A DNA stretch of 64,000 bases from a virus, in IMG/VR virus record IMGVR_UViG_3300033146_003848, positions 1 through 64,000 of that record; one strand, given 5' to 3'. Numbering within the stretch: the stretch's first letter is position 1; every line of letters starts with the position of its first letter. The position numbers and the translations under genes are program-made. The notes beneath the pieces are model-generated. The model did not search any database. It saw only the letters and a program-made list of their open reading frames with translations, and was not told the DNA's origin. Positions 1 to 64,000 of the stretch are shown here, piece after piece.

Positions 1-138
1 TGGATCCGTCTCGACGAATTTCTTGAATTCCGACTTCGTCATCACTTTGTCCACGTTTCGTTTGATATAAAAGTCATCCTCACTCATGGCTTCATTTATC
101 ATCATCTCATATAAGTAATCTGGTCGAAACCTCTTCAT
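1..138 (-). CDS. Hypothetical protein, 5' part only (cut by window start)
   Basis: The first 46 codons of a minus-strand gene whose remainder lies outside the window. The start ATG (136-138) follows a clear GAGGAG site. The protein begins MKRFRPDYLYEMM and is rich in charged residues. I do not recognise a family. A late-type box (ACTAAATA read on the minus strand) lies about 35-40 bp upstream. The N-terminus has an aromatic residue at position 8 followed by L-Y-E, which resembles a T4 capsid-targeting peptide (inference). The gene is divergent from the ADP-ribosyltransferase-like gene at 232. Confidence 0.75.
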   Translation of the reverse strand, partial: MKRFRPDYLYEMMINEAMSEDDFYIKRNVDKVMTKSEFKKFVETDP

Positions 139-171
139 AAGTATATCTCCTCTATTGTAAAATAATATTAT

Positions 172-179
172 TATTTAGT
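172..179 (-). promoter_or_regulatory. Late-type promoter box ACTAAATA
   Basis: On the minus strand this reads ACTAAATA followed by ATAATATTATT. The identical octamer occurs before the PhoH-like gene at 63513. It lies about 35 bp before the start at 138, a distance typical of the other late-type boxes in the window. Assignment rests on similarity to the T4 late consensus TATAAATA. Confidence 0.4.
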
Positions 180-191
180 GGTTTCAAGAAA

Positions 192-200
192 CAATAAATA
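192..200 (+). promoter_or_regulatory. Late-type promoter box AATAAATA
   Basis: CAATAAATA lies about 32 bp before the ATG at 232 and matches the T4-like late consensus in 7 of 8 positions. No TTGACA element is present upstream at the right distance. It is almost back-to-back with the minus-strand box at 172-179. Confidence 0.4.
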
Positions 201-231
201 AATATATGATTAATAAGTAGAGAGAATAGAA

Positions 232-552
232 ATGTCAAATGAAAATAGTATGATATTTTATCATGGAACATCATTTGATAATTGGACTTCAATTCAAAAT
301 GAAGGTGTATTATGGGGTAAGACTACTTGTTGGTCAGAGGGAGTAGGTTGGCATGAATCTAAGAGATATACATATTTAACTCCGCATATTGAAATTGCTA
401 GAGAGTTTGGAGACATACTTTTAGCAGTGGAATATACTCCAATCAAAGATTCAACTGATGATAATTATGGATTCAATCCTCCTGAAGGAGAAACATGCTG
501 GCAATTCTCAGTCTTTGTGCCAATATTGATTTCTAACATCAGACGAATCTAA
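232..552 (+). CDS. Small ADP-ribosyltransferase-like protein
   Basis: A 106-residue protein. Near the N-terminus it has F-Y-H-G-T-S (residues 9-14) followed by an S-I-x-x-E-G helix, then R-Y-T-Y-L-T (about 45-50) and E-x-A-R-E-F-G-D (about 54-61). This succession of YHGT, RYTYLT and an A-x-x-[YF]-G-D strand is the pattern of the H-Y-(E/x) class of ADP-ribosyltransferase folds (PARP/Tpt1-like). T4 also carries ADP-ribosyltransferases (Alt, ModA, ModB), but those use R-S-E motifs, so this one is not a simple homologue. Which residue completes the triad is unclear; a C-terminal E (GETCW, about 87) is a candidate. It is short for an active ART. Function is inferred; it could be a degenerate or non-enzymatic member. 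Confidence 0.5.
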   Translation: MSNENSMIFYHGTSFDNWTSIQNEGVLWGKTTCWSEGVGWHESKRYTYLTPHIEIAREFGDILLAVEYTPIKDSTDDNYGFNPPEGETCWQFSVFVPILISNIRRI

Positions 553-577
553 TCTGGATATCATTTCGATATAATAT

Positions 578-606
578 TTGACAACATTGATATAATATGA
601 TATACT
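578..606 (+). promoter_or_regulatory. Early/middle promoter, TTGACA-N17-TATACT
   Basis: TTGACA at 578-583, a 17-bp spacer ending in TGA, and TATACT at 601-606. It drives the operon that starts at 648. Confidence 0.8.
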
Positions 607-647
607 TCACATGTAATTAGTTAATAATATAGTTAAGGAGAATAATT

Positions 648-944
648 ATGGCTGGGAGTTTTCATCATATAATTAACGATAGAGGAGATTTCATAGGAAC
701 TTCTTTGATTGATAATTTAGGTGATGCATATGAAGCATTAGAGGAATGTTGGAGTTTCATTCACATTCTATCTAATGGTGACCTAACTAAATTATCAGAT
801 ACTCATATTGAATATTTAAAGCGAACTAATGGTAATTGGAAAGATGCACAAAACGACAACTATATAACTCCATTGGAATACGATGAATCTGAAGAGAACT
901 GTGAAATCGAAAAAACTTGGGAGGAATTCAGTGTTACAAAATAA
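648..944 (+). CDS. Hypothetical protein, acidic, 98 aa
   Basis: Starts at an ATG after AAGGAG. The protein is acidic and Trp/Asn-rich, with a helical EALEECWSFI segment and no signal peptide or membrane segment. I do not recognise a family. Its last codons overlap the methyltransferase gene start (GTG 931), so the two are probably translationally coupled and read from the promoter at 578-606. A role tied to the methyltransferase is a guess from position only. Confidence 0.75.
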   Translation: MAGSFHHIINDRGDFIGTSLIDNLGDAYEALEECWSFIHILSNGDLTKLSDTHIEYLKRTNGNWKDAQNDNYITPLEYDESEENCEIEKTWEEFSVTK

Positions 945-2523
945 GAACTTTTATCCTACACCAAAAGAAACTATTAAGTTAATGTGGGATATGGTTGATG
1001 ATAACAAAAATATCCAAAATATATTAGAGCCTCATGGAGGGAAAGGAGATATAATTGAATACATCAACTCAACTTGCCATCGAAATTATAATTACTACAA
1101 AAAAAATATCTCCACTATCGAAAAAGATCCCGATCTAAGAGCATTATTGCAGGGGAAAAAATTTAATGTGATTCATAGTGACTTTCTACAATTCACAGGA
1201 GAAGAACAGTTTGACCTAATTATTGCAAATCCTCCATTTGACGATGGAGTAACACATCTTCAACATGCGATTGATGTTATGTATAATGGACAAATTGTAT
1301 TTCTATTAAATGCTGAGAATCTTAAAAATCCACATACTAATCAAAGAAAACAACTACTTACAAAATTAGAATCTCTAAATGCAACCATTGAATATCACTC
1401 AGATTTATTTAAAACTGCTGAACGGAAAACAAATGTTGAGATTGCACTTATTCACATCAACATCAAGAATAGTATTGAGAGTGACTTATTCGGTAAAGAG
1501 TGGGAATCAGTAAAAGATGTTGAATTAGATTTAGATCCTGATAATGAACTAACTAAATCAAATCAACTCGAAGCATTAGTTGATGCTTATAATGATGAGA
1601 AACAGGTTAATTTAGAATTCATTCAATCTTATTTTAAGAATCGCAATAAATTAATATTTTCAATTTCAGTGATTGATTCTCAAAGTCAAGATATAGAAGA
1701 AGAGGTTCAAAGTTCAGTGAAAGAGTTACTACGACGACTTAGAGAACGTTATTGGAGAAAAGTTTTACAGTTAGATGATATCTCAAAGAAATTGACAGAA
1801 GTCGAGAGGAAGAAGTTTAATGTGAGCATAAAATCCCAAGAAACTATGGAATTTACTATTGAGAATGTTCAGAATTATATACTATACATAATGAAGAATT
1901 ATAATGATATATTAGGAGACGCTGTTCAGGAAACATTTGAATATATGACTGAAAGATATGCATATAATGAAGAATATGGAAAAAACATTCACTACTTCAA
2001 TGGATGGAAAACTAATAAGGCATTCTTTGTGAATAAGAAGATTATATTGCCAAGAATTATGAGTTATGGAGATGCATTTAGAGATTTGATGGATAAAAAA
2101 TGGACTATAGATCGGTATTATAATAATTTCCTCGATGATATAGATAAAGTAATGAGTTATTTTGATGGACGAGGAGAATATAAAAGTATTCTTGATGCAT
2201 TAGAAGATGCTTTTAATGAATTCCCTCAAAAAACAAAGAATATTACATCTACATATTTTAAAATATCAATATATAAAAAAGGAACTATCCATTTAACATT
2301 CTTAGATGAAAATATTAGAAGACGTTTTAATATTTTCGCATGTCAACGGAAAAATATGTTACCTCACGACTACTCAAAAAAACCATTTGATGAATTATCA
2401 AAAGAACAGCAAAGTGTAGTTGAGGAATTCGAAGGGAAAACTAATTATAATAAGCGATTAAATCAAATTGGATTCATATCAAAAGCATTGCCGCAAATTG
2501 CATTTGTTGGAGATTCGAAATGA
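931..2523 (+). CDS. N6-adenine DNA methyltransferase-like protein with DUF4942-type C-terminus
   Basis: I place the start at GTG 931, 6 bp after GGGAGGAA; an in-frame ATG at 883 lacks such a site and would overlap the upstream gene by 62 bp. Residues 1-210 form a class I methyltransferase: FYPTP near the N-terminus, the SAM loop EPHGGKGD (about 33-40, G-x-G-x variant) and the catalytic NPPF (about 100-103), the signature of amino-methyltransferases acting on adenine N6 or cytosine N4. Residues 300-530 resemble the DUF4942 region often fused to phage methyltransferases, with a YFNGWKTNKAF segment. The gene overlaps the next by ATGA. It probably methylates phage DNA for protection from restriction; the target site is unknown. 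Confidence 0.75.
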   Translation: MLQNKNFYPTPKETIKLMWDMVDDNKNIQNILEPHGGKGDIIEYINSTCHRNYNYYKKNISTIEKDPDLRALLQGKKFNVIHSDFLQFTGEEQFDLIIANPPFDDGVTHLQHAIDVMYNGQIVFLLNAENLKNPHTNQRKQLLTKLESLNATIEYHSDLFKTAERKTNVEIALIHINIKNSIESDLFGKEWESVKDVELDLDPDNELTKSNQLEALVDAYNDEKQVNLEFIQSYFKNRNKLIFSISVIDSQSQDIEEEVQSSVKELLRRLRERYWRKVLQLDDISKKLTEVERKKFNVSIKSQETMEFTIENVQNYILYIMKNYNDILGDAVQETFEYMTERYAYNEEYGKNIHYFNGWKTNKAFFVNKKIILPRIMSYGDAFRDLMDKKWTIDRYYNNFLDDIDKVMSYFDGRGEYKSILDALEDAFNEFPQKTKNITSTYFKISIYKKGTIHLTFLDENIRRRFNIFACQRKNMLPHDYSKKPFDELSKEQQSVVEEFEGKTNYNKRLNQIGFISKALPQIAFVGDSK

Positions 2524-3188
2524 GTAAATATCTTAAATCTAAATTCGAAGAAATAAAATTCGAATCTCCAATAACATTTAAAAATTTATCAAAATTCGTG
2601 GGAGTTTATAATATAGACGATCTCATTACAGCATTATGTCAAGGAACATATGATTCTCGTAATTTTTTATTGCAATATGGAATTTTAGACGATCATGTTA
2701 ATTTACATGACATTCATTCATTCCAAACTAACATTAGCAATCTGGAGTCTCAAATAAATGACAGCATTATAGATGAGAATATCATTAGCGAAATGTTTTC
2801 ATTTCAATCGATATTTAAAGCCTTCGGATACTTTTTAACAGAGCGTTTGGACACGCAATTTAGATTATCCAAGGAGAATTTATTATTCATTAATCATTAC
2901 GCTCATTATTATGTATATATTACTAAATATCATTGGCAACAGTTCATTAAAATATTATTTCCAAATCTCGAATTCAATTCTCCCTTTACATTAGATTTAA
3001 ATTTATTTCGTTTCATTGCAAATGAAACTAATTCACTTTCTAATTTCTCCATTAAATTATCGGACGGATCAACAGTCGAACATATTGGATACAATATGAA
3101 TCAAAATATTATTGGAGAAACATACCAATTCAATGACTCCATAATTGTCCATCGACACCCATTATCAATAAAAAATAAAATCATTTAA
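2520..3188 (+). CDS. Hypothetical protein, paralogue of the next gene
   Basis: A 222-residue protein whose ATG overlaps the methyltransferase stop (ATGA). It aligns by eye along its whole length with the product of 3202-3876: shared are F-L-x-Q-Y-G-I, K-A-F-G-[YF]-F-L, Y-[IV]-T-[KE]-Y-H-W and V/I-E-H-I-G. This shows an old tandem duplication. No membrane segment or known motif is visible. Operon position suggests co-expression with the DUF4942 methyltransferase. Confidence 0.7.
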   Translation: MSKYLKSKFEEIKFESPITFKNLSKFVGVYNIDDLITALCQGTYDSRNFLLQYGILDDHVNLHDIHSFQTNISNLESQINDSIIDENIISEMFSFQSIFKAFGYFLTERLDTQFRLSKENLLFINHYAHYYVYITKYHWQQFIKILFPNLEFNSPFTLDLNLFRFIANETNSLSNFSIKLSDGSTVEHIGYNMNQNIIGETYQFNDSIIVHRHPLSIKNKII

Positions 3189-3201
3189 AAGGAGCATTAA
3201 T

Positions 3202-3876
3202 ATGAAACAAGATGATACCTTATTTTCAACACTTGAGCGAGAAACTCCCAAAATATTTAGAGCATTCATTAACAATTTAAATTATAATGGAACTTATGCT
3301 CAGATATTAAGATATTTGAAATTAGAAAAATATGAGATGAACACATTCCTCCAACAATATGGAATTCATCATGATTCAGTTGATTTACTCAATGAAACAA
3401 CATTTAAACAGCAAATGATTGAGTTAGAAGCCGATATAAATAATAGTAAAAGTTTTAATGATGAATATTTAGTAATTTCCGAATATCATTCTACATGGAA
3501 AGCCTTTGGGTTCTTTTTATCGGGGGAAACTAACGGAAACTTTAAGATAAATAAGTTAGGACATTTAATATATAGATATCAATCTAGCGAGAAATATCTA
3601 TATATCACCGAATATCATTGGTTAGAATTCGCAAAAGCAATATCGTCAATTCCCGAAAACGAATATTGCGAGAAAATGACCTCAAATAAATTCTTTTTTG
3701 CTGTGGAGAGTGATGCTAACAAATTAAGTCATTTTAAAATTCAATTTGCAAATGAGCATTATATTGAGCATATTGGAGCAAGAGATGATAGTAGTATTAG
3801 AAATAGAACATTTTCATTTTCAGAACCGCTATACATTATAGAAACTCCATTATGGCAAAAAGACATAGGAGTTTAA
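3202..3876 (+). CDS. Hypothetical protein, paralogue of the preceding gene
   Basis: A 224-residue protein with an AAGGAGC site before the ATG. It is the second copy of the pair, sharing the FLQQYGI, WKAFGFFL, YITEYHW and IEHIGA blocks with 2520-3188, though identity overall is clearly low. Conserved aromatic and His residues (EYHW) are the best candidates for a functional site. No family assigned. Confidence 0.7.
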   Translation: MKQDDTLFSTLERETPKIFRAFINNLNYNGTYAQILRYLKLEKYEMNTFLQQYGIHHDSVDLLNETTFKQQMIELEADINNSKSFNDEYLVISEYHSTWKAFGFFLSGETNGNFKINKLGHLIYRYQSSEKYLYITEYHWLEFAKAISSIPENEYCEKMTSNKFFFAVESDANKLSHFKIQFANEHYIEHIGARDDSSIRNRTFSFSEPLYIIETPLWQKDIGV

Positions 3877-3981
3877 ATTATGATTGCTAAAAAACAAAAC
3901 GAGCGAATTATTTAAGAAAAATACAATTGTAGAGTTAGTGAGGAAATTCAACTCTCAATAAACACATGACTCCTGAAAATT

Positions 3982-3989
3982 AATAAATA
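3982..3989 (+). promoter_or_regulatory. Late-type promoter box AATAAATA
   Basis: AATAAATA followed 19 bp later by TTATTAATTATA (4001-4012), then AGGAG and the ATG at 4023. The same downstream dodecamer is found after the boxes at 28791 and 34383. This arrangement is one of the clearest late-type signals in the window. Confidence 0.55.
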
Positions 3990-4022
3990 ATATTACATTA
4001 TTATTAATTATAGGAGTTTCGA

Positions 4023-4652
4023 ATGAACACATTCAAACAATATTTTATCGAATCATTAAAAATTGAACAATTTATCACAAAGGAGATGGAGGATCATTAT
4101 ATAGCAAGAACTCTAACTCACATAGATCATGTTCAAAAAAATGCTCACAGATTACTAAAACTGTTTCAAGTCAATGACGATGAAAAATTCAACTTCCTTT
4201 CACAAGTCAATGAGCATGATGCATCTAAATTTAAAAATCCGGAGCGAGATTTATACATTTTAATCAATTGGAAATATCACATTGAAGAAGATGCATTTAG
4301 AAAGTTAAATTTACCCAAATGGCTTTTAAATGAGATGACAAAAATCACTGAATATCATGTTAAGCACAATTCTCATCATCCTGAATATTGGGATGATAGT
4401 CTTATTAGTGGATTTATTAATCCAGAAAATAGAGACGATATTCCTGAGATTATGATAGATGCTACTGCTATGAATAAGATTAGTATTATGGAAATGATTT
4501 GCGATTGGGTTTCAGTATCTCAAGAAAGAGGGAGTGATCCTAGAGACTGGGCAGAGATGAATATAGGTAAACGTTGGAAGTTCTCAGAAACTCAAATAAA
4601 CTTAATATTCAATATCATAGACTTATTGAAGGAGTCAAATGATGTCAAATAA
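4023..4652 (+). CDS. HD-like metal hydrolase (DUF5662-like), possible capsid-targeted protein
   Basis: A 209-residue protein. Ordered His/Asp motifs H-I-D-H-V (about 33), H-D-A-S-K (about 65) and Y-H-V-K-H-N-S-H-H-P-E-Y-W (about 111-123) resemble the HD-type phosphohydrolase relatives grouped as DUF5662, which are frequent in phages. The N-terminus MNTFKQYFIES has an aromatic at 7, hydrophobics and Glu at 10, like the T4 capsid-targeting sequence that sends internal proteins into the prohead and is cut by the gp21 protease. Together with the late-type box at 3982 this suggests a protein packaged in the head (inference). The substrate is unknown; nucleotide hydrolysis is plausible. It overlaps the next gene by 14 bp. 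Confidence 0.65.
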   Translation: MNTFKQYFIESLKIEQFITKEMEDHYIARTLTHIDHVQKNAHRLLKLFQVNDDEKFNFLSQVNEHDASKFKNPERDLYILINWKYHIEEDAFRKLNLPKWLLNEMTKITEYHVKHNSHHPEYWDDSLISGFINPENRDDIPEIMIDATAMNKISIMEMICDWVSVSQERGSDPRDWAEMNIGKRWKFSETQINLIFNIIDLLKESNDVK

Positions 4653-5238
4653 ATATCAAGATGCCTTGGTGAATGTAAATCTTCAACAGAGTAATGATTT
4701 TCTTATGATCATAGAAGGCGATGAGCGAATGAATATAAAGGATGTTACATATAGAATTCGAAACTTCCCGATCCCCGAAATGAGTATTCCAAAAATCATG
4801 GTACCAACTCAAATAAATAAAATTCCATATCCCGGACAAGGTTCAATGTCATATGGGGATTTAGTTGCTGAGATACTAGTTGATGATAATCTTAATAACT
4901 ATCAAGAAATCATGAAATGGATATATAGACTCAAGAATCCAGAATATTTATTTAGTATCGAAAATAATGGAGATAATTTTCTAAGTAAACCTTCGAATAA
5001 CAACTATCACAATTTAAAATTAACAGATCAATATCCTATGGACTATAGAGATATTAGTGTTTTGATTGCCGACACTAATGGTCAATTCGTTAAACGGGTT
5101 CTTTTTTCAGATTCATTCCCATATCAAATGGGAAGTTTACAGATGAATGCTCAGGCGGCTGACTATCAAACAGTATCTATCAATTTTGCATTTTCTCTCA
5201 TGACAATTTGGGATTCTGAAGGTAATCAATTAGTTTAA
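4639..5238 (+). CDS. Putative tail-tube-fold or baseplate structural protein
   Basis: A 199-residue protein starting at ATGATG after AAGGAG. The segment PxPGxxSMSYGDLVAEILVDDNLNNY, read in parts, followed by a helix ending in MKWIYRL, is the pattern I associate with tail-tube or tube-initiator-like proteins of T4-type phages (strand, acidic D-D/E-x-L-x-N-Y, then W-I). A late C-terminal strand pair with ADYQTVSINFAF fits the same fold. This is a fold-level impression, not a sequence match. It converges on the minus-strand gene ending at 5230 with 9 bp overlap. Confidence 0.45.
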   Translation: MMSNKYQDALVNVNLQQSNDFLMIIEGDERMNIKDVTYRIRNFPIPEMSIPKIMVPTQINKIPYPGQGSMSYGDLVAEILVDDNLNNYQEIMKWIYRLKNPEYLFSIENNGDNFLSKPSNNNYHNLKLTDQYPMDYRDISVLIADTNGQFVKRVLFSDSFPYQMGSLQMNAQAADYQTVSINFAFSLMTIWDSEGNQLV

Positions 5239-5523
5239 TTTCTTCTTTGATTCAATGAGGGTTTGGAGAAATTCATTTGACATCGAGTTCATCATTCGAT
5301 TAAATCTTAGCCACAACTGTTGTCTATCGTTATCTGTAACAAATGCTAAGCCAGTGGAATATTCAGAAATAGTGAAAGTATCATCGGTTAAATTCATAGC
5401 AGGATGTAATATAAAATCATATTCCAATGCATCTATTAATTTAGATTGTATTTTGACACCATGGACAATCTCCTTTTGAAATTGTCCATTTCGTCGACAG
5501 TGAATATTAAATGATAATGTCAT
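5230..5523 (-). CDS. Hypothetical protein, 97 aa
   Basis: Start ATG at 5523 preceded by GAGACC; it overlaps the previous minus gene by 17 bp. Basic N-terminus (NIHCRRNGQ), Met/Asn-rich centre and lysine-rich C-terminus (ESKKKLN). No family recognised. Last gene of the minus operon that begins upstream at 6682. Confidence 0.65.
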   Translation of the reverse strand: MTLSFNIHCRRNGQFQKEIVHGVKIQSKLIDALEYDFILHPAMNLTDDTFTISEYSTGLAFVTDNDRQQLWLRFNRMMNSMSNEFLQTLIESKKKLN

Positions 5524-5752
5524 TTAGAGGTCTCTCTGAGAATTGTTCTGTACATGTAATAGGATCTGGACTAAAATCTCGTATATTTGGTATAGAATCT
5601 ATTGGATTAGGTAGAGATATAGAAGTTGATTTTAGAAGTTCTTTAATTTTGACATCATCGTCTTCAAAAATCACAAAATTCTCATCATTTTTCAAATTAA
5701 TTTTGATCTCTAATGACTCTATATTATTAATTAACAGATCAAGTATTTTCAT
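5507..5752 (-). CDS. Hypothetical protein, 81 aa
   Basis: Start ATG at 5752 after GGAGAAAC, touching the stop of the upstream gene (5752). N-terminal half is Leu/Ile/Asn-rich and acidic, C-terminal half Pro-rich (SLPNPIDSIPN). No family recognised. Tight packing with both neighbours supports expression. Confidence 0.65.
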   Translation of the reverse strand: MKILDLLINNIESLEIKINLKNDENFVIFEDDDVKIKELLKSTSISLPNPIDSIPNIRDFSPDPITCTEQFSERPLNDIII

Positions 5753-6069
5753 TAAAATGTTTCTCCATTAATACTCTCATCAAATATTAAGTCTAAATTA
5801 ACCTTTTTAACTCCAAAAAATGATTGTGAGATTTTCAATTCTTCACCATCTTTCACTAATTTAAAAGACATCTTATTCATAAGAATATCAAGAGGCTTTA
5901 ATGTGACTTCGAGTTCGTCGACATTACTAACTATAGTTTCAAATCCCTCAGATATAATAGTGAATTTGCCACCATCATATATCATTTTTCCCATACTAGC
6001 ATCTTCAATATCATAAGTTGCTGTAACCTTAGATTCTCTATCAAATAAATACTTCGTCGCTTTTCCCAT
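5752..6069 (-). CDS. Hypothetical protein, 105 aa, beta-rich
   Basis: I choose the ATG at 6069, 6-8 bp after AAAGGAG; a longer frame to 6168 would overlap the upstream gene by about 100 bp and has no site. The protein (MGKATKYLFDRES...) is beta-rich with alternating hydrophobics (KVTATYDIED, GKFTIISEGF, EVTLKPLDI) and looks like a small structural or binding domain. Family unknown. Confidence 0.7.
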   Translation of the reverse strand: MGKATKYLFDRESKVTATYDIEDASMGKMIYDGGKFTIISEGFETIVSNVDELEVTLKPLDILMNKMSFKLVKDGEELKISQSFFGVKKVNLDLIFDESINGETF

Positions 6070-6070
6070 C

Positions 6071-6682
6071 TTAATTCTCCTTTTTTGTTTTAGATTTTGT
6101 TTTTTTAACTTTTTTTGTCGGTTCTGTATCGTATCCAATTGCGAATTGCTCAAATAATTTAGTATCAATCAATTTATCTATATCTTCATTAATCATATCA
6201 ATATTTTTTTGATTGAAACGTGACTTAATCACATCATCAATTCGTTCAATTATTTCAATGTCAGAGTTACATATTGTCGCTCTATTCATTTTCACTCTAA
6301 ATCTTAAATGATTGTCAGTTATCATAACTTCTTCAATATGAGGATAGTCTCTAGGCATTACTACCATATTATTATCTTTAAACTTCTTATTATCGACATT
6401 AATAATCATGACAACTGGAATTTCATTTCCTGCTGAATCAAAATCAGTAGTCATCTGAATCGCAAATTCATCATCACGTTCAGAATCATGATCTATAGCA
6501 ATAGCATCGTAAAAGTTCAATAAAATATGATTAATATATTTTACATGTCCCTTAAAATCATAAAGAACTTCTAGTTTATCCAAATTCTCTTCATCTTTCC
6601 CTATAAATTTCCCAGACTTATTAATTTTAAGTCCCGTTGTGGGATTAAACTTATCTATCATTCTCTCAACATGTTTTTTCAT
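6071..6682 (-). CDS. Hypothetical protein, 203 aa, Lys-rich tail
   Basis: Start at ATG 6682 after GAGGAAAT. The core is acidic and beta-rich; the C-terminus is a basic tail with KKVKKTKSKTKK that could bind nucleic acid. No motif identifies it. It lies directly downstream of the GroES-like gene and upstream of the 105-residue gene, 1 bp apart. Confidence 0.7.
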   Translation of the reverse strand: MKKHVERMIDKFNPTTGLKINKSGKFIGKDEENLDKLEVLYDFKGHVKYINHILLNFYDAIAIDHDSERDDEFAIQMTTDFDSAGNEIPVVMIINVDNKKFKDNNMVVMPRDYPHIEEVMITDNHLRFRVKMNRATICNSDIEIIERIDDVIKSRFNQKNIDMINEDIDKLIDTKLFEQFAIGYDTEPTKKVKKTKSKTKKEN

Positions 6683-6691
6683 AATTTCCTC

Positions 6692-7315
6692 TTAAAAAAT
6701 TGTATTATCTATTTCAATATCTATTTCATCATCAGATGTCGCTAGAATAGTACTCATACCTAAGAATGTGAACTTTTTATTATCCCATTCAATATTTATC
6801 CCTCTAGTGCTATCAAATAACACTGTTTCGCCAACTTCTATTCCAAAGTCATCATATTTACCATTAGTAGTAAATCGTCCTCTACCTTTCCTCAAAACAA
6901 TTGCTTTATCTTGTCTTACTCCTTGTGATGCTAGAATAATACCTCCAGCACTTTCTGTTTTATTCTCGGCTTTCACACATAACAAAACATCACTAATAGG
7001 TATCAACTGATTATTTTCATCTATTTTCGCTAAAATTTCAGGTTCCTTGATTATAAATAAAGTTTTACCTTCAATTTCAATTTCTTCTCCAGAATGTTTA
7101 GCAAAAAGAACATGATCACCAGTTTTTACATCAAAGGGAAATAGATGATCTAAAATCACATTTCCTTTACCTAAACTTATAATCTTCCCTTCATAATGTT
7201 GTTCGTGATTTTCATTCACATTAAAGTAAATTCCACCAGGACTAACACGATCTCTCTTAAACTTCTCAATAATAATTTTATCACCTATCGCTCTCAACTG
7301 CATATCATCCCTCAC
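6692..7315 (-). CDS. Tandem (double-domain) GroES-like co-chaperonin
   Basis: A 207-residue protein containing two GroES-type beta-barrels. Domain 1 (about 6-95): L-R-A-I-G-D-K-I-I-I-E, S-P-G-G-I-Y-F mobile-loop region, G-K-I-I-S-L-G-K-G, V-K-T-G-D-H-V-L-F. Domain 2 (about 103-190): D-V-L-L-C-V, S-A-G-G-I-I-L, A-I-V-L-R-K-G-R-G, V-G-E-T-V-L-F-D. Normal GroES is about 97 residues; T4 gp31 (111 residues) replaces GroES during capsid protein folding. A double-barrel form is known from chloroplast Cpn20. Both G-G-I mobile-loop motifs are retained, so both halves could contact a GroEL ring. It probably helps fold the major capsid protein (inference). Read from an extended -10 promoter near 7334. 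Confidence 0.85.
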   Translation of the reverse strand: MRDDMQLRAIGDKIIIEKFKRDRVSPGGIYFNVNENHEQHYEGKIISLGKGNVILDHLFPFDVKTGDHVLFAKHSGEEIEIEGKTLFIIKEPEILAKIDENNQLIPISDVLLCVKAENKTESAGGIILASQGVRQDKAIVLRKGRGRFTTNGKYDDFGIEVGETVLFDSTRGINIEWDNKKFTFLGMSTILATSDDEIDIEIDNTIF

Positions 7316-7333
7316 TTTAAATTGTTACTATAT

Positions 7334-7342
7334 AGTATATCA
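7334..7342 (-). promoter_or_regulatory. Extended -10 promoter, TGATATACT
   Basis: On the minus strand TGATATACT lies about 20 bp upstream of the GroES-like gene start. No good -35 is seen 17 bp away, so this rests on the extended -10 alone. Confidence 0.4.
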
Positions 7343-7376
7343 TCTTTAATAAATTATATATAATTAAAAAGACCTA

Positions 7377-8483
7377 TCACATCAATTCTATATTTTGACC
7401 CATTTCATTCTTCGTTTTTTGATAAAATCGCATAAACATTTTAAAAAATATTTCTTTATTTGGGAATTCCAATTCATCATTAATATATTTCTCTAGTAAA
7501 CTTTCCATTGACAATCCCAATTGATTTTCATCTACATTATCATCAAAGTCAGCAATCATCTTATTGAATGAGTTTACAAGAATAACATTATGTCCGATTA
7601 CAGATAACTTATCCATAAATGATATAACTAAATCTTTTAATGTTTCTTTATGATAATGGATTTTATATATTTTTTTATATTCATCATCATCTATAATATA
7701 TTCATTAATGCTCTTTTTAGTTTTAAAATTTAAAAATTCAAATATATTATGTGGATTTGCAATGAAAGTTTCAATATTTGTGTCTAAATCTAATTCATAA
7801 AACCCCAACTTTTCTCCATATTCAGACCAAGTTAATTGATATGGAACTCCTACGTAATTAGTAAACTTGCTCTTTTGAGGACTATGAAAGTGTCCAGAAT
7901 ATATTTTTATTGTATTTGGAAACTTTAAAATTAAATCCGTTTCAGATAAACTTCTATCATCATCATTAGCAATAGTAGCATTAAATTTAAAATTAAATAA
8001 TTCGAAATGACCATAAATTCGTTTGACTTTTTTTCGAACGGTGATATCGATCTCATCAAATAAATCTAAATACTCTTCCCTAGAATTTCTCCAATTTACA
8101 TAAAGATTATCAGTAGTCTCATCAAATGAATATCCTTGAAACATTTTAGTATTCGGAATTATTTCATCTAGCATTAATTCAGATGCACTTAATTCATATG
8201 AGTTTCTAAAATATAAATCGTGATTTCCTACAATGATATTAATTTTATGAAAAAGGTGTTGTAGATTTTGGAATAAATGAAAAATTTGATGCATTGTTTT
8301 AATGTTCATCACTCTTCTATTATGAAAAATATCTCCTAAAAATACTAATTCATATTCATTCGGATCTTTATCTTTCATGTGATGGAATAGAACTTCCTCG
8401 AAAAATTTATTTTGATATGTTATGAAATTCTGATTACTATCTTTAATCCCTAAATGTAAATCTCCAATGATTATTTGTTTCAT
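7377..8483 (-). CDS. 47: Recombination nuclease subunit gp47 (Mre11/SbcD type)
   Basis: A 368-residue metallophosphoesterase. The ordered motifs are G-D-L-H-L-G (7-12), G-D-I-F-H-N-R (about 50), G-N-H-D (about 85) and G-H-F-H (about 194), with the conserved Asp/His/Asn metal ligands intact. Length is close to T4 gp47 (339 residues). With gp46 it forms the Mre11-Rad50-like complex that processes DNA ends for recombination-dependent replication. Here gp46 is on the opposite strand 2.5 kb away, unlike T4 where the two are neighbours on one strand. The start overlaps the gp55 stop by ATGA. Confidence 0.93.
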   Translation of the reverse strand: MKQIIIGDLHLGIKDSNQNFITYQNKFFEEVLFHHMKDKDPNEYELVFLGDIFHNRRVMNIKTMHQIFHLFQNLQHLFHKINIIVGNHDLYFRNSYELSASELMLDEIIPNTKMFQGYSFDETTDNLYVNWRNSREEYLDLFDEIDITVRKKVKRIYGHFELFNFKFNATIANDDDRSLSETDLILKFPNTIKIYSGHFHSPQKSKFTNYVGVPYQLTWSEYGEKLGFYELDLDTNIETFIANPHNIFEFLNFKTKKSINEYIIDDDEYKKIYKIHYHKETLKDLVISFMDKLSVIGHNVILVNSFNKMIADFDDNVDENQLGLSMESLLEKYINDELEFPNKEIFFKMFMRFYQKTKNEMGQNIELM

Positions 8484-9067
8484 GATGTTTGCTCTTTCAT
8501 TTGTTTTATTTTTTGTTTTCTTTCTTTTTCTTCATTCATAGTTTTCTTTATTTCATTAACGAAAACTTTCCCTTGACTTCTATATGCTTCTTCGTAAAGA
8601 TCCATTTTAAAATTATCAACTTCATATTTCATTTTAATAAATAATAAGAATGCTCTATGAGTTACAGTTGTAAAATATGCAAAAGGATTTAAATGCTCAG
8701 TGTTAAATTTATCCAAGGCTTTCATACAAGCCATATATGCTTCAGATTTCATATCATCCAATTCTTTATATCCATTAAATGAACGTTTTCTCCCATATCT
8801 AGTAATCATTTCAAACAATATATTACTAACCTTTTTATTAATGAGAGATCCTTTAAGTTTATTATATTCTTCTAACATTTCATTACCTTTACCATCAGTT
8901 TCTTTCCAAGTTTTAATATAATTGAATTTTTTTAATTTAGTTAATGTCATCTTTAATGATGGATCAATTCGATTAATTAATTTTACTTTTTTATCCTGAT
9001 ATTTTTTTATTTCCTCTAAAAATTCTGAATTATTCACATAATTACCATTTTTACCTTTTTTTTTCAT
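8480..9067 (-). CDS. 55: Late-transcription sigma factor gp55-like
   Basis: I choose ATG 9067, 5 bp after GGAGG; the upstream TTG lies inside the ribosome binding site. 195 residues (T4 gp55 has 185). The central part, roughly residues 75-150, has the sigma-region-2-like run with D-D-M-K-S-E-A-Y-M-A-C-M-K-A-L-D-K-F-N and N-P-F-A-Y-F-T-T-V, which is the core-binding and -10-recognising region of gp55. N- and C-termini are highly basic. Its presence predicts T4-type TATAAATA late promoters, and such boxes occur in this window. Position beside gp47 matches T4 (47-46-55 region). Confidence 0.85.
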   Translation of the reverse strand: MKKKGKNGNYVNNSEFLEEIKKYQDKKVKLINRIDPSLKMTLTKLKKFNYIKTWKETDGKGNEMLEEYNKLKGSLINKKVSNILFEMITRYGRKRSFNGYKELDDMKSEAYMACMKALDKFNTEHLNPFAYFTTVTHRAFLLFIKMKYEVDNFKMDLYEEAYRSQGKVFVNEIKKTMNEEKERKQKIKQMKEQTS

Positions 9068-9097
9068 AATGTCCTCCAACTTAATTAATAATACTTC

Positions 9098-9126
9098 TAT
9101 ATATCATTTACCCTTTAAATTGTCAA
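9098..9126 (-). promoter_or_regulatory. Early/middle promoter, TTGACA-N17-TATATA
   Basis: Minus strand: TTGACA (9126-9121), 17-bp spacer ending in TGA, TATATA (9103-9098). It drives the gp55-gp47 operon. Confidence 0.75.
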
Positions 9127-9228
9127 TATAAATGTCCTATTAAATTTATATTATATAATGGTCATTTATTTAATTAAAAAACTTTTTTATAGATATATTA
9201 TAATATAAAACAAACCAAGGAGTTTTAA

Positions 9229-9513
9229 TTGAAAAAAAAGAAATTGAATTATTCAGAACCAATAGTTAACTTAATAAATTCATATGTGGAAAAAGGTAAT
9301 TCTTATATTGATTCTATTCTAGAATTAGAATATCATTTAAAAATGGAAGCATATGAGATTGTTGAATTATTACCAGAATATTTAATAAATATTATAAAAA
9401 AAGAATTTATTGAGAAAAATTATAAAATTAATTTGAATAAAACTGATACTAGATTAAAAAAATCAATGAGTAATAAAAAGGATATATCATCTATATTGAG
9501 TATTTTAAAATAA
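9229..9513 (+). CDS. 33: Late-transcription co-activator gp33-like
   Basis: A 94-residue protein starting at TTG 9229, 6 bp after AAGGAG. The core S-Y-I-D-S-I-L-E-L-E-Y-H-L-K-M-E followed by LLPEYLINIIKKE resembles the gp33 pattern (sY-x-x-A-I/V-x-x-[FY]-x-E-x-x-x-I-E ... L-I-p-x-x-l-x-x-K-I-x-x-E-A). T4 gp33 bridges gp55-RNA polymerase and the gp45 clamp. Synteny supports the call: in T4 gene 33 is followed directly by 59, and here a gp59-like gene starts on the next base. T4 gp33 is 112 residues. Confidence 0.65.
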   Translation: MKKKKLNYSEPIVNLINSYVEKGNSYIDSILELEYHLKMEAYEIVELLPEYLINIIKKEFIEKNYKINLNKTDTRLKKSMSNKKDISSILSILK

Positions 9514-10179
9514 ATGCATCCATTTGAATTTTATAAATTATTCTTAAATGTAAAAACTCATTTTAAAGGATTAAATTTCATTTATGGTGAAAATACACTT
9601 TCAAATGTTAAAGTGTCCTCATTTGAAAATAACACTTATTATACATCCTTTTTGAAAGTTCAAAAGAAACTAAAAGATCCTTTAGAGGTTTTTGTTTCTA
9701 ATTTATTAAAAAAACCTGAATTATCTATTCCACAATTCCTTTCATATGATGTTCAACGAGAGCATAAAGATTGGCTAGGTAGAATTAAAAATATAGATAA
9801 ACTTCTCATTCAAGATTTAGAAGAAATAATATTCCCAGACATTAAAAACTTTAAGGAGTTAAAAATAAAATTATTTTCTGAACCTGTTAGAGATAAAGTA
9901 ACAAAAACAAATGATATGTTTTCCATTATAGATGATGGATTTCATACAGAAGAACCATTCATTTTAGATGAATGGATTCAAGATTGTTATCCTGAAACAA
10001 TTACCGTTTTAGATGAAATATTTTTTCAAAAATATGGAATATCGTTTCTTAAAAAAATAGCCAAGCCTAAATTTAAACCACATGAACATTTCATTCGTCT
10101 TCATAAGTATAGATTCTTTTTGGATTGGGATAATATTTTAGATTATTCTGTGATTAATAAGATAATGAAGGATATATAA
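9514..10179 (+). CDS. 59: Replicative helicase loader gp59-like
   Basis: 221 residues (T4 gp59 has 217). Starts at the ATG immediately after the gp33 stop. The order of segments matches T4 gp59: F-Y-K-L-F-L-N-V-K-T-H-F near the N-terminus, then Y-T-S-F-L-K-V-Q-K-K-L, then L-E-V-F-V-S-N-L-L (T4: LALIFISNLV), and a late L-H-K-Y-R-F-F-L helix (T4: LKAYRKIL). Gp59 loads helicase gp41 on forks coated with gp32. Gene order 33-59 is the same as in T4. Sequence similarity is weak, hence the moderate confidence. Confidence 0.6.
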   Translation: MHPFEFYKLFLNVKTHFKGLNFIYGENTLSNVKVSSFENNTYYTSFLKVQKKLKDPLEVFVSNLLKKPELSIPQFLSYDVQREHKDWLGRIKNIDKLLIQDLEEIIFPDIKNFKELKIKLFSEPVRDKVTKTNDMFSIIDDGFHTEEPFILDEWIQDCYPETITVLDEIFFQKYGISFLKKIAKPKFKPHEHFIRLHKYRFFLDWDNILDYSVINKIMKDI

Positions 10180-10183
10180 AAAT

Positions 10184-10191
10184 GATAAATA
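10184..10191 (+). promoter_or_regulatory. Late-type promoter box GATAAATA
   Basis: GATAAATA lies about 38 bp before the ATG at 10229. The same GATAAATA octamer occurs at 28791. Followed by an AT-rich initially transcribed stretch and a GGAG site. Confidence 0.45.
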
Positions 10192-10228
10192 AAAAGAGTT
10201 ATTATTTAAATGAAAATGGAGAATTAAT

Positions 10229-10945
10229 ATGGAAATAACAAAAAAGTTCTTATTGGAAGAACGACAACCAGAGAGTTCAAATATATCATATGATGTGAAA
10301 AAAAAGGGAACTAAAGGGAACTTAGAGATTATAGCGAATGTGTCTAATCAGAAGTCATCTCAAATAACTAAGGTTGTTCGTCAATTTGCTTTAATTGATG
10401 CTGAATATAAATCCGTGAAGAAGATGCGAGAAACTTTGGCAGCAAAAGTGGTATCAACATTCGATGGAGTTTTTGATGAAGCAGATAAACTTTATAGTAG
10501 AGTTATCGTAACAGCATCATATACTGCTAAAGTAGCAAAGCAACAGGAATTGAAAGAGAAACCTATTATGGATATGGATGGATTCTTAAAAAAAATTGCT
10601 GAAAATTCAGACTTCTCATTGGAAGCATTACTAGCACTAAAGGAACAATTTACTAAGTTGCCATCAGAAATAACAGGAATTCCACATGAGAAAACTATTA
10701 AAAAGCCTAGAATTACCACTTACAAAACTGAAAATCTCAAAATTAATGAGAATGCTTTTGATTCAATGAAGAATTCCGTTAAACTATTTTTAGATAAAAC
10801 AGTTCAAGTTTTTCAGAACATGTTTATTAAAAAGATAGATGTGAATTTGAAAGAAATGGCAAATATGATGAAGAATGCAGGAATTACTGTGGATATAAAT
10901 CAAGAAATGCGAACTGCTGAATTGGAAGCATCAAAGGTCAAATAA
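10229..10945 (+). CDS. Conserved phage-type protein of unknown function, possible internal head protein
   Basis: 238 residues. N-terminus MEITKKFLLEE has aromatic F at 7, L-L and E at 10, fitting the capsid-targeting pattern (L-x-E cleavage by prohead protease). The rest is Lys/Ala/Val-rich helical sequence with a segment E-A-D-K-L-Y-S-R-V-I-V-T-A-S-Y-T that I associate with unannotated proteins of T4-like phages. A late-type box precedes it. In T4 the gene after 59 is 32 (single-stranded DNA-binding protein), but this is not gp32: no Zn-ligand set or aromatic OB-fold pattern is seen. Confidence 0.6.
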   Translation: MEITKKFLLEERQPESSNISYDVKKKGTKGNLEIIANVSNQKSSQITKVVRQFALIDAEYKSVKKMRETLAAKVVSTFDGVFDEADKLYSRVIVTASYTAKVAKQQELKEKPIMDMDGFLKKIAENSDFSLEALLALKEQFTKLPSEITGIPHEKTIKKPRITTYKTENLKINENAFDSMKNSVKLFLDKTVQVFQNMFIKKIDVNLKEMANMMKNAGITVDINQEMRTAELEASKVK

Positions 10946-11008
10946 ATCATTTAAAATACCCATAAAAAGATATATTATACTGATATTAATTTATTTTAGA
11001 GGTATAAT

Positions 11009-12754
11009 ATGGATTTATTAAGCGTTCGATTTAAAAATCTAGGATCATATGGTAACAAATTCACGGAAGTTAATTTTGATCCAACTAAATCCGAAATAAT
11101 TGGGATATTAGGACAAAATGGAGCCGGCAAGAGTACAATATTAGCCGCAGTTTTCTTTGGATTTTATGGAAAATCATTTACAGGAATTAATAAACCAAAA
11201 ATGGTCAATAGAATTAATAAAGAAGAACTAGAGGTTTGGATAAAATTTAAACATAAAGGTCACATTTATGAGATTGGGCGAGGGGTTGCTCCATCATTTA
11301 TAAAGATATTAAAAGATGATGATGAAATGATATTAGATTCTAATATGTCAAACATTCAAAAATTCATTGAGACTAATATTATAGAAATGAATGAGTTATT
11401 GTTTAGACAAATGTTTATGATAGGTTTAGGTAACTTTAAGTCATTTTTTAGATTACCGATGGGCCAACGTCGTGAGATTTTTGAGAAAATAGTTGGATTA
11501 AATATATTATCGTCGATGAAAAAGAAAGTTTCATTGAAAGAAAAGAAATTAAAAGAGAGTATTATACAAATAGAATTGAGTTTGAATAATTTGGAAGATA
11601 AAAAGAATATATATAATCAGCAAATTGCAAAAACAAAGCGAATATTGAAATATGATCCGAAGATTCGAGATGAGCATATCATTAATAAGAATGAATACAT
11701 TAAACTTTTGGAGACATTGATAGTTGATTTAGAAGAACTTCAAAAATTGAAAAGTGATATTAAATCATTTGATGAGCAAAAGCGAGATATAAAATCTAAA
11801 GTTCGAGAATGGGAATTAACTCAGAAGGAGCATCAAACCAAGAATAAGGAATTGAAAAAAACAAAAACATTCTTTGAAAAGTATGATGTTTGTCCTGTTT
11901 GCACTCAACAAATTGATTCATCATTTAAAGATAGTAAAATTCTAGAATATGAAACTTCAATTCAAGAAAATGATTCTGAAATTCAAGAAATTAGAGAAAA
12001 GATTAAATCTGAAACTCAAATTGAGTCACTATTGACAACTAAAATTAAACAGACAGATGAAATGATCAATGATATTAAATCCATTGCATCTAAGCGTGAT
12101 AATATTGAGTATAAAATTTCCACACTAACTAGTAGCATTGATGCTGAAGAGAAAAAGGAAACTACTGCAAAGGAAGTATCTAAAGATGCGATTCAAGAGA
12201 TTTTAGATAAAATAAAAGATATTGATGATGAAGTTTTGTCGCTATTGAAAGATATTAAAGATCTCAATATGAATTTAAAGATAAACGATAAAATGTCATT
12301 CGTATTATCAGACGACGGGTTTCCAAAATATCTATATCATAATTTTTTACCGTTACTGAATAAATATGTTACTGAAAATCTAAAGTTTTTTGATTTCCCA
12401 ATGAACTTCTATTTAGATGCTAATTTGAATGAGCATTTCTTTGAGCAAATGGGAGACACTATCTCATTCCAAAGTCTATCGAATGGTGAAAAACAAATTT
12501 CAGAACTTTCATTTATATTCGCTTTAACTAAATTTTTAGAGGAGATTTATAATTTTAAAATGTCTATTGCTTTTTATGATGAATTGCTAGATAGTTCTTT
12601 AGATTCAAATCGATTATATTACATTATCGATTATCTCAAGACGTTGAATAAGAATATTGTTATAATTTCTCATAATCCAAGTATGAATGAGAGTTTCGAT
12701 AGATTAATGAAAGTGGAAAAAGTGAACCGATTTTCTGAGTTAACCACGATATAA
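11009..12754 (+). CDS. 46: Recombination nuclease ATPase subunit gp46 (Rad50/SbcC type)
   Basis: 581 residues (T4 gp46: 560). Walker A G-Q-N-G-A-G-K-S-T at 35-43; Q-loop region after it; coiled coil about 170-440 interrupted by the zinc hook C-P-V-C (about 294-297); ABC signature L-S-N-G-E-K-Q-I-S (about 489); Walker B S-I-A-F-Y-D-E-L-L-D-S-S (about 518-529) and an H-loop in IISHNPS. Complete and apparently active. It partners gp47 (7377-8483, minus strand) in end resection for recombination-dependent replication. A TGATATTA-like element precedes it but no strong -35. Confidence 0.95.
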   Translation: MDLLSVRFKNLGSYGNKFTEVNFDPTKSEIIGILGQNGAGKSTILAAVFFGFYGKSFTGINKPKMVNRINKEELEVWIKFKHKGHIYEIGRGVAPSFIKILKDDDEMILDSNMSNIQKFIETNIIEMNELLFRQMFMIGLGNFKSFFRLPMGQRREIFEKIVGLNILSSMKKKVSLKEKKLKESIIQIELSLNNLEDKKNIYNQQIAKTKRILKYDPKIRDEHIINKNEYIKLLETLIVDLEELQKLKSDIKSFDEQKRDIKSKVREWELTQKEHQTKNKELKKTKTFFEKYDVCPVCTQQIDSSFKDSKILEYETSIQENDSEIQEIREKIKSETQIESLLTTKIKQTDEMINDIKSIASKRDNIEYKISTLTSSIDAEEKKETTAKEVSKDAIQEILDKIKDIDDEVLSLLKDIKDLNMNLKINDKMSFVLSDDGFPKYLYHNFLPLLNKYVTENLKFFDFPMNFYLDANLNEHFFEQMGDTISFQSLSNGEKQISELSFIFALTKFLEEIYNFKMSIAFYDELLDSSLDSNRLYYIIDYLKTLNKNIVIISHNPSMNESFDRLMKVEKVNRFSELTTI

Positions 12755-12781
12755 TTTAGGATATTAAAATTTCAATAATAT

Positions 12782-12810
12782 TTGACAAATTATCACATAA
12801 GTGATATATT
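12782..12810 (+). promoter_or_regulatory. Early/middle promoter, TTGACA-N17-TATATT
   Basis: TTGACA 12782-12787, 17-bp spacer ending in TGA, TATATT 12805-12810. Near-perfect; it lies 38 bp before the topoisomerase gene. Confidence 0.85.
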
Positions 12811-12847
12811 GTTTGTGAGATGAATTGAAATTAAAATGAGGATATTA

Positions 12848-14698
12848 ATGAAAAGTGCAATAGTAAAATTATTAAATGAAAAGGAGCATCTTCATGAACG
12901 GAAAGAGTTGTATATTGGCTCCTGTCGAACTGAGAATCGGGATATGTGGATTTTAGATGATAATGTTTTAAAATTCCAGTCGATTGCATATAATGAAGGA
13001 TACTTTAAACTCATCAATGAAATTATTGATAACTCCATCGATGAGTTTGTTAAGACACAAGGAAAATTTGGAAATATTATCTCAATAGATATGCTTCCCA
13101 ATCGAACCTTGCGTGTTTCAGATAACGGAAGAGGAATATCATCAGATATTGATGAATCTACTGGGAAGACTCAGGTAGAGTTAGCATTATGTAATTTGAA
13201 AGCCGGAAGTAATTGGGGCTCAGAAAAGACTACTCAAATCGGTGCAAATGGGATAGGAGCATCTGCGGTTAATTATTTTTCTAATCGATTCGATGTGGAT
13301 ACTTGGGATGGAAAAATGAAAACTGAATTGCGATGTAGTGATGAATGTGGAAAGATTAAGATTTCACATAAGAGAAATAAAATGAAACGAGGTACTACAG
13401 TCACGTTCCAAATAAATAGTAATCATTTTTCTGATATTGACCAGTTGACAGATGACTTATTGGAGAATATGTGTCGTAAGAGAGTTATTGAGTTAGCAAC
13501 ATCATTCCCAAACATTTTATTTACATTTAACGGTAATAGAATGTTTAAGCCTTTATGGGATTTCCTACCTTCTATGGGAAAAGTGTATAAATTCAATAAC
13601 ATACAAGTTGGAATATTTTTCAAAGATGATGCTGAGGTTATGGATCTATCCTATGTTAATGGAATTAACACATATAAAGGGGGGTCGCATATTAAATATG
13701 TGAAGAAACATATTAATGAATTGATTCGCAACAACTTAGAAAAAAAGAGTAAGGTAAAAGTTACAAATGTATTTCTAAATTCACATTTAATGTTTGTCGT
13801 TTTTGTGGACAAATTCAATAATGCTGAGTTTAATACCCAGAATAAGACTGAATTGATTAATACTGAAAAGGAAGTTAGAGAGGTATTAAATCGCAAAGAA
13901 GTTTTCGAACTAATTTCATCTAAATTTTATAAGGAATATCAAAAAACATTTAAAGAACTGATAGATAAGTTGAAAAATAATCATATTGAAAAGTTAGTTA
14001 ATGATAATAGTAAAACTAAATCTCGAAAATCTAGTATTCCTAATTTCATAGATGCTAATGATAAAAATCGAAAGGATACCATTCTTTATTTAGTTGAGGG
14101 ATTATCTGCAAAGGGGCATTTCGATGTAGTTAGAGATGTAGATAAACATGGTCTATTTCCATTACGAGGAAAGATCATTAATTCGTATAAAAATACGACT
14201 GCTAAAATTTTAAAAAATGAAGAATTGAAAAATATAATGAATATTTTAGATTTGAAGATAGGAGTTAAGCCTGATACATTATATTTTGATAAAATTGGGA
14301 TAATGGCAGATGCAGATGTTGATGGTGATCATATTGGAATTATGATGATGTTATTTTTCTATCAATATTTCCCTTCATTATTCAATGAGCATAAGATATT
14401 GAAGATTTTATCTCCAATAGTTATTGCCAAAAAGAAGAAAACTATTAAGAATTTTTACAAATATGAGGACTATGTGAGTCAGCAAACTAAGTATAATTCG
14501 GAAAATGGATGGAAAATCTCATTTAATAAAGGACTAGGTGGCTTAGAGCGAGATGAGTATGAAACCATGTTGAATGATATGAAGTATGAAATTATAACTT
14601 TAGATGATATCGAAGAGGCAAAGAATATTGTAGAGTTGTGTTTTGGAAAAGACACATTGGTTCGTCAACAATGGTTACAAGGAGATGAAGTGATATGA
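12848..14698 (+). CDS. 39: DNA topoisomerase II large subunit (gp39/gp60 in one chain)
   Basis: I choose ATG 12848, 6 bp after ATGAGG; an in-frame ATG at 12836 overlaps that site. 616 residues. GHKL ATPase: N-E-I-I-D-N-S-I-D-E-F (about 57), D-N-G-R-G-I (about 90), G-A-N-G-I-G-A-S-A (about 133). TOPRIM: L-V-E-G-L-S-A-K-G (about 414) and D-A-D-V-D-G-D-H (about 489), the Mg-binding acidic cluster. T4 encodes these as separate genes 39 and 60; here they are fused, as in many T4 relatives. With gp52 it forms the phage topoisomerase. Confidence 0.93.
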   Translation: MKSAIVKLLNEKEHLHERKELYIGSCRTENRDMWILDDNVLKFQSIAYNEGYFKLINEIIDNSIDEFVKTQGKFGNIISIDMLPNRTLRVSDNGRGISSDIDESTGKTQVELALCNLKAGSNWGSEKTTQIGANGIGASAVNYFSNRFDVDTWDGKMKTELRCSDECGKIKISHKRNKMKRGTTVTFQINSNHFSDIDQLTDDLLENMCRKRVIELATSFPNILFTFNGNRMFKPLWDFLPSMGKVYKFNNIQVGIFFKDDAEVMDLSYVNGINTYKGGSHIKYVKKHINELIRNNLEKKSKVKVTNVFLNSHLMFVVFVDKFNNAEFNTQNKTELINTEKEVREVLNRKEVFELISSKFYKEYQKTFKELIDKLKNNHIEKLVNDNSKTKSRKSSIPNFIDANDKNRKDTILYLVEGLSAKGHFDVVRDVDKHGLFPLRGKIINSYKNTTAKILKNEELKNIMNILDLKIGVKPDTLYFDKIGIMADADVDGDHIGIMMMLFFYQYFPSLFNEHKILKILSPIVIAKKKKTIKNFYKYEDYVSQQTKYNSENGWKISFNKGLGGLERDEYETMLNDMKYEIITLDDIEEAKNIVELCFGKDTLVRQQWLQGDEVI

Positions 14699-14900
14699 AA
14701 GAATTTAAATCTAAATTAGGGATATCAAGAGAGATATTTACAACAATTGATGTTACAATATGACTGATATTGAGAGATTGGAATTAAACACTTGAGAGAA
14801 CTACAATTCATTCGAAACAATCGAAGATTTGAAACCTCGCTTGAGGAAATCATTAAAAGTGTGTCGTATTTCGTTGTCGCAATATGTGATGCATTATTGA
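14695..14900 (+). pseudogene. Decayed short reading frames after the topoisomerase gene
   Basis: Two short frames follow in ATGA coupling: 14695-14763 (MKEFKSKLGISREIF..., 22 residues) and 14760-14795 (MTDIERLELNT). The second continues past one in-frame TGA (14793-14795) for 34 more codons (ENYNSFETIEDLK...) to 14900. Amino-acid content looks coding-like but no frame is intact. This may be a remnant of one gene broken by mutations, or chance. The rest of the gap up to 14934 holds nothing clear. Confidence 0.35.
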
Positions 14901-14933
14901 TATTTTTGAATATGCAACTTAGGATAAATAAAA

Positions 14934-14962
14934 TTGATAAAATAACTTTTATATGATATATT
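14934..14962 (+). promoter_or_regulatory. Early/middle promoter, TTGATA-N17-TATATT
   Basis: TTGATA 14934-14939, 17-bp spacer ending in TGA, TATATT 14957-14962. It drives the small gene at 15000 and the sliding clamp. Confidence 0.75.
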
Positions 14963-14999
14963 ATATTAGTAATGTTTATTGTGTGTTTTGGAGAATAAA

Positions 15000-15269
15000 A
15001 TGGTTAGTAAGAACAAGAAAGTGATTGCAGAGAAACGAATTGGAAATTATCAAGTGACTCAACTTCAAGATACATATGAAGTGAAGATTATTGAAGATGA
15101 TAATGTTAGTCCGAGACGTATATTTAACAAAAGTGATGTGTTGGATGCTGGGTTTTTTGATGAATCAGAGAAGATATTTACTGATAAACTAGCAGAGAAA
15201 CGTCCCCCATCTAGAAAGCAGTTGAGAGATTTGAAACGTCAATTGAAAATGTTTAAGAAGAAAAAGTAG
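15000..15269 (+). CDS. Hypothetical small basic protein upstream of the clamp
   Basis: I choose ATG 15000 after GGAGAATA; the longer frame from 14979 has no site. 89 residues, strongly basic at both ends (SKNKKV; RPPSRKQLRDLKRQLK; final FKKKK). The C-terminal half is a predicted amphipathic helix that may bind nucleic acid or RNA polymerase. Not recognised. Its place directly before gp45 recalls rpbA near gene 45 in T4, but I see no sequence support for that identity. Confidence 0.7.
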   Translation: MVSKNKKVIAEKRIGNYQVTQLQDTYEVKIIEDDNVSPRRIFNKSDVLDAGFFDESEKIFTDKLAEKRPPSRKQLRDLKRQLKMFKKKK

Positions 15270-15319
15270 AGTTATTAGAGTTTATAGTGATTATTGATTA
15301 GTTATTAGAGGAGAAAATT

Positions 15320-16045
15320 ATGTCAGATGTATTTAAAATGTCCAAAGAGACAGTTGAAAGATTGAAAGTGATTGCAGGTATCACTGATGGGGCGGTCATA
15401 TCTAGAGATATGTTCATTAAAAATGGAGAGGAAAGTTCTATAACATATAAGAAGTCATTAAAGGATATTCCCGATGATTTTGATTTTAATGTGTTGAATA
15501 TAATTTCATTCCTAAACATTTGTGGTTCATTTGAAGAGACTGAGATTGATTATTCGAAATATTCCGAGAAATATCGAGCAATTGAGATTAGAAATGCTAG
15601 AAATCATAAAGAGTATTATGTTTTTATTGAAACTGAAGATTCAACTATCGAAAAACTTGAATGTATGTTGCCATTTGAGAAGAATATTGTGTTGCCAGGT
15701 GACTGTTTCAATGAGTATGAATTGAGTCCAGAGGACATTAAGACTTTAATTAAGGGTGGAAACTTAGTTGGAGCAGATGTTATTCTATTTAAAGTTATTA
15801 ATGATGTTCTTACTATTGAAGTTTGCGATAGTGAAGCCTCAAATTCAAATAAATTTAAAATTGAGAAGGCTGATGCAGACATTGCTCACACTGAGACTAT
15901 GTCTATGACCTTTTCACACTTTACTAAATTAGATAAAGAGTTTACATATAAAGTGAAATATAATGATGGTGATACTCCGTATATGGAATTCTTAAATGAC
16001 ACAGAAGGTCTTCAAATGACACTTGGATGTAAAAATATAAGATAA
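15320..16045 (+). CDS. 45: Sliding clamp gp45-like
   Basis: 241 residues (T4 gp45: 228). The N-terminal pattern M-S-K-E-T-V-E-R-L-K-V-I-A ... G-A-V-I-S ... F-D-F-N-V-L-N-I-I-S-F-L-N matches T4 gp45 (LSKDTTALLKNFA ... GIMLKSG ... IDFDVAIYDLNGFLGIL). A second half with similar beta-alpha-beta units (LSPEDIKTLIKGG, MSMTFSHF) fits the two-domain processivity clamp fold. It tethers the polymerase and, via gp33/gp55, activates late transcription. Near the kinase and polymerase genes, as expected. Confidence 0.8.
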   Translation: MSDVFKMSKETVERLKVIAGITDGAVISRDMFIKNGEESSITYKKSLKDIPDDFDFNVLNIISFLNICGSFEETEIDYSKYSEKYRAIEIRNARNHKEYYVFIETEDSTIEKLECMLPFEKNIVLPGDCFNEYELSPEDIKTLIKGGNLVGADVILFKVINDVLTIEVCDSEASNSNKFKIEKADADIAHTETMSMTFSHFTKLDKEFTYKVKYNDGDTPYMEFLNDTEGLQMTLGCKNIR

Positions 16046-16085
16046 TGGGTATAAATTACTCCACAAATGAATATAGAGGAATATT

Positions 16086-16373
16086 ATGGAAATGAAGTTT
16101 CAGGAAGGAGATATTCTTATTCGCTTGAATAAGAATGGGACAGTGTCGATTGAAAGTGAGATGAATTTTAGTGATGAATTACATATGATTATTGATAGTG
16201 CATTTGATGATGTTCGAGTGCTTGAGCAAAGTGATGTGATTTCTCATATTACAGCAATGTCAAGACTTCAAGATGTTTTTTATAATCGAGGATTTGATAT
16301 CATTAGTGGCTCACGTTCTCACTATTCTAATGAATTCTATATGAGATATGTTCCAGAATGCGAGGACGAGTAA
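16086..16373 (+). CDS. Hypothetical protein, 95 aa
   Basis: Start ATG after GAGGAATATT. Acidic protein with an N-terminal beta segment (KFQEGDILIRL) and a C-terminal Tyr-rich end. No family recognised. Its stop overlaps the next start (TAATG). In the clamp-to-polymerase operon. Confidence 0.65.
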   Translation: MEMKFQEGDILIRLNKNGTVSIESEMNFSDELHMIIDSAFDDVRVLEQSDVISHITAMSRLQDVFYNRGFDIISGSRSHYSNEFYMRYVPECEDE

Positions 16374-16660
16374 TGATGGAGTTATCTGATTCAGATAGAA
16401 TTAAGGTATTTCAAATATTTCATCAATTTTTACAGAATGAATATGTGTTCTATAAAGGATTAGGGAATTATAGTCTCTTATGGAGAAAAAAAATTAAGCC
16501 TATATTCGAAGTATGGTTAAATCAGGATTGGTCAAGATTTAATCAGATGAAAATTGATCGAGTGATGAACTTTTATCGAAATGAGTTGGGCATAAAATTA
16601 GTCATTCATAATGACGGAATTAAGTTTGAAATTTTAAAATTTTTAGTAGAGGAGAATTAA
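16373..16660 (+). CDS. Hypothetical protein, about 95 aa
   Basis: Two adjacent ATG codons at 16373 and 16376 follow GAGGACGAG; I use the first, which overlaps the previous stop. The protein is helical and basic/aromatic (YFYKGLGNYSLLWRKK, WLNQDWSRFNQ). No known motif. It ends directly at the kinase start. Confidence 0.65.
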   Translation: MMELSDSDRIKVFQIFHQFLQNEYVFYKGLGNYSLLWRKKIKPIFEVWLNQDWSRFNQMKIDRVMNFYRNELGIKLVIHNDGIKFEILKFLVEEN

Positions 16661-17320
16661 ATGAAATTAATTATATTGGAAGGTCCCGATAATGTGGGTA
16701 AAACGTACCTATCAAAGGTATTTACTAATTTTCTGAAGAAGTTTACTTCATATAAAGTTAGAAGTATTCATTTCCCATCCGAAGATTTATGTGCAAGTAA
16801 AGAGTTTCAAGCCTTATTGAAACCTCATACTGGTATTAAGATTGAAAAGAAGTTTATTGATATATTAATAAAAGAGGAACAACGAGCCTTGAATAAGGCA
16901 AAAAGTGACGGAGTAAACATCTTCGTTATAGATAGAATGATGTTGTCTAGCATGGCATATCAAGGCAAGAAAAGTCCTAAAATGATGGAATATATTCTTA
17001 GACGGTATGGTCAATTATTCATAGATTGCGACATTAGAGTATCAGACATTTCGCATCACATATTAATGACCGAAATGGGAAAAGAAAATGATGTTAGTAA
17101 TGTCACAAAGAGAGAATTTGATGAGAAGAATATTGAATTTCGTAACTCATATAAGGAAATTCTATATCGAATCAGTGTGAATTCTATTCGAAGTTCGTTT
17201 TTAGAAAACACATATGTTTATGATTTTGATAGAATAATTGCAAATGATGTAGTTTCAGAGTTCGAAAAGGAGATCATAACGATTAAAATGATTCAAGACT
17301 TAATGAAGTTTATAAAATAA
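16661..17320 (+). CDS. Thymidylate kinase-like deoxynucleoside monophosphate kinase
   Basis: 219 residues. P-loop E-G-P-D-N-V-G-K-T (about 7-15) at the N-terminus, followed by a long helix, and the D-R-M (about 90) substrate-binding motif with S-S-M-A-Y-Q-G typical of thymidylate kinases (D-R-[YF/W] ... S-x-x-A-Y-Q). Length is usual for Tmk. It phosphorylates dTMP or related dNMPs for the phage dNTP pool. T4's own kinase, gp1, is a different sequence type. It sits between the clamp and polymerase genes. Confidence 0.8.
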   Translation: MKLIILEGPDNVGKTYLSKVFTNFLKKFTSYKVRSIHFPSEDLCASKEFQALLKPHTGIKIEKKFIDILIKEEQRALNKAKSDGVNIFVIDRMMLSSMAYQGKKSPKMMEYILRRYGQLFIDCDIRVSDISHHILMTEMGKENDVSNVTKREFDEKNIEFRNSYKEILYRISVNSIRSSFLENTYVYDFDRIIANDVVSEFEKEIITIKMIQDLMKFIK

Positions 17321-17354
17321 TTCATTATCAGTGATACTTGGATAAAAAATGGCT

Positions 17355-17392
17355 TTTGATCGTTGAGCCAGTCTGACAAATCAACGATCAAA
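17355..17392 (+). repeat. 12-bp perfect inverted repeat (hairpin) before the polymerase gene
   Basis: TTTGATCGTTGA (17355-17366) and its exact complement TCAACGATCAAA (17381-17392) are separated by 14 nt. No T-run follows, so it is not a standard terminator. It lies between the kinase stop and the polymerase promoter and could end read-through, protect mRNA, or act as an operator. Confidence 0.65.
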
Positions 17393-17427
17393 TTCGGTCA
17401 TTTAAATTCACGAACTTCTAGTAATAT

Positions 17428-17436
17428 TGATATATT
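17428..17436 (+). promoter_or_regulatory. Extended -10 promoter, TGATATATT
   Basis: TGATATATT with no good -35 at 17 bp (TCACGA). It lies 66 bp before the polymerase start. Confidence 0.45.
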
Positions 17437-17501
17437 ATATTGATAGTTGAGATAGTTTCTCTTCATATCTACTGTTTTTTAATATTTTTAGGAGGTTAAA
17501 A

Positions 17502-19460
17502 ATGTACATTAAGAATTTTATGTATACAGATGTTTCTCAAAGAGGAAGTAATTTGTATATCTCAGGTTACAATTTAGTAACTAATCAAAAGGAAATTGTG
17601 AAAACGAATAGTATACCAAATCTATCGTTGTATCATGCAAACGCTAATGCGAAAAAAGTGAAATTTTCGTATCCAAACGGTGTCCCAGTAGTTGAAAGTA
17701 AATTTAAATCTATATATGATTATAAAGAATATATTTCAGACTATAAAAATGTCCATGGTATGGAAATCTATGGTGATTATAATTTGCCAATGAAATGGAT
17801 AAATGAGAACTATGCGGGCAAAGTGCCCTTCGAAATCAATAGAATTAATATTGGAGTAATTGATATTGAGAATTTGATCATAGAAGGTCTAAAGATCAAC
17901 CAATCGATCAAAGTTGCAGGTGGAAAAGTAACAGCAGTTACATTATATACATCTAAAAGTGATAAGTATTATGTATTTGCTGATAGTGAGGATTTTGATA
18001 GATCTCTTTTCGAAAAAGATAAAGATTTCGATAAGATTGAATTTAGAATATCCGAAGATGAAATTGAAATGCTTCTCGACTTAGCGACAGTTATGTGCAT
18101 CGAGGAGAAGATAGATGTAATCACAGGTTGGAATTCTCGGAGTTACGATCTCGCATATTTATTCAATAGAATTGAGAGATTAGCGGAGGAAAGACGTTCT
18201 GAATATCCATCATTAAGTGCAAACATTTTATCTCCAATAAAAAGTGCATATAAGACTAAAAAAGATGAAGTCGTTCTTGGAGGAATTCAAATCTTAGATT
18301 ATATGGAATTATATTTCAAATATGTTTATAAGAAATTAGCATCGTATAAATTGAACTTTGTGGGTAACTATGAGGTCGGAACTGAAAAGATTGATTATGA
18401 TGGATCTTTGAATGAATTATATGAGAAAGATTATGGTAAATATCTTTATTACAATTTCCATGATGTTAGAATTGTCAAGATGATGGAAGATAAATTGAAC
18501 TTCATTCTTCTACAAATCCAAATATCATATGAAGCGAAACAGAATTTCGATGATACATTTAGTCCAGTTAGAACTTGGGAATCATTAGTTTATTCTGAAT
18601 GTGTGAAACGAAATCTAGTATTAGAACCTAAAAAACATCATCAGAAAGTAGATTATCCAGGAGCATATGTTGAAAAGCCTACTCCAGGATTTAGAAAGGA
18701 TGTTGTGAGTTTCGATTTAAACTCTCTATATCCACATTTAGAGATGGGAGATATAATATCACCAGAGACCATTCTATCAGATTCATATTTATTTGAAAGA
18801 TTTGGAGACATAGAAGCATTTCAAGTAATTATGCAACTAAAAGAGAATGTGAAATATTCTCACGATATCATTGAGCATGATAAAATAATAGATATGCTTA
18901 TCAATAGAGAACTTGACTTATCGTTTCTTGCTAATACAGATGTTTGTTTGTCTGCATCATTGGAGTTCTTTAGAAAAGATCCCAATGCAATCATGCCAAT
19001 GTTTATGGATAAATTCTACACTGAACGTGGAATGTACAAAAAATTAGCCAAAAAGTTTAAACTTGAATTGGAAACGTTAGTAAAAGGAAGTCCTGAATTC
19101 ATTAAATGTGCCGCAGAAGGAAAAAAGAATGATTTGATGCAGTTAGCCTATAAAATTCTTATTAATTCTCAGTATGGGGCTCTTGGCAATGTATGGTTTC
19201 GTTTTTATGATATTAGATTGGCAAAAGCAATTACAATTGCAGGACGATTAGCAATCAAATCTATAATGAAGACTATGAATGATGAATTGAATAATATGTT
19301 GAATGTAATTGAGAATAAGGAATTGACATTTAATTTAACATTAAATGGAGTTGTTCATGAAGTGCGAGCATCAGATGATATTACGATTAATCGTGATGAT
19401 GAAGTAATTGAAGTTCAAATTAAGGATCTTTGCTTCACTGATGAGATAATTGCATTATGA
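17502..19460 (+). CDS. 43A: DNA polymerase gp43, N-terminal fragment (exonuclease plus palm motifs A and B)
   Basis: 652 residues with a strong AGGAGG site. 3'-5' exonuclease motifs: D-I-E (about 122-124), W-N-S-x-x-Y-D (about 210) and Y-x-x-x-D (near YYNFHDVR, about 320). Polymerase motif A D-L-N-S-L-Y-P-H (about 405) and motif B I-N-S-Q-Y-G-A-L-G (about 550). It stops before motif C. The last about 45 residues (after NMLNVIE) are a beta-type extension, N-G-V-V-H-E-V ... K-D-L-C-F-T-D-E, not present in T4 gp43. Motif C is at the start of the next gene. The two chains must assemble to make an active replicase. Confidence 0.92.
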   Translation: MYIKNFMYTDVSQRGSNLYISGYNLVTNQKEIVKTNSIPNLSLYHANANAKKVKFSYPNGVPVVESKFKSIYDYKEYISDYKNVHGMEIYGDYNLPMKWINENYAGKVPFEINRINIGVIDIENLIIEGLKINQSIKVAGGKVTAVTLYTSKSDKYYVFADSEDFDRSLFEKDKDFDKIEFRISEDEIEMLLDLATVMCIEEKIDVITGWNSRSYDLAYLFNRIERLAEERRSEYPSLSANILSPIKSAYKTKKDEVVLGGIQILDYMELYFKYVYKKLASYKLNFVGNYEVGTEKIDYDGSLNELYEKDYGKYLYYNFHDVRIVKMMEDKLNFILLQIQISYEAKQNFDDTFSPVRTWESLVYSECVKRNLVLEPKKHHQKVDYPGAYVEKPTPGFRKDVVSFDLNSLYPHLEMGDIISPETILSDSYLFERFGDIEAFQVIMQLKENVKYSHDIIEHDKIIDMLINRELDLSFLANTDVCLSASLEFFRKDPNAIMPMFMDKFYTERGMYKKLAKKFKLELETLVKGSPEFIKCAAEGKKNDLMQLAYKILINSQYGALGNVWFRFYDIRLAKAITIAGRLAIKSIMKTMNDELNNMLNVIENKELTFNLTLNGVVHEVRASDDITINRDDEVIEVQIKDLCFTDEIIAL

Positions 19461-19505
19461 TGAGAAGTTACATTTTAACCGAGATAATTAATATGGAGAA
19501 GAAAT

Positions 19506-20423
19506 ATGAATGGTAAAAATTTTACTTTAGAACGGAATAATAACCATAACTTTTTAGTATATGGGGATACCGATTCATTTTATGTATCATTGGAGAAAAT
19601 AAGTCCGTTTATCTATAAGAAACAAGGACTTAATGTTGATTCTCCTTTACAAGATAGAGTGGATGCGTTAGATAGATTTTCGGAAACTATTTTGCAAGGG
19701 ATAATTACAAAACATTATGATGAATTAGCGAAATATAAAAATTCAATTCAAAAAATGTTTATGAAGAGAGAAGCGATTTCAACGAAGGGAATGTGGCTTG
19801 CGAAGAAAAAAAGATATCTTTTGAATGTTATTGACATGGAAGGAGTGAGATATCAAGAGCCGAGAATGAAAGTGACTGGAGTTGAAATCGTTAAGTCGTC
19901 TATTCCTCAATTCATGAGAGATAGTTTACATACTCTATTCCAAATGATATTGAATAGTGATGATCCATATACTAGAGACTCTAAACGAGAATTTAATGCA
20001 TATATTAAGGAAAGTCGAGAAATAATGGATACTTTAACTCCAGAAGAGTTGGGATTCCCTAGAAAAATTTCTGATTTGGATAAGTATGTGAATGCAGATG
20101 GTAATCCTAAAAAAGGAACTCCTGTTCATTCATATGGAGCAATTATATATAATAATCATCTGCGTGATGAAAAACTTAATAATTTTGAGATGATAAAAAG
20201 CAAAGAGACGATTAAATTCATATATATAAAGAGTCCGAATCCATGGAACACTCATGTTGTGTCATTTAAGGATAGGTTACCTAACGAATTTGTGCAATAT
20301 ATAAATTGGAATAAGATGATTGATAAATCATTTTATGATGTGGTTTCCTTGATTTTAAAAGATGTTAAATTAAAGTTGGCATTTGAGAATGATAGTAGTA
20401 GTGTTATGAGTTTATTAACTTAA
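19506..20423 (+). CDS. 43B: DNA polymerase gp43, C-terminal fragment (motif C and thumb)
   Basis: 305 residues, own GGAG site. Motif C Y-G-D-T-D-S (about 19-24) supplies the catalytic Asp pair missing from 43A; K-G-M-W-L-A-K-K-R-Y (about 99-108) matches T4 G-V-G-G-F-W-K-A-K-K-R-Y, the conserved K-x-Y region. The C-terminal region ends near a short acidic stretch. With 43A the total is 957 residues (T4: 898). The gap between the genes is 45 bp and holds only a 19-codon frame. Split gp43 genes are known in some T4-related phages, such as those of Aeromonas. Confidence 0.92.
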   Translation: MNGKNFTLERNNNHNFLVYGDTDSFYVSLEKISPFIYKKQGLNVDSPLQDRVDALDRFSETILQGIITKHYDELAKYKNSIQKMFMKREAISTKGMWLAKKKRYLLNVIDMEGVRYQEPRMKVTGVEIVKSSIPQFMRDSLHTLFQMILNSDDPYTRDSKREFNAYIKESREIMDTLTPEELGFPRKISDLDKYVNADGNPKKGTPVHSYGAIIYNNHLRDEKLNNFEMIKSKETIKFIYIKSPNPWNTHVVSFKDRLPNEFVQYINWNKMIDKSFYDVVSLILKDVKLKLAFENDSSSVMSLLT

Positions 20424-20433
20424 TTTTATATAG

Positions 20434-20459
20434 AGGAGATCAATTTTAATTGATCTCCT
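20434..20459 (+). terminator. 12-bp perfect palindromic hairpin after 43B
   Basis: AGGAGATCAATT and its exact complement AATTGATCTCCT are separated by 2 nt, so the RNA stem is about 10 bp with a 6-nt loop. It begins 10 bp after the polymerase stop. The following bases (ATTTGGAGG) include the next gene's ribosome binding site. There is no long T-run. It may be a weak terminator or an RNA-processing or stability hairpin. Confidence 0.5.
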
Positions 20460-20474
20460 ATTTGGAGGAAAATA

Positions 20475-21281
20475 ATGAGTGATTTTTTTATTGAACTTGG
20501 AGGGGCAAGAATTGAAATGAACACTTTAAATATTTCTTATGGTTTTTGGTCGTCTCATTTTCAACAATTCCGTCTTGCTGATAAATACGGTAGTCATTAT
20601 ATAGATCTCAATGTCGCCACGAAAAGTGGAACAATTGTTACTTTTAAAAACTTTAAAGAAATTTATGATGAATTTAAGTCGAACCAAAAGATACATCTCA
20701 AGTGTTTATCATGTGGAGATCTTAATTATATTGATCGATCTCGTTCATTTGAATGCCCAACTTGTAGTAATGATAGTTTCGATTGGGATTATAAATTAGA
20801 TATTATGAATCGATCTACGATGAGTTTAATGTATTCTGATGATTATATGGCCGGAAATTCGACATTATCGTTAGCCCAAGATGGACCCACATTGGGAATT
20901 GGTCAAAATTCAACAGTGAATAATAGTTTCAAGATAGATGCTCAAATTCTGGATATTTCATCGATCAATGAAATTAATTATACCACGAGTAGTGGTTCTT
21001 CGAGTGAATTAATAAGTGAGACTGACCGAATGAGAGAATCTGTGAACACTCTTCTTGATGCAGATAATATGTCAACATTGAGGATGAATACATTTGAAAT
21101 AAAACTTGACAAATTAATTGAAACTGATATAATAGATCATGATTTAACAACGCGAGTTGATGAATTAGAAATTCTAACAAAACGTTTGCTTGAAATGTTG
21201 AATCGACAAAGTGAAGAGAGTCTAAAATATAAACGACTGTTGATGATGATTATGATGGAGAAATCAAATGACCACATATGA
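20475..21281 (+). CDS. Zinc-ribbon protein of unknown function, 268 aa
   Basis: A C-x2-C (CLSCG, about 77-80) and C-x2-C (CPTC, about 94-97) pair forms a zinc ribbon in the first third. The middle is Ser/Asn/Thr-rich and low complexity; the C-terminal third is a predicted coiled coil (DLTTRVDELEILTKRLLEM) ending in a Met-rich run (RLLMMIMMEK). Not recognised. It overlaps the next gene by 14 bp. Located between polymerase and topoisomerase genes, so a DNA-related role is possible. Confidence 0.7.
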   Translation: MSDFFIELGGARIEMNTLNISYGFWSSHFQQFRLADKYGSHYIDLNVATKSGTIVTFKNFKEIYDEFKSNQKIHLKCLSCGDLNYIDRSRSFECPTCSNDSFDWDYKLDIMNRSTMSLMYSDDYMAGNSTLSLAQDGPTLGIGQNSTVNNSFKIDAQILDISSINEINYTTSSGSSSELISETDRMRESVNTLLDADNMSTLRMNTFEIKLDKLIETDIIDHDLTTRVDELEILTKRLLEMLNRQSEESLKYKRLLMMIMMEKSNDHI

Positions 21282-21849
21282 GACAATACAAAATATTCTT
21301 GCTAGATTAGAAAGTCGATTTGAGTTTCTTCATAGCGATTTTAAACACTTTAGTGATGAATTATATTTCCCAAAAGATATGAATCAGTATTTGAGGGATA
21401 ATAAATTTAATAAAGAAGATATTAAGAAATTTCATTCATCAATCATTGTTTTTAAAGACATGTTTACATTTTTAGACCGAGGTAAATATTTATTGGATAA
21501 GTTGGTTGATTTGGGTGGACAAATCAATCATCAGATTTCTCATAGAGCGATGTATTTTGGTGGATGTGATAGTGCTTGTTGGTTCAATGTTGATCGCAAA
21601 AAAGGGAGTGTTAATTTTGGACTATTATTGGATTGGGAATCATCAATTGGAAAATCACTCTCTGTTAGTTGGAGAAATAAAATATTTGGATTTAAAACAT
21701 TAACTGAAGAGTATGAGTTTGCACATCAAGTATTAGATGCTCATCGATCGATATTATCTGAACATTTGAAGTATTTAGATGATCAAACTGAATATGTTGA
21801 GAATAGTAAGTTGACTGATTTTATTACAACTATGAATGCGAAGAAATAA
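21268..21849 (+). CDS. Hypothetical protein, paralogue of the product of 37083-37598
   Basis: 193 residues. From about residue 60 onward it aligns by eye with the minus-strand protein at 37083-37598: F-[KR]-D-x-x-x-F-L, L-G-G-x-I, a K-x-x-F-G-[FL]-x-[IL]-D strand, W-x-x-[KR]-x-F-G, and a long C-terminal helix with (T/S)xxxx-LEx-H/LKYLD. The central block S-V-N-F-G-L-L-L-D-W is strongly hydrophobic and beta-like. A duplicated family of unknown function. Start ATG follows ATGGAGAAATCAA. Confidence 0.7.
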   Translation: MTTYETIQNILARLESRFEFLHSDFKHFSDELYFPKDMNQYLRDNKFNKEDIKKFHSSIIVFKDMFTFLDRGKYLLDKLVDLGGQINHQISHRAMYFGGCDSACWFNVDRKKGSVNFGLLLDWESSIGKSLSVSWRNKIFGFKTLTEEYEFAHQVLDAHRSILSEHLKYLDDQTEYVENSKLTDFITTMNAKK

Positions 21850-21850
21850 A

Positions 21851-22099
21851 ATGACATTTTTCAAACCATTAGATAATCAAGTTGTTTCGTTACGACAAGA
21901 TGTTTATCAGTTAAAGAGTGATCGAGATAATCTTTTAGAGTATTCTCAGATATTGCAACGAGAAATGAATGAATTAAGTAATCAAGTGGGCTCATTAGTT
22001 AAAATTATTCAACAACAAGATGATGAGATAGTAACGCTAAAGCGATTATTATTAATGAGTCATATTGGATCAAATAAAGGAGTAACTTATGATGACTGA
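21851..22099 (+). CDS. Hypothetical coiled-coil protein, 82 aa
   Basis: I choose ATG 21851, just after the previous stop. Nearly the whole chain is heptad-like (VVSLRQDVYQLKSDRDNLLEY, IVTLKRLLLMS) and should form a coiled coil. No known family. Its stop overlaps the start of a 46-codon frame (22089). Confidence 0.7.
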   Translation: MTFFKPLDNQVVSLRQDVYQLKSDRDNLLEYSQILQREMNELSNQVGSLVKIIQQQDDEIVTLKRLLLMSHIGSNKGVTYDD

Positions 22100-22229
22100 A
22101 TATTTCAGTGACGAGGATAATATTGAGAAGTTCGAAGTCGAAACTATTCATTTAGATATTATGTTTCAAATTCGACAATTAATGGTAACTCGAAATATGA
22201 GTAAGAAGGATTTAGCGAGAGAACGGTGA
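22089..22229 (+). CDS. Short protein with truncated HTH-like end, 46 aa
   Basis: Starts at ATGATG overlapping the previous stop. The product ends ...I-R-Q-L-M-V-T-R-N-M-S-K-K-D-L-A-R-E-R, which looks like the first two helices of an XRE/Cro-type helix-turn-helix (typical: ...R-x-x-x-M-S-q-x-e-L-A-r-x-l-G) cut off by a TGA where the recognition helix should follow. It may be a remnant of a repressor-like protein or a true small protein. No continuation is visible in other frames. Confidence 0.45.
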   Translation: MMTEYFSDEDNIEKFEVETIHLDIMFQIRQLMVTRNMSKKDLARER

Positions 22230-22272
22230 AAATTTTATCGAACAAAAATAAGTTAATGTTTGCATCTTTAAT

Positions 22273-22294
22273 TCGCAGTTCCGTAGACCTGCGA
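22273..22294 (+). other. Small hairpin in the leader of the topoisomerase subunit gene
   Basis: TCGCAG and CTGCGA (6-bp GC-rich stem) with a 10-nt loop, about 20 bp before the start of gene 52. GC-rich stems are rare in this AT-rich genome. It may affect translation of the downstream gene; function not established. Confidence 0.35.
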
Positions 22295-22314
22295 GATACA
22301 TATTCGGAGGAAAT

Positions 22315-23691
22315 ATGAATAAAATAAATTTAGGAAAATTCATTGAAAGTCGATATAAGGACTATTCACTTTATACTATGGAAAATAGAGCCATTCCGAA
22401 TTTTTTCGATGGACTCAAAGTATCTCAACGAAAGATTTTATATGTTGCTCAGAAAAAAGCAAAGAGTAATATTAATGTTGGAGCATTAGCAGGAGAATGT
22501 AAAGCCGAGGGTAAATATCATCATGGGTCAGTATCATTAGAAGATGCTATTGCATTAATGGCAAAAGATTATACAGGAAGTAATAATATTCCATTATTTA
22601 AAGGAAAGGGGAATTTCGGAAATATTTTTGATTTCACGGTATCATCATCGAGATATATTTCAGTTGAAAATTCTAAAGCAATGAATCAAATTTTTCTCCC
22701 TCAAGATGATGATATATTATTGGAGCATCCAGATTCTGAAAATCCTGAGCCATTGTATTTTGTGCCGATTATTCCGTATGTGTTATTGAATGGAATTAAA
22801 GGTATGGCCGTAGGATACGCAACAGAAATACTCTCATATAATATTAAAGATATTATCCATAATATTTTCGCAGTAATGGAAAATAAAGAGCAACGCGAAA
22901 TGATACCTTATTATAAAGGATATAAAGGGAAAATAGTATTTGAGGAAGATAAGTATGTGATGTATGGTAAAATTAAAAAGGTGAACACAACAAACATTAC
23001 AATACAAGAAATTCCAATATCATATACCAGAGAAACATATAGTAAAATATTAAATGACTTAATAGATAACAAAGTCATCAAGTCTTTCGTTAATAGATCT
23101 AAAAATGATTATTGGCACATAGACCTAAAGGTAGAACGAGAGTTTTCAAAGCAAACTGAAATGGCAATTTTATTAGCATTGAAGTTAAAAGAGAATTTAA
23201 ATTCCAATATGAATACTATTTGGGAAAAGAAAATCGTTCATTATGATGATCCTAGAGATATCATTAAAGACTTCTATGATATTCGCATATCATTTTATAA
23301 AAAACGAAAGACCTTATTTTTGGCACAAATGGAATTGAAATTATATAACAGATTAATAAAATTAGAAATTAATAAATTCATACGGAATTTAAAGACAAAA
23401 GCGTTCACTAAAGATGTTATATTGAAATTTCTAGAAGATGACTGTGAGCGTATGATTTCATTATTAAAACGTAAATTAAAAAAATATGTTCCAAATAAAA
23501 AAATAAATTTTCCAGAATTATATAATTCAATAACCAATTCAGTTAGAGTTTTAGATATAACTGATGATAAAATTCAAGGACTTCAAACTGAAGTTGATTC
23601 ATTAATATCTGAGTTTAATGAATTACAATCAACTTTAGAAACTCAATTATATAAACGTGATTTAGAAGTTTTATTAAAGCACGTTTCTTAA
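22315..23691 (+). CDS. 52: DNA topoisomerase II medium subunit gp52
   Basis: 458 residues (T4 gp52: 442). Breakage-reunion subunit of the GyrA/ParC class: start region I-P-N-F-F-D-G-L-K-V-S-Q-R-K-I-L, a K-Y-H-H-G-S-V-S-L block (about 67), G-N-F-G-N-I and the catalytic R-Y pair S-S-S-R-Y-I-S-V (Tyr about 114). It is complete. It works with the 39/60 fusion (12848-14698). Strong CGGAGG site. Confidence 0.93.
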   Translation: MNKINLGKFIESRYKDYSLYTMENRAIPNFFDGLKVSQRKILYVAQKKAKSNINVGALAGECKAEGKYHHGSVSLEDAIALMAKDYTGSNNIPLFKGKGNFGNIFDFTVSSSRYISVENSKAMNQIFLPQDDDILLEHPDSENPEPLYFVPIIPYVLLNGIKGMAVGYATEILSYNIKDIIHNIFAVMENKEQREMIPYYKGYKGKIVFEEDKYVMYGKIKKVNTTNITIQEIPISYTRETYSKILNDLIDNKVIKSFVNRSKNDYWHIDLKVEREFSKQTEMAILLALKLKENLNSNMNTIWEKKIVHYDDPRDIIKDFYDIRISFYKKRKTLFLAQMELKLYNRLIKLEINKFIRNLKTKAFTKDVILKFLEDDCERMISLLKRKLKKYVPNKKINFPELYNSITNSVRVLDITDDKIQGLQTEVDSLISEFNELQSTLETQLYKRDLEVLLKHVS

Positions 23692-23756
23692 TTATATTCT
23701 CCTAGAAAATCACTAAATATTATCAAAGATATTATTTTAAATGAGGTAATTTTTTA

Positions 23757-26700
23757 ATGAATAAGACACAAGCAAAAGCATTTTATAATTCATCGATAGG
23801 TCAAATTTCATGGTGGCTAGCATCTCCAAAGCCATCTGATGCGGGAGATACTCACATGTCAGGTGAAAAAAATGATCAAATTGAGGCTATGGGAGATAAA
23901 GCCGAATCTGTAGGTATTATTTGTACTCAACTTTATGACTTAGAGAGAGTTTATAAAGAGTATTTTACAGAATTAGATAAAGAGTTAGAGAGAAGCCAAA
24001 AAGAAAAGGGTGGAAAAACTCATATGAATAGAAAGGCTGGAAAAAGTAATTTTCTTCAGTCATTAAAGCCAATGAGTCCTGAACTTCTAAAACGAAATTT
24101 AAGTAAATATTATTCTAAACAACATGTGGAATTTAAAACTGCCATGAAGAAAAGTGGAGGAAATTATCTTAGAATCGATGATTATCTTCTTAAAGGTCGA
24201 TTCGATAAACTAGAAGAAGTTTATATACTAAAGAATGTATCATTAGATCAAATGAAAGATATGGCAGGTAAATTGAATCAATTCGCATTTCTTTGGGCAG
24301 GCGAAGAAACTATGCGAACATTGAATATAAAAAATGTAGACGGAGAAGGTCCTGAGGATGTTATTGAAAAGGAACTATTAACATTCCATATATATACTGC
24401 GAATCCGAAAAATTTAAAAAATTATGTTTCTGAACGATATTGGAAAGATGTGTTTGGTCAAGAAGAGGTTCAGTCAGATGATAAAAGGATTTCTTCAAAA
24501 AAATCTAAAGTTGAAGATGATTCAGATTTACCTATTAGTGATGACGAATTATATGGAGATTTTGATCCAAGTGATGATAAGCGTGGACAAAAAAGAGGAG
24601 AGTCTGAGGATGATCACCCATATGTGAACGATGATGATTTTTTAGACGCCGATATAGATGATGAGGAAATACTTCCTATCATTCCAGATGATGATGATGA
24701 TGATGATGATGATGAAATAATTCCAGATGAGGATGATGAGGAAATAATTCCTACTACCTCTGAGAGTGTGAATTGGACAAAAAATTCAATAGAATCCACA
24801 TTATCATCTATCATTAATGAAAATGTATCATTATTTGAAGCGAAAAGTTCAGTCGCAACAGATTTTTTTAAATTCATGAAAGGTTTTAAAACCGCAGTTG
24901 AAGATGACTCAATTTCTGAATATAAACTGGAGCATCAGTATGAATTGAAAGATAAACTGAAAACCGCATTGAAAGATGAGGATGTATTTTTAAAGGGAAT
25001 TTCTAATGATGATTTAACCATAAAATTCCTAGAAATTTTAGATGCGATATCTTCTGATAATTTTAAGTGGGAAAGGATTAAACGAGCACCATTGAGTATG
25101 AAAAAGTGGGAATCATTAATTGGTAAATCATCCAAGTCTAAAAAGAAAGATGATGCTGACACTAAACAGAAAAAGGTCTCCAAGTCTAAAAAGAAAGATG
25201 GTGCTGATACTAAAAAGAAAGATGATGCTGATACTAAAAAGAAAAAGGTCTCCAAGTCTAAAAAGAAAGATAATAATATCCCTCAACAGATTTATAATTA
25301 TCTAAAAACTGGTAAATTGGATAATAAGAGAGAGTATAGCATTGGATTCCTAGATGAATTTAATTCAGATGCCTTTTTTGAAAATACTGAATCTGTGGGA
25401 GTCGCTAAACAATTATTTTCGATTAAAAAACTAATCGAAAAATTCAAAAAAACTTTTAAAAAAGATCCATTTAAAATGTATTTATCCGATGTTCCAACAA
25501 AGTTGAGTGAATATGATGAATTTAAGACTAAAATGAACGATACTAAGAAATCTCAAACCACATTAAATGATGAATCAGCAAAAGATTTATTTAAAAAGTG
25601 GGTTATTTTTAAAAATGTTCAAGGTAAAGATGGTAAAGAGATAAGTCGAAGTAATAAAGATAGCATTGAGCAAAAAGTAAAAGGGTTGATTGCTAAGGAT
25701 CGGAAGTTTTCTGAAGGATATTCAGCCAAAACTATTTCATCATTAATTCAAAAACTATTTATTGCAGAAATACTGTATAAAACTATTTATAAAGTTAGCC
25801 CGTTTGAGAAATATAAAAGTGAGATTGAAAGTGCTAATTTCATTAGTGATTGGGAAAAAATATTACGTCAAATTGAAAGTGATACAAATGAGAAAGAAGA
25901 GTTGTTGCCTGATACCATAAAAGATTCCACGAAGGATAAGAAAAAAGAAGAATTGTTGCCAGCCAAAATTCAAACGGAATTACCAGCAATGAAGGATAAT
26001 TTATCCAAATGGTTTTATGATGAAATTCAAAATTATTCTAAAACTCCAAACACAAAAAAATCAGAAAAAGAACGAGAAATTTTAACGAGTTTAGTCCCAT
26101 TCATTCATGCTCGAGATTCATTTTTTGATGGAGTCATGTTAACAGAATCAAAATTGGAGTTAATTCGTCTGATTGAATCTACAATGAAAGAAATGGAATC
26201 GATTTTGAATGAAAAACAACGATTATTATCTAAAGAAATTGAAATTGTGGGTTCATTCCTTGTGAAAATTTTTAAAGCCTCTGATGCGAATTTAATTGAT
26301 TGGAAAAAGATGATATCGCCTCCAAATAAATTAAAGAGTTGGGAAAAATATATCTTAGATGAACCTTTAGATGATGCTCCAATATCTAAAGTCCACGAAT
26401 TCGATGAGGATTTATTTCTAAGATTTCATAGATGGGTTAAAGATGTATCTAAAGATACCATTAATGAATTTATGAGTAATATCAATAAAACATTTGGTAA
26501 AGAATTGCTATTAAATAATCCATTTTTCGATCACTTAGTGTCTACCAAAACGAAAATTGCTGAATTTGAAAAGCAAAAGATAGGACAAATTATTCATCAT
26601 ATATTGTTAGCCAAATTTCATAAAAAAATAGATTGGAAAAAGATGGAAACTCGTATTCCTAGAAAATTACATGAGTGGTCTAATTATATATTTAATGACC

Positions 26701-28286
26701 GATCATCGATAGATGTCAATCCTGACCCAAATTTCTCAAAGATTTTTTATGATTATATGGTTGAATATGAAAAAGTAGTTTCGAAAATAGAAGATCCATC
26801 GAAAATAGATGATAATGTTGAATTAAAAGAATTATTGGACGACATTCTTATTAAGTGTGAAAATGAATATGATAAAAAGAATGATTTTTTTAAAGAGTAT
26901 TTAGGAGAAGGAGTCCATAATGCTATTAGAAAAACCATAAAATCGTTTACTATATTAACTGAAGATGAGTCTAATCCACAAATTGAAACTGAGTCCGAAT
27001 CACAAGACGAAACATTACAGGAAGTGATGCGAAAGGATGTTTTAATATTATCATCACATAATAAAACTAAAAATATCGATTGGGAAAATATAAATGGTCC
27101 ATTACCAACATTGAAGAGTTGGTTTGAATATGTGATTGAGGATGAATCTGAAGAAGTTGATGCTCCAAATTTCCCAAAGGTTTTTTATGATTATATGGTT
27201 GAATATGAAAAAGTAGTTTCGAAAATAGAAGATCCATCGAAAATAGATGATAATGCTGAATTAAAAGAATTATTGGATGTCATTCTTATTAAGTGTGATA
27301 TTGAATATGATAAAAAGAATGATTTTTTTAAAGAGTATTTAGGAGAAGGAGTCCATAATGCTATTAGAAAAACTATAGAGTCTTTGATGTTATTAACTGA
27401 AGATGAGTCTGATCCACAAACTGAATATGATAATTTAAAATCAGAAATGCGAAAGGATGTTTTAACGTTATCAATACATAATAAAACTAAAAATATCGAT
27501 TGGGAAAATATAAATGGTCCATTACCAACATTGAAGAGTTGGTTTGAATATGTGATTGAGAATGAATCTGAAGAAGTTGATGATATCGATCTTCCGTTAG
27601 TTTTTTATACTCATATGATGGAATATAAAAATATTAAGGATACATTTACAGATGAATTTAACGATGCATTTAAAGATGAATCTGGAAAAAAGATAGATGT
27701 GAGAACTTATCAAACAAAAGAAATGAAAGATGTGCTAACGAAAATTCTTAAAATTTGTATTATTCAATGGGGGGTTAAGAATGAATTTTTTGATGGATAC
27801 CTTCCTGATATAAAAGAGGAACTCCAACAGACACTACGAGATATTAAATTGTTGCTTCAAGAAAAAGATTCACGAAAAACAAAATCGAATCAGAAAAGAT
27901 TTGAGAAAAAAATGACTGATGCAGTGAAGAAGATTTTCAATTTCAATAAAATAGGAGCAATAGATTGGGATAAAGTTCCATCTGAAACTCCACCTCAAAC
28001 ATTAAATGAATGGTTCAATTTTGTGATTGAATCTGATAATACTGAAGAGCCAGACGATAAAGATTCTACTGACGATACTTCTGAAGAACCAACTATTGAA
28101 TTGGTGTTTGGAATATTGAATGATACTGAGTTTTTAAATTCAATAGGGTTTTATGTCGATAAACTTAAAAATATTGATATCACATTATTTAAAATCCCAG
28201 AGTTTGAGAATGCGGCGTCTAAAAAGAAAATTAAGACTGCATATAATAAAATTGCGAAATGGACTAAATGGATATTATTTATCTAA
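23757..28286 (+). CDS. Giant repeat protein of unknown function, 1509 aa
   Basis: The largest gene in the window. Residues 1-240 form a helical N-terminal domain. Residues 240-340 are a disordered acidic linker with a run of nine Asp (about 311-319). From about 360 to 1430 there are roughly eight degenerate helical units of 95-146 residues, most ending in (I/W)-D-W-x-K/E-x-[IM] ... P-x-x-[LM]-x-x-W-x-x-[YF]-[IV]; the sixth and seventh copies are nearly identical at the DNA level (period about 420-438 bp). After the first unit lies a Lys-rich repeat (KSKKKDDADTKK, about 458-508). No enzyme motif, membrane segment or signal peptide. It could be a virion-associated or DNA-associated scaffold. 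Not recognised. Confidence 0.85.
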   Translation: MNKTQAKAFYNSSIGQISWWLASPKPSDAGDTHMSGEKNDQIEAMGDKAESVGIICTQLYDLERVYKEYFTELDKELERSQKEKGGKTHMNRKAGKSNFLQSLKPMSPELLKRNLSKYYSKQHVEFKTAMKKSGGNYLRIDDYLLKGRFDKLEEVYILKNVSLDQMKDMAGKLNQFAFLWAGEETMRTLNIKNVDGEGPEDVIEKELLTFHIYTANPKNLKNYVSERYWKDVFGQEEVQSDDKRISSKKSKVEDDSDLPISDDELYGDFDPSDDKRGQKRGESEDDHPYVNDDDFLDADIDDEEILPIIPDDDDDDDDDEIIPDEDDEEIIPTTSESVNWTKNSIESTLSSIINENVSLFEAKSSVATDFFKFMKGFKTAVEDDSISEYKLEHQYELKDKLKTALKDEDVFLKGISNDDLTIKFLEILDAISSDNFKWERIKRAPLSMKKWESLIGKSSKSKKKDDADTKQKKVSKSKKKDGADTKKKDDADTKKKKVSKSKKKDNNIPQQIYNYLKTGKLDNKREYSIGFLDEFNSDAFFENTESVGVAKQLFSIKKLIEKFKKTFKKDPFKMYLSDVPTKLSEYDEFKTKMNDTKKSQTTLNDESAKDLFKKWVIFKNVQGKDGKEISRSNKDSIEQKVKGLIAKDRKFSEGYSAKTISSLIQKLFIAEILYKTIYKVSPFEKYKSEIESANFISDWEKILRQIESDTNEKEELLPDTIKDSTKDKKKEELLPAKIQTELPAMKDNLSKWFYDEIQNYSKTPNTKKSEKEREILTSLVPFIHARDSFFDGVMLTESKLELIRLIESTMKEMESILNEKQRLLSKEIEIVGSFLVKIFKASDANLIDWKKMISPPNKLKSWEKYILDEPLDDAPISKVHEFDEDLFLRFHRWVKDVSKDTINEFMSNINKTFGKELLLNNPFFDHLVSTKTKIAEFEKQKIGQIIHHILLAKFHKKIDWKKMETRIPRKLHEWSNYIFNDRSSIDVNPDPNFSKIFYDYMVEYEKVVSKIEDPSKIDDNVELKELLDDILIKCENEYDKKNDFFKEYLGEGVHNAIRKTIKSFTILTEDESNPQIETESESQDETLQEVMRKDVLILSSHNKTKNIDWENINGPLPTLKSWFEYVIEDESEEVDAPNFPKVFYDYMVEYEKVVSKIEDPSKIDDNAELKELLDVILIKCDIEYDKKNDFFKEYLGEGVHNAIRKTIESLMLLTEDESDPQTEYDNLKSEMRKDVLTLSIHNKTKNIDWENINGPLPTLKSWFEYVIENESEEVDDIDLPLVFYTHMMEYKNIKDTFTDEFNDAFKDESGKKIDVRTYQTKEMKDVLTKILKICIIQWGVKNEFFDGYLPDIKEELQQTLRDIKLLLQEKDSRKTKSNQKRFEKKMTDAVKKIFNFNKIGAIDWDKVPSETPPQTLNEWFNFVIESDNTEEPDDKDSTDDTSEEPTIELVFGILNDTEFLNSIGFYVDKLKNIDITLFKIPEFENAASKKKIKTAYNKIAKWTKWILFI
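24687..24713 (+). repeat. (GAT)9 trinucleotide run
   Basis: Nine GAT codons encode the Asp run in the acidic linker of the giant repeat protein. Such a run can change length by slippage. Confidence 0.9.
25131..25270 (+). repeat. Lys/Asp codon repeats in the giant protein
   Basis: The unit encoding SKSKKKD(D/G)ADTK occurs about three times (start points near 25133, 25181 and 25253), with a shorter KKDDADTKK unit duplicated between them. It encodes a highly basic linker. Confidence 0.8.
26743..27582 (+). repeat. Large tandem duplication within the giant protein gene
   Basis: Copy 1 (about 26743-27162) and copy 2 (about 27181-27582) are nearly identical over long stretches, for example FFYDYMVEYEKVV, KNDFFKEYLGEGVHNAIRKT and KNIDWENINGPLPTLKSW. 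The offset is 438 bp at the left end and 420 bp at the right, because copy 1 has an extra 18 bp near 27000. This is a recent duplication of one protein repeat unit. Confidence 0.9.
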
Positions 28287-28318
28287 GGGCATTTTTTATC
28301 TCACATTTATTAAATTCA

Positions 28319-28327
28319 TGATATATT
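28319..28327 (+). promoter_or_regulatory. Extended -10 promoter, TGATATATT
   Basis: TGATATATT about 34 bp before the ATG at 28361; the -35 position (TCTCAC) is poor. Confidence 0.45.
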
Positions 28328-28360
28328 ACATTAACTATTTATTAAATGTGAGAGGAAATT

Positions 28361-28786
28361 ATGAATATTAAATTTTATAATAGTGTTCTTCACGATCTGT
28401 TAGATGTGGATGAATTCTTAGACGAAATGATTAAGTTCGATTTATTAAACGAGAAAGGTAATAATTACGGCGATGATGTGAGTGATTTATGTAGAAATGC
28501 TGTAACTTGGAAAATGATGAAATTGATGTCAACAGAAATTTTTCATAAATGTGATGTTAAGGTCATAGAGGGAAAATTTAGAAATAATAATCATTGTTGG
28601 CTTCAAGTCGATGACGTATTTGTAGATTTAACTTTGGCTCAATTTTTAGATGGATGTCCTAAGTTATCTGTAACTGATGTTGATGAAGTTTCTCACCAAG
28701 ATTTATATTTGGCAGAAGAAAGATATGATGTGACGGAATGGCTACTACATGAAATTACTGATTCTGAATTTACTATAGATTTTTGA
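28361..28786 (+). CDS. Transglutaminase-like (papain-fold) protein
   Basis: 141 residues. Cys 44 in D-L-C-R-N-A-V at the start of a helix, His 78 in N-N-H-C-W-L-Q-V and Asp 89 in V-F-V-D-L-T-L-A-Q-F form the Cys-His-Asp order of transglutaminase-like cysteine enzymes; the D-L-T-x-x-Q-F signature after the His is common in small bacterial and phage members. It might be a protease, an amidase or an acyl-transferring enzyme acting on host proteins. The substrate is unknown. It has its own promoter. Confidence 0.55.
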   Translation: MNIKFYNSVLHDLLDVDEFLDEMIKFDLLNEKGNNYGDDVSDLCRNAVTWKMMKLMSTEIFHKCDVKVIEGKFRNNNHCWLQVDDVFVDLTLAQFLDGCPKLSVTDVDEVSHQDLYLAEERYDVTEWLLHEITDSEFTIDF

Positions 28787-28790
28787 AAAT

Positions 28791-28798
28791 GATAAATA
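28791..28798 (+). promoter_or_regulatory. Late-type promoter box GATAAATA
   Basis: GATAAATA, followed by TTATTAATTATA at 28807-28818 and a GTGAGG site before the lipoprotein gene at 28836. Shares the downstream dodecamer with 3982 and 34383. Confidence 0.5.
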
Positions 28799-28835
28799 TG
28801 TATGCTTTATTAATTATAATTGTGAGGGAAAACAA

Positions 28836-29117
28836 ATGAAAACAATTACATTGATAGCGATTCTCGCTATGCTTTTTATTTTTGGATGCAAATCATCCGA
28901 GAAAACATCTAGTCCAACTATTGAGACAATTGACACATCCATTTTAGTCGATGTTAATTCTCATATTATCTCAGATGAATTAAAATCAATTGATAATGAA
29001 ATGGTGACTGAGAATGTTGATTTTGTAGATGATGATGCTGAGAAGTCAGATATTATCATTGACATTGATAATATTGATATGATAACTCCTGATGGGGTTA
29101 ATATATTAAAGGATTAG
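28836..29117 (+). CDS. Putative small lipoprotein, acidic
   Basis: 93 residues. MKT, then a hydrophobic stretch (LIAILAMLFIF) ending in G-C-K-S-S: a signal peptidase II-type lipobox, with an unusual Phe at -2. The mature part is very acidic and Asp-rich, ending ...DGVNILKD. It would be anchored to the membrane from outside. A superinfection exclusion or lysis role is possible but not shown. Late-type box upstream, terminator downstream. Confidence 0.6.
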   Translation: MKTITLIAILAMLFIFGCKSSEKTSSPTIETIDTSILVDVNSHIISDELKSIDNEMVTENVDFVDDDAEKSDIIIDIDNIDMITPDGVNILKD

Positions 29118-29130
29118 TATTTCTTGAATA

Positions 29131-29158
29131 GCGTGAAGTTCATCGACTTCACGCTTTT
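29131..29158 (+). terminator. Intrinsic terminator
   Basis: GCGTGAAGT (29131-29139), 6-nt loop, ACTTCACGC (29146-29154), then TTTT. A classic 9-bp stem with T-tail, ending the lipoprotein transcript. Confidence 0.85.
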
Positions 29159-29198
29159 ATAAAAAAGGACAAAATAAGTATCATATTTTATATAAAAA

Positions 29199-29207
29199 TG
29201 ATATATT
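29199..29207 (+). promoter_or_regulatory. Extended -10 promoter, TGATATATT
   Basis: TGATATATT, 39 bp before the HU gene, with only a weak -35 (TATCAT). Confidence 0.45.
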
Positions 29208-29245
29208 ACTATGTGTTTGATTAATTTAACTGACCGGAGAAAAAA

Positions 29246-29509
29246 ATGACTAAAAAAGAATTTATTGAGAAGTTGACTGCTAGTTTTGAAAATGCTACTG
29301 AAATTTATGATTCAGTAATGGAAATCATTACTGAAAGTTTGAAAAATGAAGAAGAAGTAGTTCTTCATGGAATTGGAAAACTTAAACCTAGTTTCAGTAA
29401 AGCAAGAAAGGGTAGAAATCCACAAACTGGCGAAGAAATGGATATTTCTGCAAAAAAAGGAGTTAAATTCACTGCATCTAAAAAAATTAAAGATGTACTG
29501 AATGGCTAA
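29246..29509 (+). CDS. HU/IHF-family DNA-binding protein
   Basis: 87 residues, the usual length. N-terminal M-T-K-K-E-F-I-E-K-L helix, G-I-G-K-L (HU: GFGxF), R-K-G-R-N-P-Q-T-G-E-E-M arm with the intercalating Pro and the I-x-A-x-x-x-V-K-F-x-A-S-K motif. Complete. It binds and bends DNA and probably helps package or organise phage DNA or alter host nucleoid. Followed directly by a terminator, so likely monocistronic. Confidence 0.93.
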   Translation: MTKKEFIEKLTASFENATEIYDSVMEIITESLKNEEEVVLHGIGKLKPSFSKARKGRNPQTGEEMDISAKKGVKFTASKKIKDVLNG

Positions 29510-29520
29510 TTAGTTCTAAT

Positions 29521-29556
29521 CTCAGATTCTACATCATGTGGAATCTGAGAAATTTT
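29521..29556 (+). terminator. Intrinsic terminator after the HU gene
   Basis: CTCAGATTC and GAATCTGAG (9 bp, extended by a G-U and two more pairs towards the ATCAT loop), then AAATTTTA. It lies 11 bp after the HU stop. Confidence 0.75.
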
Positions 29557-29577
29557 AATAATATGGACACATATTAT

Positions 29578-29606
29578 TTGACAATTCCAATTTAATGTGA
29601 TATATT
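29578..29606 (+). promoter_or_regulatory. Early/middle promoter, TTGACA-N17-TATATT
   Basis: TTGACA 29578-29583, 17-bp spacer ending in TGA, TATATT 29601-29606. Near-perfect. The 184-bp leader up to the thioredoxin start holds no clear gene. Confidence 0.85.
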
Positions 29607-29789
29607 GATTATGATAATTGAGTATCTTCTGTTGAAGAAATCTCATTTATTTGCTTTTTAATAATTGCGAATTAGTTCATTTAGTAATGTGCTAAAAAAG
29701 AGACGTTTTAATTGACGAAGTGGAATTAGTCGGACACGATGAAGTTAGATTCATACTCAGTCCCGATTTTTATTTTTAAGGAGAAAACA

Positions 29790-30125
29790 ATGAAAAGGTT
29801 GACCAAAAAATCATTTAGTGAATTGGTATTTGATGTATCAACGGAAAAGTTTAAAGGTAAAAGACCAACTGTGGTGAAGTTTTATTATGATAACTGTGCA
29901 TCTTGCGACATTATGAGTCCGATATTTGAAAAATTAGCATTAGAAAATGAAAATGTCGATTTCTATCAAATGAAAGCCGGCTCAGATTTAGATGTTAGTG
30001 ATTATTTTAAAATAGATGAGTTGCCGGGATTTTTAATAATTACCGCAAAGTCTCATATCACATTTAAAGGTCAAATGCCTAAAATAGTTTTTCAAAAGCG
30101 AATTGATGCTTTTTTAGGAGAATAA
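29790..30125 (+). CDS. Thioredoxin-like protein
   Basis: I choose ATG 29790 after AAGGAG; a longer frame to 29739 lacks a site. 111 residues. Active site C-A-S-C (36-39) after F-Y-Y-D-N, and the cis-Pro in E-L-P-G-F (about 76). Standard thioredoxin fold length; the usual W-C-G-P-C is replaced. It could serve as a reductant for a phage reductase or modulate host enzymes. No signal peptide, so cytoplasmic. Confidence 0.85.
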   Translation: MKRLTKKSFSELVFDVSTEKFKGKRPTVVKFYYDNCASCDIMSPIFEKLALENENVDFYQMKAGSDLDVSDYFKIDELPGFLIITAKSHITFKGQMPKIVFQKRIDAFLGE

Positions 30126-30127
30126 TT

Positions 30128-30313
30128 ATGAGCGAAATGACTGTTGTAGATTTTTTACACAATTCTTATTCTCCACCTCTATGTAAGCATTGTGCTTATT
30201 TTAGAAATGGAATAGAAATGTTATTTGAGCGATCTGAGGAATATGGTAAATTAATTGAAAATTTAAATGAGAAAGATAATTTAAATAAGAATGATGTTGA
30301 CTCTACAAAATGA
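30128..30313 (+). CDS. Small Cys-containing protein, 61 aa
   Basis: Starts 2 bp after the thioredoxin stop with GGAG. Has L-C-K-H-C-A-Y-F near residue 18 (a C-x2-C), then an acidic, Asn-rich helical tail. It recalls the short CRYC-containing protein at 58839. It may be a metal-binding or thioredoxin substrate protein. Its stop overlaps the start of the next frame. Confidence 0.65.
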   Translation: MSEMTVVDFLHNSYSPPLCKHCAYFRNGIEMLFERSEEYGKLIENLNEKDNLNKNDVDSTK

Positions 30314-30506
30314 TGACCGAGTTAGTCGATTGTGAGAAGTTTGGTATAAATCTCACTACGAATCTTGGCATTTTCATGAACACATCCATTCAACTAAAAT
30401 TGATTTTAATCCATTGATATATAATGTGCACACCTATAATAATAATATTCAGCCTCTGGAATGTTCCGAATTGGAGCAAATTATGAATCATCAAAAAGAA
30501 TTATAA
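30310..30506 (+). pseudogene. Short gene needing a -1 frameshift
   Basis: ATG 30310 overlaps the previous stop (ATGATGA). The first nine codons (MMTELVDCE) run into an early stop in that frame, but the -1 frame from 30336 continues for 56 codons (EVWYKSHYESWHF... to MNHQKEL) to TAA 30504-30506 with phage-like amino-acid content. Together they would give 65 residues. No classical slippery heptamer is seen. Either a one-base indel, sequence error, or a real frameshift. Confidence 0.5.
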
Positions 30507-30535
30507 TTGACATCTGCTTTTTTTTATGTTATTAT
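30507..30535 (+). promoter_or_regulatory. Early/middle promoter, TTGACA-N17-TATTAT
   Basis: TTGACA 30507-30512, 17-bp T-rich spacer ending in TGT (extended -10 TG), TATTAT 30530-30535. Located 52 bp before the GNAT gene. Confidence 0.8.
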
Positions 30536-30586
30536 GAACTTGTAACTCGATAAAATGTTCGTAACGATTAATAAGAGGAGATATTT

Positions 30587-31432
30587 ATGGGATATAAAAG
30601 CATATCGAATTTATTTGAAATAAAAGATTCGTTCTATAACTACATGAATGATGACTCAGAGAATATTGATGATATGATTCGTGATGAAAATTTGAAAATC
30701 AAAAATAAGAAATCTAAGTGTATTGCTTTTAAAGATAACTTTTTAGTTGGAGAATTTGTATGTGATGATTCAGAGTTCCGTGTTTTATATTATTATGATG
30801 CTGATCCAATGGAGTTTGTCGATTTAGTAGAAGATTTTTCAAAAGATCTTCACAAAGACGATGTTTCATTTAGTATTAGTGTATTCGAAAAACCATTACT
30901 TACTAAAATGCTTCAAACAAAATTAGATAGACATAAACGATATAGTATGACTTTAAATTTAAACGATTCAATCATAAAATCTAAAAATTTTGATCAACAA
31001 TATGATTCAATGCTATTTGACAAATCAATAGATGATAAGTATCAACAATTGGTTTTAGATTCATATGCAGACACGATTGATTCGTTGATTTATCCACAAT
31101 TGTTAACGCCAACAACGAGAAAAAGTTCTCACGAGGAAGATATGCTGAGTCCTCAACTATTTCATGATGGAACTTTGATTGGCAGCGTTAGAGTTTCTCT
31201 AGGCGACAAATGTATTTGGTTAAGTAATATTTCAGTAGATCCGAAATATCACAATCGAGGCATTGGACGTAGTTTAATTGAAGAGGTGAAGCGTTTAGCA
31301 AATGCTAACCAACATAGCAAAATAGTATTAACTGTTACTGAAGCAAATACTAATGCATATACTTTATACCAAAATATGGGATTCATTGTGAGAGATGAAT
31401 TTTTTGTTTTTAGAATGGAGATTAAAAAATGA
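30587..31432 (+). CDS. GNAT-family N-acetyltransferase, two-domain
   Basis: 281 residues. The C-terminal part (about 195-280) has the acetyl-CoA motif V-D-P-K-Y-H-N-R-G-I-G-R-S-L (Q/R-x-x-G-x-G/A) followed by N-T-N-A-Y-T-L-Y-Q-N-M-G-F, a complete GNAT signature. The N-terminal 180 residues are acidic and not recognised; they may be a degenerate second GNAT domain. Substrate unknown. Stop overlaps the next start (ATGA). Confidence 0.8.
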   Translation: MGYKSISNLFEIKDSFYNYMNDDSENIDDMIRDENLKIKNKKSKCIAFKDNFLVGEFVCDDSEFRVLYYYDADPMEFVDLVEDFSKDLHKDDVSFSISVFEKPLLTKMLQTKLDRHKRYSMTLNLNDSIIKSKNFDQQYDSMLFDKSIDDKYQQLVLDSYADTIDSLIYPQLLTPTTRKSSHEEDMLSPQLFHDGTLIGSVRVSLGDKCIWLSNISVDPKYHNRGIGRSLIEEVKRLANANQHSKIVLTVTEANTNAYTLYQNMGFIVRDEFFVFRMEIKK

Positions 31433-33444
31433 ATTTTATTAAATTTCGAGACTTAGTTAATAAGCAATTTAAACTAATGTCTAAAGATCAACTGTTTATC
31501 GTAGATACAACAAAGAACGAATTATGGGAAACGTACTTGAATGGATTCACAGATGCTGAAAATCCAATATATAAGGAACGAACTGAGCATGATTGTCAAT
31601 GTTGTAAGAGTTTTATTAATCAAATTGGCAATGTCGTAACCATTAAAGATGATCAATTAGTGTCTGTTTGGGACGGAGTTAAGAATAGTGATTATGATCA
31701 TATAGCAAATGAATTATCCACATTAGTTAAATCGAAACCTATTCGTAATGTATTTATAAGTCAATTTAAAGAAATTGGCGTTCTAAATAACTTACAAGTA
31801 TTAGCAAATGGAGATCAAATACAGTGGGACCATTTTTATGTTCAAGTTCCAACTCAATATGTAACTAGAAGCGAAAATATTGGAACTCATTTATCTCAAA
31901 CTCACAGTAATAAAAGTGTTTTTGAAAGAGCGTTGATAGACTTTAATACTGAAGATATTGAAACTATTTTGGAACTAATTGATCAAAATTCATTATATCG
32001 AGGAGAAGAACATCGAACTGTATTGACAAATTTTTTGAAACATAAAAAATCATTTGACCAATTAACATCTGCAACGGCTAAAAGTCAATATGTTTGGCTC
32101 AACTCTGTTGCTATTGGTGTAGCATCTAGAATACGTTCTTCTGTAATAGGATCTCTTCTAGTTGATTTGTCTCAAGGTAAATCATTAGATGATGCTATAA
32201 AATCATTTGAATCTAAAGTGGCTCCAAGTAACTATAAACGTCCAAAACCAATAGTTACTCAAAAACAAAAGGATAATGCTCAAAAGCGAATTGTCGAGTT
32301 AGGAATTCAAGATTCTCTCAGTCGTCGATTTGCGAAAGTTGATGATGTAACTATTAACAATGTTATTTTCGTCGATAGAACTGTTCAAAAAGAAATGGGT
32401 GTATTAGATTCTGCATTGAATGATATTCCAGTAAAAACTAAAAAGTTAGATAAAGTTGAAGAAGTGTCAATTAAAAACTTCATAGAGAATATTGTACCGA
32501 AAGCATCAAACATTGAACTGAGATTTGAGAGTAGACATTCTAGTAATTTAATGAGTCTAATTGCTCCAACTATTCCGACATCCAAAAATATTCTTAAATG
32601 GAACAATAATTTTTCATGGGCATATAAGGGAGATATCACCGATTCAATGAAGCAACGTGTGAAATCTGCTGGAGGAAATGTTGATGGAGTTCTTCGATTT
32701 TCGATTCAATGGAACGATGGAGACAACAATCAGAATGATTTTGATGCTCATTGTATTGAGCCAAGTGGAAATAAAATATATTATTCAAATGTGGGAATAA
32801 CTCATCCATCATCAGGGATACTCGATGTTGATATTCAAAATCCAGGAGATAAAGTTGCAGTTGAAAATATCGCTTGGTCGAATAAAAGTAAAATGGAAGA
32901 GGGAAAATATGAATTTATAGTTCACAACTTTGCTCATAATGGCGGTACTACAGGATTTACTGCTGAAATTGAATATGATGGAGAAATATATTCATATTCA
33001 TATGATCGTGAATTACGAAATGATGAGAAGGTTCATGTTGCTACTTTATATTTTAGTAGAAAAAATGGTATAAAATTCATCAAAGAATTAGATAGTTCAC
33101 AAACATCTAAAAAAGTATGGAATTTAAATACCAATCAATTCCAAAATGTATCAATGATTATGAATTCTCCAAATCATTGGGATGGAAATAAAACTGGGAA
33201 TAAGCATTATTTCTTCATAATGAAAGATTGTCAGAATGAAAGTGTTCCTAGAGGATTCTTTAATGAATTTTTAACTGAAGAGTTACGCAATGACAGAAAA
33301 GTGTTTGAGATTTTAGGATCTAAAATGCGAGTAGAGCCGAGTGAACAGCAATTGAGTGGATTAGGATTTTCAACAACTCAACGCAATAGTATTTTATGTA
33401 AAGTAAGTGGTAATTTTACCAGAACAATAAGAATAATTTTTTAG
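31429..33444 (+). CDS. Conserved large phage protein with DUF2135-like beta-sandwich domain
   Basis: 671 residues. Residues 1-110 have H-D-C-Q-C-C-K and a beta-rich start; 150-300 are helical; about 410-545 form a domain with F-S-I-Q-W-N-D-G ... N-D-F-D-A-H-C-I-E-P-S-G-N-K-I-Y-Y, L-D-V-D and V-E-N-I-A-W, resembling calcium-binding Ig-like DUF2135/YfaP domains. The last part has D-F-D/E and W-D-G-N-K-T-G-N-K-H-Y-F-F. I have seen this architecture in unannotated phage proteins. It is probably a host- or virion-related factor; function unknown. Downstream of the GNAT gene in one operon. Confidence 0.6.
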   Translation: MNFIKFRDLVNKQFKLMSKDQLFIVDTTKNELWETYLNGFTDAENPIYKERTEHDCQCCKSFINQIGNVVTIKDDQLVSVWDGVKNSDYDHIANELSTLVKSKPIRNVFISQFKEIGVLNNLQVLANGDQIQWDHFYVQVPTQYVTRSENIGTHLSQTHSNKSVFERALIDFNTEDIETILELIDQNSLYRGEEHRTVLTNFLKHKKSFDQLTSATAKSQYVWLNSVAIGVASRIRSSVIGSLLVDLSQGKSLDDAIKSFESKVAPSNYKRPKPIVTQKQKDNAQKRIVELGIQDSLSRRFAKVDDVTINNVIFVDRTVQKEMGVLDSALNDIPVKTKKLDKVEEVSIKNFIENIVPKASNIELRFESRHSSNLMSLIAPTIPTSKNILKWNNNFSWAYKGDITDSMKQRVKSAGGNVDGVLRFSIQWNDGDNNQNDFDAHCIEPSGNKIYYSNVGITHPSSGILDVDIQNPGDKVAVENIAWSNKSKMEEGKYEFIVHNFAHNGGTTGFTAEIEYDGEIYSYSYDRELRNDEKVHVATLYFSRKNGIKFIKELDSSQTSKKVWNLNTNQFQNVSMIMNSPNHWDGNKTGNKHYFFIMKDCQNESVPRGFFNEFLTEELRNDRKVFEILGSKMRVEPSEQQLSGLGFSTTQRNSILCKVSGNFTRTIRIIF

Positions 33445-33458
33445 AAAAGGAGATCATT

Positions 33459-33839
33459 ATGTTTGAGAAAGCCAGTAGATTGAAATTAAGATTTGAAAGT
33501 GGAAAAGGACTCATTACAATTGAGGATTTATGGGATTTACCATTAACAACTCCAGTGAGAGGATCGTCGTTAGATACCATTGCTAAATCCATTAGCAAAC
33601 AAGTTAAAGATAGTGCCGAAGAAAGTTTTGTTACAAAAACGTCATCTAAAAATCAAGAATTAGAGTTGAAATTTGAGATAGTTAAACATATCATCAAAGT
33701 TCGATTAAATGAACAGGAACAAAAAGAAAATGCTTTAATTCTGAAGACGAAAAAGGAAAAGATCGCTTCTTTGATTGCAAAAAAAGAAGATGCTGAACTT
33801 GAAAATTTAAGTATTGATGAACTGAAAAAGTTAATATAA
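33459..33839 (+). CDS. Hypothetical protein, 126 aa, Lys/Glu-rich helix
   Basis: Starts after AAGGAG. The second half is an almost continuous Lys/Glu-rich helix (QEQKENALILKTKKEKIASL) likely to be coiled coil. No family recognised. Third gene of the GNAT operon. Confidence 0.7.
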   Translation: MFEKASRLKLRFESGKGLITIEDLWDLPLTTPVRGSSLDTIAKSISKQVKDSAEESFVTKTSSKNQELELKFEIVKHIIKVRLNEQEQKENALILKTKKEKIASLIAKKEDAELENLSIDELKKLI

Positions 33840-33841
33840 TC

Positions 33842-34018
33842 ATGAGTGAGATTAACGTTAAAGGGACTCCATTGGAGTCCCTTATGGAAGAACTTTACGA
33901 TCTTCGTAAATTGAGATATGCAAACTATTTGGATCCAGCATTTAAGCGATGTCCAAAATGCGGAGCATATAATAAAATTGCATATACTTGTGAAACTTGC
34001 TCATATAGTGATGATTAA
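33842..34018 (+). CDS. Zinc-ribbon microprotein, 58 aa
   Basis: Starts 2 bp after the previous stop. The C-terminal half is C-P-K-C-G-A-Y-N-K-I-A-Y-T-C-E-T-C (C-x2-C, then C-x2-C 10 residues later), a complete four-Cys zinc ribbon. The N-terminal half is helical with E-E-L-Y-D-L-R-K-L-R. It may bind nucleic acid or RNA polymerase. The imperfect repeat GGGACTCC/GGAGTCCC near 33863-33881 is inside the reading frame. Confidence 0.7.
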   Translation: MSEINVKGTPLESLMEELYDLRKLRYANYLDPAFKRCPKCGAYNKIAYTCETCSYSDD

Positions 34019-34020
34019 AT

Positions 34021-34049
34021 TTGACTTGGTTGAATGAATATGATATACT
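34021..34049 (+). promoter_or_regulatory. Early/middle promoter, TTGACT-N17-TATACT
   Basis: TTGACT 34021-34026, 17-bp spacer ending in TGA, TATACT 34044-34049. It drives the 85-residue gene at 34105. Confidence 0.75.
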
Positions 34050-34104
34050 ATATTTAGAAACTATGTTGAATTAGTTATTATAAATTATTAAAAAGGAGAT
34101 TATT

Positions 34105-34362
34105 ATGAAATGTACATTTAATTACAAGACAAGAGATAGCAAACACAGAGCAATTTCATTAGATGAAGCAAGAAGCACTTGTTTAACTGAACTCGCTAAA
34201 ATTAATAATGTCACGAATCTTAATGGAGATCCTGAAAGTATCTCCGAACAACATTCTGATCCAGATCGATATTGTTTTGAAATTGATATTGAGAATATTA
34301 TTCCAATGATTGATATAATAGAATTACAATTAACTTTCGCAACTTTTTATATAAATCCTTAA
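34105..34362 (+). CDS. Hypothetical protein, 85 aa
   Basis: Start after AAAAGGAG. Contains two Cys, an SLDEARSTCLTEL helix, and a C-terminal hydrophobic strand. No family recognised. Monocistronic between promoter 34021 and late-type box 34383. Confidence 0.65.
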   Translation: MKCTFNYKTRDSKHRAISLDEARSTCLTELAKINNVTNLNGDPESISEQHSDPDRYCFEIDIENIIPMIDIIELQLTFATFYINP

Positions 34363-34382
34363 AATAATAATCCCATCAAAAC

Positions 34383-34390
34383 TATAAATA
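34383..34390 (+). promoter_or_regulatory. Late-type promoter, exact TATAAATA
   Basis: Exact T4 late consensus TATAAATA, followed by TTATTAATTATA at 34401-34412 and the ATG at 34429. The best late promoter candidate in the window. Confidence 0.7.
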
Positions 34391-34428
34391 ATAATGAAAT
34401 TTATTAATTATAGTCTTTGAGGTTATCT

Positions 34429-35352
34429 ATGGAATCGTTTAAAAAATACATGTTAGAGATGCAAGGTCAGCGAAATTTAATGGGCGATAAGCCTAAATAC
34501 ATTTTTGATCCCCCTGGAGATAAAGCGTATTCAATTTATGTTCTAAAACGCATCGTAAACAATCAAGGAATATTAGAACAGAAGATGATAGATAAAATTA
34601 TGCCTAAGTTTGGATTTCAAATAACAGATGAATCTACTAATTCTAAACCGTATTATAATTTAAATTTATATCCAAATAAAAAACTTCAATATAGATATGA
34701 ACCTATGAGTTTAAGTTTATTGAATCGGAATCATGGAATAAAAATGAGCCCTCATGCTGATCCAGTTAATTGTGCTATGATGTTCCAATTAGCCGAATAT
34801 AATGAGGATTATAAAAAATATCTTTGGGAAAGATTTATAATTCAAATTAATGATACTGAAGTGAAAAATCTTTGGATAATTGATTCGGACAAAAGCAATG
34901 CATCTCCAACTATTCAAGCAACTCATATTTGGGGGGAAAATGCTCCAGTTCATCGAGATAAAAATGGAGATGTTAATATTCCAAAGTTAAAGGATATAAT
35001 TACTATTTATGAAACTGGAAATGATCCGTCATGGACACCCAAAAAGGATCCTAATTATATGCCAAAGGATAGTTCAAAGTGGACAAAAAAAGAATTATTA
35101 GATTTGGCTAGAGATAATAATAGTGCATTTGGGCGGGTATTAAATCGAACATCAAACTGGGATACCTTTCTAAATTACGATGGTCCCAAAAAAGACCTTG
35201 AGCCTAAGGATAGCGAAGAATTAAAAGCATATCAAGAGAGAATGGCAAAAATACAAAAAAGGTCTGATTATCATTATAATAAACCTCACATGAAAGATAT
35301 AGCGAAAAAATTTGATGCCGCAGTTAAAGATAAATTTAATAAGAAATCATGA
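34429..35352 (+). CDS. Hypothetical protein with capsid-targeting-like N-terminus, 307 aa
   Basis: I choose ATG 34429, 6 bp after TGAGG; an upstream in-frame TTG lies in that site. N-terminus MESFKKYMLEMQ fits the aromatic-7, Glu-10 targeting pattern. The rest is Lys/Asn/Pro-rich with a segment G-I-K-M-S-P-H-A-D-P-V-N-C-A and a very basic C-terminus ending KFNKKS. Preceded by an exact TATAAATA box. I infer a late, possibly head-packaged DNA-binding protein. No enzyme motif is recognised. Stop overlaps the next gene (ATGA). Confidence 0.65.
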   Translation: MESFKKYMLEMQGQRNLMGDKPKYIFDPPGDKAYSIYVLKRIVNNQGILEQKMIDKIMPKFGFQITDESTNSKPYYNLNLYPNKKLQYRYEPMSLSLLNRNHGIKMSPHADPVNCAMMFQLAEYNEDYKKYLWERFIIQINDTEVKNLWIIDSDKSNASPTIQATHIWGENAPVHRDKNGDVNIPKLKDIITIYETGNDPSWTPKKDPNYMPKDSSKWTKKELLDLARDNNSAFGRVLNRTSNWDTFLNYDGPKKDLEPKDSEELKAYQERMAKIQKRSDYHYNKPHMKDIAKKFDAAVKDKFNKKS

Positions 35353-35699
35353 AGTATTTAATAATATTTTTCATTGGAACTTTGATGTTTAATGAATTAT
35401 ACTCTAATGCAGATGTCATTTGTTATAAGATAAATAAAATAATTAATTTAGTTGAATATAGAATGATATGTCGAGATAATAACATTAAAGTTCAATTAAA
35501 TAATTTAAAATTAGTTGCTCCTATAAAATATAATATTCTTCAATCAATACGAAAGAAATTTAAATCTGAACAGATAATTCAATTACAAAATTGTCAATAC
35601 AATAATAATATTCTTTTATGTGATGACTTTTTATTTGATGGAGGAACATCATTTAAAGAATTGCTGATTAAAAAAAATATATTGAGATTGATAGAATGA
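35349..35699 (+). CDS. Secreted protein, possible degenerate nuclease-like (SNase) fold
   Basis: 116 residues. A signal peptide (MKYLIIFFIGTLMFNELYSNA) is followed by strands V-I-C-Y-K-I and V-E-Y-R-M-I-C-R-D-N-N-I-K-V-Q-L, and a C-terminal FDGGTSFKELLIKKNILRL that loosely resembles the end of staphylococcal-nuclease-like domains (vnllLVkeGlA). Catalytic Arg/Glu/Asp cannot be assigned. Four Cys in the mature part may form disulfides. Exported to the periplasm or envelope. Overlaps both neighbours by ATGA. Confidence 0.55.
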   Translation: MKYLIIFFIGTLMFNELYSNADVICYKINKIINLVEYRMICRDNNIKVQLNNLKLVAPIKYNILQSIRKKFKSEQIIQLQNCQYNNNILLCDDFLFDGGTSFKELLIKKNILRLIE

Positions 35700-35983
35700 A
35701 AACATTCATTGTTTTTATTTTTATTTGCAATATTTTATTAGCAGATTTTTCAATATATAAGCCAAAATTCATTACAAATGATTTGAATAAATACCTACCA
35801 ATCATTAGTTATGATGAAATAGATACCTCTCATTTAAATATAGAGATTATCTCAGATGATTCCGAGATAATTTTCAAATATTGTTCTTTTATAAGTAGAT
35901 ATATCTTAATTTGTCAAGAATTGTTTATTGAAGAATATCAAATGAAAGATGAGATATTCATAACATTAAAATTTATTTTTTAA
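35696..35983 (+). CDS. Secreted small protein, 95 aa
   Basis: Begins M-K-T-F-I-V-F-I-F-I-C-N-I-L-L-A-D, a signal peptide, then a beta-rich mature part with two Cys (YCSF, LICQ). Paired with the secreted protein before it. Role unknown; an envelope-directed or lysis/exclusion function is possible. It converges with the minus-strand gene ending at 35973 (11-bp overlap). Confidence 0.6.
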   Translation: MKTFIVFIFICNILLADFSIYKPKFITNDLNKYLPIISYDEIDTSHLNIEIISDDSEIIFKYCSFISRYILICQELFIEEYQMKDEIFITLKFIF

Positions 35984-36305
35984 ATCCTTTAACTTCCAAC
36001 TCATCAATTGCAAATATTTCAAATTGACTTTGAATATGATGCCATCCAGAATAAAGTCTATCAGCAATAATTCTTAAATTCACATCAGTGAATGATTTAC
36101 CGATCATCTCATTCTTTATTTGATTATGGAATAAAGAAGTCAATGCTTGCTGTAGCATTCGAAGTTTTCTTTCATCGAACATGGAACTTGGATTTGACTC
36201 TAACGCATCAGTTAAGTTCCAAACTTTCACTGAATCAGAATCATCTATGATAATATCAATATTCATAGATGGAAGATGTTTTATAAAATCAATTATAATT
36301 TTCAT
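35973..36305 (-). CDS. Hypothetical protein, 110 aa
   Basis: Last gene of a tightly packed minus-strand run. N-terminal hydrophobic strand (MKIIIDFIK), central helix with MLQQALTSLFHNQIKNEM, ending KGFKK. No family recognised. The start overlaps the upstream stop. Confidence 0.65.
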   Translation of the reverse strand: MKIIIDFIKHLPSMNIDIIIDDSDSVKVWNLTDALESNPSSMFDERKLRMLQQALTSLFHNQIKNEMIGKSFTDVNLRIIADRLYSGWHHIQSQFEIFAIDELEVKGFKK

Positions 36306-36745
36306 TTATTAAACCAGTATGATAAATTTGGACGAGCAGAAATATCATTTCTATCGATTTTATTTTCAGATATAAGTCTATATATAATGGCTTTAGGATG
36401 ACGTTTAAATATTGAACCTAATTCCTCTAAATTTATCGTTCCTAAAACGAAAATTGCTCGCAATAAGTCTTTTGTTTCATCTTCAGACCAATGCTCATAT
36501 GATCTAGAATATCCCATAGATCTTTCAAATCTACATCTTTCGGGATCAAACGAATCCTTAATTTGAGTAAAATTAAATGCAGAATTATACTTCAGTTTAA
36601 GATTGAAAATCTCAGACTCATCGTGAGAGATCTCTTCAGATTTAAACTCTTCCAATTGCAGTTGAAGAAGTTTAATTTCTGCATCTTTTTCTTTTAAATC
36701 ATTTCTCATTTTATATACATAAAATGATAATAAATCATTCATCAT
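36302..36745 (-). CDS. Coiled-coil protein with SANT/Myb-like helix-turn-helix
   Basis: 147 residues. Residues 10-45 are a coiled coil (NDLKEKDAEIKLLQLQLEEF). Residues about 85-130 have W-S-E-D-E-T-K-D-L-L-R-A ... L-G-x-x-x-x-x-[EL]-L-G-S-I-F-K-R-H-P-K-A-I-I-Y-R-L, the pattern of Myb/SANT-like helix-turn-helix domains (W-x-x-E/D-E ... R-x-P-x-A-I-x-x-R-L). It likely binds DNA; target unknown. Confidence 0.6.
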   Translation of the reverse strand: MMNDLLSFYVYKMRNDLKEKDAEIKLLQLQLEEFKSEEISHDESEIFNLKLKYNSAFNFTQIKDSFDPERCRFERSMGYSRSYEHWSEDETKDLLRAIFVLGTINLEELGSIFKRHPKAIIYRLISENKIDRNDISARPNLSYWFNK

Positions 36746-37086
36746 TTTCTCCCTTTTGTTTTACGTTTAATGTTTTGATATTGTTTCATGTCATCTTTTA
36801 ATATATCTTCTTTATCGTAAGCATATTCGCCATCTCCAAATGTACATATGCATTCTGGATAATCATTGAATTTAATTACTAATTCAAAATAATCATCCAA
36901 AGATATCCCCTTCGCAGGTCGAATATCAATGTATGTCCAATTTACATCATCACAAATATCAAATGTGCATTTTCCAATTTTCTCAAACTCATGTTGAATA
37001 TCCTTCATATGTTGCTTTTTTTTATCATCATCGTTACCAATATATGACCATTCGATGCAAGTAATTCTATTTCGTAGTGATCTCAT
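36742..37086 (-). CDS. Hypothetical protein, 114 aa
   Basis: Mixed alpha/beta protein with Cys-containing strands (CTFDICDDVNW, ECICTFGDGEY) and a basic C-terminus (KRKTKGRK). No family recognised. Start and stop overlap neighbours by 4-5 bp, so it is part of the 38.6-36.0 kb minus operon. Confidence 0.65.
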   Translation of the reverse strand: MRSLRNRITCIEWSYIGNDDDKKKQHMKDIQHEFEKIGKCTFDICDDVNWTYIDIRPAKGISLDDYFELVIKFNDYPECICTFGDGEYAYDKEDILKDDMKQYQNIKRKTKGRK

Positions 37087-37598
37087 ATGTTCTCGTTTAA
37101 CCAGTCGATATGATTTTCTAAGAATGTTATATATGTCGTCAATATATCAATCGATACTCTACATTTTCTGTTATAATCTCTAATTCCAAATTTTCGTTCA
37201 AACCAGGTTCTAGTTGTTTCTTCAGTTAAACTAAATTCTGGATCAATAATGAATCCAAATTTTATTTTACCCGCATTATTATTTATTTTAAGGAAAATGT
37301 CATTATCTTGAAGTGCGGATCCTTGATTTAATAATTGGTTATAAATTATCCCTCCCAATTGCTCATATTCCTCCATCAATTCTCGATTCATCGCTAAAAA
37401 ATGTAAAAAATCACGAAATCCACATAGAAGATTTATCATTTCGATAACTCGGTCTTCATTAAATCCGACATTAGATATGAATCCACCATCTATTGTTATT
37501 GATGATGGAGGATCAAATATTCCTTTATTATTCATAGATTTAATATATTGATACTCAATCTTAGATGAGATATCCTTTAAGCGTATTTTCCTCAACAT
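37083..37598 (-). CDS. Hypothetical protein, paralogue of the product of 21268-21849
   Basis: I choose ATG 37598 after GAGAAGATA, overlapping the methyltransferase stop (TAATG). 171 residues. Shares the F-R-D-x-x-x-F-L, L-G-G-x-I, K-I-K-F-G-F-I-I-D and R-K-F-G blocks with the plus-strand protein at 21268 (see there). Lies directly after a DNA methyltransferase, whereas its paralogue lies between polymerase and topoisomerase genes. Function unknown. Confidence 0.7.
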   Translation of the reverse strand: MLRKIRLKDISSKIEYQYIKSMNNKGIFDPPSSITIDGGFISNVGFNEDRVIEMINLLCGFRDFLHFLAMNRELMEEYEQLGGIIYNQLLNQGSALQDNDIFLKINNNAGKIKFGFIIDPEFSLTEETTRTWFERKFGIRDYNRKCRVSIDILTTYITFLENHIDWLNENI

Positions 37599-38644
37599 TA
37601 TCTTCTCACTTTGCAATAAAATATTCGTTCAATATTTCCGTTAGAACTACTCTTTCCTGTTGAAAACGCCTTATATTCTCTTTCAAAAATTTCAATTTCT
37701 CCTTTATTTTTCAATATTCGAATTATTTCAGCATCTTCTATTTTAGCATTAGATCTTCCATTTTTAGAATTTGCAGTATTATTGTATGATAATAGTATAT
37801 GTTTACAGTCAGCATTTATAATTAAATCTTCAAATACTTGAGTTGCATTTTTTAAACAATAATCACTTTTTATATGAGAACGATCCATTTTCTTAGTGAT
37901 TCCTTTCACATTAGGCTTTTTCCATTCAGATAAATTTTCTAATAAGTGATAATAATCCGAATATTGTCTGGAATTATATGGAGGATCAAGATATAATACA
38001 TCACAAGAGATCTTTCGAATTAAATCATTTGCATCCTCTCTATAAATTACATTCTGAGAATTTTTGAACTCTTGAATGTCAGGAATTAACAGTTTTAATG
38101 TTTTCACATTGTCTAATTTTTTTATAAAGGCATCATAATGTCCCACAGTATTTGCAACTTTATCTACCGCATAAAGTAATGAGCATAATAAAATATCTCT
38201 GTCATTTTCATTTGTTGAAATGACCTCTAATTCTTCTCTAATTGCATCAATTTTTCTTGCATTATTTTGAGAAAAAAATGTTCCACCAAAATTAGCAGAA
38301 AAATATCCATTATCTACTCCTTCTAAATCATTTAAATGATTTATTTTTTCAATGAGTGCATCATCAACCTTATTGTTTGGAGATAAAAATGTTTTTATCC
38401 CTATATAATTTGAATATAGTATATCATTCGCTATAATTTTTATATGATTATCATTAAAATTATTCCCAACAACTCCTGTTCCCGAAAACATATCACAAAA
38501 GGAGTTAAAGTGTCCACATTTTGTAGAAACTATATCTTTAATGAACTCAATTAATTTATATTTATTACCTAAATATCTACGATTTTGTGATTGAAAAAAA
38601 TCACTATCAACCAGATCAAGATTTATTTTGGATCGATTAGACAT
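37598..38644 (-). CDS. DNA adenine methyltransferase, D12 (Dam-like) class
   Basis: I choose ATG 38644 after AGGAGTAGATAT. 348 residues. N-terminal R-R-Y-L-G-N-K-Y-K-L (about 22-31), SAM loop D-M-F-S-G-T-G-V-V (51-59) and catalytic D-P-P-Y-N-S-R-Q-Y (about 223-231), the features of D12-class adenine-N6 methyltransferases. The NSRQY continuation is typical of a subgroup of restriction-associated and phage enzymes that do not necessarily recognise GATC. Complete. Likely protects phage DNA from host restriction. Confidence 0.85.
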   Translation of the reverse strand: MSNRSKINLDLVDSDFFQSQNRRYLGNKYKLIEFIKDIVSTKCGHFNSFCDMFSGTGVVGNNFNDNHIKIIANDILYSNYIGIKTFLSPNNKVDDALIEKINHLNDLEGVDNGYFSANFGGTFFSQNNARKIDAIREELEVISTNENDRDILLCSLLYAVDKVANTVGHYDAFIKKLDNVKTLKLLIPDIQEFKNSQNVIYREDANDLIRKISCDVLYLDPPYNSRQYSDYYHLLENLSEWKKPNVKGITKKMDRSHIKSDYCLKNATQVFEDLIINADCKHILLSYNNTANSKNGRSNAKIEDAEIIRILKNKGEIEIFEREYKAFSTGKSSSNGNIERIFYCKVRR

Positions 38645-38695
38645 ATATCTACTCCTATTTATATTTAACATTATTTTAATTTAAAATTCTAATTA

Positions 38696-39724
38696 TCAAC
38701 TCGGTTTTATTCCTATTTGAGATTCGATAATCCATTTATGCATTTGTCTCACAATAAAGTCATTGACAAGATCTCGATTCATTTTCTTAGGTAATGTTGT
38801 GGTTTTTTTCAATTCCATCATCTTTGATTCTAAGTCATCTGAATATTGAATGATATTAGTTAAGTGCCATTTACCTAATTTTATGTCTAAAATTTCAGAA
38901 GCATTAGTTAGTGGAAATGTAATTTGTTGATTTTCTAATAATTCGATTCCCTCATGAAGAAGTCTAATTAGATGTGATGCGAATTTTGTATCATATCCAT
39001 AATTTAAAATTAGGTCTTGTCTATTGGTTCCATTATCAACTCGTTCTTTCAATTTAACAATCGCAGATTTAATCATATCGTTCCATGGGAGATTAATATC
39101 TCCAATTGTTAAAAATTGATCATGAAATCTAAATGAATGTCCTTTGGAGTTATCATTATCTTTAGCCCATGAGTTAAGAATGGCAAGAAACTCTTTGTTT
39201 TCTCTTAAATGATCAATCGTTCTTTTGGGATCTAAACTCAAAAAGAAATCTAAAATGATATTCATTTCTTTGAATTTATCTTTTTTGATTATCATTTTAT
39301 GCTTTTGGCTCTTAGCATATCCTAAGAATCGTCCAACTAATCCTCGATGTAAAAATATATCTCTATTAGCAATTAAGTCTTTACCATAATCATTGATAAA
39401 TATTATACTGTCTTTCGATGGATACAGTAATTCTAATATATTAGGATTATTTTGCATCGCTAACATACAAAATTTTTGATATGCGTAAAATTTACGATCG
39501 ATGGACTCTTTTGTGTTTTTACCAAAAGCATCTTTAAATTGAATTGAAAAATCAACTTCTTCTACTTTATCTATTCCCAATATATATCTAATGGATGGTA
39601 AAAATATCCCTAATTTATCTTCATCTGAATTGGGAGTAGCAGTTCCATACAATCTGCTTCCCGAAATTACTTCTAATATTTTACCATTTTCAGCAACAGT
39701 TTCAACATCATTTAATGTTCGCAT
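38696..39724 (-). CDS. RlaP-type nucleotidyltransferase (polymerase beta superfamily)
   Basis: 342 residues. G-S-R-L-Y-G-T-A-T-P-x-S-D-E-D (22-36), with the two Asp of the G-S ... D-x-D metal site, followed by G-Y-D-T-K-F-A-S-H-L-I-R-L-L-x-E-G (about 245-261), is the signature of the RlaP/YcgL family of predicted RNA-repair nucleotidyltransferases. It probably adds nucleotides to RNA ends or proteins. T4 uses RNA repair (Pnkp, Rnl1) against tRNA-cleaving host defences, so an anti-defence role is plausible (inference). Confidence 0.8.
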   Translation of the reverse strand: MRTLNDVETVAENGKILEVISGSRLYGTATPNSDEDKLGIFLPSIRYILGIDKVEEVDFSIQFKDAFGKNTKESIDRKFYAYQKFCMLAMQNNPNILELLYPSKDSIIFINDYGKDLIANRDIFLHRGLVGRFLGYAKSQKHKMIIKKDKFKEMNIILDFFLSLDPKRTIDHLRENKEFLAILNSWAKDNDNSKGHSFRFHDQFLTIGDINLPWNDMIKSAIVKLKERVDNGTNRQDLILNYGYDTKFASHLIRLLHEGIELLENQQITFPLTNASEILDIKLGKWHLTNIIQYSDDLESKMMELKKTTTLPKKMNRDLVNDFIVRQMHKWIIESQIGIKPS

Positions 39725-39757
39725 AACAATCTCACAACTATAATTAATAACACAATT

Positions 39758-39786
39758 AGAATATCATGTTTCAAAACAAAAGTCAA
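39758..39786 (-). promoter_or_regulatory. Early/middle promoter, TTGACT-N17-TATTCT
   Basis: Minus strand: TTGACT (39786-39781), 17-bp spacer ending in TGA, TATTCT (39763-39758). It drives the operon that starts with the RlaP-type gene. Confidence 0.7.
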
Positions 39787-39800
39787 AAATAATGAAGATA

Positions 39801-39898
39801 TTAATGCCCATTTTCGTGAAGATGTGAGTTCTCAATATCATCTGCAAATATAGAATCAGCATCTATTGCATGTAATTTTCAGAAATCATATCATTCAT
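39801..39898 (-). pseudogene. Short gene needing a -1 frameshift
   Basis: ATG 39898 overlaps the MT-A70 stop (ATGA). Frame 1 reads MNDMISE... and ends after 11 codons; at the A4 run (CTGAAAATTA) the -1 frame opens and reads KLHAIDADSIFADDIENSH... to TAA at 39803-39801, giving 32 residues in all. Coding-like content and the homopolymer suggest a frameshift, an indel or a sequence error. Function unknown. Confidence 0.4.
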
Positions 39899-40434
39899 TT
39901 CGAAACCTTTACTTCATTTCCCCAAACGTCCCAACCATAACTGTCCATTCTAGCAAACATTTCTAATTTTTGAAATCCTTCTCTATCGGACACCTTCTCT
40001 ATTAAATCTCGCATACGCTCGGGCTTTTGACTATGTTTCATTCGTTTAGCATGGAATGATGTAGTTCCTTGTTGTCGTTTGCCATTAACAACTTTATATG
40101 GAATCATCCCTTTGACTCCAAATAAGCAATGCTCACTTTGTCCTCGAAAATATTGTCCTAATCCAATTCGGTCTTTCGTCCAAGTAATCATCGTTTTATA
40201 TTTAAATCCCCATGCTTCCATCACTTTAAGTCCATCTATCATGAAATTATTAGTTACCCATAAGTATAAGTGAGCATTATCATTTGTTGGTGGAACTAAT
40301 TTCATAATATCTTTAGTTTTCATCAACGGATAATGAGCATCTGCTCCTCGCTTAATCTTCCCTCCACCAGACTCTTTCCAGGGAGGGTCAGCATAAATAA
40401 TATCATATTTCTTATTTGGAAATGGTATTGACAT
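39895..40434 (-). CDS. MT-A70-family adenine methyltransferase
   Basis: 179 residues. D-P-P-W (16-19) with preceding Y-D-I-I-Y-A, then H-Y-P-L-M, a L-Y-L-W-V-T-N strand, and K-R-x-x-H-S-Q-K-P-E-R-M near the C-terminus: the complete MT-A70 signature. Phage and bacterial members methylate adenine N6 in DNA. Third predicted adenine methyltransferase of the window. Start overlaps nothing; 2 bp after the upstream stop. Confidence 0.88.
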   Translation of the reverse strand: MSIPFPNKKYDIIYADPPWKESGGGKIKRGADAHYPLMKTKDIMKLVPPTNDNAHLYLWVTNNFMIDGLKVMEAWGFKYKTMITWTKDRIGLGQYFRGQSEHCLFGVKGMIPYKVVNGKRQQGTTSFHAKRMKHSQKPERMRDLIEKVSDREGFQKLEMFARMDSYGWDVWGNEVKVSK

Positions 40435-40436
40435 TA

Positions 40437-41414
40437 TTATTTACCATTGATTTTAAAATGAATTACTGAAAAATCATTATCATTAGATGATTCCAGTTTT
40501 GGAGCATTCGCATAATATATCGTCTCATTAACCGAAGATGAAGTGGTAAAAGCCAATAAATCTCGTCGCTCATCTATAAATTGTTGACAATCTTTCTCAG
40601 TAACATAAAAATCATCCGCTTGAAGTGAACGTTTTAATGTACTCGTCGATACGCATCCATATGTAGTAAGTAATAACTGAATAGTCTCATCAACATCTTC
40701 AGATGAAGGCTTTTCAAATCGTATTGTATATTTAAAGTAATAGTTTTTATTAGAATGTTTAATTATTTCCCAATCCCACTGTTCATTTTGGGCTAAATCT
40801 GCTAGAAGTTTAACTGCATACGATTGAGTCGCGTAATATCCAGATTCTCTCAAGAAAATTTTCAGATCCTTAGCCGTAATATATCCTAATGTTGACATAA
40901 TAATATTGACGGCTTCTTCGATTCTATCGGAACTAGCATACTCATAATTCGCATACTCATAATTCGCATCTTCATCGTTCAACACAATCTCATCTGAATA
41001 TTTATCAACGATGTCTGTCCAAATATTATATATATCATTGGACATTCCCGAAATCATCGTATCGAAGTCGTTAACAAGTAGATCATATTCATACTTAATA
41101 TTAGTTCGACTTAATTTATTAACTAACTTTAATATCTTAGAAATATATTTAGCATCATTCGTTGATATTGAGTACTCTTCAATTAAAGTTTTTACTATTT
41201 CCATTTCATTAATTCGATTTCCAAAAAAGATCTCTTTAATCGAACTAGTTCTAGATTTGGCACGATCTGAATTTCTAGATTCAGATTCCTCATTCTTTGA
41301 TGACGTAATGTCACTTGAAACTTGAGAATATACAAATTCCTCAAATATGGTTTGAAATAATTCATCAGAAGTATGTTTTTGAACAATACTCAAAAGAGTG
41401 TCTAATACTTGCAT
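40437..41414 (-). CDS. Hypothetical protein with two winged-helix-like repeats
   Basis: I choose ATG 41414 after GTGAGACGACT. 325 residues. N-terminal half is helical with a Ser/Arg-rich linker. The C-terminal half carries two repeats of about 65 residues, each beginning (I/V)-(E/D)-E-(A/T)-(V/I)-x-(I/L)-(I/L) ... Y-(I/V)-(T/S)-x-x-x-L-(K/R) and ending in a beta-wing with Y-Y, which look like tandem winged helices. A tandem NYEYA peptide lies between. Possible DNA-binding or regulatory protein; family not recognised. Directly upstream of the MT-A70 gene. Confidence 0.55.
   Translation of the reverse strand: MQVLDTLLSIVQKHTSDELFQTIFEEFVYSQVSSDITSSKNEESESRNSDRAKSRTSSIKEIFFGNRINEMEIVKTLIEEYSISTNDAKYISKILKLVNKLSRTNIKYEYDLLVNDFDTMISGMSNDIYNIWTDIVDKYSDEIVLNDEDANYEYANYEYASSDRIEEAVNIIMSTLGYITAKDLKIFLRESGYYATQSYAVKLLADLAQNEQWDWEIIKHSNKNYYFKYTIRFEKPSSEDVDETIQLLLTTYGCVSTSTLKRSLQADDFYVTEKDCQQFIDERRDLLAFTTSSSVNETIYYANAPKLESSNDNDFSVIHFKINGK
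40938..40970 (-). repeat. Tandem 15-bp repeat encoding NYEYA
   Basis: CTCATAATTCGCATA occurs twice in tandem (about 40941-40970), encoding A-N-Y-E-Y twice in the winged-helix-like protein. Confidence 0.75.
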
Positions 41415-41442
41415 AGTCGTCTCACTTAAATAATTAATAACA

Positions 41443-41451
41443 ATATAATAT
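41443..41451 (-). promoter_or_regulatory. Extended -10 promoter, TGATATATT
   Basis: Minus strand TGATATATT about 30 bp before the ATG at 41414; weak -35. Confidence 0.45.
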
Positions 41452-41486
41452 ATCATTATATATAATTTATGTGAGAAAAAAATGTC

Positions 41487-42017
41487 CTATTCGTCAAACC
41501 AAATTATATTATTAGATTCTTTAGCGAGTGATAATACCTTGAGATTAAACGTTTCATCATATAACTCTTCAAATAGTCCCATCATTTCAAAAATAACATG
41601 TTGATACCAATATATAAATGAATCGTTCTCATCTGTACGATTAACTGGATCAGAAGAGCATATGGCAATGATTTCTCTTCTAATGTTAGTAATACCTCGC
41701 TCCAATTCATCTATATCATCATCAATTGAATTCTTAGAAACTCTCTTGCGATAAAATTCAACTTCATTTAAATCTCCATCATTTTCAATCTCATAAGAAA
41801 CTATTTTTAATAATTGTAATTGAATATTACATTCAATAAGTTCATCGAGAGTATCACTTATGGTTTTTGCACATGATGCAATCGACTCTTTCATTGTTGA
41901 TGCCCCATAAGATATTATTAGTAATTCTCGAGTTTCAAGATCTATTTTAAAATTAGATATATCTTGTAAAACTCGATCTATATTTGTTGAATAATCAACC
42001 GTAAATTCAAATGCCAT
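41487..42017 (-). CDS. Hypothetical protein, 176 aa, acidic helical
   Basis: Start after GAGGTATTCCAAA. Acidic and Asp/Glu/Asn-rich, with long helices (LDELIECNIQLQLLKI, DDIDELERGITNIRREIIAI). Aromatic patch FIYWYQHVIFEMMGLF in the C-terminal third. No family recognised. Last gene of the Met-rich cluster operon. Confidence 0.65.
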   Translation of the reverse strand: MAFEFTVDYSTNIDRVLQDISNFKIDLETRELLIISYGASTMKESIASCAKTISDTLDELIECNIQLQLLKIVSYEIENDGDLNEVEFYRKRVSKNSIDDDIDELERGITNIRREIIAICSSDPVNRTDENDSFIYWYQHVIFEMMGLFEELYDETFNLKVLSLAKESNNIIWFDE

Positions 42018-42045
42018 TTTGGAATACCTCTTTTGTTACAATTCA

Positions 42046-42168
42046 CTATTCAGGGTTAAAATCGCCAGACTTTTCAACAGCATATGTTTTAAATTTAACA
42101 TTGCATTTTGAAATAGAATCAATAACAATATTGATATCAACGAACCCATTCACATTAAGTATTTCCAT
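42046..42168 (-). CDS. Microprotein, 40 aa
   Basis: ATG 42168 after a perfect AAGGAGG at 6-7 bp; stop TAG at 42048-42046. Product MEILNVNGFVDINIVIDSIS... with one Cys and a beta-like hydrophobic stretch. The strong ribosome binding site and position in the operon argue that it is real. Function unknown. Confidence 0.6.
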   Translation of the reverse strand: MEILNVNGFVDINIVIDSISKCNVKFKTYAVEKSGDFNPE

Positions 42169-42203
42169 AAGAACCTCCTTTATATTATTATTTAACAAGC
42201 AAT

Positions 42204-42476
42204 CTACTTGTTGTTTTTCATATTATTCATCATCATCATCATCATCATAGGATCAATATTTGATTCTCCAGACTTAGAATTCATCATCATCATCATCATC
42301 ATAGGATCAATATTTGATTCTCCAGACTTAGAATTCATCATCATCATCATCATCATAGGATTATTCATCATATTAGCACTCCTTGATTTTTTACCTAGCA
42401 TTGAATTAGCCACACCATTGACTAATTTATTCTCTACATTTCGTTGAACTTTTTCATTAAAACTTTTCGCTTTCAT
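42204..42476 (-). CDS. Poly-methionine repeat protein, 90 aa
   Basis: I choose ATG 42476 after GGAGAAAATT. The N-terminal half is basic (MKAKSFNEKVQRNVENK). The C-terminal half has three runs of seven Met, the second and third each preceded by the 11-residue N-S-K-S-G-E-S-N-I-D-P, then N-N-M-K-N-N-K. The 54-bp DNA repeat is exact. Poly-Met stretches make flexible, hydrophobic surfaces (as in the SRP54 M domain), can bind copper and scavenge oxidants. Function unknown; clearly related in composition to the next two Met-rich proteins. Confidence 0.75.
   Translation of the reverse strand: MKAKSFNEKVQRNVENKLVNGVANSMLGKKSRSANMMNNPMMMMMMMNSKSGESNIDPMMMMMMMNSKSGESNIDPMMMMMMMNNMKNNK
42229..42360 (-). 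repeat. 54-bp tandem repeat with ATG runs (CAT on + strand)
   Basis: Three runs of seven CAT triplets (Met on the minus strand) separated by two identical linkers; period 54 bp. Both the triplet runs and the tandem unit are prone to length change. Confidence 0.9.
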
Positions 42477-42477
42477 A

Positions 42478-42867
42478 TTAATTTTCTCCATTCATACTGT
42501 TTGCGAGTAACCACATTTTTAAAAACGAATTCGACTTAGATCTTGATGAATCCATCATCGCACACTCTTTATCTTTTTCCATTGGAGCATATCGTTTTAA
42601 TAAATCGCTCATCATTCTAGATTTTAAAATTTCAATCGAATTATCATCATGTAGTTTCATAACCATATCGCTTCCATACAAAACTCGTCTAGGAATCGTC
42701 GATATTGAATTTGAATTTGGATCACAAATGACTAATAATTGAGTTTTTATACCTAATTCATTTAACTTCGATATTTCTCGATGAATATTATCCATTGAGA
42801 CTTGAATATCTTCTGCCTTCAAAAGATGATTCAGACTAGTTGCATCATTTATCTTTATTGACATCAT
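42478..42867 (-). CDS. Hypothetical protein, 129 aa, in the Met-rich cluster
   Basis: Start ATGATG at 42867 after GAGGAGAAGT. Helical N-terminus, central strand (TQLLVICDPNSNS) that resembles the Met-rich cluster's SH3-like segments only loosely, and C-terminus with several Met (CAMMDSS, FLKMWLLANSM). Not recognised. Overlaps neighbours by 1 and 23 bp. Confidence 0.65.
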   Translation of the reverse strand: MMSIKINDATSLNHLLKAEDIQVSMDNIHREISKLNELGIKTQLLVICDPNSNSISTIPRRVLYGSDMVMKLHDDNSIEILKSRMMSDLLKRYAPMEKDKECAMMDSSRSKSNSFLKMWLLANSMNGEN

Positions 42868-43057
42868 TACTTCTCCTCATATTTTGCATCATTTGCATCA
42901 TCATCATCATTTTGAACATCTTTCGATTCGAACTCTTAGATGAAGAATTCGAACTAGCAAATGAACTCATGACACTATCAATTGTACTTCTTGGACTCGA
43001 AGAGTTAATATCATCAAACTTAGTAATTGCATCAATCAAATTAAAATCTATTATCAT
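42845..43057 (-). CDS. Small Ser/Met-rich protein, 70 aa
   Basis: Start after TAAGGAGG. Ser-rich centre (SSPRSTIDSVMSSFASSNSSSKSSN), then R-K-M-F-K-M-M-M-M-M-Q-M-M-Q-N-M-R-R-S. It is the second of three neighbouring proteins with a Met run. The basic residues flanking the Met run suggest RNA or membrane contact (inference). Confidence 0.65.
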   Translation of the reverse strand: MIIDFNLIDAITKFDDINSSSPRSTIDSVMSSFASSNSSSKSSNRKMFKMMMMMQMMQNMRRSNDVNKDK

Positions 43058-43111
43058 AAGTTCCTCCTTAAATAAGAGGGAGAATGAACTCCCTCTAGTA
43101 ATTACAAAAAA

Positions 43112-43921
43112 CTATTCAGCAGAGTTTTCAGTGTCGACTTTAGTTGCTGTCTTTTTGGCAGTTCTTTTAGTGGATTTTTTAGCAGGTTTAGCAGGTTTTG
43201 CTGTTGATGCTTCAGGAAACATTGCAACAAAAGGATTTGCATTATTGTTTCCATTTCCTCCCATCATGTTCATCATCATCATCATCTCAAATGGATCCAT
43301 GCTAGAATCACCACTCATCATCAAGAAAGGCAACATTTTGTTAATATCTGTTCCATCATTATTCCCATTGAAGATTCCACTCATCATGTTCATCATCATT
43401 ATGTCGCCCATTTGGCCTCCCATAATATCATCTCCACTATCTCCCATCATCAACATCATCATCATTGGATTACTCATAATATTAGACATATCCATATTCT
43501 CAGGATTTCCATCTTGAATTCCCATTAGAGAAAAAAGTGAGATGACTTTAGTGAAGAAAAGCATATTTCCCATTATAGATTTAATAGGATGAACAACAAT
43601 AGTTTCATTTGCACCAAAATCATACGCTTCAATTCTTCCATCAGGTCTAATTTCACTTGCAAAAAGAACTTTCTCTTTATGAAGAATGATATCTCCAACA
43701 TTAACTTGATTCACTGGCATTTTGAAGAATGAATCTCCTCCTGATTTAAATACCATATCTGCAACATTTGTTACAGAACAAGTCTTTGGTTCAAAAGTGA
43801 TCCAACTACCTTCTGAATCTCTTACTGCAATTCCTTTTGGACTCATAGCAAATCTACCATCAGATAGTTTACCGAATTCCATGTTGCCAAACATTTTACT
43901 CAAATTCATTTTTCCAAACAT
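43112..43921 (-). CDS. Met-rich phage protein with beta-barrel N-terminus and Lys/Ala tail
   Basis: 269 residues, start after AAAGGAG. Residues 1-130: beta-rich, with G-K-L-S-D-G-R-F-A-M-S, V-N-V-G-D-I-I-L-H and E-A-Y-D-F-G-A-N-E-T-I, like repeated SH3-type barrels. Residues 140-225: low-complexity Met/Asn/Gly/Asp with M4-L-M-M and M5-N-M-M runs. C-terminus: K-P-A-K-P-A-K-K-S-T-K-R-T-A-K-K-T-A, a histone H1-like basic tail. I have seen similar Met-rich proteins in unannotated large phage genomes; function is unknown. Two promoters upstream, so possibly well expressed. Confidence 0.75.
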   Translation of the reverse strand: MFGKMNLSKMFGNMEFGKLSDGRFAMSPKGIAVRDSEGSWITFEPKTCSVTNVADMVFKSGGDSFFKMPVNQVNVGDIILHKEKVLFASEIRPDGRIEAYDFGANETIVVHPIKSIMGNMLFFTKVISLFSLMGIQDGNPENMDMSNIMSNPMMMMLMMGDSGDDIMGGQMGDIMMMNMMSGIFNGNNDGTDINKMLPFLMMSGDSSMDPFEMMMMMNMMGGNGNNNANPFVAMFPEASTAKPAKPAKKSTKRTAKKTATKVDTENSAE

Positions 43922-43990
43922 ACTTTTCTCCTTTAAAAATAAAAAACAACCATAACTCTCAAAACGACTGTATCATTCAATCACATATAC

Positions 43991-44019
43991 AATATAACAT
44001 AACTAAGTCTCGAAGTCAA
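43991..44019 (-). promoter_or_regulatory. Early/middle promoter, TTGACT-N17-TATATT
   Basis: Minus strand: TTGACT (44019-44014), 17-bp spacer ending in TGT, TATATT (43996-43991). Upstream of the large Met-rich gene. Confidence 0.75.
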
Positions 44020-44081
44020 TTATTATCAAAAATAAAAAGACCAAACAAATGACACATTAGTTATGAGTACTAAGTCAGTAT

Positions 44082-44110
44082 AATATATCACAATTAATTA
44101 AAAAACGCAA
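44082..44110 (-). promoter_or_regulatory. Second promoter, TTGCGT-N17-TATATT
   Basis: Minus strand TTGCGT (44110-44105), 17-bp spacer ending in TGA, TATATT (44087-44082). In tandem with the promoter at 43991. The 295-bp space 43922-44215 holds these and no gene. Confidence 0.5.
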
Positions 44111-44215
44111 ATATAATAATCCTAATTGTCAAAATTAATTTTTGGATATCTCATTTTAATTAACTCACTAAATCGAATCGAAATAATCATGCGACTTTCG
44201 AAATTCATAACAGTA

Positions 44216-44794
44216 TCAACTATCATAACGATAATCTAATGGTTCATCCATAGATTCCTCATTCTCATATGTTTCATAATCAGCATATTCTTTCTCTGAA
44301 ACGTTTTTTATATGAATGCTTAATCCTAATAGAGATTCTATAGTATCTTCACCAATATATTCCATTCCCCATTCCGATCCCAATTCAGCATAATGAGTCA
44401 ATCTCATTTCGGATAATTCATCATCAGTAATTCCATCTATATCATCGAACATCGTTACCAATGCATCTCCATATTTATGATCACTATACTCGTCCCATAG
44501 ATTAAATTCACGATCACCCATTCGCTCTTGAATTTCAGCAACTAATGCCAAAAAGGCATCAATATCTGTACCAATTTTTGCTTTTAATTTAGTATTGCTA
44601 TATAATGCTCCATGTTCAGAAACATATGTATCATAGTATGCATATTTCACAAATACAGCAAAAAATGTTCCTTTTTCCATCACTTTACCATACTCATTCA
44701 CAAAATATCCAGCCTTAGAAACTTCTTCCCACAATTCATCTCGCTCGATGTTGTTTTTATCTACGGCATCTTGAAAATATTCTTTATTCTTCAT
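44216..44794 (-). CDS. Hypothetical acidic protein, 192 aa
   Basis: Start ATG 44794 after AGGAGAATA. Acidic, Tyr/Glu-rich, especially the C-terminus (EKEYADYETYENEESMDEPLD). The centre has helices with DDIDGITDDELSEM. No family recognised. The strong negative charge suggests a DNA-mimic or scaffold-like possibility, which is speculation. Confidence 0.65.
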   Translation of the reverse strand: MKNKEYFQDAVDKNNIERDELWEEVSKAGYFVNEYGKVMEKGTFFAVFVKYAYYDTYVSEHGALYSNTKLKAKIGTDIDAFLALVAEIQERMGDREFNLWDEYSDHKYGDALVTMFDDIDGITDDELSEMRLTHYAELGSEWGMEYIGEDTIESLLGLSIHIKNVSEKEYADYETYENEESMDEPLDYRYDS

Positions 44795-45551
44795 TATTCT
44801 CCTCTTTTAATTTATTCAATAACTTGCTAATTCCACTTTCTAATCTGAGATGTGGATCTAGATGAGTCCCTATGTTATTATCATCAACACGTCCCACACT
44901 GTTCTCTTCTTCTAGTTGTGAATCGTTATCATAATACTGCATAATATCATTTGATACGGAATCTTTCGAAAATCTAGAAAGAGACTCGTTTAATTCATTT
45001 TGATATTGTCGTTCAGTCGAAAGTGTATTTGAACGAACTCTTAATACTTTAGATAATTCCTGCTCAGTTAATATATAAATCTTCTCATCAACCTTGATAG
45101 AAGAAGAACTCCATAGAAAATTCATCTTATCTTGAATAAATATACCTAGTTCTTTTATGATATTGGCTCTAAAAATCATTCGAGATACTCCATCAGGAGC
45201 AATCGTTAGTTCTCCACTAGAATTCTCAAACTTCAACTTATCGGATGATGATGCAGAAATAGGACAAGTAAATTTTTCAAAATCTTTAAGGGTTAGAGAA
45301 TCTCGTCGTTCATCGTAAGCATCCATATATTTTTTTGTAATTAGTTCTTCATTGGAGTTTTCACTTTTTAATCTAGCAAATTCTTTCAATAAGTTATCAA
45401 CTTTATGTGTGATGTCTTTCCATTCACCAGACATCGTTTTAGCCATCAGTTTGAGATCATTAAACTCAAACTCTACATATGCCTCTCCGGACGATTCTCT
45501 TCGTTCTTTAATAAATTTCAACGCTAATAGTTGAAAAAAGTCTAGGTTCAT
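44784..45551 (-). CDS. Hypothetical protein, 255 aa
   Basis: I choose ATG 45551 after GGAGGATAAA. Alpha/beta N-terminus (AYVEFEFNDLKLMAKTM), a central F-T-C-P-I-S-A-S-S-S-D segment, then I-Y-I-L-T-E-Q-E-L-S-K-V-L-R-V-R and an acidic Asn/Asp-rich C-terminus. No family recognised. Overlaps the next gene by 11 bp. Confidence 0.65.
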   Translation of the reverse strand: MNLDFFQLLALKFIKERRESSGEAYVEFEFNDLKLMAKTMSGEWKDITHKVDNLLKEFARLKSENSNEELITKKYMDAYDERRDSLTLKDFEKFTCPISASSSDKLKFENSSGELTIAPDGVSRMIFRANIIKELGIFIQDKMNFLWSSSSIKVDEKIYILTEQELSKVLRVRSNTLSTERQYQNELNESLSRFSKDSVSNDIMQYYDNDSQLEEENSVGRVDDNNIGTHLDPHLRLESGISKLLNKLKEENNEE

Positions 45552-45552
45552 T

Positions 45553-45930
45553 TTATCCTCCAATTGTTAAATATAAACCAGGGTCATGTATTATTTTTTG
45601 CATTGTTGAATATGAATCGGGATCGACAATCAACTCGCAATTTATTTTGAATGGAGATATAGTGCCAGGCAATCGCATTGAATATCTGTCATGTGAAAAC
45701 GATATTTCATCCATTACTAACTCATCTATTGAATAATTCACTATTTGAATTGGAACTTTGATATTCATAGCATTACTAAGTCTAGAGCATTCCATTGCTT
45801 GATGTTGAGATAAATTTAACAATTCTGCATTTTTTCGTTCTAAATCCGCAATTACAGTCTGCATTTTGACAGTTTCACTTGTTAATTTATCATTTAATCG
45901 TTTGAGTTTCATTAAAAGTAATTTGATCAT
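45553..45930 (-). CDS. Hypothetical coiled-coil protein, 125 aa
   Basis: I choose ATG 45930 after GGGAG with 8-bp spacing. N-terminal two-fifths is a coiled coil (LKRLNDKLTSETVKMQTVIADLERKNAELL); the rest is a beta-rich domain (PIQIVNYSIDELVMDEISF, INCELIVDPDS) ending T-I-G-G. First gene of the operon down to 44216. Function unknown. Confidence 0.7.
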   Translation of the reverse strand: MIKLLLMKLKRLNDKLTSETVKMQTVIADLERKNAELLNLSQHQAMECSRLSNAMNIKVPIQIVNYSIDELVMDEISFSHDRYSMRLPGTISPFKINCELIVDPDSYSTMQKIIHDPGLYLTIGG

Positions 45931-45960
45931 ATAAAAATCTCCCAAAAGTTTCATTAATAT

Positions 45961-45969
45961 AATATATCA
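45961..45969 (-). promoter_or_regulatory. Extended -10 promoter, TGATATATT
   Basis: Minus strand TGATATATT about 30 bp before the start at 45930; -35 CGTACA is weak. Confidence 0.45.
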
Positions 45970-46000
45970 AATAATGCGAAATTTGTACGAAGATTTTAAC

Positions 46001-46480
46001 CTAATTTAATCGTTGAAGATCAGGAGCAATTCTGAATTCGATATCAGGCTCTCCTTGAGAAAATGTATGAAGAGTATCTTGAATTTCCATAATATCATCG
46101 TTGGTATAGGCGATATCATAGGTAATGATAATTTTTTTCTTATCATATTTAATGTCACGAAAGAAACGCATAAAAACCTTTTCGTTCTTAATCAAGGAGA
46201 TGAATTCATCATCTTGAAGCACTTTCATATCTCCCTTACTATTATCGATCAATTTTATTATAAATTCTTTAACTATATCTCGAACTTTTTCAGCAGGAGT
46301 CAATTCAACGTTAGACGAGAAACTACCTTCAACTTCAGTTCCAAATGGCTTATTGTGAGTGTTTGATGGTTGTATGTATTTATTTTGAGGTAATCCTCTA
46401 TCTGGCATAGTAGGTTGTTCTCCTACGGGCATGTCGTATCCAGCATATTCAGTTAAAAAATTAGCGTTTAGTTTTACCAC
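46001..46480 (-). CDS. Hypothetical protein, 159 aa, possible late/head protein
   Basis: Start GTG 46480 after AAGGAG. N-terminus begins (M)VKLNANFLTEYAGYDMP: F-L-T-E fits an L-x-E prohead protease site. Middle is Pro/Asn-rich and disordered; C-terminal half is alpha/beta (KIIITYDIAYTNDDIMEIQDTL). A late-type box AATAAATA is upstream. No family recognised. Confidence 0.6.
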   Translation of the reverse strand: MVKLNANFLTEYAGYDMPVGEQPTMPDRGLPQNKYIQPSNTHNKPFGTEVEGSFSSNVELTPAEKVRDIVKEFIIKLIDNSKGDMKVLQDDEFISLIKNEKVFMRFFRDIKYDKKKIIITYDIAYTNDDIMEIQDTLHTFSQGEPDIEFRIAPDLQRLN

Positions 46481-46508
46481 AATAATCTCCTTAAATAATT
46501 TATAGTAT

Positions 46509-46516
46509 TATTTATT
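46509..46516 (-). promoter_or_regulatory. Late-type promoter box AATAAATA
   Basis: Minus-strand AATAAATA, with a second TATAAATT just downstream (46505-46498), before the GTG at 46480. AT-rich context, no TTGACA at 17 bp. Confidence 0.4.
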
Positions 46517-46536
46517 ATTTGATATATTCAATGAAA

Positions 46537-46758
46537 TTAATCTTCTCCTAGCATCAAAAACACCTTCCCATTCTCATTCGTCCATAAAAAGAATGATAGT
46601 TTCAATAATTTCTTTAAATCATTAACATCTAAATCTAAATAGTCCACATCAACTACTTGAAGATATCCTGCTCCAAAAAAATCAGACGTAAATGTTATTT
46701 TACCAGAATATTTATCAATGATATCACAGGCTATCTTTAAATTATATGGATCAATCAA
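46537..46758 (-). CDS. Hypothetical protein, 73 aa
   Basis: Start overlaps the stop of the adenylyltransferase gene. Acidic alpha/beta protein (ITFTSDFFGAGYLQVVDVDYLDLDV) ending in LMLGED. Family unknown. Last gene of the NAD-linked transcript from promoter 47992. Confidence 0.6.
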   Translation of the reverse strand: MIDPYNLKIACDIIDKYSGKITFTSDFFGAGYLQVVDVDYLDLDVNDLKKLLKLSFFLWTNENGKVFLMLGED

Positions 46759-47543
46759 CTGTTTCTCCTCTCAGTTATTTCTTCTCGAATTCTAGTAATT
46801 TCCTCATGAAATCCTTGAACATCTTTAATATTTGTTGCACGAGTCATTTTTGCAAATATTTGAGTAATATCATCTTCCAGTTGATCGATAGCACTTTCAC
46901 ACCAATATGGAGTAATATTATCAGTTAACTCAACGAAATGCGGCTCATCGTTATTAGGATGATAACATCTTGTAACTAAACTCCCTGACGTTTTCATAAA
47001 CTTACATTGCTTACATAGATTCATTTCATAATCATCTCGCTTCGCTTTTTCCCAATATTTCATGATTAATTCGAATGACTTTGCTCCAACTAAATGACTA
47101 ATTTTCTCATTTCGATGAAGTCTATCACGAATATCAGTGGCTGAAATTCCCAACTCATTTCGATCCACAATATCATATTGGAATTTATAAGATGTATACA
47201 TCAGCAGATCAGTCATTTCTCCTCCGTAGAATGTTACATCTATTGGAGTTGCATTTTTTTTCCAAAGAGTAATTTGATCCCACAAGGAAGTTATCCAAAT
47301 ATCTAAATCATTCATGTCAGCCAACGGAGCAACTCTTAATTTTGGGAACTCTCGTTGGATAATCTTACGTCTCTCTTGATATTTAAACCAAAACATACTC
47401 TCATCAAAAATATGAGAATTCGCACTCCCTATTAATAATAAACAATTATTAATACCATATTTTTCAATCATTATATTAATAGTATTAATGTGTCCTCTAT
47501 GAAGGGGATTAAATTTACCTACAATTGCCGCAAGGTCTTTCAC
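46755..47543 (-). CDS. Nicotinamide/nicotinate mononucleotide adenylyltransferase-like protein
   Basis: I place the start at GTG 47543: GGAG lies 6 bp upstream and GTG overlaps the previous stop (TAGTG). 262 residues. Nucleotidyltransferase motif G-K-F-N-P-L-H-R-G-H (9-18; typical G-x-F-x-P-x-H-x-G-H) and I-S-A-T-D-I-R (about 133-139; typical I-S-x-T-x-x-R) are both intact. This pair is the hallmark of NadD/NadR/NadM adenylyltransferases. After about 170 it has a Cys-rich tail (CKQCK ... C ... C) that may bind zinc, not usual in NadD. It would turn NaMN (or NMN) into NaAD (or NAD). With PncA, PncB and NadE it completes a pathway. Confidence 0.8.
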   Translation of the reverse strand: MKDLAAIVGKFNPLHRGHINTINIMIEKYGINNCLLLIGSANSHIFDESMFWFKYQERRKIIQREFPKLRVAPLADMNDLDIWITSLWDQITLWKKNATPIDVTFYGGEMTDLLMYTSYKFQYDIVDRNELGISATDIRDRLHRNEKISHLVGAKSFELIMKYWEKAKRDDYEMNLCKQCKFMKTSGSLVTRCYHPNNDEPHFVELTDNITPYWCESAIDQLEDDITQIFAKMTRATNIKDVQGFHEEITRIREEITERRNS

Positions 47544-47953
47544 TATTTTCTCCATTCGTTAGGTGATTCATTTATCAGCAGTGTTATTGTTACATTCACA
47601 TTATTATGATGTGCTCCTGTTCTCAAATCGAAAAGTTCAGATTGTAAATTTTCATTTTTAGATAGTAATAAATTGAAATTATCAATATATATATCTGTAT
47701 AATCTCCACTCTCAATGAAATTAACTATCTTATCTAAACTTTCAGAATCTTCTACCCAACACTCACAAACAGTTCCACAACTAGGTTTACCATACAAGTC
47801 ACATAATCTTTCTATAGACTCTTCAGTGGTTACAAATAAACTTCTCTTTTCATTTTGGGCTAAGAATGATGAATACAACTCTTTAGTTTTACCACTATGA
47901 GCAGTATTACTTATTTGAATGAATGTTGGTACATTTGTTTTTTTAAAATTCAT
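47543..47953 (-). CDS. Small P-loop protein, 136 aa
   Basis: I choose ATG 47953, 6 bp after GAGGAA; a TTG further upstream is less likely. Near the N-terminus I-S-N-T-A-H-S-G-K-T (about 13-22) is a Walker A-like loop (x-x-x-x-G-K-T), and D-I-Y-I-D-N-F near 95 is a Walker B-like strand, so it may bind ATP. Short for a full ATPase. It sits between NadE and the adenylyltransferase gene, overlapping the latter, so a link to NAD metabolism or to thymidine-kinase-like functions is possible. Family not recognised. Confidence 0.5.
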   Translation of the reverse strand: MNFKKTNVPTFIQISNTAHSGKTKELYSSFLAQNEKRSLFVTTEESIERLCDLYGKPSCGTVCECWVEDSESLDKIVNFIESGDYTDIYIDNFNLLLSKNENLQSELFDLRTGAHHNNVNVTITLLINESPNEWRK

Positions 47954-47978
47954 AATCATTTCCTCATTTAAATTAATA

Positions 47979-48040
47979 ATCAACTAGAACTATTATATCA
48001 CATGTAGTTAACAATGTCAATAATAATAGTTCTAGTTGAT
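47979..48040 (-). repeat. 18-bp perfect inverted repeat bracketing a promoter
   Basis: Left arm 47979-47996 and right arm 48023-48040 are exact reverse complements (ATCAACTAGAACTATTAT) separated by 26 bp. One arm overlaps the -10 box of the promoter at 47992-48020 and the other lies just upstream of its -35 box. It may be a pair of operator sites or an RNA hairpin. See findings. Confidence 0.85.
47992..48020 (-). promoter_or_regulatory. Consensus promoter TTGACA-N17-TATAAT
   Basis: Minus strand: TTGACA (48020-48015), 17-bp spacer ending in TGA, TATAAT (47997-47992). This is the best sigma-70-type match in the window. It drives the P-loop and adenylyltransferase genes. Confidence 0.85.
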
Positions 48041-48050
48041 CCACATGAAT

Positions 48051-48899
48051 TTAGTGATAGTATGGAATTTGTTGTTTAAACATACTCTTATTTACTTGAT
48101 TACATATCTTAACTATAGTTTCAACTGAAACTCCACTTTCATTAGATATTCTTTCTTGATATTCAGCATCATCCGCTAATTTTAGCCATATTTCACTGTT
48201 TGGTAGAAGAGAATCCTCGATTGTTACCATCACTCTATCGAGATCCCAGTAAGAGAATCCTAATTCTTTTTCATCAGTTTGATTTCCCCAAAGTTCAGCA
48301 GAAGGAGTTTTATTAACTATGGTCGATGGAACATCTAATGCTCTAGCCATCTCAAACACTTCAGTTTTCGAATGTCTTAATATTGGAGCATATGATCCAA
48401 TATTATCTCCACCAACAGTATAATATCCTAACCAATATTCACTCAGATTACTATTCTCACTTACAAGTCCATTGACAACTTTTGACCAATCCATGAGAGC
48501 AATCATTCTAGATCTAGCACATACATTTCCCTTTCTCACATATATATCATCTCTATTATCGTGAACTCTCAAATAAGTATTAAAATATCCATCTACCATC
48601 CCATTAATGCTTTGAGTGAACATTTTCACTCCAAAGTGACTACATAGATTCTGAGCATCACTTTTCGAAGCATTAGTTGAAATACTTTCATATGGCAAAC
48701 TCAATGCTATAACATTTTCACGTCCCAAGGCTCTCACAGTTAACGCAAGAACCGTCGCAGAATCAATGCCACCAGAAACACCAATCACCGCCTTTGTGAA
48801 TCCTAAATCATCAAACACTTCTTTAATAAATTGAACGCTATTTTCTATAGCATCATCCACTTCAAATTCTCGCTTCAAAAAATACTCTTCTCTATTCAT
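48051..48899 (-). CDS. nadE: NAD synthetase
   Basis: I choose ATG 48899 after GGAGAGTCT. 282 residues, the usual size of bacterial NH3-dependent NadE. PP-loop S-G-G-I-D-S (42-47); L-P-Y-E-S-I-S-T-N-A-S-K-S-D-A; the S-E-N-S-N-L-S-E-Y-W-L-G-Y-Y-T-V-G-G-D (typical G-T-x-N-x-x-E-x-x-x-G-Y-x-T-x-x-G-D) and K-T-P-S-A-E-L-W; all hallmarks present. It amidates NaAD to NAD using ATP. Last step of the Preiss-Handler route. Lies in the minus operon with the DUF2059-like pair; PncB is 1.3 kb upstream. Confidence 0.92.
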   Translation of the reverse strand: MNREEYFLKREFEVDDAIENSVQFIKEVFDDLGFTKAVIGVSGGIDSATVLALTVRALGRENVIALSLPYESISTNASKSDAQNLCSHFGVKMFTQSINGMVDGYFNTYLRVHDNRDDIYVRKGNVCARSRMIALMDWSKVVNGLVSENSNLSEYWLGYYTVGGDNIGSYAPILRHSKTEVFEMARALDVPSTIVNKTPSAELWGNQTDEKELGFSYWDLDRVMVTIEDSLLPNSEIWLKLADDAEYQERISNESGVSVETIVKICNQVNKSMFKQQIPYYH

Positions 48900-49302
48900 T
48901 AGACTCTCCATTTGCATTATTTTCCATAAGCATTTTTTGCCAACTTATATTTAATCCGGGAATCAAAGATATTATTTGAGTTTTAGTGAACGCATTGAGT
49001 TCAGCAGTAACATTAACAACTCGTTCGATGAGTGAGTGTCCAATATTTGGATCTTCATTCAATATCATTTCCAATTCCACATCACTAAAGGGTTTACCAT
49101 AAATATCAACAGCGGAATTCATAAACTTATCAATTAATAGTTGAGGTAAAACAGTACCTAGTATGCGATTTTTGTTTGCAGTAGAAAATTCAATATTATT
49201 AGTAGACAATGAAGTTTCTAAAACATTCTTAAACGTTTTCTTTATAGATTTTATATAATTCGCTTTATCTAGAATTTTCATTAATAATTCATTTCTATTC
49301 AT
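48892..49302 (-). CDS. DUF2059-like protein (paralogue of the next gene upstream)
   Basis: I choose ATG 49302 after AAGGAG. 136 residues, all helical. Contains I-Y-G-K-P-F-S-D-V-E-L-E ... N-I-G-H-S-L-I-E, which resembles DUF2059 (I/V-Y-x-x-x-F-[ST]-x-x-E-L-x-x-[IL]-x-x-F-x-x-[ST]-x-x-G-x-x-[IL]). Lacks a signal peptide, unlike most DUF2059 proteins. Overlaps NadE by 8 bp. Confidence 0.6.
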   Translation of the reverse strand: MNRNELLMKILDKANYIKSIKKTFKNVLETSLSTNNIEFSTANKNRILGTVLPQLLIDKFMNSAVDIYGKPFSDVELEMILNEDPNIGHSLIERVVNVTAELNAFTKTQIISLIPGLNISWQKMLMENNANGESNE

Positions 49303-49696
49303 TGGAATCTCCTTCATCTAAAATATTTTGAATTTCTTCTAAAATAGTTGGCATTGCAGGACTCATACGGTCATGAGTCAATTTATCAACGAGTGCAGTT
49401 ATCCGAGGAGTTTTCTCAATGATCGATTTTCCTAAAGGACTATCATTGAATTCAACTATAGATTGCAACTCATCATCATCAAACGAATCACTATATATTT
49501 TAGTAACATCTTCAATAAATTCAGGAGTCAATGTTCTTGAAACAATATGATTCAATATCTTTATTCGTTTTTCGGGAGATATTGTGATTTCAGATGCATT
49601 TATCATCTGAGACAGAATGCCTTCAAATGATGTTCTAAGTTTGGTTTCATATTCTAATTGAGTCAATATGGTTCGCACTAAATCTATCTTACTCAT
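49295..49696 (-). CDS. DUF2059-like protein
   Basis: 133 residues; ATG 49696 overlaps the upstream stop (TAATG). K-I-Y-S-D-S-F-D-D-D-E-L-Q-S-I-V-E-F-N-D-S-P-L-G-K-S-I-I-E-K (about 65-94) matches the DUF2059 core well. The pair 49295/48892 arose by duplication. Function of DUF2059 is unknown. Confidence 0.65.
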   Translation of the reverse strand: MSKIDLVRTILTQLEYETKLRTSFEGILSQMINASEITISPEKRIKILNHIVSRTLTPEFIEDVTKIYSDSFDDDELQSIVEFNDSPLGKSIIEKTPRITALVDKLTHDRMSPAMPTILEEIQNILDEGDSNE

Positions 49697-49854
49697 TATC
49701 TATCTCCTAATAATTTATATCTATTAAATAGATGTTTATAATGTTGAGAATTCACTTGATATCCTCCATCACTCTTTTCATTCTCCATCTTTCTCATACG
49801 TTCTTTAATTGCCTTTAAAGTCATTCTATTGACTTTCACTTTTTTTTCTACCAT
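49696..49854 (-). CDS. Small basic protein, 52 aa
   Basis: ATG 49854 after a perfect AAAGGAGG at good spacing; stop TAA overlaps the next ATG (TAATG). Very basic N-terminal helix (MVEKKVKVNRMTLKAIKERMRKM) and a C-terminal H-Y-K-H-L-F-N-R-Y-K. Likely binds nucleic acid or a host protein. Function unknown. Confidence 0.75.
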   Translation of the reverse strand: MVEKKVKVNRMTLKAIKERMRKMENEKSDGGYQVNSQHYKHLFNRYKLLGDR

Positions 49855-49887
49855 GCTAATACCTCCTTTGGTTTTTGCATTAAATTA

Positions 49888-50115
49888 TTATTCCCATGGG
49901 ATTTCGGAATTAATCACATCAACGATATCATCTTTCCATGAATACGGAACTCCTTTTGGCCAGAACCGTATGTCCCATGGTCCCAACACTCGTTGGTTAC
50001 ACATTGGTTCATTATATCCAGTTGAATGAATAGTTACTAACCAAGGCTTTTCATTTAATAATAAAATCACTTCATGTTCATCCACATGATTAATTTCAAT
50101 CGTTGTTAACTTCAT
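49888..50115 (-). CDS. Hypothetical protein, 75 aa, Trp/Pro-rich
   Basis: I choose ATG 50115 after GGAGAGATT. Beta-rich (EVILLLNEKPWLVTIHS, VLGPWDIRFWPKG) with four or five Trp, ending N-S-E-I-P-W-E. No family recognised. It lies between PncB and the small basic protein. Confidence 0.65.
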   Translation of the reverse strand: MKLTTIEINHVDEHEVILLLNEKPWLVTIHSTGYNEPMCNQRVLGPWDIRFWPKGVPYSWKDDIVDVINSEIPWE

Positions 50116-50149
50116 AATCTCTCCGACATTTAATATCAACTTAATAATT

Positions 50150-50158
50150 AATATATCA
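50150..50158 (-). promoter_or_regulatory. Extended -10 promoter, TGATATATT
   Basis: Minus strand TGATATATT (50158-50150), about 35 bp before the start at 50115; weak -35. Confidence 0.45.
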
Positions 50159-50184
50159 AACTATCAAGAATTTCTCATTTAAAA

Positions 50185-51378
50185 TTAACCACAATTGAAA
50201 TATCTCTGTATAAATTGCAAGAAGTTTTTATCAATACACATGGACTTGATAGGTTCATCGCTATTTTTCGCTACTGGAAATCCATTAATGCGTTGTAATT
50301 TGATAACTATACTTGTCGGAGTCACTGAATCAAAATCATGACTCAAATGCGTTCCAATTCCATAAGATGTTTTTATTTTCCCATAAAAATGTTTAAATAA
50401 TTCAATAGATCGTTTCATTGTTAAGGCATCACTGAATACAATTGTTTTATTCAGTGTATCTAGATTTAATGATTTATAATGTCTCAAAGTTTTTTCTCCA
50501 AACTCAATTGGACATCCACTATCATGTCGAACTCCATCGTATAATTTAGATAATTTTAATCCAAAGTCCTTATAAAATTGATCTGTGGATATTGTATCAG
50601 TTAACGCTATTCCTAAATTCCCATCATAAAATTCAGCCCACACATTCAACATATCTCTCTGAAAGGTTGCTATAGGATGCAATGCTTGTCCAGCCATAAT
50701 ATATTCATGAGCAAACGTTCCTATAATGGGAATATTATTTGTGAGTCCAATATAAACGTTAGATGTTCCGTTGAAGTTTTTATTATTTCCTATAATATTC
50801 AATCTCTTATTAAATTCTGTTACCATTTCATTTTGCCATTTGAAATTAATTCGTCGTCTTGTCCCAAAATCTGCAAATTTAAAATCAGGATCATTCAAAT
50901 CATGAATCATTTGAATTTTTGCATCTAATTTTTTGATGCCCTCATTATATAAAATATCCCAATTATATAAAGACTGATGCTTAGTTACAATTTCCGAAAC
51001 TATCGCTAAGATCATTGTTTCATAAAGAATAGTTCTTGACCATAATCCTTTAATTTGAATTTTCAATTGTCCATCTCTATCCACACTAACTTCAACTTCA
51101 TCTTCAGGATGAAATTTAAAATCAAGTAGGAAATTAACATACTCTTTTTTTAATAGAGGCAACTTTTCCAATAATAAAGAATATTCCTCAGTTGTAAGTC
51201 TTAAATTGCCCAATTTATTTATCTCTTCTCTAATCGGAGATAAATATTTTGCTAAATTAACATCAACATCTCTACACTTAAAGTGATATTCAGCAACTTC
51301 CTTTGGATACTTAAAGAACACTAATTGTCCCATTGTTAATTTATAGTAATCTAAATCTAATAATGATTTTATTATCAT
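50185..51378 (-). CDS. pncB: Nicotinate phosphoribosyltransferase
   Basis: 397 residues, the size of E. coli PncB (400). L-L-D-L-D-Y-Y-K-L-T-M-G (start), F-A-D-F-G-T-R-R-R (about 164-172), G-T-S-N-V (about 199), G-T-F-A-H-E (about 214; the phosphorylated His of PncB corresponds to this H-E), G-I-A-L-T-D-T (about 249), R-H-D-S-G-x-P (about 280) and S-Y-G-I-G-T (about 333). All landmarks present. It makes NaMN from nicotinate, PRPP and ATP. Second step of the Preiss-Handler route. Confidence 0.95.
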   Translation of the reverse strand: MIIKSLLDLDYYKLTMGQLVFFKYPKEVAEYHFKCRDVDVNLAKYLSPIREEINKLGNLRLTTEEYSLLLEKLPLLKKEYVNFLLDFKFHPEDEVEVSVDRDGQLKIQIKGLWSRTILYETMILAIVSEIVTKHQSLYNWDILYNEGIKKLDAKIQMIHDLNDPDFKFADFGTRRRINFKWQNEMVTEFNKRLNIIGNNKNFNGTSNVYIGLTNNIPIIGTFAHEYIMAGQALHPIATFQRDMLNVWAEFYDGNLGIALTDTISTDQFYKDFGLKLSKLYDGVRHDSGCPIEFGEKTLRHYKSLNLDTLNKTIVFSDALTMKRSIELFKHFYGKIKTSYGIGTHLSHDFDSVTPTSIVIKLQRINGFPVAKNSDEPIKSMCIDKNFLQFIQRYFNCG

Positions 51379-51387
51379 AATAATCTC

Positions 51388-51888
51388 CTAATGATTCATT
51401 GTTTCTAATATTTTTGTGATAATATGATGACACTCATTCATAGTGGGCATTTTATATATATCAACATTATTGTTTTTATTATTCGATATATACCAAATCT
51501 CTAACGAAACAGTCTCATCAACATCCAATAAATCATTATTGGATTCAATCTTACACCATGCCCATTGAATTTGATTGAGATTGATGATAGCATTGTTAAT
51601 TAGCATAGGATTCAAATCAGAACTCTTAGTAGTAAGCATTACGACCTTTTCAATATCAATCGGAGTTGTTACTATATTCGACGTAGTCTCTAAATGTTTT
51701 TGAACCACATCTTTAAATTCAGATGATAATTTACCTGATGATATCGTTTTATCGATATACGAACTAACCTCATCGTTTGCCATCTCAACCACATACTCTC
51801 GACTCAATAATGCCCATATAGTAACGATAAACATTATCACATTGATAATTGCTAATCCACGAATTACAGACATTGAGATGTTCATCAT
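51388..51888 (-). CDS. Membrane-anchored hypothetical protein, 166 aa
   Basis: ATG 51888 (or 51885) after TAGGAG, overlapping the PncA stop. One N-terminal membrane segment (IRGLAIINVIMFIVTIWALL), the rest is outside the membrane core: a helical region then a beta-rich part with W-A-W-C-K-I-E. A single-pass protein, N-in/C-out likely. It lies between pncA and pncB; a role in substrate uptake is only a guess. Confidence 0.65.
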   Translation of the reverse strand: MMNISMSVIRGLAIINVIMFIVTIWALLSREYVVEMANDEVSSYIDKTISSGKLSSEFKDVVQKHLETTSNIVTTPIDIEKVVMLTTKSSDLNPMLINNAIINLNQIQWAWCKIESNNDLLDVDETVSLEIWYISNNKNNNVDIYKMPTMNECHHIITKILETMNH

Positions 51889-52514
51889 TTGACTCCTAAA
51901 CCAGCAGTTTTGATTAGTTTAACTCCATGAGACACCCACTTATCTATCGCAGAAATGCTCTTTACTTCTTTTATCGCATCGGTAATTACTATCACATCTA
52001 CATCTCGAAGTTTCGTGAATTCCATAACAATTTCATCCACACAATAATCAGTAGCAACACCGTAAACATAAATTCTTTCAGGATGAATTGCCGAAACTAT
52101 TCTGCTAGTATTGATGTTACCTTTGAATGCATTACGATGATCCTTTCTTATGACTATATTCCGACTCAATAGTATATTTAAAATCTCTCGATTAGAATAT
52201 TCTTTTTCCCATTCGCAAATCGAAAGACTAGCATTTAAATATGTTGCAACTTCTGGGATAAATTCCGCTAATTCTGTATTTTGCATCCCATGCTTTGGGA
52301 AAGTATTTACAAAATCAGGAGTATTAGATATCTCCTCAGTATCCTCATTATGCCAATCTTGAGTATTAATGACTTGAATTCCTCTTCGATTAAAGTATTT
52401 AGTTAATCGATTCAAATTAGGAATAATGTCTTCGGCTTTTGGAACATATAGTCCACCATTCGTATACATAAAGTCTCCTGTGGTATCCACATTCCACGCA
52501 ATTGTCTTTTTCAT
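51885..52514 (-). CDS. pncA: Nicotinamidase (isochorismatase-like cysteine hydrolase)
   Basis: 209 residues (E. coli PncA 213). Catalytic triad: Asp 10 in N-V-D-T-T-G-D-F, Lys 124 in I-R-K, Cys 158 in Y-G-V-A-T-D-Y-C-V. Metal ligands Asp 53 and His 55 in D-W-H-N and His 75 in P-K-H-G-M-Q-N-T. All match nicotinamidases. It hydrolyses nicotinamide to nicotinate and feeds PncB. First step of the phage's NAD salvage set. Start ATG 52514 after AAAGGAGATTTAAG. Confidence 0.92.
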   Translation of the reverse strand: MKKTIAWNVDTTGDFMYTNGGLYVPKAEDIIPNLNRLTKYFNRRGIQVINTQDWHNEDTEEISNTPDFVNTFPKHGMQNTELAEFIPEVATYLNASLSICEWEKEYSNREILNILLSRNIVIRKDHRNAFKGNINTSRIVSAIHPERIYVYGVATDYCVDEIVMEFTKLRDVDVIVITDAIKEVKSISAIDKWVSHGVKLIKTAGLGVK

Positions 52515-52529
52515 CTTAAATCTCCTTTA

Positions 52530-52718
52530 TCACTTAACTCTATTACAACATTTCTCATACAACTCGCACGGTTGACATGCTAAGATTTGAACTGGAGCAT
52601 TTGGACAGTTATTAAATCCACAATAACAAACTATTGGCTCCTCTCTCACACCATCATGTATTCCTATTTCAACTTTAGAATTACATTTCGGACAACGAAC
52701 TTCCTTGTAAACAATCAT
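52530..52718 (-). CDS. Cys-rich zinc-binding protein, 62 aa
   Basis: Nine Cys in 62 residues: C-P-K-C ... C-Y-C ... C-P ... C-Q-P-C ... C-C. At least one C-x2-C zinc ribbon and possibly a second. Basic start (MIVYKEVRC). Overlaps the upstream stop by 1 bp. Function unknown. Confidence 0.65.
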   Translation of the reverse strand: MIVYKEVRCPKCNSKVEIGIHDGVREEPIVCYCGFNNCPNAPVQILACQPCELYEKCCNRVK

Positions 52719-52984
52719 TAATTCACCTCAACTAATCGATTAACCTCATTATAATTACTCCAAAACGATTTATCAAACTCAACTTCAATTTGCGAATCTT
52801 TAGGTTGACCTTCACTGTAGAATCGAAATCGAAAATCCTCTTCACTCATACAAACCAAATTATTAAACCCATCATCATCCTTTTTCCTATATATCAAAAT
52901 TAGATGATGACTATCAGTTACTAAATTAATTCCTGTGAAAAGAACTTGAACAACTTCATCAGTTTCTCTATTTACAAAATACAT
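52718..52984 (-). CDS. Hypothetical protein, 88 aa
   Basis: First gene of the NAD-set transcript behind the promoter at 53017-53045. Beta-rich (VVQVLFTGINLVTDSHHLILIYRKK) and acidic. No family recognised. Confidence 0.65.
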   Translation of the reverse strand: MYFVNRETDEVVQVLFTGINLVTDSHHLILIYRKKDDDGFNNLVCMSEEDFRFRFYSEGQPKDSQIEVEFDKSFWSNYNEVNRLVEVN

Positions 52985-53016
52985 ATCAATTCCTCTAAAT
53001 CATTATCACTACAAAT

Positions 53017-53045
53017 AATATATCACATTGCTGATATAATGTCAA
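53017..53045 (-). promoter_or_regulatory. Early/middle promoter, TTGACA-N17-TATATT
   Basis: Minus strand: TTGACA (53045-53040), 17-bp spacer ending in TGA, TATATT (53022-53017). It probably reads through pncA-pncB. Confidence 0.85.
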
Positions 53046-53116
53046 ATAATAAATAGAGGAATTAATCCAGAAGAAGTTTTAATATTTTAAATATAAAATG
53101 AATCTTTTTTTGATAT

Positions 53117-53761
53117 TCACATTTCCAAATGAGACATCCACTCATCCATCATCGGCAATTCATTACGTAATGTTTCACAAAAAAATACCCATTCTTCCAT
53201 TTTATGATTCTTTCTATTTGCATACATGGTGAAAAACACTTCATAATTTAAAGTAGTCGTTCTGATGTATCTAAATGACGATGGGATATTATCAATCATT
53301 GTTCTCCAAAGATGCTTCAAGTTCTCCGTCGACATCTTATTTTCCTTTGCATCAATGTAAAATCCAATATGCATATTTAATCTATCTAATATTTGCAAGT
53401 CTATATTATCATTAAAATCACTCGGAGTCAGAAGTCTTTTCCCTAAAGTGTGCATTTGAGAAGTTGAATTCTTCACAGTATGCAAATATGTATCAAATTC
53501 ATCAAAAAATTTCAGTCCAGCATTAATATCGACTCCAATGTGAATGTGTCTTAAAAACTTGCGATGTGATGGTCCTGCCTTAATTAATCGCTTTGCTGTC
53601 ACATTATCGTTTAATCCAAGATTATAAAGAATTAATCCATACATATCTTTAAATGATGAATCATTCTTTTCCCAACTTTGAAGAGGATTTCTCATTCCTC
53701 TCAACGCATCTTCCCAACCATAAGCCTTTAGATGAGTTAATTCTATATAATTATTTTTCAT
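53117..53761 (-). CDS. ThyX-like conserved phage protein
   Basis: 214 residues. The pattern A-L-R-G-M-R-N-P-L-x-S-W-E-K-x-D-S-S ... A-G-P-S-H-R-K-F-L-R-H-I ... N-S-T-S-Q-M-H-T-L ... N-Y-E-V-F-F-T-M-Y-A-N-R-K-N-H-K-M-E-E-W-x-F-F-C ... E-L-P matches a protein common in phages and Firmicutes that has a ThyX-like layout (R-H at one site, later R-K-x-H-K/R). The classical ThyX motif R-H-R-x(7)-S is not complete, so it may not be a thymidylate synthase. Function uncertain. Confidence 0.55.
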   Translation of the reverse strand: MKNNYIELTHLKAYGWEDALRGMRNPLQSWEKNDSSFKDMYGLILYNLGLNDNVTAKRLIKAGPSHRKFLRHIHIGVDINAGLKFFDEFDTYLHTVKNSTSQMHTLGKRLLTPSDFNDNIDLQILDRLNMHIGFYIDAKENKMSTENLKHLWRTMIDNIPSSFRYIRTTTLNYEVFFTMYANRKNHKMEEWVFFCETLRNELPMMDEWMSHLEM

Positions 53762-53792
53762 AACCTGCCCTATTAAATTATTCTCATACTAT

Positions 53793-53801
53793 ATTATATC
53801 A
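53793..53801 (-). promoter_or_regulatory. Extended -10 promoter, TGATATAAT
   Basis: Minus strand TGATATAAT about 35 bp before the start at 53761. The -35 is weak (AACTCA). Confidence 0.45.
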
Positions 53802-53833
53802 TAATATGAGATTATTGAGTTAATTAAATGACC

Positions 53834-54502
53834 TTATATTTTAACAGTGACCACTAGAAGTCCTTGCTGAAAATGATTGAATATTTGATTTGATCTTAAA
53901 CTTTTAGGTAACTGAATGAGAGTTTCATAATCTCTATCAGAAATGAGTTGAAACCCTTCCATCTTCATAGAAGCAGATATACTTAATACTCCACTGATAT
54001 TATCATAACTCATTTTCACATCTTCTCTTGTAGAGCCCGGTAACGAAATAGTAATAATTTCACTATCATCTTTGGAAAAATGAGAGACATCAGTATTTGA
54101 ACTAATTGTTGCCCAAACTGGAACCTTGGATGACTCAACATGAACATCATTATTCTGACTATGAGAAGTATCACAATCACTACAGTTACAGTTACAGTTA
54201 CAGTTACATCTAGCATCAACGTTCCCATTGATATTATTTATGAATTTTTCAATGTTCCATTTCTCTTTGATTTTACTTAGAGATCCTCCTGCTGACAAAA
54301 TCTCATCAAATGCTTTAATTTTTTCTGAAATCGATAGATTTTCTAGTACTGAGCCTATTTTTGTTTTATCTAATTCAGACATCTTCTCTTTGATTTCCTC
54401 ATGTAGTTCAGCGATTTGAGTTTTAAATGTTTTCGATAGTTCTTCACCACCAGACATTTTAACTATCGATTCTAAACTTTCAAATAAATTCTGTAATGAC
54501 AT
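53834..54502 (-). CDS. Small heat-shock (Hsp20)-like protein with Cys-Asn repeat linker
   Basis: 222 residues. 1-95 helical. Residues 99-110 are C-N-C-N-C-N-C-N-C-S-D-C, then a flexible linker. Residues 125-222 form an alpha-crystallin-like domain: D-S-E-I-I-T-I-S-L-P-G, E-D-V-K-M-S-Y, L-S-I-S-A, Q-L-P-K-S-L, ending G-L-L-V-V-T-V-K-I (Hsp20: G-x-L-x-[IV]-x-[VI]). The Cys repeat may coordinate metal or form disulfides. Probably a chaperone; T4-related phages often carry Hsp20 proteins. Start after GAGGATCG. Confidence 0.7.
   Translation of the reverse strand: MSLQNLFESLESIVKMSGGEELSKTFKTQIAELHEEIKEKMSELDKTKIGSVLENLSISEKIKAFDEILSAGGSLSKIKEKWNIEKFINNINGNVDARCNCNCNCNCSDCDTSHSQNNDVHVESSKVPVWATISSNTDVSHFSKDDSEIITISLPGSTREDVKMSYDNISGVLSISASMKMEGFQLISDRDYETLIQLPKSLRSNQIFNHFQQGLLVVTVKI
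54181..54207 (-). repeat. Hexanucleotide repeat (ACAGTT)4 encoding Cys-Asn
   Basis: On the plus strand the unit ACAGTT is repeated about four times (minus strand AACTGT = Asn-Cys). A slippage-prone repeat inside the Hsp20-like gene. Confidence 0.85.
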
Positions 54503-54541
54503 AATACGATCCTCTTATATAAAATAATAAAAATACTCTAA

Positions 54542-54570
54542 AGTATATCATAAAACAATCATTTTAGCAA
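54542..54570 (-). promoter_or_regulatory. Promoter, TTGCTA-N17-TATACT
   Basis: Minus strand: TTGCTA (54570-54565), 17-bp spacer ending in TGA, TATACT (54547-54542), 40 bp before the Hsp20-like start. Confidence 0.55.
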
Positions 54571-54585
54571 ATTTAATTTTTGAAA

Positions 54586-55128
54586 TTAATCGAGGTCTAA
54601 TTTGTCCTCAGATGAATTGTCGTTTGATTTAATTTCAGTGTCGGATTCATCAGTTTGACTATCGGTAGTATCATTAGTCTCTGATTCGTCCGATTCGTCG
54701 GATTCAGTATCAGGTTGATTAATTCGATTAACTACGTCTCGCATCATCTCCGTCATATCTGAAATGAATGATTTTTTGGAAATAACTAAATCGAGCAACT
54801 TGAATAGTTTTGAATCATTGTCGTCACCAATAATGAAGAAATTTTCTTTAGTGTTAATTCTAGGAGATATTTTAAATGCACTATCGAAGATTAAATTAAC
54901 ATATTTTTCATTAGTAACATATAAATTAATAATATATGTTGATATATCATCTTTATGATTCCATTTAACAGATGTTTGAAGCAATTCTATATCATGCTCC
55001 TTAACGAACTCAACGATCGCTTTTCCTAACTCAGTTTCCACTTTAGTAGTTTTATTTTCATATTCTACAAAATACGATTGAGTTGCCGCAACAACTATTT
55101 CTTTAATTTCACTAAGTTTTAAATCCAT
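54586..55128 (-). CDS. Hypothetical protein with acidic Ser/Asp tail, 180 aa
   Basis: Start ATG 55128 overlapping the upstream stop. Residues 1-130 are alpha/beta (DLKLSEIKEIVVAATQSYFV, VKWNHKDDISTYIINLYVT). Residues 135-180 are an extremely acidic, Ser/Thr-rich low-complexity tail (ESDESDESETNDTTDSQTDE). No family recognised. Such tails can mimic DNA or act as chaperone-like scaffolds. Confidence 0.65.
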   Translation of the reverse strand: MDLKLSEIKEIVVAATQSYFVEYENKTTKVETELGKAIVEFVKEHDIELLQTSVKWNHKDDISTYIINLYVTNEKYVNLIFDSAFKISPRINTKENFFIIGDDNDSKLFKLLDLVISKKSFISDMTEMMRDVVNRINQPDTESDESDESETNDTTDSQTDESDTEIKSNDNSSEDKLDLD

Positions 55129-55580
55129 TATAATGCCTTTTTAATAGTTTCCATTCTCTGTTTAAACAATTGAGCATCGTAATCCTCAGACTCATCTTCC
55201 CCAGGGTTCACAATAACTTCATCTTTATGTCCATCATTAGGTGGAATATTTATAACTTTAGTATCAACGGGCTCAGATTTAAAAGATATATCTTTAGCAT
55301 CAACTTCTTTAGGTTTAACTCTCATAGGACATTCAGATGGCATATCATACTTTTTGATTGCTCTTCTAGGAATTTCCACTTTATTTCCCATCATTCCAAT
55401 TTCTTTACTAGAAGATATATTATGTCCTTTTAATGTGGGATCAATTGCGATTACTTCCATTTCATCAGATAAACTTTCATACATTGAAAATAACGCTTTC
55501 AAATCTCGTTTACATTCATTATTGATTTTAGTGGTATCAATTATAATATGTTCACCAGACTGTATTTTTATAAGTTTCAT
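55128..55580 (-). CDS. Hypothetical protein, 150 aa
   Basis: Start ATG 55580 after GGAGTTATAA. The N-terminal half is alpha/beta (MKLIKIQSGEHIIID) with R-R-A-I-K-K-Y-D-M-P-S-E-C-P-M; the C-terminal half is disordered and Asp/Glu/Lys-rich. No family recognised. Confidence 0.65.
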   Translation of the reverse strand: MKLIKIQSGEHIIIDTTKINNECKRDLKALFSMYESLSDEMEVIAIDPTLKGHNISSSKEIGMMGNKVEIPRRAIKKYDMPSECPMRVKPKEVDAKDISFKSEPVDTKVINIPPNDGHKDEVIVNPGEDESEDYDAQLFKQRMETIKKAL

Positions 55581-55597
55581 TTATAACTCCATTAAAT

Positions 55598-55605
55598 AAT
55601 AAATA
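55598..55605 (+). promoter_or_regulatory. Late-type promoter box AATAAATA
   Basis: AATAAATA, 36 bp before the small plus-strand gene at 55641, on the strand opposite to its neighbours. Confidence 0.45.
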
Positions 55606-55640
55606 TTCATGTTTTATTTATGATTTCGGAGGATTTCTCA

Positions 55641-55739
55641 ATGTTTATGTGGTTATTTGGGATAATGACAGGGTTAGTATTTATTTTAGTATATATTACC
55701 TTTCCACCAAGTGTGAATTATTTACGACGAAAAAAATAA
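55641..55739 (+). CDS. Plus-strand membrane microprotein, 32 aa, within the minus block
   Basis: ATG 55641 after CGGAGG (9 bp); MFMWLFGIMTGLVFILVYITF..., then P-P-S-V-N-Y-L-R-R-K-K, stop TAA 55737-55739. One membrane segment (residues 3-21) with a positive C-terminal tail, so N-out/C-in or a short tail-anchored type. Late-type box upstream. Its last 18 bp overlap the 3' end of the DHH gene (55722). A small late membrane peptide could be holin- or spanin-related or regulate lysis; not shown. Confidence 0.65.
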   Translation: MFMWLFGIMTGLVFILVYITFPPSVNYLRRKK

Positions 55740-56729
55740 TTTTTTGTTAGTAGATACATATTTAAATTCACGAACTCGCATTCCACCAGCACCTCGATGT
55801 CCACCACCATTATAATAATTAAAAATTGGAGTCAAATCAACATCTTCCTTTTCAGAATAAAGACTTACCGACCATAAATTCTTTTTGCCTGAATACACAA
55901 AACATCCAACATAATCATGTTTATCCCAATCAACAGAATCTTCAAAAATCAAACTTCCACCAATTCCTTGATTTAAAAATAACCCTAATCCAATATGTTC
56001 AAATCCTGAAATTTGCCCTTCGAATCCATATGCATTCACTAATTGACGATTTCTCTCCTTGTGACTAGCATATATTAGTGCTCCATCATAATCAAAATCC
56101 TCAATCATTTCCGTGATTTTATCGGAAGAATCACATGCTTCATCGATCAAATTCCAGAACTTTAATCCTGCTTCAGTTGATGGATCAGTATTTAATGCAG
56201 AAAACGCAAAATTCATATTCAAAGCCTCTGTCCATAATATAGAATCACTTTTATCGAATCTATCGTATATATCAATACAATCAACAAATCGTTGTAAATT
56301 ATCCCAATATGTTTCACCTAACTTTTTTCCCAATTCAGTACGATTTCTTTTAATCCAATTGAAAGTATGACGACATCCTGCAAATTCTTCTCCTCTATCT
56401 CCAGGAACATCGAATCCTTCCATTTCATCTAACACAGTAATATGATGATCCATCCACAGCATCTTACCTTTAACTTTATTTTTAACATATTCCATATCTT
56501 CCTTTGGGAAAGAGCAATCTACTAAAATAACCATATCTTGAGGTTCAATTTGATTCTCATTAATATAAAATCCATAATTATATCTATGCATCATAACTCT
56601 AAAATCTTTAAATGGATTCTTCACAAAGGCATTTTCAAATGCCCACTTAATTAACCATCCTGATGTAAATCCATCCATATCGCTTTGATGAAAGTAACAA
56701 TGAATCACATTCTGTCTCGCTTTTCTCAT
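55722..56729 (-). CDS. DHH/DHHA1-family phosphoesterase
   Basis: I choose ATG 56729 after AAAGGAGAATAA. 335 residues. H-x-S-D-M-D-G-F-T-S-G (about 14-24), V-D-C-S-F-P, M-D-H-H-I-T (D-H-H, about 92-95) and the DHHA1 glycine motif N-G-G-G-H-R-G-A-G-G (near the C-terminus). DHH enzymes degrade nano-RNA, cyclic dinucleotides or 3'-5' linkages (NrnA, GdpP, RecJ). It resembles the exopolyphosphatase/NrnA-like group. Substrate unknown. Next to a second, different DHH gene. Confidence 0.85.
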   Translation of the reverse strand: MRKARQNVIHCYFHQSDMDGFTSGWLIKWAFENAFVKNPFKDFRVMMHRYNYGFYINENQIEPQDMVILVDCSFPKEDMEYVKNKVKGKMLWMDHHITVLDEMEGFDVPGDRGEEFAGCRHTFNWIKRNRTELGKKLGETYWDNLQRFVDCIDIYDRFDKSDSILWTEALNMNFAFSALNTDPSTEAGLKFWNLIDEACDSSDKITEMIEDFDYDGALIYASHKERNRQLVNAYGFEGQISGFEHIGLGLFLNQGIGGSLIFEDSVDWDKHDYVGCFVYSGKKNLWSVSLYSEKEDVDLTPIFNYYNGGGHRGAGGMRVREFKYVSTNKKLFFSS

Positions 56730-56730
56730 T

Positions 56731-57753
56731 TTATTCTCCTTTGTTCTCAGTTTCATAATCCTCTTTCAGAATTAATCTAAATAATTGCTCACAAGTGATT
56801 TCCCAAAATTTATTCTTGAGTGAATCGGTAACCATATTACTCCAAACATTCAATGGAACCTTTGCTCCACCCTTTTCTATTTTACCCCCTCCAAAATCAC
56901 CAAATATATTTTGCATTAAATCTTTAACATCAACTGTAGTATTAATGGTTCGAATTGAAACTTCTAATGTATCATTATCAGTTATACAAAATATAACTGT
57001 TGTAGAAACGGTCTCCATTCTCAAATAATCCTCGGCTAAAATAGCAATAACATCTCTTTGTGATCTTGGAATATATCCTACTCCTCCTACAAAAATCCCA
57101 TTTTTCTCCATGAAATTATTCTTATCTTTTAGTAGATTTCGTTTCTCAAACACATATCTCGGAACTGGATAATTCATAATTCGTTGAACTTTTTCTTTAT
57201 TCATATGATGAATTAAACTTTCATATGCTTTAAAATCTTCTGCTATCATTGATTCGGATAATAAATCTTTAGTGTCAGTTCTTATCCCTAAGAGTAATGC
57301 TGTAGCAATATCTTCATGTAAATCCCATTCAATACCTAGAGAATTAAGAATTTCCCACATGATAGTTGAACATGCTCCATATTTAGGTTCATTTATTACA
57401 TATTCACAATTTTTAACTGAATTACTATGATGATCGATAATCATAAAAGCAGTATCTATACCTGAATTCTTAGGAGTACAATCAACACAAATATTTTTCC
57501 CTTGTAAACTAGAATCTCCAATCTTAGTTAAAGATAGTGCTAATGATATTTGCATAGTTTTATTTTGAGGATGACTAATTTCTCCAGTATAAAACATTTC
57601 ATTATCAATTTGACAACTTTTTAAATACTCTTGTAATGCAAATGCAGTTGCCATACTGTCTGGATCAGGCATATAATGTAATATAATATTTACATTATCT
57701 CCATCATCCTTGATCTTTTGAATTGCAAGATTAAAAGTTTCAATATTTGTCAT
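56731..57753 (-). CDS. DHH/DHHA1-family phosphoesterase, NrnA-like
   Basis: I choose ATG 57753 after TTGGAGATTAAT. 340 residues. M-P-D-P-D-S-M-A-T-A-F-A-L (about 27-39), C-V-D-C-T, I-D-H-H-S (about 104-108) and a C-terminal F-G-G-G-K-I-E-K-G-G-A (DHHA1; here K in the usual G-G-H position). Members degrade short RNA (nanoRNase) or cyclic dinucleotides. Note the H-to-K change in the G-G-G-H motif, which may alter substrate binding. Starts 2 bp after the upstream gene's stop region and is followed by the sister gene. Confidence 0.82.
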   Translation of the reverse strand: MTNIETFNLAIQKIKDDGDNVNIILHYMPDPDSMATAFALQEYLKSCQIDNEMFYTGEISHPQNKTMQISLALSLTKIGDSSLQGKNICVDCTPKNSGIDTAFMIIDHHSNSVKNCEYVINEPKYGACSTIMWEILNSLGIEWDLHEDIATALLLGIRTDTKDLLSESMIAEDFKAYESLIHHMNKEKVQRIMNYPVPRYVFEKRNLLKDKNNFMEKNGIFVGGVGYIPRSQRDVIAILAEDYLRMETVSTTVIFCITDNDTLEVSIRTINTTVDVKDLMQNIFGDFGGGKIEKGGAKVPLNVWSNMVTDSLKNKFWEITCEQLFRLILKEDYETENKGE

Positions 57754-57754
57754 A

Positions 57755-58075
57755 TTAATCTCCAAGTATTATTTTTCCATTGCTCAGTGTAAATTTAGAA
57801 AGTTGAGTTTTTATTAGTTCTCTATTGGACTCCAACGATTGATTTATTTGAGTTAGATTCCCTTTTAAGTCTCGGATATCATTCTCATAACAAAAGGAAA
57901 CTAATTGATGTAAATTCCCAAAATAACTTATTTCTTTCCATTTCTCCTCACAAAGATCTCCTTTATACTTTCCTTTTTTAATGATATGTTCAGGGACTTT
58001 TTCTTCTAAAATAAAATTATATTTATCCGATGTAAATCTAAAATGGTCATTGATGTTGATGTATTCTCTACTCAT
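57755..58075 (-). CDS. Hypothetical protein, 106 aa
   Basis: Start after GGAGAAGAAA. N-terminal Y-I-N-I-N-D-H-F-R-F-T-S-D-K-Y-N and a Lys-rich centre (KKGKYKGDLCEEKWKE) suggest a small alpha/beta domain. No family recognised. First gene of the DHH operon, behind the extended -10 at 58113. Confidence 0.65.
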   Translation of the reverse strand: MSREYININDHFRFTSDKYNFILEEKVPEHIIKKGKYKGDLCEEKWKEISYFGNLHQLVSFCYENDIRDLKGNLTQINQSLESNRELIKTQLSKFTLSNGKIILGD

Positions 58076-58112
58076 TTTCTTCTCCGTATTAAAAATAACA
58101 AATATACTTAAT

Positions 58113-58121
58113 AATATATCA
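58113..58121 (-). promoter_or_regulatory. Extended -10 promoter, TGATATATT
   Basis: Minus strand TGATATATT (58121-58113), about 38 bp before the start at 58075; weak -35 (TATTAA). Confidence 0.45.
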
Positions 58122-58157
58122 TAAATGAGTATTTTTTAATAATAAAAGAAACCTTTA

Positions 58158-58454
58158 TTATTTTAATCCAGTTATAATATGAGAAATTTCTTTAACTGAA
58201 TAATTTCGTTTTAATAGGATTTTATATGCATTAATATAAAATTTTGTTCGTTTTTTTAAAAAAGGTGATGCTTCAGATGTTATAGTTAATATTCCTATTA
58301 TTAAATTCTCATTTACCTCTGAGTAATCTAAACTTAATAAATTATCTATTTCAGAATATTTATGTTCAATGGATAATTCATTCAATGTATTAAAAATATA
58401 ATCCATGGAATCATCTAAATTATTCATTTCATTTATTTTTTCTATAAAATTCAT
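58158..58454 (-). CDS. Hypothetical helical protein, 98 aa
   Basis: Start ATG 58454 after AAAGAGAAGAAA. Helical with two halves, the second basic (FLKKRTKFYINAYKILLKRN). No family recognised. Divergent from the plus-strand gene at 58619. Confidence 0.6.
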   Translation of the reverse strand: MNFIEKINEMNNLDDSMDYIFNTLNELSIEHKYSEIDNLLSLDYSEVNENLIIGILTITSEASPFLKKRTKFYINAYKILLKRNYSVKEISHIITGLK

Positions 58455-58484
58455 TTTCTTCTCTTTCTTATTGGTTATTAATAT

Positions 58485-58493
58485 AATATATCA
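58485..58493 (-). promoter_or_regulatory. Extended -10 promoter, TGATATATT
   Basis: Minus strand TGATATATT about 31 bp before the start at 58454; weak -35. Confidence 0.4.
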
Positions 58494-58557
58494 CATTTAT
58501 TTATTATTATTAAAAAATATTTTCATATTTCAGAAGGACTAATTATTTTAATTAAAT

Positions 58558-58586
58558 TTGTGAATAATTAATTTATATGATATATT
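58558..58586 (+). promoter_or_regulatory. Promoter, TTGTGA-N17-TATATT
   Basis: TTGTGA 58558-58563, 17-bp spacer ending in TGA, TATATT 58581-58586, before the gene at 58619. Divergent with the promoter at 58485. Confidence 0.6.
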
Positions 58587-58618
58587 ATATTAACTATTAT
58601 TTATTTTAGGAGAATAAA

Positions 58619-58831
58619 ATGGAAGTATTTTTAATTATTACTTATTTATCCATTAGTCTTTTTGTAGCATTTATTCAAGCAACTTTAATTAAAAAAGGAA
58701 AAATATCTACTTCTTTCGAATTAAATAAAGAAGATTTAGCCATAACAATAATTATAACAAGTATATTGTGGATAGTATATATTCCATTTAAAATATTAGT
58801 AGTTTTAATTAAAAATATATTAATTGGATAA
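58619..58831 (+). CDS. Membrane protein, 70 aa, two membrane segments
   Basis: Start after AGGAGAATAAA. Two hydrophobic segments (about 4-24 and 43-67, TIIITSILWIVYIPFKILVVLI) joined by a basic and acidic loop. Possible inner-membrane protein of unknown function. First gene of the plus operon to the window end. Confidence 0.65.
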   Translation: MEVFLIITYLSISLFVAFIQATLIKKGKISTSFELNKEDLAITIIITSILWIVYIPFKILVVLIKNILIG

Positions 58832-58838
58832 AAATAAT

Positions 58839-58955
58839 ATGAATTCGTGTAGATATTGTATTCATTTATCAATTGAGAAGGAACCATTTGATGACATTAA
58901 CACTTTAGAAATTAATACTAAATGCTCAAAGTTCATATTAAAAGAGAAACAATGA
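58839..58955 (+). CDS. Small Cys protein, 38 aa
   Basis: ATG 58839, 8 bp after the previous stop; stop TGA 58953-58955 overlaps the HAD start (ATGA). M-N-S-C-R-Y-C-I-H-L near the N-terminus and a third Cys near 29 suggest zinc binding. It resembles the C-x2-C protein at 30128. The ribosome binding site is weak. Confidence 0.5.
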   Translation: MNSCRYCIHLSIEKEPFDDINTLEINTKCSKFILKEKQ

Positions 58956-59500
58956 AATTATTATTTTTAGATATAGATGGAGTATTAAATTCACATTACT
59001 CCTTAGATGAACTAATTAAGATTGATGCTCCAGAGATATTATATAATGCTCCATTTCAAGAGCATGTTAAATGGTTAAATTTTATAATTGAACAAACGAA
59101 TGCTCAAGTGGTCATATCATCAACATGGAGACAAAATAATAATTTCTATCTTCATATGATTTTAGCGTTAGCGGGATATAAATATGATATTTTTGGACAT
59201 ACACCTAGAATGAGAGGAGTTGAGCGAGGAGATGAAATTAAAATGTTCATAGAGTGGATATCAGAAGATGGAATTTCTCAATATAAAGAGACTTATATTG
59301 AATATTTTAATTTCAATCGAGACAATAAAGATATAAATTTCAATGTAGATTCATTTGTAGTTTTAGATGATGATACTGATATGAGTGCAGTGAGAGATAA
59401 TTTTGTACTAGTGAATAATTATTTAGGATTAAATGAAGAAAATGCAAAGTTAGCAATATCAATTTTAAACAAAGAGGGAAGTCATGAAGAAAGATGTTAG
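58952..59500 (+). CDS. HAD-superfamily phosphatase-like protein
   Basis: I choose ATG 58952, which overlaps the stop of the 38-residue gene. 182 residues. L-D-I-D-G-V-L-N-S (6-14; catalytic Asp pair D-x-D) and V-V-I-S-S-T-W-R (about 46-53, motif II Ser/Thr) plus a late V-L-D-D-D-T-D (motif IV acidic pair) are present. It fits the HAD domain seen in RNA-repair (Swiss army knife) proteins. Possible 3'-phosphatase of RNA ends. Substrate unknown. Confidence 0.75.
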   Translation: MKLLFLDIDGVLNSHYSLDELIKIDAPEILYNAPFQEHVKWLNFIIEQTNAQVVISSTWRQNNNFYLHMILALAGYKYDIFGHTPRMRGVERGDEIKMFIEWISEDGISQYKETYIEYFNFNRDNKDINFNVDSFVVLDDDTDMSAVRDNFVLVNNYLGLNEENAKLAISILNKEGSHEERC

Positions 59501-60137
59501 TATTAATGATGAATTAAAGGACATTCAAGAGTTTATAAATCGAGGTGGTCTATCGGGAGAATTGACACAAGATATTGTGAATCTGAGATTTATAAATATC
59601 GAAGTTCAACAAAAATGGGATAAAGCGATGAGAAAATTACAAGATATGAATAATGAGATCTTAACTGAGAAGTTAAAGTTGGAATATCCTAATCCATATA
59701 ATGAAGATATGGATTCTGAATGTATAGATCTTTGTAATGCCATGAATGCGTTACCTAATATTTCCACTATGGAAAGTTGTTGTGGCCACAATGAGAGTGA
59801 ATTTAAGATATTTTTTAAATGTGATAATATGGATCAAAAGGGATTATATTTTCTAAGTCGCTCAATCGATTCTCGTTATTTTAGTTATGGTAATGATTGT
59901 GTGATAGAAACTTCAATCACCGATATGAATAGAAGTGTAGTTTTTATTTTAAGAATAAAATCGACAAACTTGAGTCGAAATCTGATGATATCTGATGCGA
60001 TCATTAAAAGTTTGAATGAGCATTTGAATCATAGAAGATTTATGGAATCATTTGAATATAATATTAATGCATTTTCAACTAATCGTAACGTTAAACTAAT
60101 GGGAGAATTAGAAGAATTATTCAGTTTAATCAATTAG
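59484..60137 (+). CDS. Conserved phage-type protein with CCGH motif, 217 aa
   Basis: Start overlaps the HAD stop by 17 bp. N-terminal helical part, then I-D-L-C-N-A-M-N-A-L-P-N-I-S-T-M-E-S-C-C-G-H-N-E-S (about 84-108), a motif I associate with unannotated phage proteins (T-x-x-S-C-C-G-H), followed by F-K-I-F-F and a beta-alpha core. The C-C-G-H could bind a metal. Function unknown. Confidence 0.6.
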   Translation: MKKDVSINDELKDIQEFINRGGLSGELTQDIVNLRFINIEVQQKWDKAMRKLQDMNNEILTEKLKLEYPNPYNEDMDSECIDLCNAMNALPNISTMESCCGHNESEFKIFFKCDNMDQKGLYFLSRSIDSRYFSYGNDCVIETSITDMNRSVVFILRIKSTNLSRNLMISDAIIKSLNEHLNHRRFMESFEYNINAFSTNRNVKLMGELEELFSLIN

Positions 60138-60213
60138 GTCTAAAACAATCATCAAAAAATAATATTTCCGATAAATTATAAAGTTAAGTTATTAATTTAT
60201 GTTGGAGATTAGA

Positions 60214-60573
60214 ATGGAAAAAGGTAGTTTGATTTATGAGACATTGTCAGGAGCCATTAATGTTAGTGATATACAATATATTACTAGTCCTAAGAATAGT
60301 CAAGGGCAATATGGATATTCAATAAAACTCAGTAATGAGTTTTATTTTGTAACGGTTTCTATTGATAGCGAACTCACGACTGAGGGTCTTGAATTGAAAA
60401 AAGAGCATTTGAATGATGATTATAAGAATTTAGTCGCTAAGTGGAGAGAATTTATTGATAGTGAATCTGTTCAAGATAATTTAAATCACAATAATCACAA
60501 TAATCACAATAATTGTTCAGGTTGCTCAAACACTAAGTCAGTTTTGCTTACGGAGAAATTAGATGAGTTTTAA
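60214..60573 (+). CDS. Hypothetical protein with His-Asn repeat, 119 aa
   Basis: I choose ATG 60214 after TTGGAG; the longer frame from 60199 runs into that site. Beta-rich N-terminus, then near the C-terminus H-N-N-H-N-N-H-N-N-C-S-G-C-S (about 93-106), a His/Cys-rich metal-binding-like segment. A palindromic nonanucleotide unit (AATCACAAT) repeats. No family recognised. Confidence 0.6.
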   Translation: MEKGSLIYETLSGAINVSDIQYITSPKNSQGQYGYSIKLSNEFYFVTVSIDSELTTEGLELKKEHLNDDYKNLVAKWREFIDSESVQDNLNHNNHNNHNNCSGCSNTKSVLLTEKLDEF

Positions 60574-60830
60574 TGATGAAGAAAATAATTCAATTAATTG
60601 ATAAGATAGATGTTCTGTCTTACTTTAAAGAATTTTCAGATCGAAGTCTTTGGGATATAGCGATGATTATTGAATCTGATCATCCATATATTTCTGAGCA
60701 TGCTGATGGATTGTTTGATTTTATGAATGAGGAAGATTTAGTGAACTATCTTCAAAATAGATATGATGAAAATGAACTTCATATTCGAGAGCATGTAGTT
60801 ATTGAGTATGAGTTTAAAGTTAATTGTTAG
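60573..60830 (+). CDS. Hypothetical protein, 85 aa
   Basis: ATG 60573 overlaps the previous stop (TAATG). Acidic helical protein (KKIIQLIDKIDVLSYFKEF ... MNEEDLVNYLQNRYDENEL). No family recognised; resembles small unannotated phage proteins in size and charge. Confidence 0.6.
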   Translation: MMKKIIQLIDKIDVLSYFKEFSDRSLWDIAMIIESDHPYISEHADGLFDFMNEEDLVNYLQNRYDENELHIREHVVIEYEFKVNC

Positions 60831-60861
60831 GTTTATTATTTTATTGAATATGTCATATTAT

Positions 60862-60870
60862 TGATATATT
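60862..60870 (+). promoter_or_regulatory. Extended -10 promoter, TGATATATT
   Basis: TGATATATT about 38 bp before the ATG at 60908; -35 (TATTGA) is weak. Confidence 0.45.
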
Positions 60871-60907
60871 AAAGTGACGATATTAATTTTTATATGAGGA
60901 GAAAACG

Positions 60908-61177
60908 ATGAACAGAAAATCTAGTAGATTATTGAGAACATTTGTTAAAATTTGTGGAATTGAAGATCAAAGAGTGATACATTCTTTAAGCAATCAAAGT
61001 CCATTTACTGTAGTGAAGAAGAATCCTTACAAATTTATGAAGCAAGTGTATAAAACATTAAGTTCTCAAGAGAGAGTTGTATTTAAAAGTGAATTAATTT
61101 CAAGAATTAATGATTCCATTACTAAAAAATTAAACAAAAAACTTGATGAAATAGTGACTCCTTCGTTGGAGAGTTAA
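60908..61177 (+). CDS. Hypothetical basic protein, 89 aa
   Basis: Start after GAGGAGAAAACG. Basic helical protein (MNRKSSRLLRTFVKI, KKNPYKFMKQVYKTL). No family recognised. It ends 1 bp before the next start. Confidence 0.65.
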   Translation: MNRKSSRLLRTFVKICGIEDQRVIHSLSNQSPFTVVKKNPYKFMKQVYKTLSSQERVVFKSELISRINDSITKKLNKKLDEIVTPSLES

Positions 61178-61178
61178 T

Positions 61179-61430
61179 GTGGAAAATCGAGGAGTGAAAT
61201 TTGTGGGTACTGTTTTAGGAGTCATTATTGGATTAATAATCGGAATTATGACTATAGTCATTGAAAAAGCAATAATTGCAGGGATAATTTACGGACTATA
61301 TTATTTGATTGATATTCCATCAGTTGGAGGACCTCAATTTACTTTTTGGCAATTTTTTGGTTTAACTTTTTTGTTAGGTATTATTGGACGATTGATGTTT
61401 AAGTCTAAGATGAGAGATGATAATGAATAA
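61179..61430 (+). CDS. Membrane protein, about 83 aa
   Basis: Start uncertain: GTG 61179, or GTG 61203 (8 bp after GAGGAG). Two to three hydrophobic segments (GTVLGVIIGLIIGIMTIVI and FWQFFGLTFLLGIIG). Inner-membrane protein, followed by another membrane protein. Possible holin-like pair (inference); family not recognised. Confidence 0.55.
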   Translation: MENRGVKFVGTVLGVIIGLIIGIMTIVIEKAIIAGIIYGLYYLIDIPSVGGPQFTFWQFFGLTFLLGIIGRLMFKSKMRDDNE

Positions 61431-61656
61431 TAATTTTATATTAAGATGTCTATTGTTTCTTGAGATGGGTGTTCTCGTTTTAATAATGTCAGGGATAATT
61501 GCATTAGCAATTTCAGCATTTATTTTTGTTTTTTATTATATAGTCGGAGTATTTTTATTTGGAGTAGTAATGATTCCAATGTTTAAGATATTCATCGTAC
61601 TATTTGTGATCATATTTGTAATAAATATATTCAAAGAAGGTAAAGGAGTCAAATGA
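61417..61656 (+). CDS. Membrane protein, 79 aa
   Basis: ATG 61417 overlaps the previous gene; an ATG at 61423 is also possible. Two very hydrophobic segments (LFLEMGVLVLIMSGIIALAIS and FVFYYIVGVFLFGVVMIPMF) with a short basic C-terminus (KEGKGVK). Paired with the membrane protein before it. Confidence 0.6.
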   Translation: MIMNNNFILRCLLFLEMGVLVLIMSGIIALAISAFIFVFYYIVGVFLFGVVMIPMFKIFIVLFVIIFVINIFKEGKGVK

Positions 61657-62147
61657 TGGAAGTGATTTTTGCTCAAGAATTTTTTACTATATCTAATAAT
61701 CAAATTGCGATTTTTTTAATGGGACCTACTCCAAGAAATAATGAAGATGTTTCTTGGAGAGATAATGTTGTTAAGAAATTTAGAGAAATGAATATTGATA
61801 ATTTAGTATTATTTGTTCCTGAAAAGCGAGATGGTAATTATGCAAATAGTTATATCGATCAAGTTGAGTGGGAAAGAACATATTTAGATATGAGCGATGC
61901 TATTTTTTGCTGGGTACCAAGAGATGTCTCAACTTCAATGAAAGGACTCACAACAAACGTGGAGTTTGGACAATATGTATCATCGCAGAAGTTATTTTAT
62001 GGGCGTCCAGATGATGCTGATAATATTAGATATTTAGATTGGCTTTATGTGAAAGAAGTTGGTAGGAAGCCTCAAAATAACGTTAATTCGTTGTTACATG
62101 AGTGTTTAGAAGTTACATTAAAAATTAAGAGAAGTGTTGGAGAATAA
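61653..62147 (+). CDS. Nucleoside 2-deoxyribosyltransferase-like protein
   Basis: 164 residues. I-F-L-M-G-P-T-P-R (about 21-29), D-N-V-V-K-K-F, F-V-P-E-K-R-D-G, V-E-W-E-R-T-Y-L-D-M-S-D-A-I-F-C-W-V-P (catalytic Glu region) and T-N-V-E-F-G (about 103-108) match the nucleoside 2-deoxyribosyltransferase-like family frequent in phages. It may salvage or modify nucleosides. Directly before the dUTPase. Confidence 0.75.
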   Translation: MMEVIFAQEFFTISNNQIAIFLMGPTPRNNEDVSWRDNVVKKFREMNIDNLVLFVPEKRDGNYANSYIDQVEWERTYLDMSDAIFCWVPRDVSTSMKGLTTNVEFGQYVSSQKLFYGRPDDADNIRYLDWLYVKEVGRKPQNNVNSLLHECLEVTLKIKRSVGE

Positions 62148-62149
62148 TT

Positions 62150-62665
62150 ATGAATTGGAATTGTGTTTTATCACATGGTGGCGAATTGCCAAAACGAAAT
62201 CATGCAACAGATGCAGGATTAGATATTAAAGCGAAAGGATATCAAAGGATTATTAATAATAAATTGGACGATCGTCCATATTGGTTCGATGAGCAACCTA
62301 TTGGAGATATTAGGTTGGATCCGGGAGATAGGATATTAATTAAAACTGGAATTCAACTTCAAATACCATCGATGGAAAAAGATATGGTAGGATATGAAGT
62401 TCAGGTTAGACCTAGGTCTGGACTTGCATTGAAACATGGTATTTCAATGGTAAATGCCCCAGGTACGATTGATGAGGAATATCGAGGAGACATAGGAGTC
62501 ATTATCATAAATCATGGAACTGAGTCATTTGTTATTACAGATGGCATGAGAATTGCTCAATTAGTTATTAATGAAGTGTCGATGTTTAATTTCCAAGAGA
62601 TTGAATATTTCGATAGTACGACAAAAAGAGGAGATAAAGGATATGGGTCGTCAGGAACTGACTAA
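62150..62665 (+). CDS. dut: dUTPase (deoxyuridine 5'-triphosphate nucleotidohydrolase)
   Basis: 171 residues. Motif 1 D-A-G-L-D-I-K-A (about 21-28), motif 2 R-P-R-S-G-L-A (about 84-90), motif 3 G-T-I-D-E-E-Y-R-G-D-I (about 104-114), motif 4 R-I-A-Q-L-V, motif 5 R-G-D-K-G-Y-G-S-S-G at the C-terminus. All five trimeric-dUTPase motifs present. T4 dUTPase (gp56) is of another fold, so this is a replacement. Extra 20 residues around 30-50 (NKLDDRPYWFDEQ) compared with short bacterial forms. It keeps dUTP low and supplies dUMP. Confidence 0.95.
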   Translation: MNWNCVLSHGGELPKRNHATDAGLDIKAKGYQRIINNKLDDRPYWFDEQPIGDIRLDPGDRILIKTGIQLQIPSMEKDMVGYEVQVRPRSGLALKHGISMVNAPGTIDEEYRGDIGVIIINHGTESFVITDGMRIAQLVINEVSMFNFQEIEYFDSTTKRGDKGYGSSGTD

Positions 62666-62957
62666 TAATGAAATAATAGTTCGAGATGTTCTCCGTCAGA
62701 TTGATTTTAATAAAATCAATCGAACTATGGAATGTTTAGTGTGGACTTGGGCATCGTCGAATACTGAGAGTGGAGTACCATCTGTTGTCGAATTGGTATT
62801 ATTTGCTCAGGATTTGTTATTTGAGATATTACATTCTGATTTATCGCAACTTTCTTCGGGCGGATTCACTGCTCGAAGAGATGATGATGGAGTGAGTTTG
62901 ATTTTCTCAATAGAGAATGGTAATTACACGTTTACTGATGGAGATAGCAATGAATAA
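62643..62957 (+). CDS. Hypothetical protein, 104 aa
   Basis: I choose ATG 62643 after AAAGGAT, overlapping the dUTPase end by 23 bp. Helical N-terminus (NNEIIVRDVLRQIDFNKINR), aromatic centre and beta-rich end. No family recognised. Overlaps the next gene by 8 bp. Confidence 0.6.
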   Translation: MGRQELTNNEIIVRDVLRQIDFNKINRTMECLVWTWASSNTESGVPSVVELVLFAQDLLFEILHSDLSQLSSGGFTARRDDDGVSLIFSIENGNYTFTDGDSNE

Positions 62958-63306
62958 TAGTTCAATAAACTCATTTGAGTATGACCGATTTTGTCCAATT
63001 TGTGGAGAGAATTTAGTCATGACATCTGAGGATGTAGATGATGATTTATTTAGAATCGAGTGTTCTAATATAAATTGTTCGTTCCATACCGAATGGATGA
63101 GATATAAAGAGAATGTCATCGAGAATTTAGATGAAGAGTTGAAATTTTTATATGACAATCGAGATCGATTGATGTGTATATTTCCGAATTTGAATTCATC
63201 TATACGAAGTCTTATTTTATCTGGAGTTGAAAAAATAATCGATCGAGGTAATTTAGATGTAATGTTGAATTTAGTACTGAATAGTGGAAAACATCATGAG
63301 CACTGA
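62950..63306 (+). CDS. Hypothetical protein with Cys4 zinc ribbon, 118 aa
   Basis: I choose ATG 62950 after GGAGATAGC. Near the N-terminus F-C-P-I-C-G-E-N (C-x2-C) and I-E-C-S-N-I-N-C (C-x4-C) give a four-Cys zinc ribbon at about 15-40. The rest is helical (FLYDNRDRLMCIF). Probably nucleic-acid or RNA polymerase binding. No family recognised. Confidence 0.6.
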   Translation: MNNSSINSFEYDRFCPICGENLVMTSEDVDDDLFRIECSNINCSFHTEWMRYKENVIENLDEELKFLYDNRDRLMCIFPNLNSSIRSLILSGVEKIIDRGNLDVMLNLVLNSGKHHEH

Positions 63307-63517
63307 AATAGTATCATTAGATTCTAAATCAATCAGGGCGTTTATAGGATTACATGGAATCGATGCTACTCAACTTCTATTGGAAGAAGTGATGTTGATG
63401 ATTGCTGAATATATTCATCCTGAAATTTTAAGAATAGCGACAACACAAAATAATGATGAAAAATTTTCAGTTCATCTAATATCGCAGAAATCCAAGAAAA
63501 AAGAAGTTATTCACTAA
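63296..63517 (+). CDS. Hypothetical protein, 73 aa
   Basis: I choose ATG 63296, overlapping the previous stop. Helical, ending K-S-K-K-K-E-V-I-H. The late-type box for the next gene overlaps its stop. No family recognised. Confidence 0.55.
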   Translation: MSTEIVSLDSKSIRAFIGLHGIDATQLLLEEVMLMIAEYIHPEILRIATTQNNDEKFSVHLISQKSKKKEVIH

Positions 63518-63520
63518 ATA
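63513..63520 (+). promoter_or_regulatory. Late-type promoter box ACTAAATA
   Basis: ACTAAATA followed by ATAATG and TTATTAATTTTTA, 33-41 bp before the ATG at 63554. Same octamer as the minus-strand box at 172. Confidence 0.45.
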
Positions 63521-63553
63521 ATAATGTATTATTAATTTTTAAGGTAAAATGCA

Positions 63554-64000
63554 ATGAATAAAATTTATGTTTTAGATACGAATGTGATCCTTACGGATCC
63601 AAAATCAATATTTTCATTTGAAGATAATGAAGTGATTATTCCATTGGTGGTAATTGAAGAGATAGATCATTTTAAAAAGAAAATGGATCCCACAGGCTTT
63701 GCCGCAAGAAAGTTTTCTCGAATAATTGATGATTTAAGGAGTCGAGGAGATCTAATTACTGGAGTTGAAACTAGAGAAGGTGGAACTATTAGAATTGTAT
63801 CTCCAAAAAAAGATGATAGCGTTGAATTAGATCTTACAATCAACGATAATATTATAATTTTCACAGCATTATCCGTGAGAAATGCAGATAAGAAAGTTAT
63901 TCTTGTAAGTAGAGACATTAATGTTAGAATAAAGGCGGATTTCTTGAAACTGCAAGCCGAAACTTATACTACCGATTCAGTCAACCTAACTTCTTTACCT
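63554..64000 (+). CDS. phoH: PhoH-like protein, N-terminal PIN domain (partial, cut by window end)
   Basis: 149 codons are present. M-N-K-I-Y-V-L-D-T-N-V-I-L-T-D-P (PIN motif with D8 and N10), V-V-I-E-E-I-D-H-F-K (conserved acidic residue) and a late V-S-R-D-I-N-V-R-I-K are the pattern of the PIN domain fused to the PhoH ATPase in YlaK/PhoH2-type proteins, common in phages. The ATPase would lie beyond 64000. These proteins cleave and unwind RNA. Confidence 0.8.
   Translation, partial: MNKIYVLDTNVILTDPKSIFSFEDNEVIIPLVVIEEIDHFKKKMDPTGFAARKFSRIIDDLRSRGDLITGVETREGGTIRIVSPKKDDSVELDLTINDNIIIFTALSVRNADKKVILVSRDINVRIKADFLKLQAETYTTDSVNLTSLP

Follow-up and report, generated by a model that had tools for sequence, protein, structure and literature searches.

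Does a phage that encodes four NAD-related enzymes within a few kilobases carry a complete salvage route of its own, and how would such a route relate to those already described in phages? The question is raised by a window of 64,000 nt (the whole stretch of DNA analysed, to which coordinates refer unless given for the contig) that is part of the 146,140-base record IMGVR_UViG_3300033146_003848. With a tail sheath, T4-type topoisomerase II subunits, a DNA polymerase and an SbcC-like nuclease subunit among its hallmark genes, the record is, on its gene content, that of a contractile-tailed, T4-like phage. An end repeat was not found in the pieces of the record examined; the record may therefore be incomplete, and absences from it constitute weak evidence. 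The four genes are understood, at a probability of roughly 0.8, as a phage pathway salvaging nicotinamide to NAD by the deamidated (Preiss-Handler) route. The initial annotation had placed the four enzymes on the minus strand, and family models or solved-structure matches recover each of them at essentially the same positions:

51885-52514, minus strand: pncA, predicted nicotinamidase (isochorismatase superfamily), 209 aa; PF00857, solved-structure matches and invariant residues
50185-51378, minus strand: pncB, predicted nicotinate phosphoribosyltransferase of the E. coli type, 397 aa; TIGR01514, NF003704, 3os4 and 1yir
48051-48899, minus strand: nadE, predicted ammonia-dependent NAD synthetase, about 282 aa; TIGR00552, 2e18 and SGGIDS loop
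46755-47555, minus strand: NadM-like NMN/NaMN adenylyltransferase, 266 aa; PF01467, 1f9a and AlphaFold model

PncA passes the superfamily model in the family-model search (PF00857, 56.7 against a cut-off of 27) and is headed in its solved-structure matches by nicotinamidases, the best being 1ilw/1im5 at 3e-16. It scores below the equivalog cut-off of PRK11609 and is thus considered divergent. Asp10, Asp53, His55, His75, Lys124 and Cys158, which we take to be the nicotinamidase catalytic triad together with the metal ligands, are invariant in all 74 aligned PncA proteins (74/74), so that the protein is predicted to be a nicotinamidase retaining the catalytic Asp, Lys and Cys and the metal ligands. 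PncB, the sole PF04095 match in the 146-kb record (3e-63), scores 402.7 bits with TIGR01514 (cut-off 269.6), also passes the curated cut-off of NF003704 and matches its solved homologues 3os4 and 1yir across most of its length; it is accordingly assigned as a probable nicotinate phosphoribosyltransferase.

NadE is matched by PF02540 (3.7e-59), by TIGR00552 (186.7, cut-off 63.7) and, over most of its length, by the solved structure 2e18 (E 2e-37). The protein scores higher with the ordinary NAD synthetases 2e18, 1xng and 3p52 than with 3fiu, which we take to be the Francisella enzyme, an NMN synthetase-type NadE. Its SGGIDS loop is intact and, lacking a glutaminase domain, it should use ammonia; its nearest relatives being ordinary ammonia-dependent NadE proteins, it is predicted to act as NAD synthetase on NaAD. 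The open reading frame begins at 48917, and the ATG at 48899, preceded by a GGAG site, appears to be the likelier start, as the initial annotation had it.

The adenylyltransferase, which starts from ATG 47555 or GTG 47543, is the weakest of the four enzymes by sequence and lies barely over the PF01467 cut-off. Its best sequence match among solved structures is the archaeal NMNAT MJ0541 (1f9a, 2e-6). An AlphaFold model built on a 26-row alignment (mean pLDDT 77; an alignment-free model with pLDDT 48.5 was discarded) has archaeal NMNAT or NadM proteins as all of its 12 best PDB matches, ranked ahead of phosphopantetheine adenylyltransferases and NadD. The motifs GKFNPLHRGH and ISATDIR are preserved, and the claim of intact catalytic motifs thus holds for these as it does for the SGGIDS loop and the PncA residues. 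The C-terminal third (46755-47020, minus strand) is an extension of about 85 residues with cysteines (CKQC...C...C) that is missing from the phage relatives in the alignment. By family and fold the protein is an NMNAT of NadM-like kind. Of the proposed path from nicotinamide through nicotinate, NaMN and NaAD to NAD, the pathway assignment is supported; the sequence does not say which of the two final steps comes first, the NadM family working on both NMN and NaMN.

The set recurs in other phages. An alignment search of IMG/VR returned 269 PncB relatives, the best 80 of which were fetched and gave 67 distinct loci; alignment queries were needed, as single-protein searches of viral_contigs with PncB or the adenylyltransferase returned no relatives. 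Co-occurrence in phages, proposed in the initial annotation as a check, is found: all four genes lie within 10 kb in 27 of the 67 loci (best 80 of 269), 15 more have NadE and PncA without the adenylyltransferase within 10 kb of PncB, and PncB, NadE and PncA thus occur together in 42/67. Seven of the 67 phage PncB loci have no partner inside 10 kb. Partners in the phage loci share the strand of PncB almost without exception (130/133; PncA 50/50, NadE 48/49, adenylyltransferase 32/34). In the bacterial control, NadE and PncA are both near PncB in 3 of 80 loci having the same PncB type; the difference to the phage loci is large (Fisher p ~1e-15, uncorrected for relatedness among loci), and the profiles, being built from phage proteins, may pick up bacterial ones a little less readily. 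Viewed from NadE, PncA is nearby in 12/16 loci with PncB compared to 10/54 without it. Flanking genes confirm a phage context for several IMG/VR loci, and among public phage records all four genes are present in the 735-kb huge phage LR756501, two human-gut contigs and the Sinorhizobium phage Phosso. Records labelled Acinetobacter phage MD-2021a (L014, CAKLQH020000008) were dropped because they look like bacterial contigs, with ribH, thiL, nusB and pgpA as neighbours; Xanthomonas phage X1 was left out of the count, its record matching NadE and not PncB at 1e-5.

The loci resemble one another in content far more than in build. There are 16 gene orders among 33 four-gene loci, which argues for selected content and against one inherited operon. 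The adenylyltransferase slot holds NadD-type enzymes in L002 and L003, NadM-like ones in the window, L087 and L143, and a NadR-type enzyme with a kinase domain in L009; in two loci (L033:15661-16902 and L043:1859-3235) an NMN/NaMN adenylyltransferase is fused to NadE in a single open reading frame. NadE itself is a long protein of 550-726 aa in L036 and about nine other loci, and that of L036 (11189-13369) has an extra carbon-nitrogen hydrolase domain, hence is probably glutamine-dependent. Constancy of content, while order and parts vary, fits selection for the whole pathway. In the PncB tree, in which long branches make the topology uncertain, the phage proteins cluster with few label changes (four, at least two of them forced).

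Two other readings of the locus concern what the proteins act on. The last steps might be swapped as in Francisella: NadE, as an NMN synthetase, would first turn NaMN into NMN, from which the NadM-like enzyme would make NAD directly; the adenylyltransferase of the window is indeed of the NadM type, a family using NMN, and in Francisella the partner of NadM is a NadE that has become an NMN synthetase (PMC3376133). However, the NadE of the window is closer to ordinary NAD synthetases than to 3fiu, other phages hold NadD-type enzymes in the slot, NMNAT-NadE fusions occur, Acinetobacter NadM functions with an ordinary NadE and one archaeal NadE is an ordinary NAD synthetase (PMC3376133), and we consider the swapped order unlikely. 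Less likely still is that the genes are chance neighbours, some of them working on other substrates; the PncA-like protein might, for instance, hydrolyse a different amide, or the adenylyltransferase take a different nucleotide. These two proteins are the weakest assignments, and several small genes are interspersed among the four, yet dozens of phages have these families grouped on a single strand, in varying order and far above the bacterial background, with the adenylyltransferase and NadE steps even joined into one protein in two phages.

The deamidated salvage reading is consistent with how the genes are arranged. Transcribed on the minus strand in the order pncA, pncB, nadE and adenylyltransferase, they form two closely packed units, pncA-pncB-nadE and that of the adenylyltransferase, in which junctions overlap by 4 to 13 bases at several points and ribosome sites are clear. 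Promoter-like sites and interspersed small genes are as follows:

53017-53045, minus strand: promoter-like site TTGACA-N11-ATGTGATATATT, exact motif copy upstream of the pncA-pncB-nadE unit
51388-51888, minus strand: uncharacterised 166-aa protein between pncA and pncB, 4-bp overlap with pncA
48892-49696, minus strand: two tandem paralogous small proteins directly before nadE, inside the NAD unit (mutual match about 4e-12)
47992-48020, minus strand: promoter-like site TTGACA-N11-ATGTGATATAAT, exact motif copy upstream of the adenylyltransferase unit
47543-47983, minus strand: small P-loop-like protein (SNTAHSGKT), 13-bp overlap with the adenylyltransferase start

The motif TTGACA-N11-ATGTGATATAWT has 10 matches with at most three mismatches in the window compared to 1.07 expected, and none of 100 shuffles reached as many. 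Two of its three exact copies in the window head the NAD units, and both adjacent units would thus appear to stand under host-like sigma-70 promoters. Sites of this class are at 29578-29606 (plus strand), 47992-48020 and 53017-53045 (both minus strand), besides weaker ones; a promoter pattern with a different spacer gave chance-level matches only. The P-loop-like protein gene is probably co-transcribed with the adenylyltransferase from a common promoter. The protein has no family match except a weak one to a topoisomerase PHROG (E 0.056) and no homologue among the fetched loci. The upstream member of the tandem pair (49298-49696) matches DUF2059 (PF09832, 1.7e-12), and no anti-NADase gene was identified adjoining the NAD genes.

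The set differs from the phage NAD routes already described. The KVP40-type salvage, called NARP2, is likewise phage-encoded, leads from nicotinamide and PRPP to NAD and has the same presumed purpose. It differs in using NadV/NAMPT with NadR or NadM in two steps through NMN, whereas the record of the window lacks a NAMPT_N match. The contrast to NadV-type sets drawn in the initial annotation extends to all 23 module-bearing records searched (22 four-gene, one PncB plus PncA; window record included), none of which matches NAMPT_N (PF18127), while the positive controls KVP40 and phi-ST2 were both detected. No support was found for the accompanying suggestion that the set bypasses defences because NAMPT-type NMN is avoided. 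NARP1, composed of Adps and Namat, restores NAD from nicotinamide in phages after NADase attack (PMC12774641). It proceeds from ADP-ribose pyrophosphate to NAD in two steps with Namat, a NAMPT-like ADP-ribose transferase, whereas PncB is the window's only PF04095 protein; there is no second one as Namat candidate in the contig, which may be incomplete. For Adps, which phosphorylates ADP-ribose and is a functional parallel of PRPP synthetase, the Pribosyltran_N model, which is not Adps-specific, has no match in the same possibly incomplete contig. Nor was a PRPP synthetase found in this record with that model, and PRPP is therefore probably drawn from the host; three of the 23 records do have one.

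Outside phages, the four activities are the same as in NAD salvage pathway I of P. aeruginosa, the operon of which presumably has the order pncA, pncB1, nadD2, nadE. That pathway is chromosomal and NrtR-repressed and has NadD2 as adenylyltransferase, whereas the window has a NadM-like enzyme. In a related Pseudomonas locus (L179), pncA, pncB and nadE adjoin. In P. aeruginosa, NatT, a toxin that depletes NAD, is far more toxic once pncB, nadD2 or nadE is deleted (PMC11535050); the same pathway there offsets NAD depletion and offers the closest working precedent. Among isolated phages, the jumbo phage Phosso (PV764938) has NadE, PncB, an NMN adenylyltransferase and a hydrolase of the isochorismatase family, all encoded inside about 6 kb of a single strand, in another gene order than the window and with an additional Nudix gene; its annotation is gene by gene, and the literature search found no paper describing its NAD gene set. 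Phage NAD synthesis is reported through NadV, NadM and NadR only in a survey covering 21,191 viral proteomes, which also states that NadV accompanies NadM in every NadM phage (PMC9503650); a jumbo-phage survey likewise names only these three. Single genes have been reported before, PncB in Atu_ph07 and nadE in snow viruses, and for Xanthomonas phage X1 pncB, nadM, nadD and nadE were reported together with NAMPT, with a defence role suggested. No description of a phage Preiss-Handler pathway was found in the searchable literature, most subscription papers being outside its scope. Given that the same set recurs in many large phages, it looks like a means, not described before, by which phages rebuild NAD.

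Going beyond the families, motifs and recurrence observed, flux through the pathway is expected from the established functions of the enzyme families. Both units would be transcribed from strong sigma-70-like promoters, probably early in infection. NADase defences of the host, with effectors of the TIR, SIR2 and similar kinds, would cleave NAD and thereby free nicotinamide, which PncA would convert into nicotinate and ammonia; PncB would make NaMN from nicotinate and host PRPP, adenylation of NaMN by the NadM-like enzyme would yield NaAD, and NadE would combine NaAD with ammonia to NAD, its use of ammonia balancing the release by PncA. The most likely benefit would be the restoring of NAD consumed in infection, especially by host NADase defences, with a role in defence proper standing at about even odds. 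A serious alternative, if somewhat short of an even chance, is a general metabolic supplement that raises NAD to serve redox enzymes and the replication of the phage and has no special anti-defence role: many cofactor genes are carried by large phages, and KVP40 NAD salvage has been proposed to help make viral progeny, as cited in PMC11097641. Two indirect points speak against it. An NAD-dependent DNA ligase was not found in the contig, so that one obvious NAD consumer is missing, and the same record has RNA-repair genes suggesting a phage that repairs host attack:

38696-39724, minus strand: RlaP
58922-59500, plus strand: HAD_SAK_2
contig 75952-77379, plus strand: RtcB
contig 81731-82831, plus strand: RNA ligase

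Deamidated salvage with a restorative role could be a third phage system for restoring NAD, next to NARP1 and the route through NadV. Large phages would have put this complete deamidated module together again and again from parts that can be exchanged, as a substitute for NadV, and it would undo NADase immunity by recycling the released nicotinamide. We give this wider proposal equal odds of being right or wrong. Its importance lies in a whole alternative NAD route in many large phages, NadV-free in the records tested and served by a NadM-like enzyme in the window. The four-gene set is a defined unit that can be tested against NADase defences such as Thoeris and DSR, and it raises the question why amidated salvage is used by some phages and deamidated salvage by others, perhaps matching the NAD metabolism of the host.

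Several features of the record lie apart from the NAD genes. Two DHH proteins are encoded side by side at 55722-57765, and a TelA (toxic anion resistance) family protein at contig 66138-67241, plus strand (L004:2138-3241). Proteins with long methionine-codon runs (MMMMMMM repeats) occupy 42204-43921 on the minus strand. Lastly, a 207-aa protein (6692-7315, minus strand) matches Cpn10 (GroES) in two stretches and is perhaps a doubled co-chaperonin.
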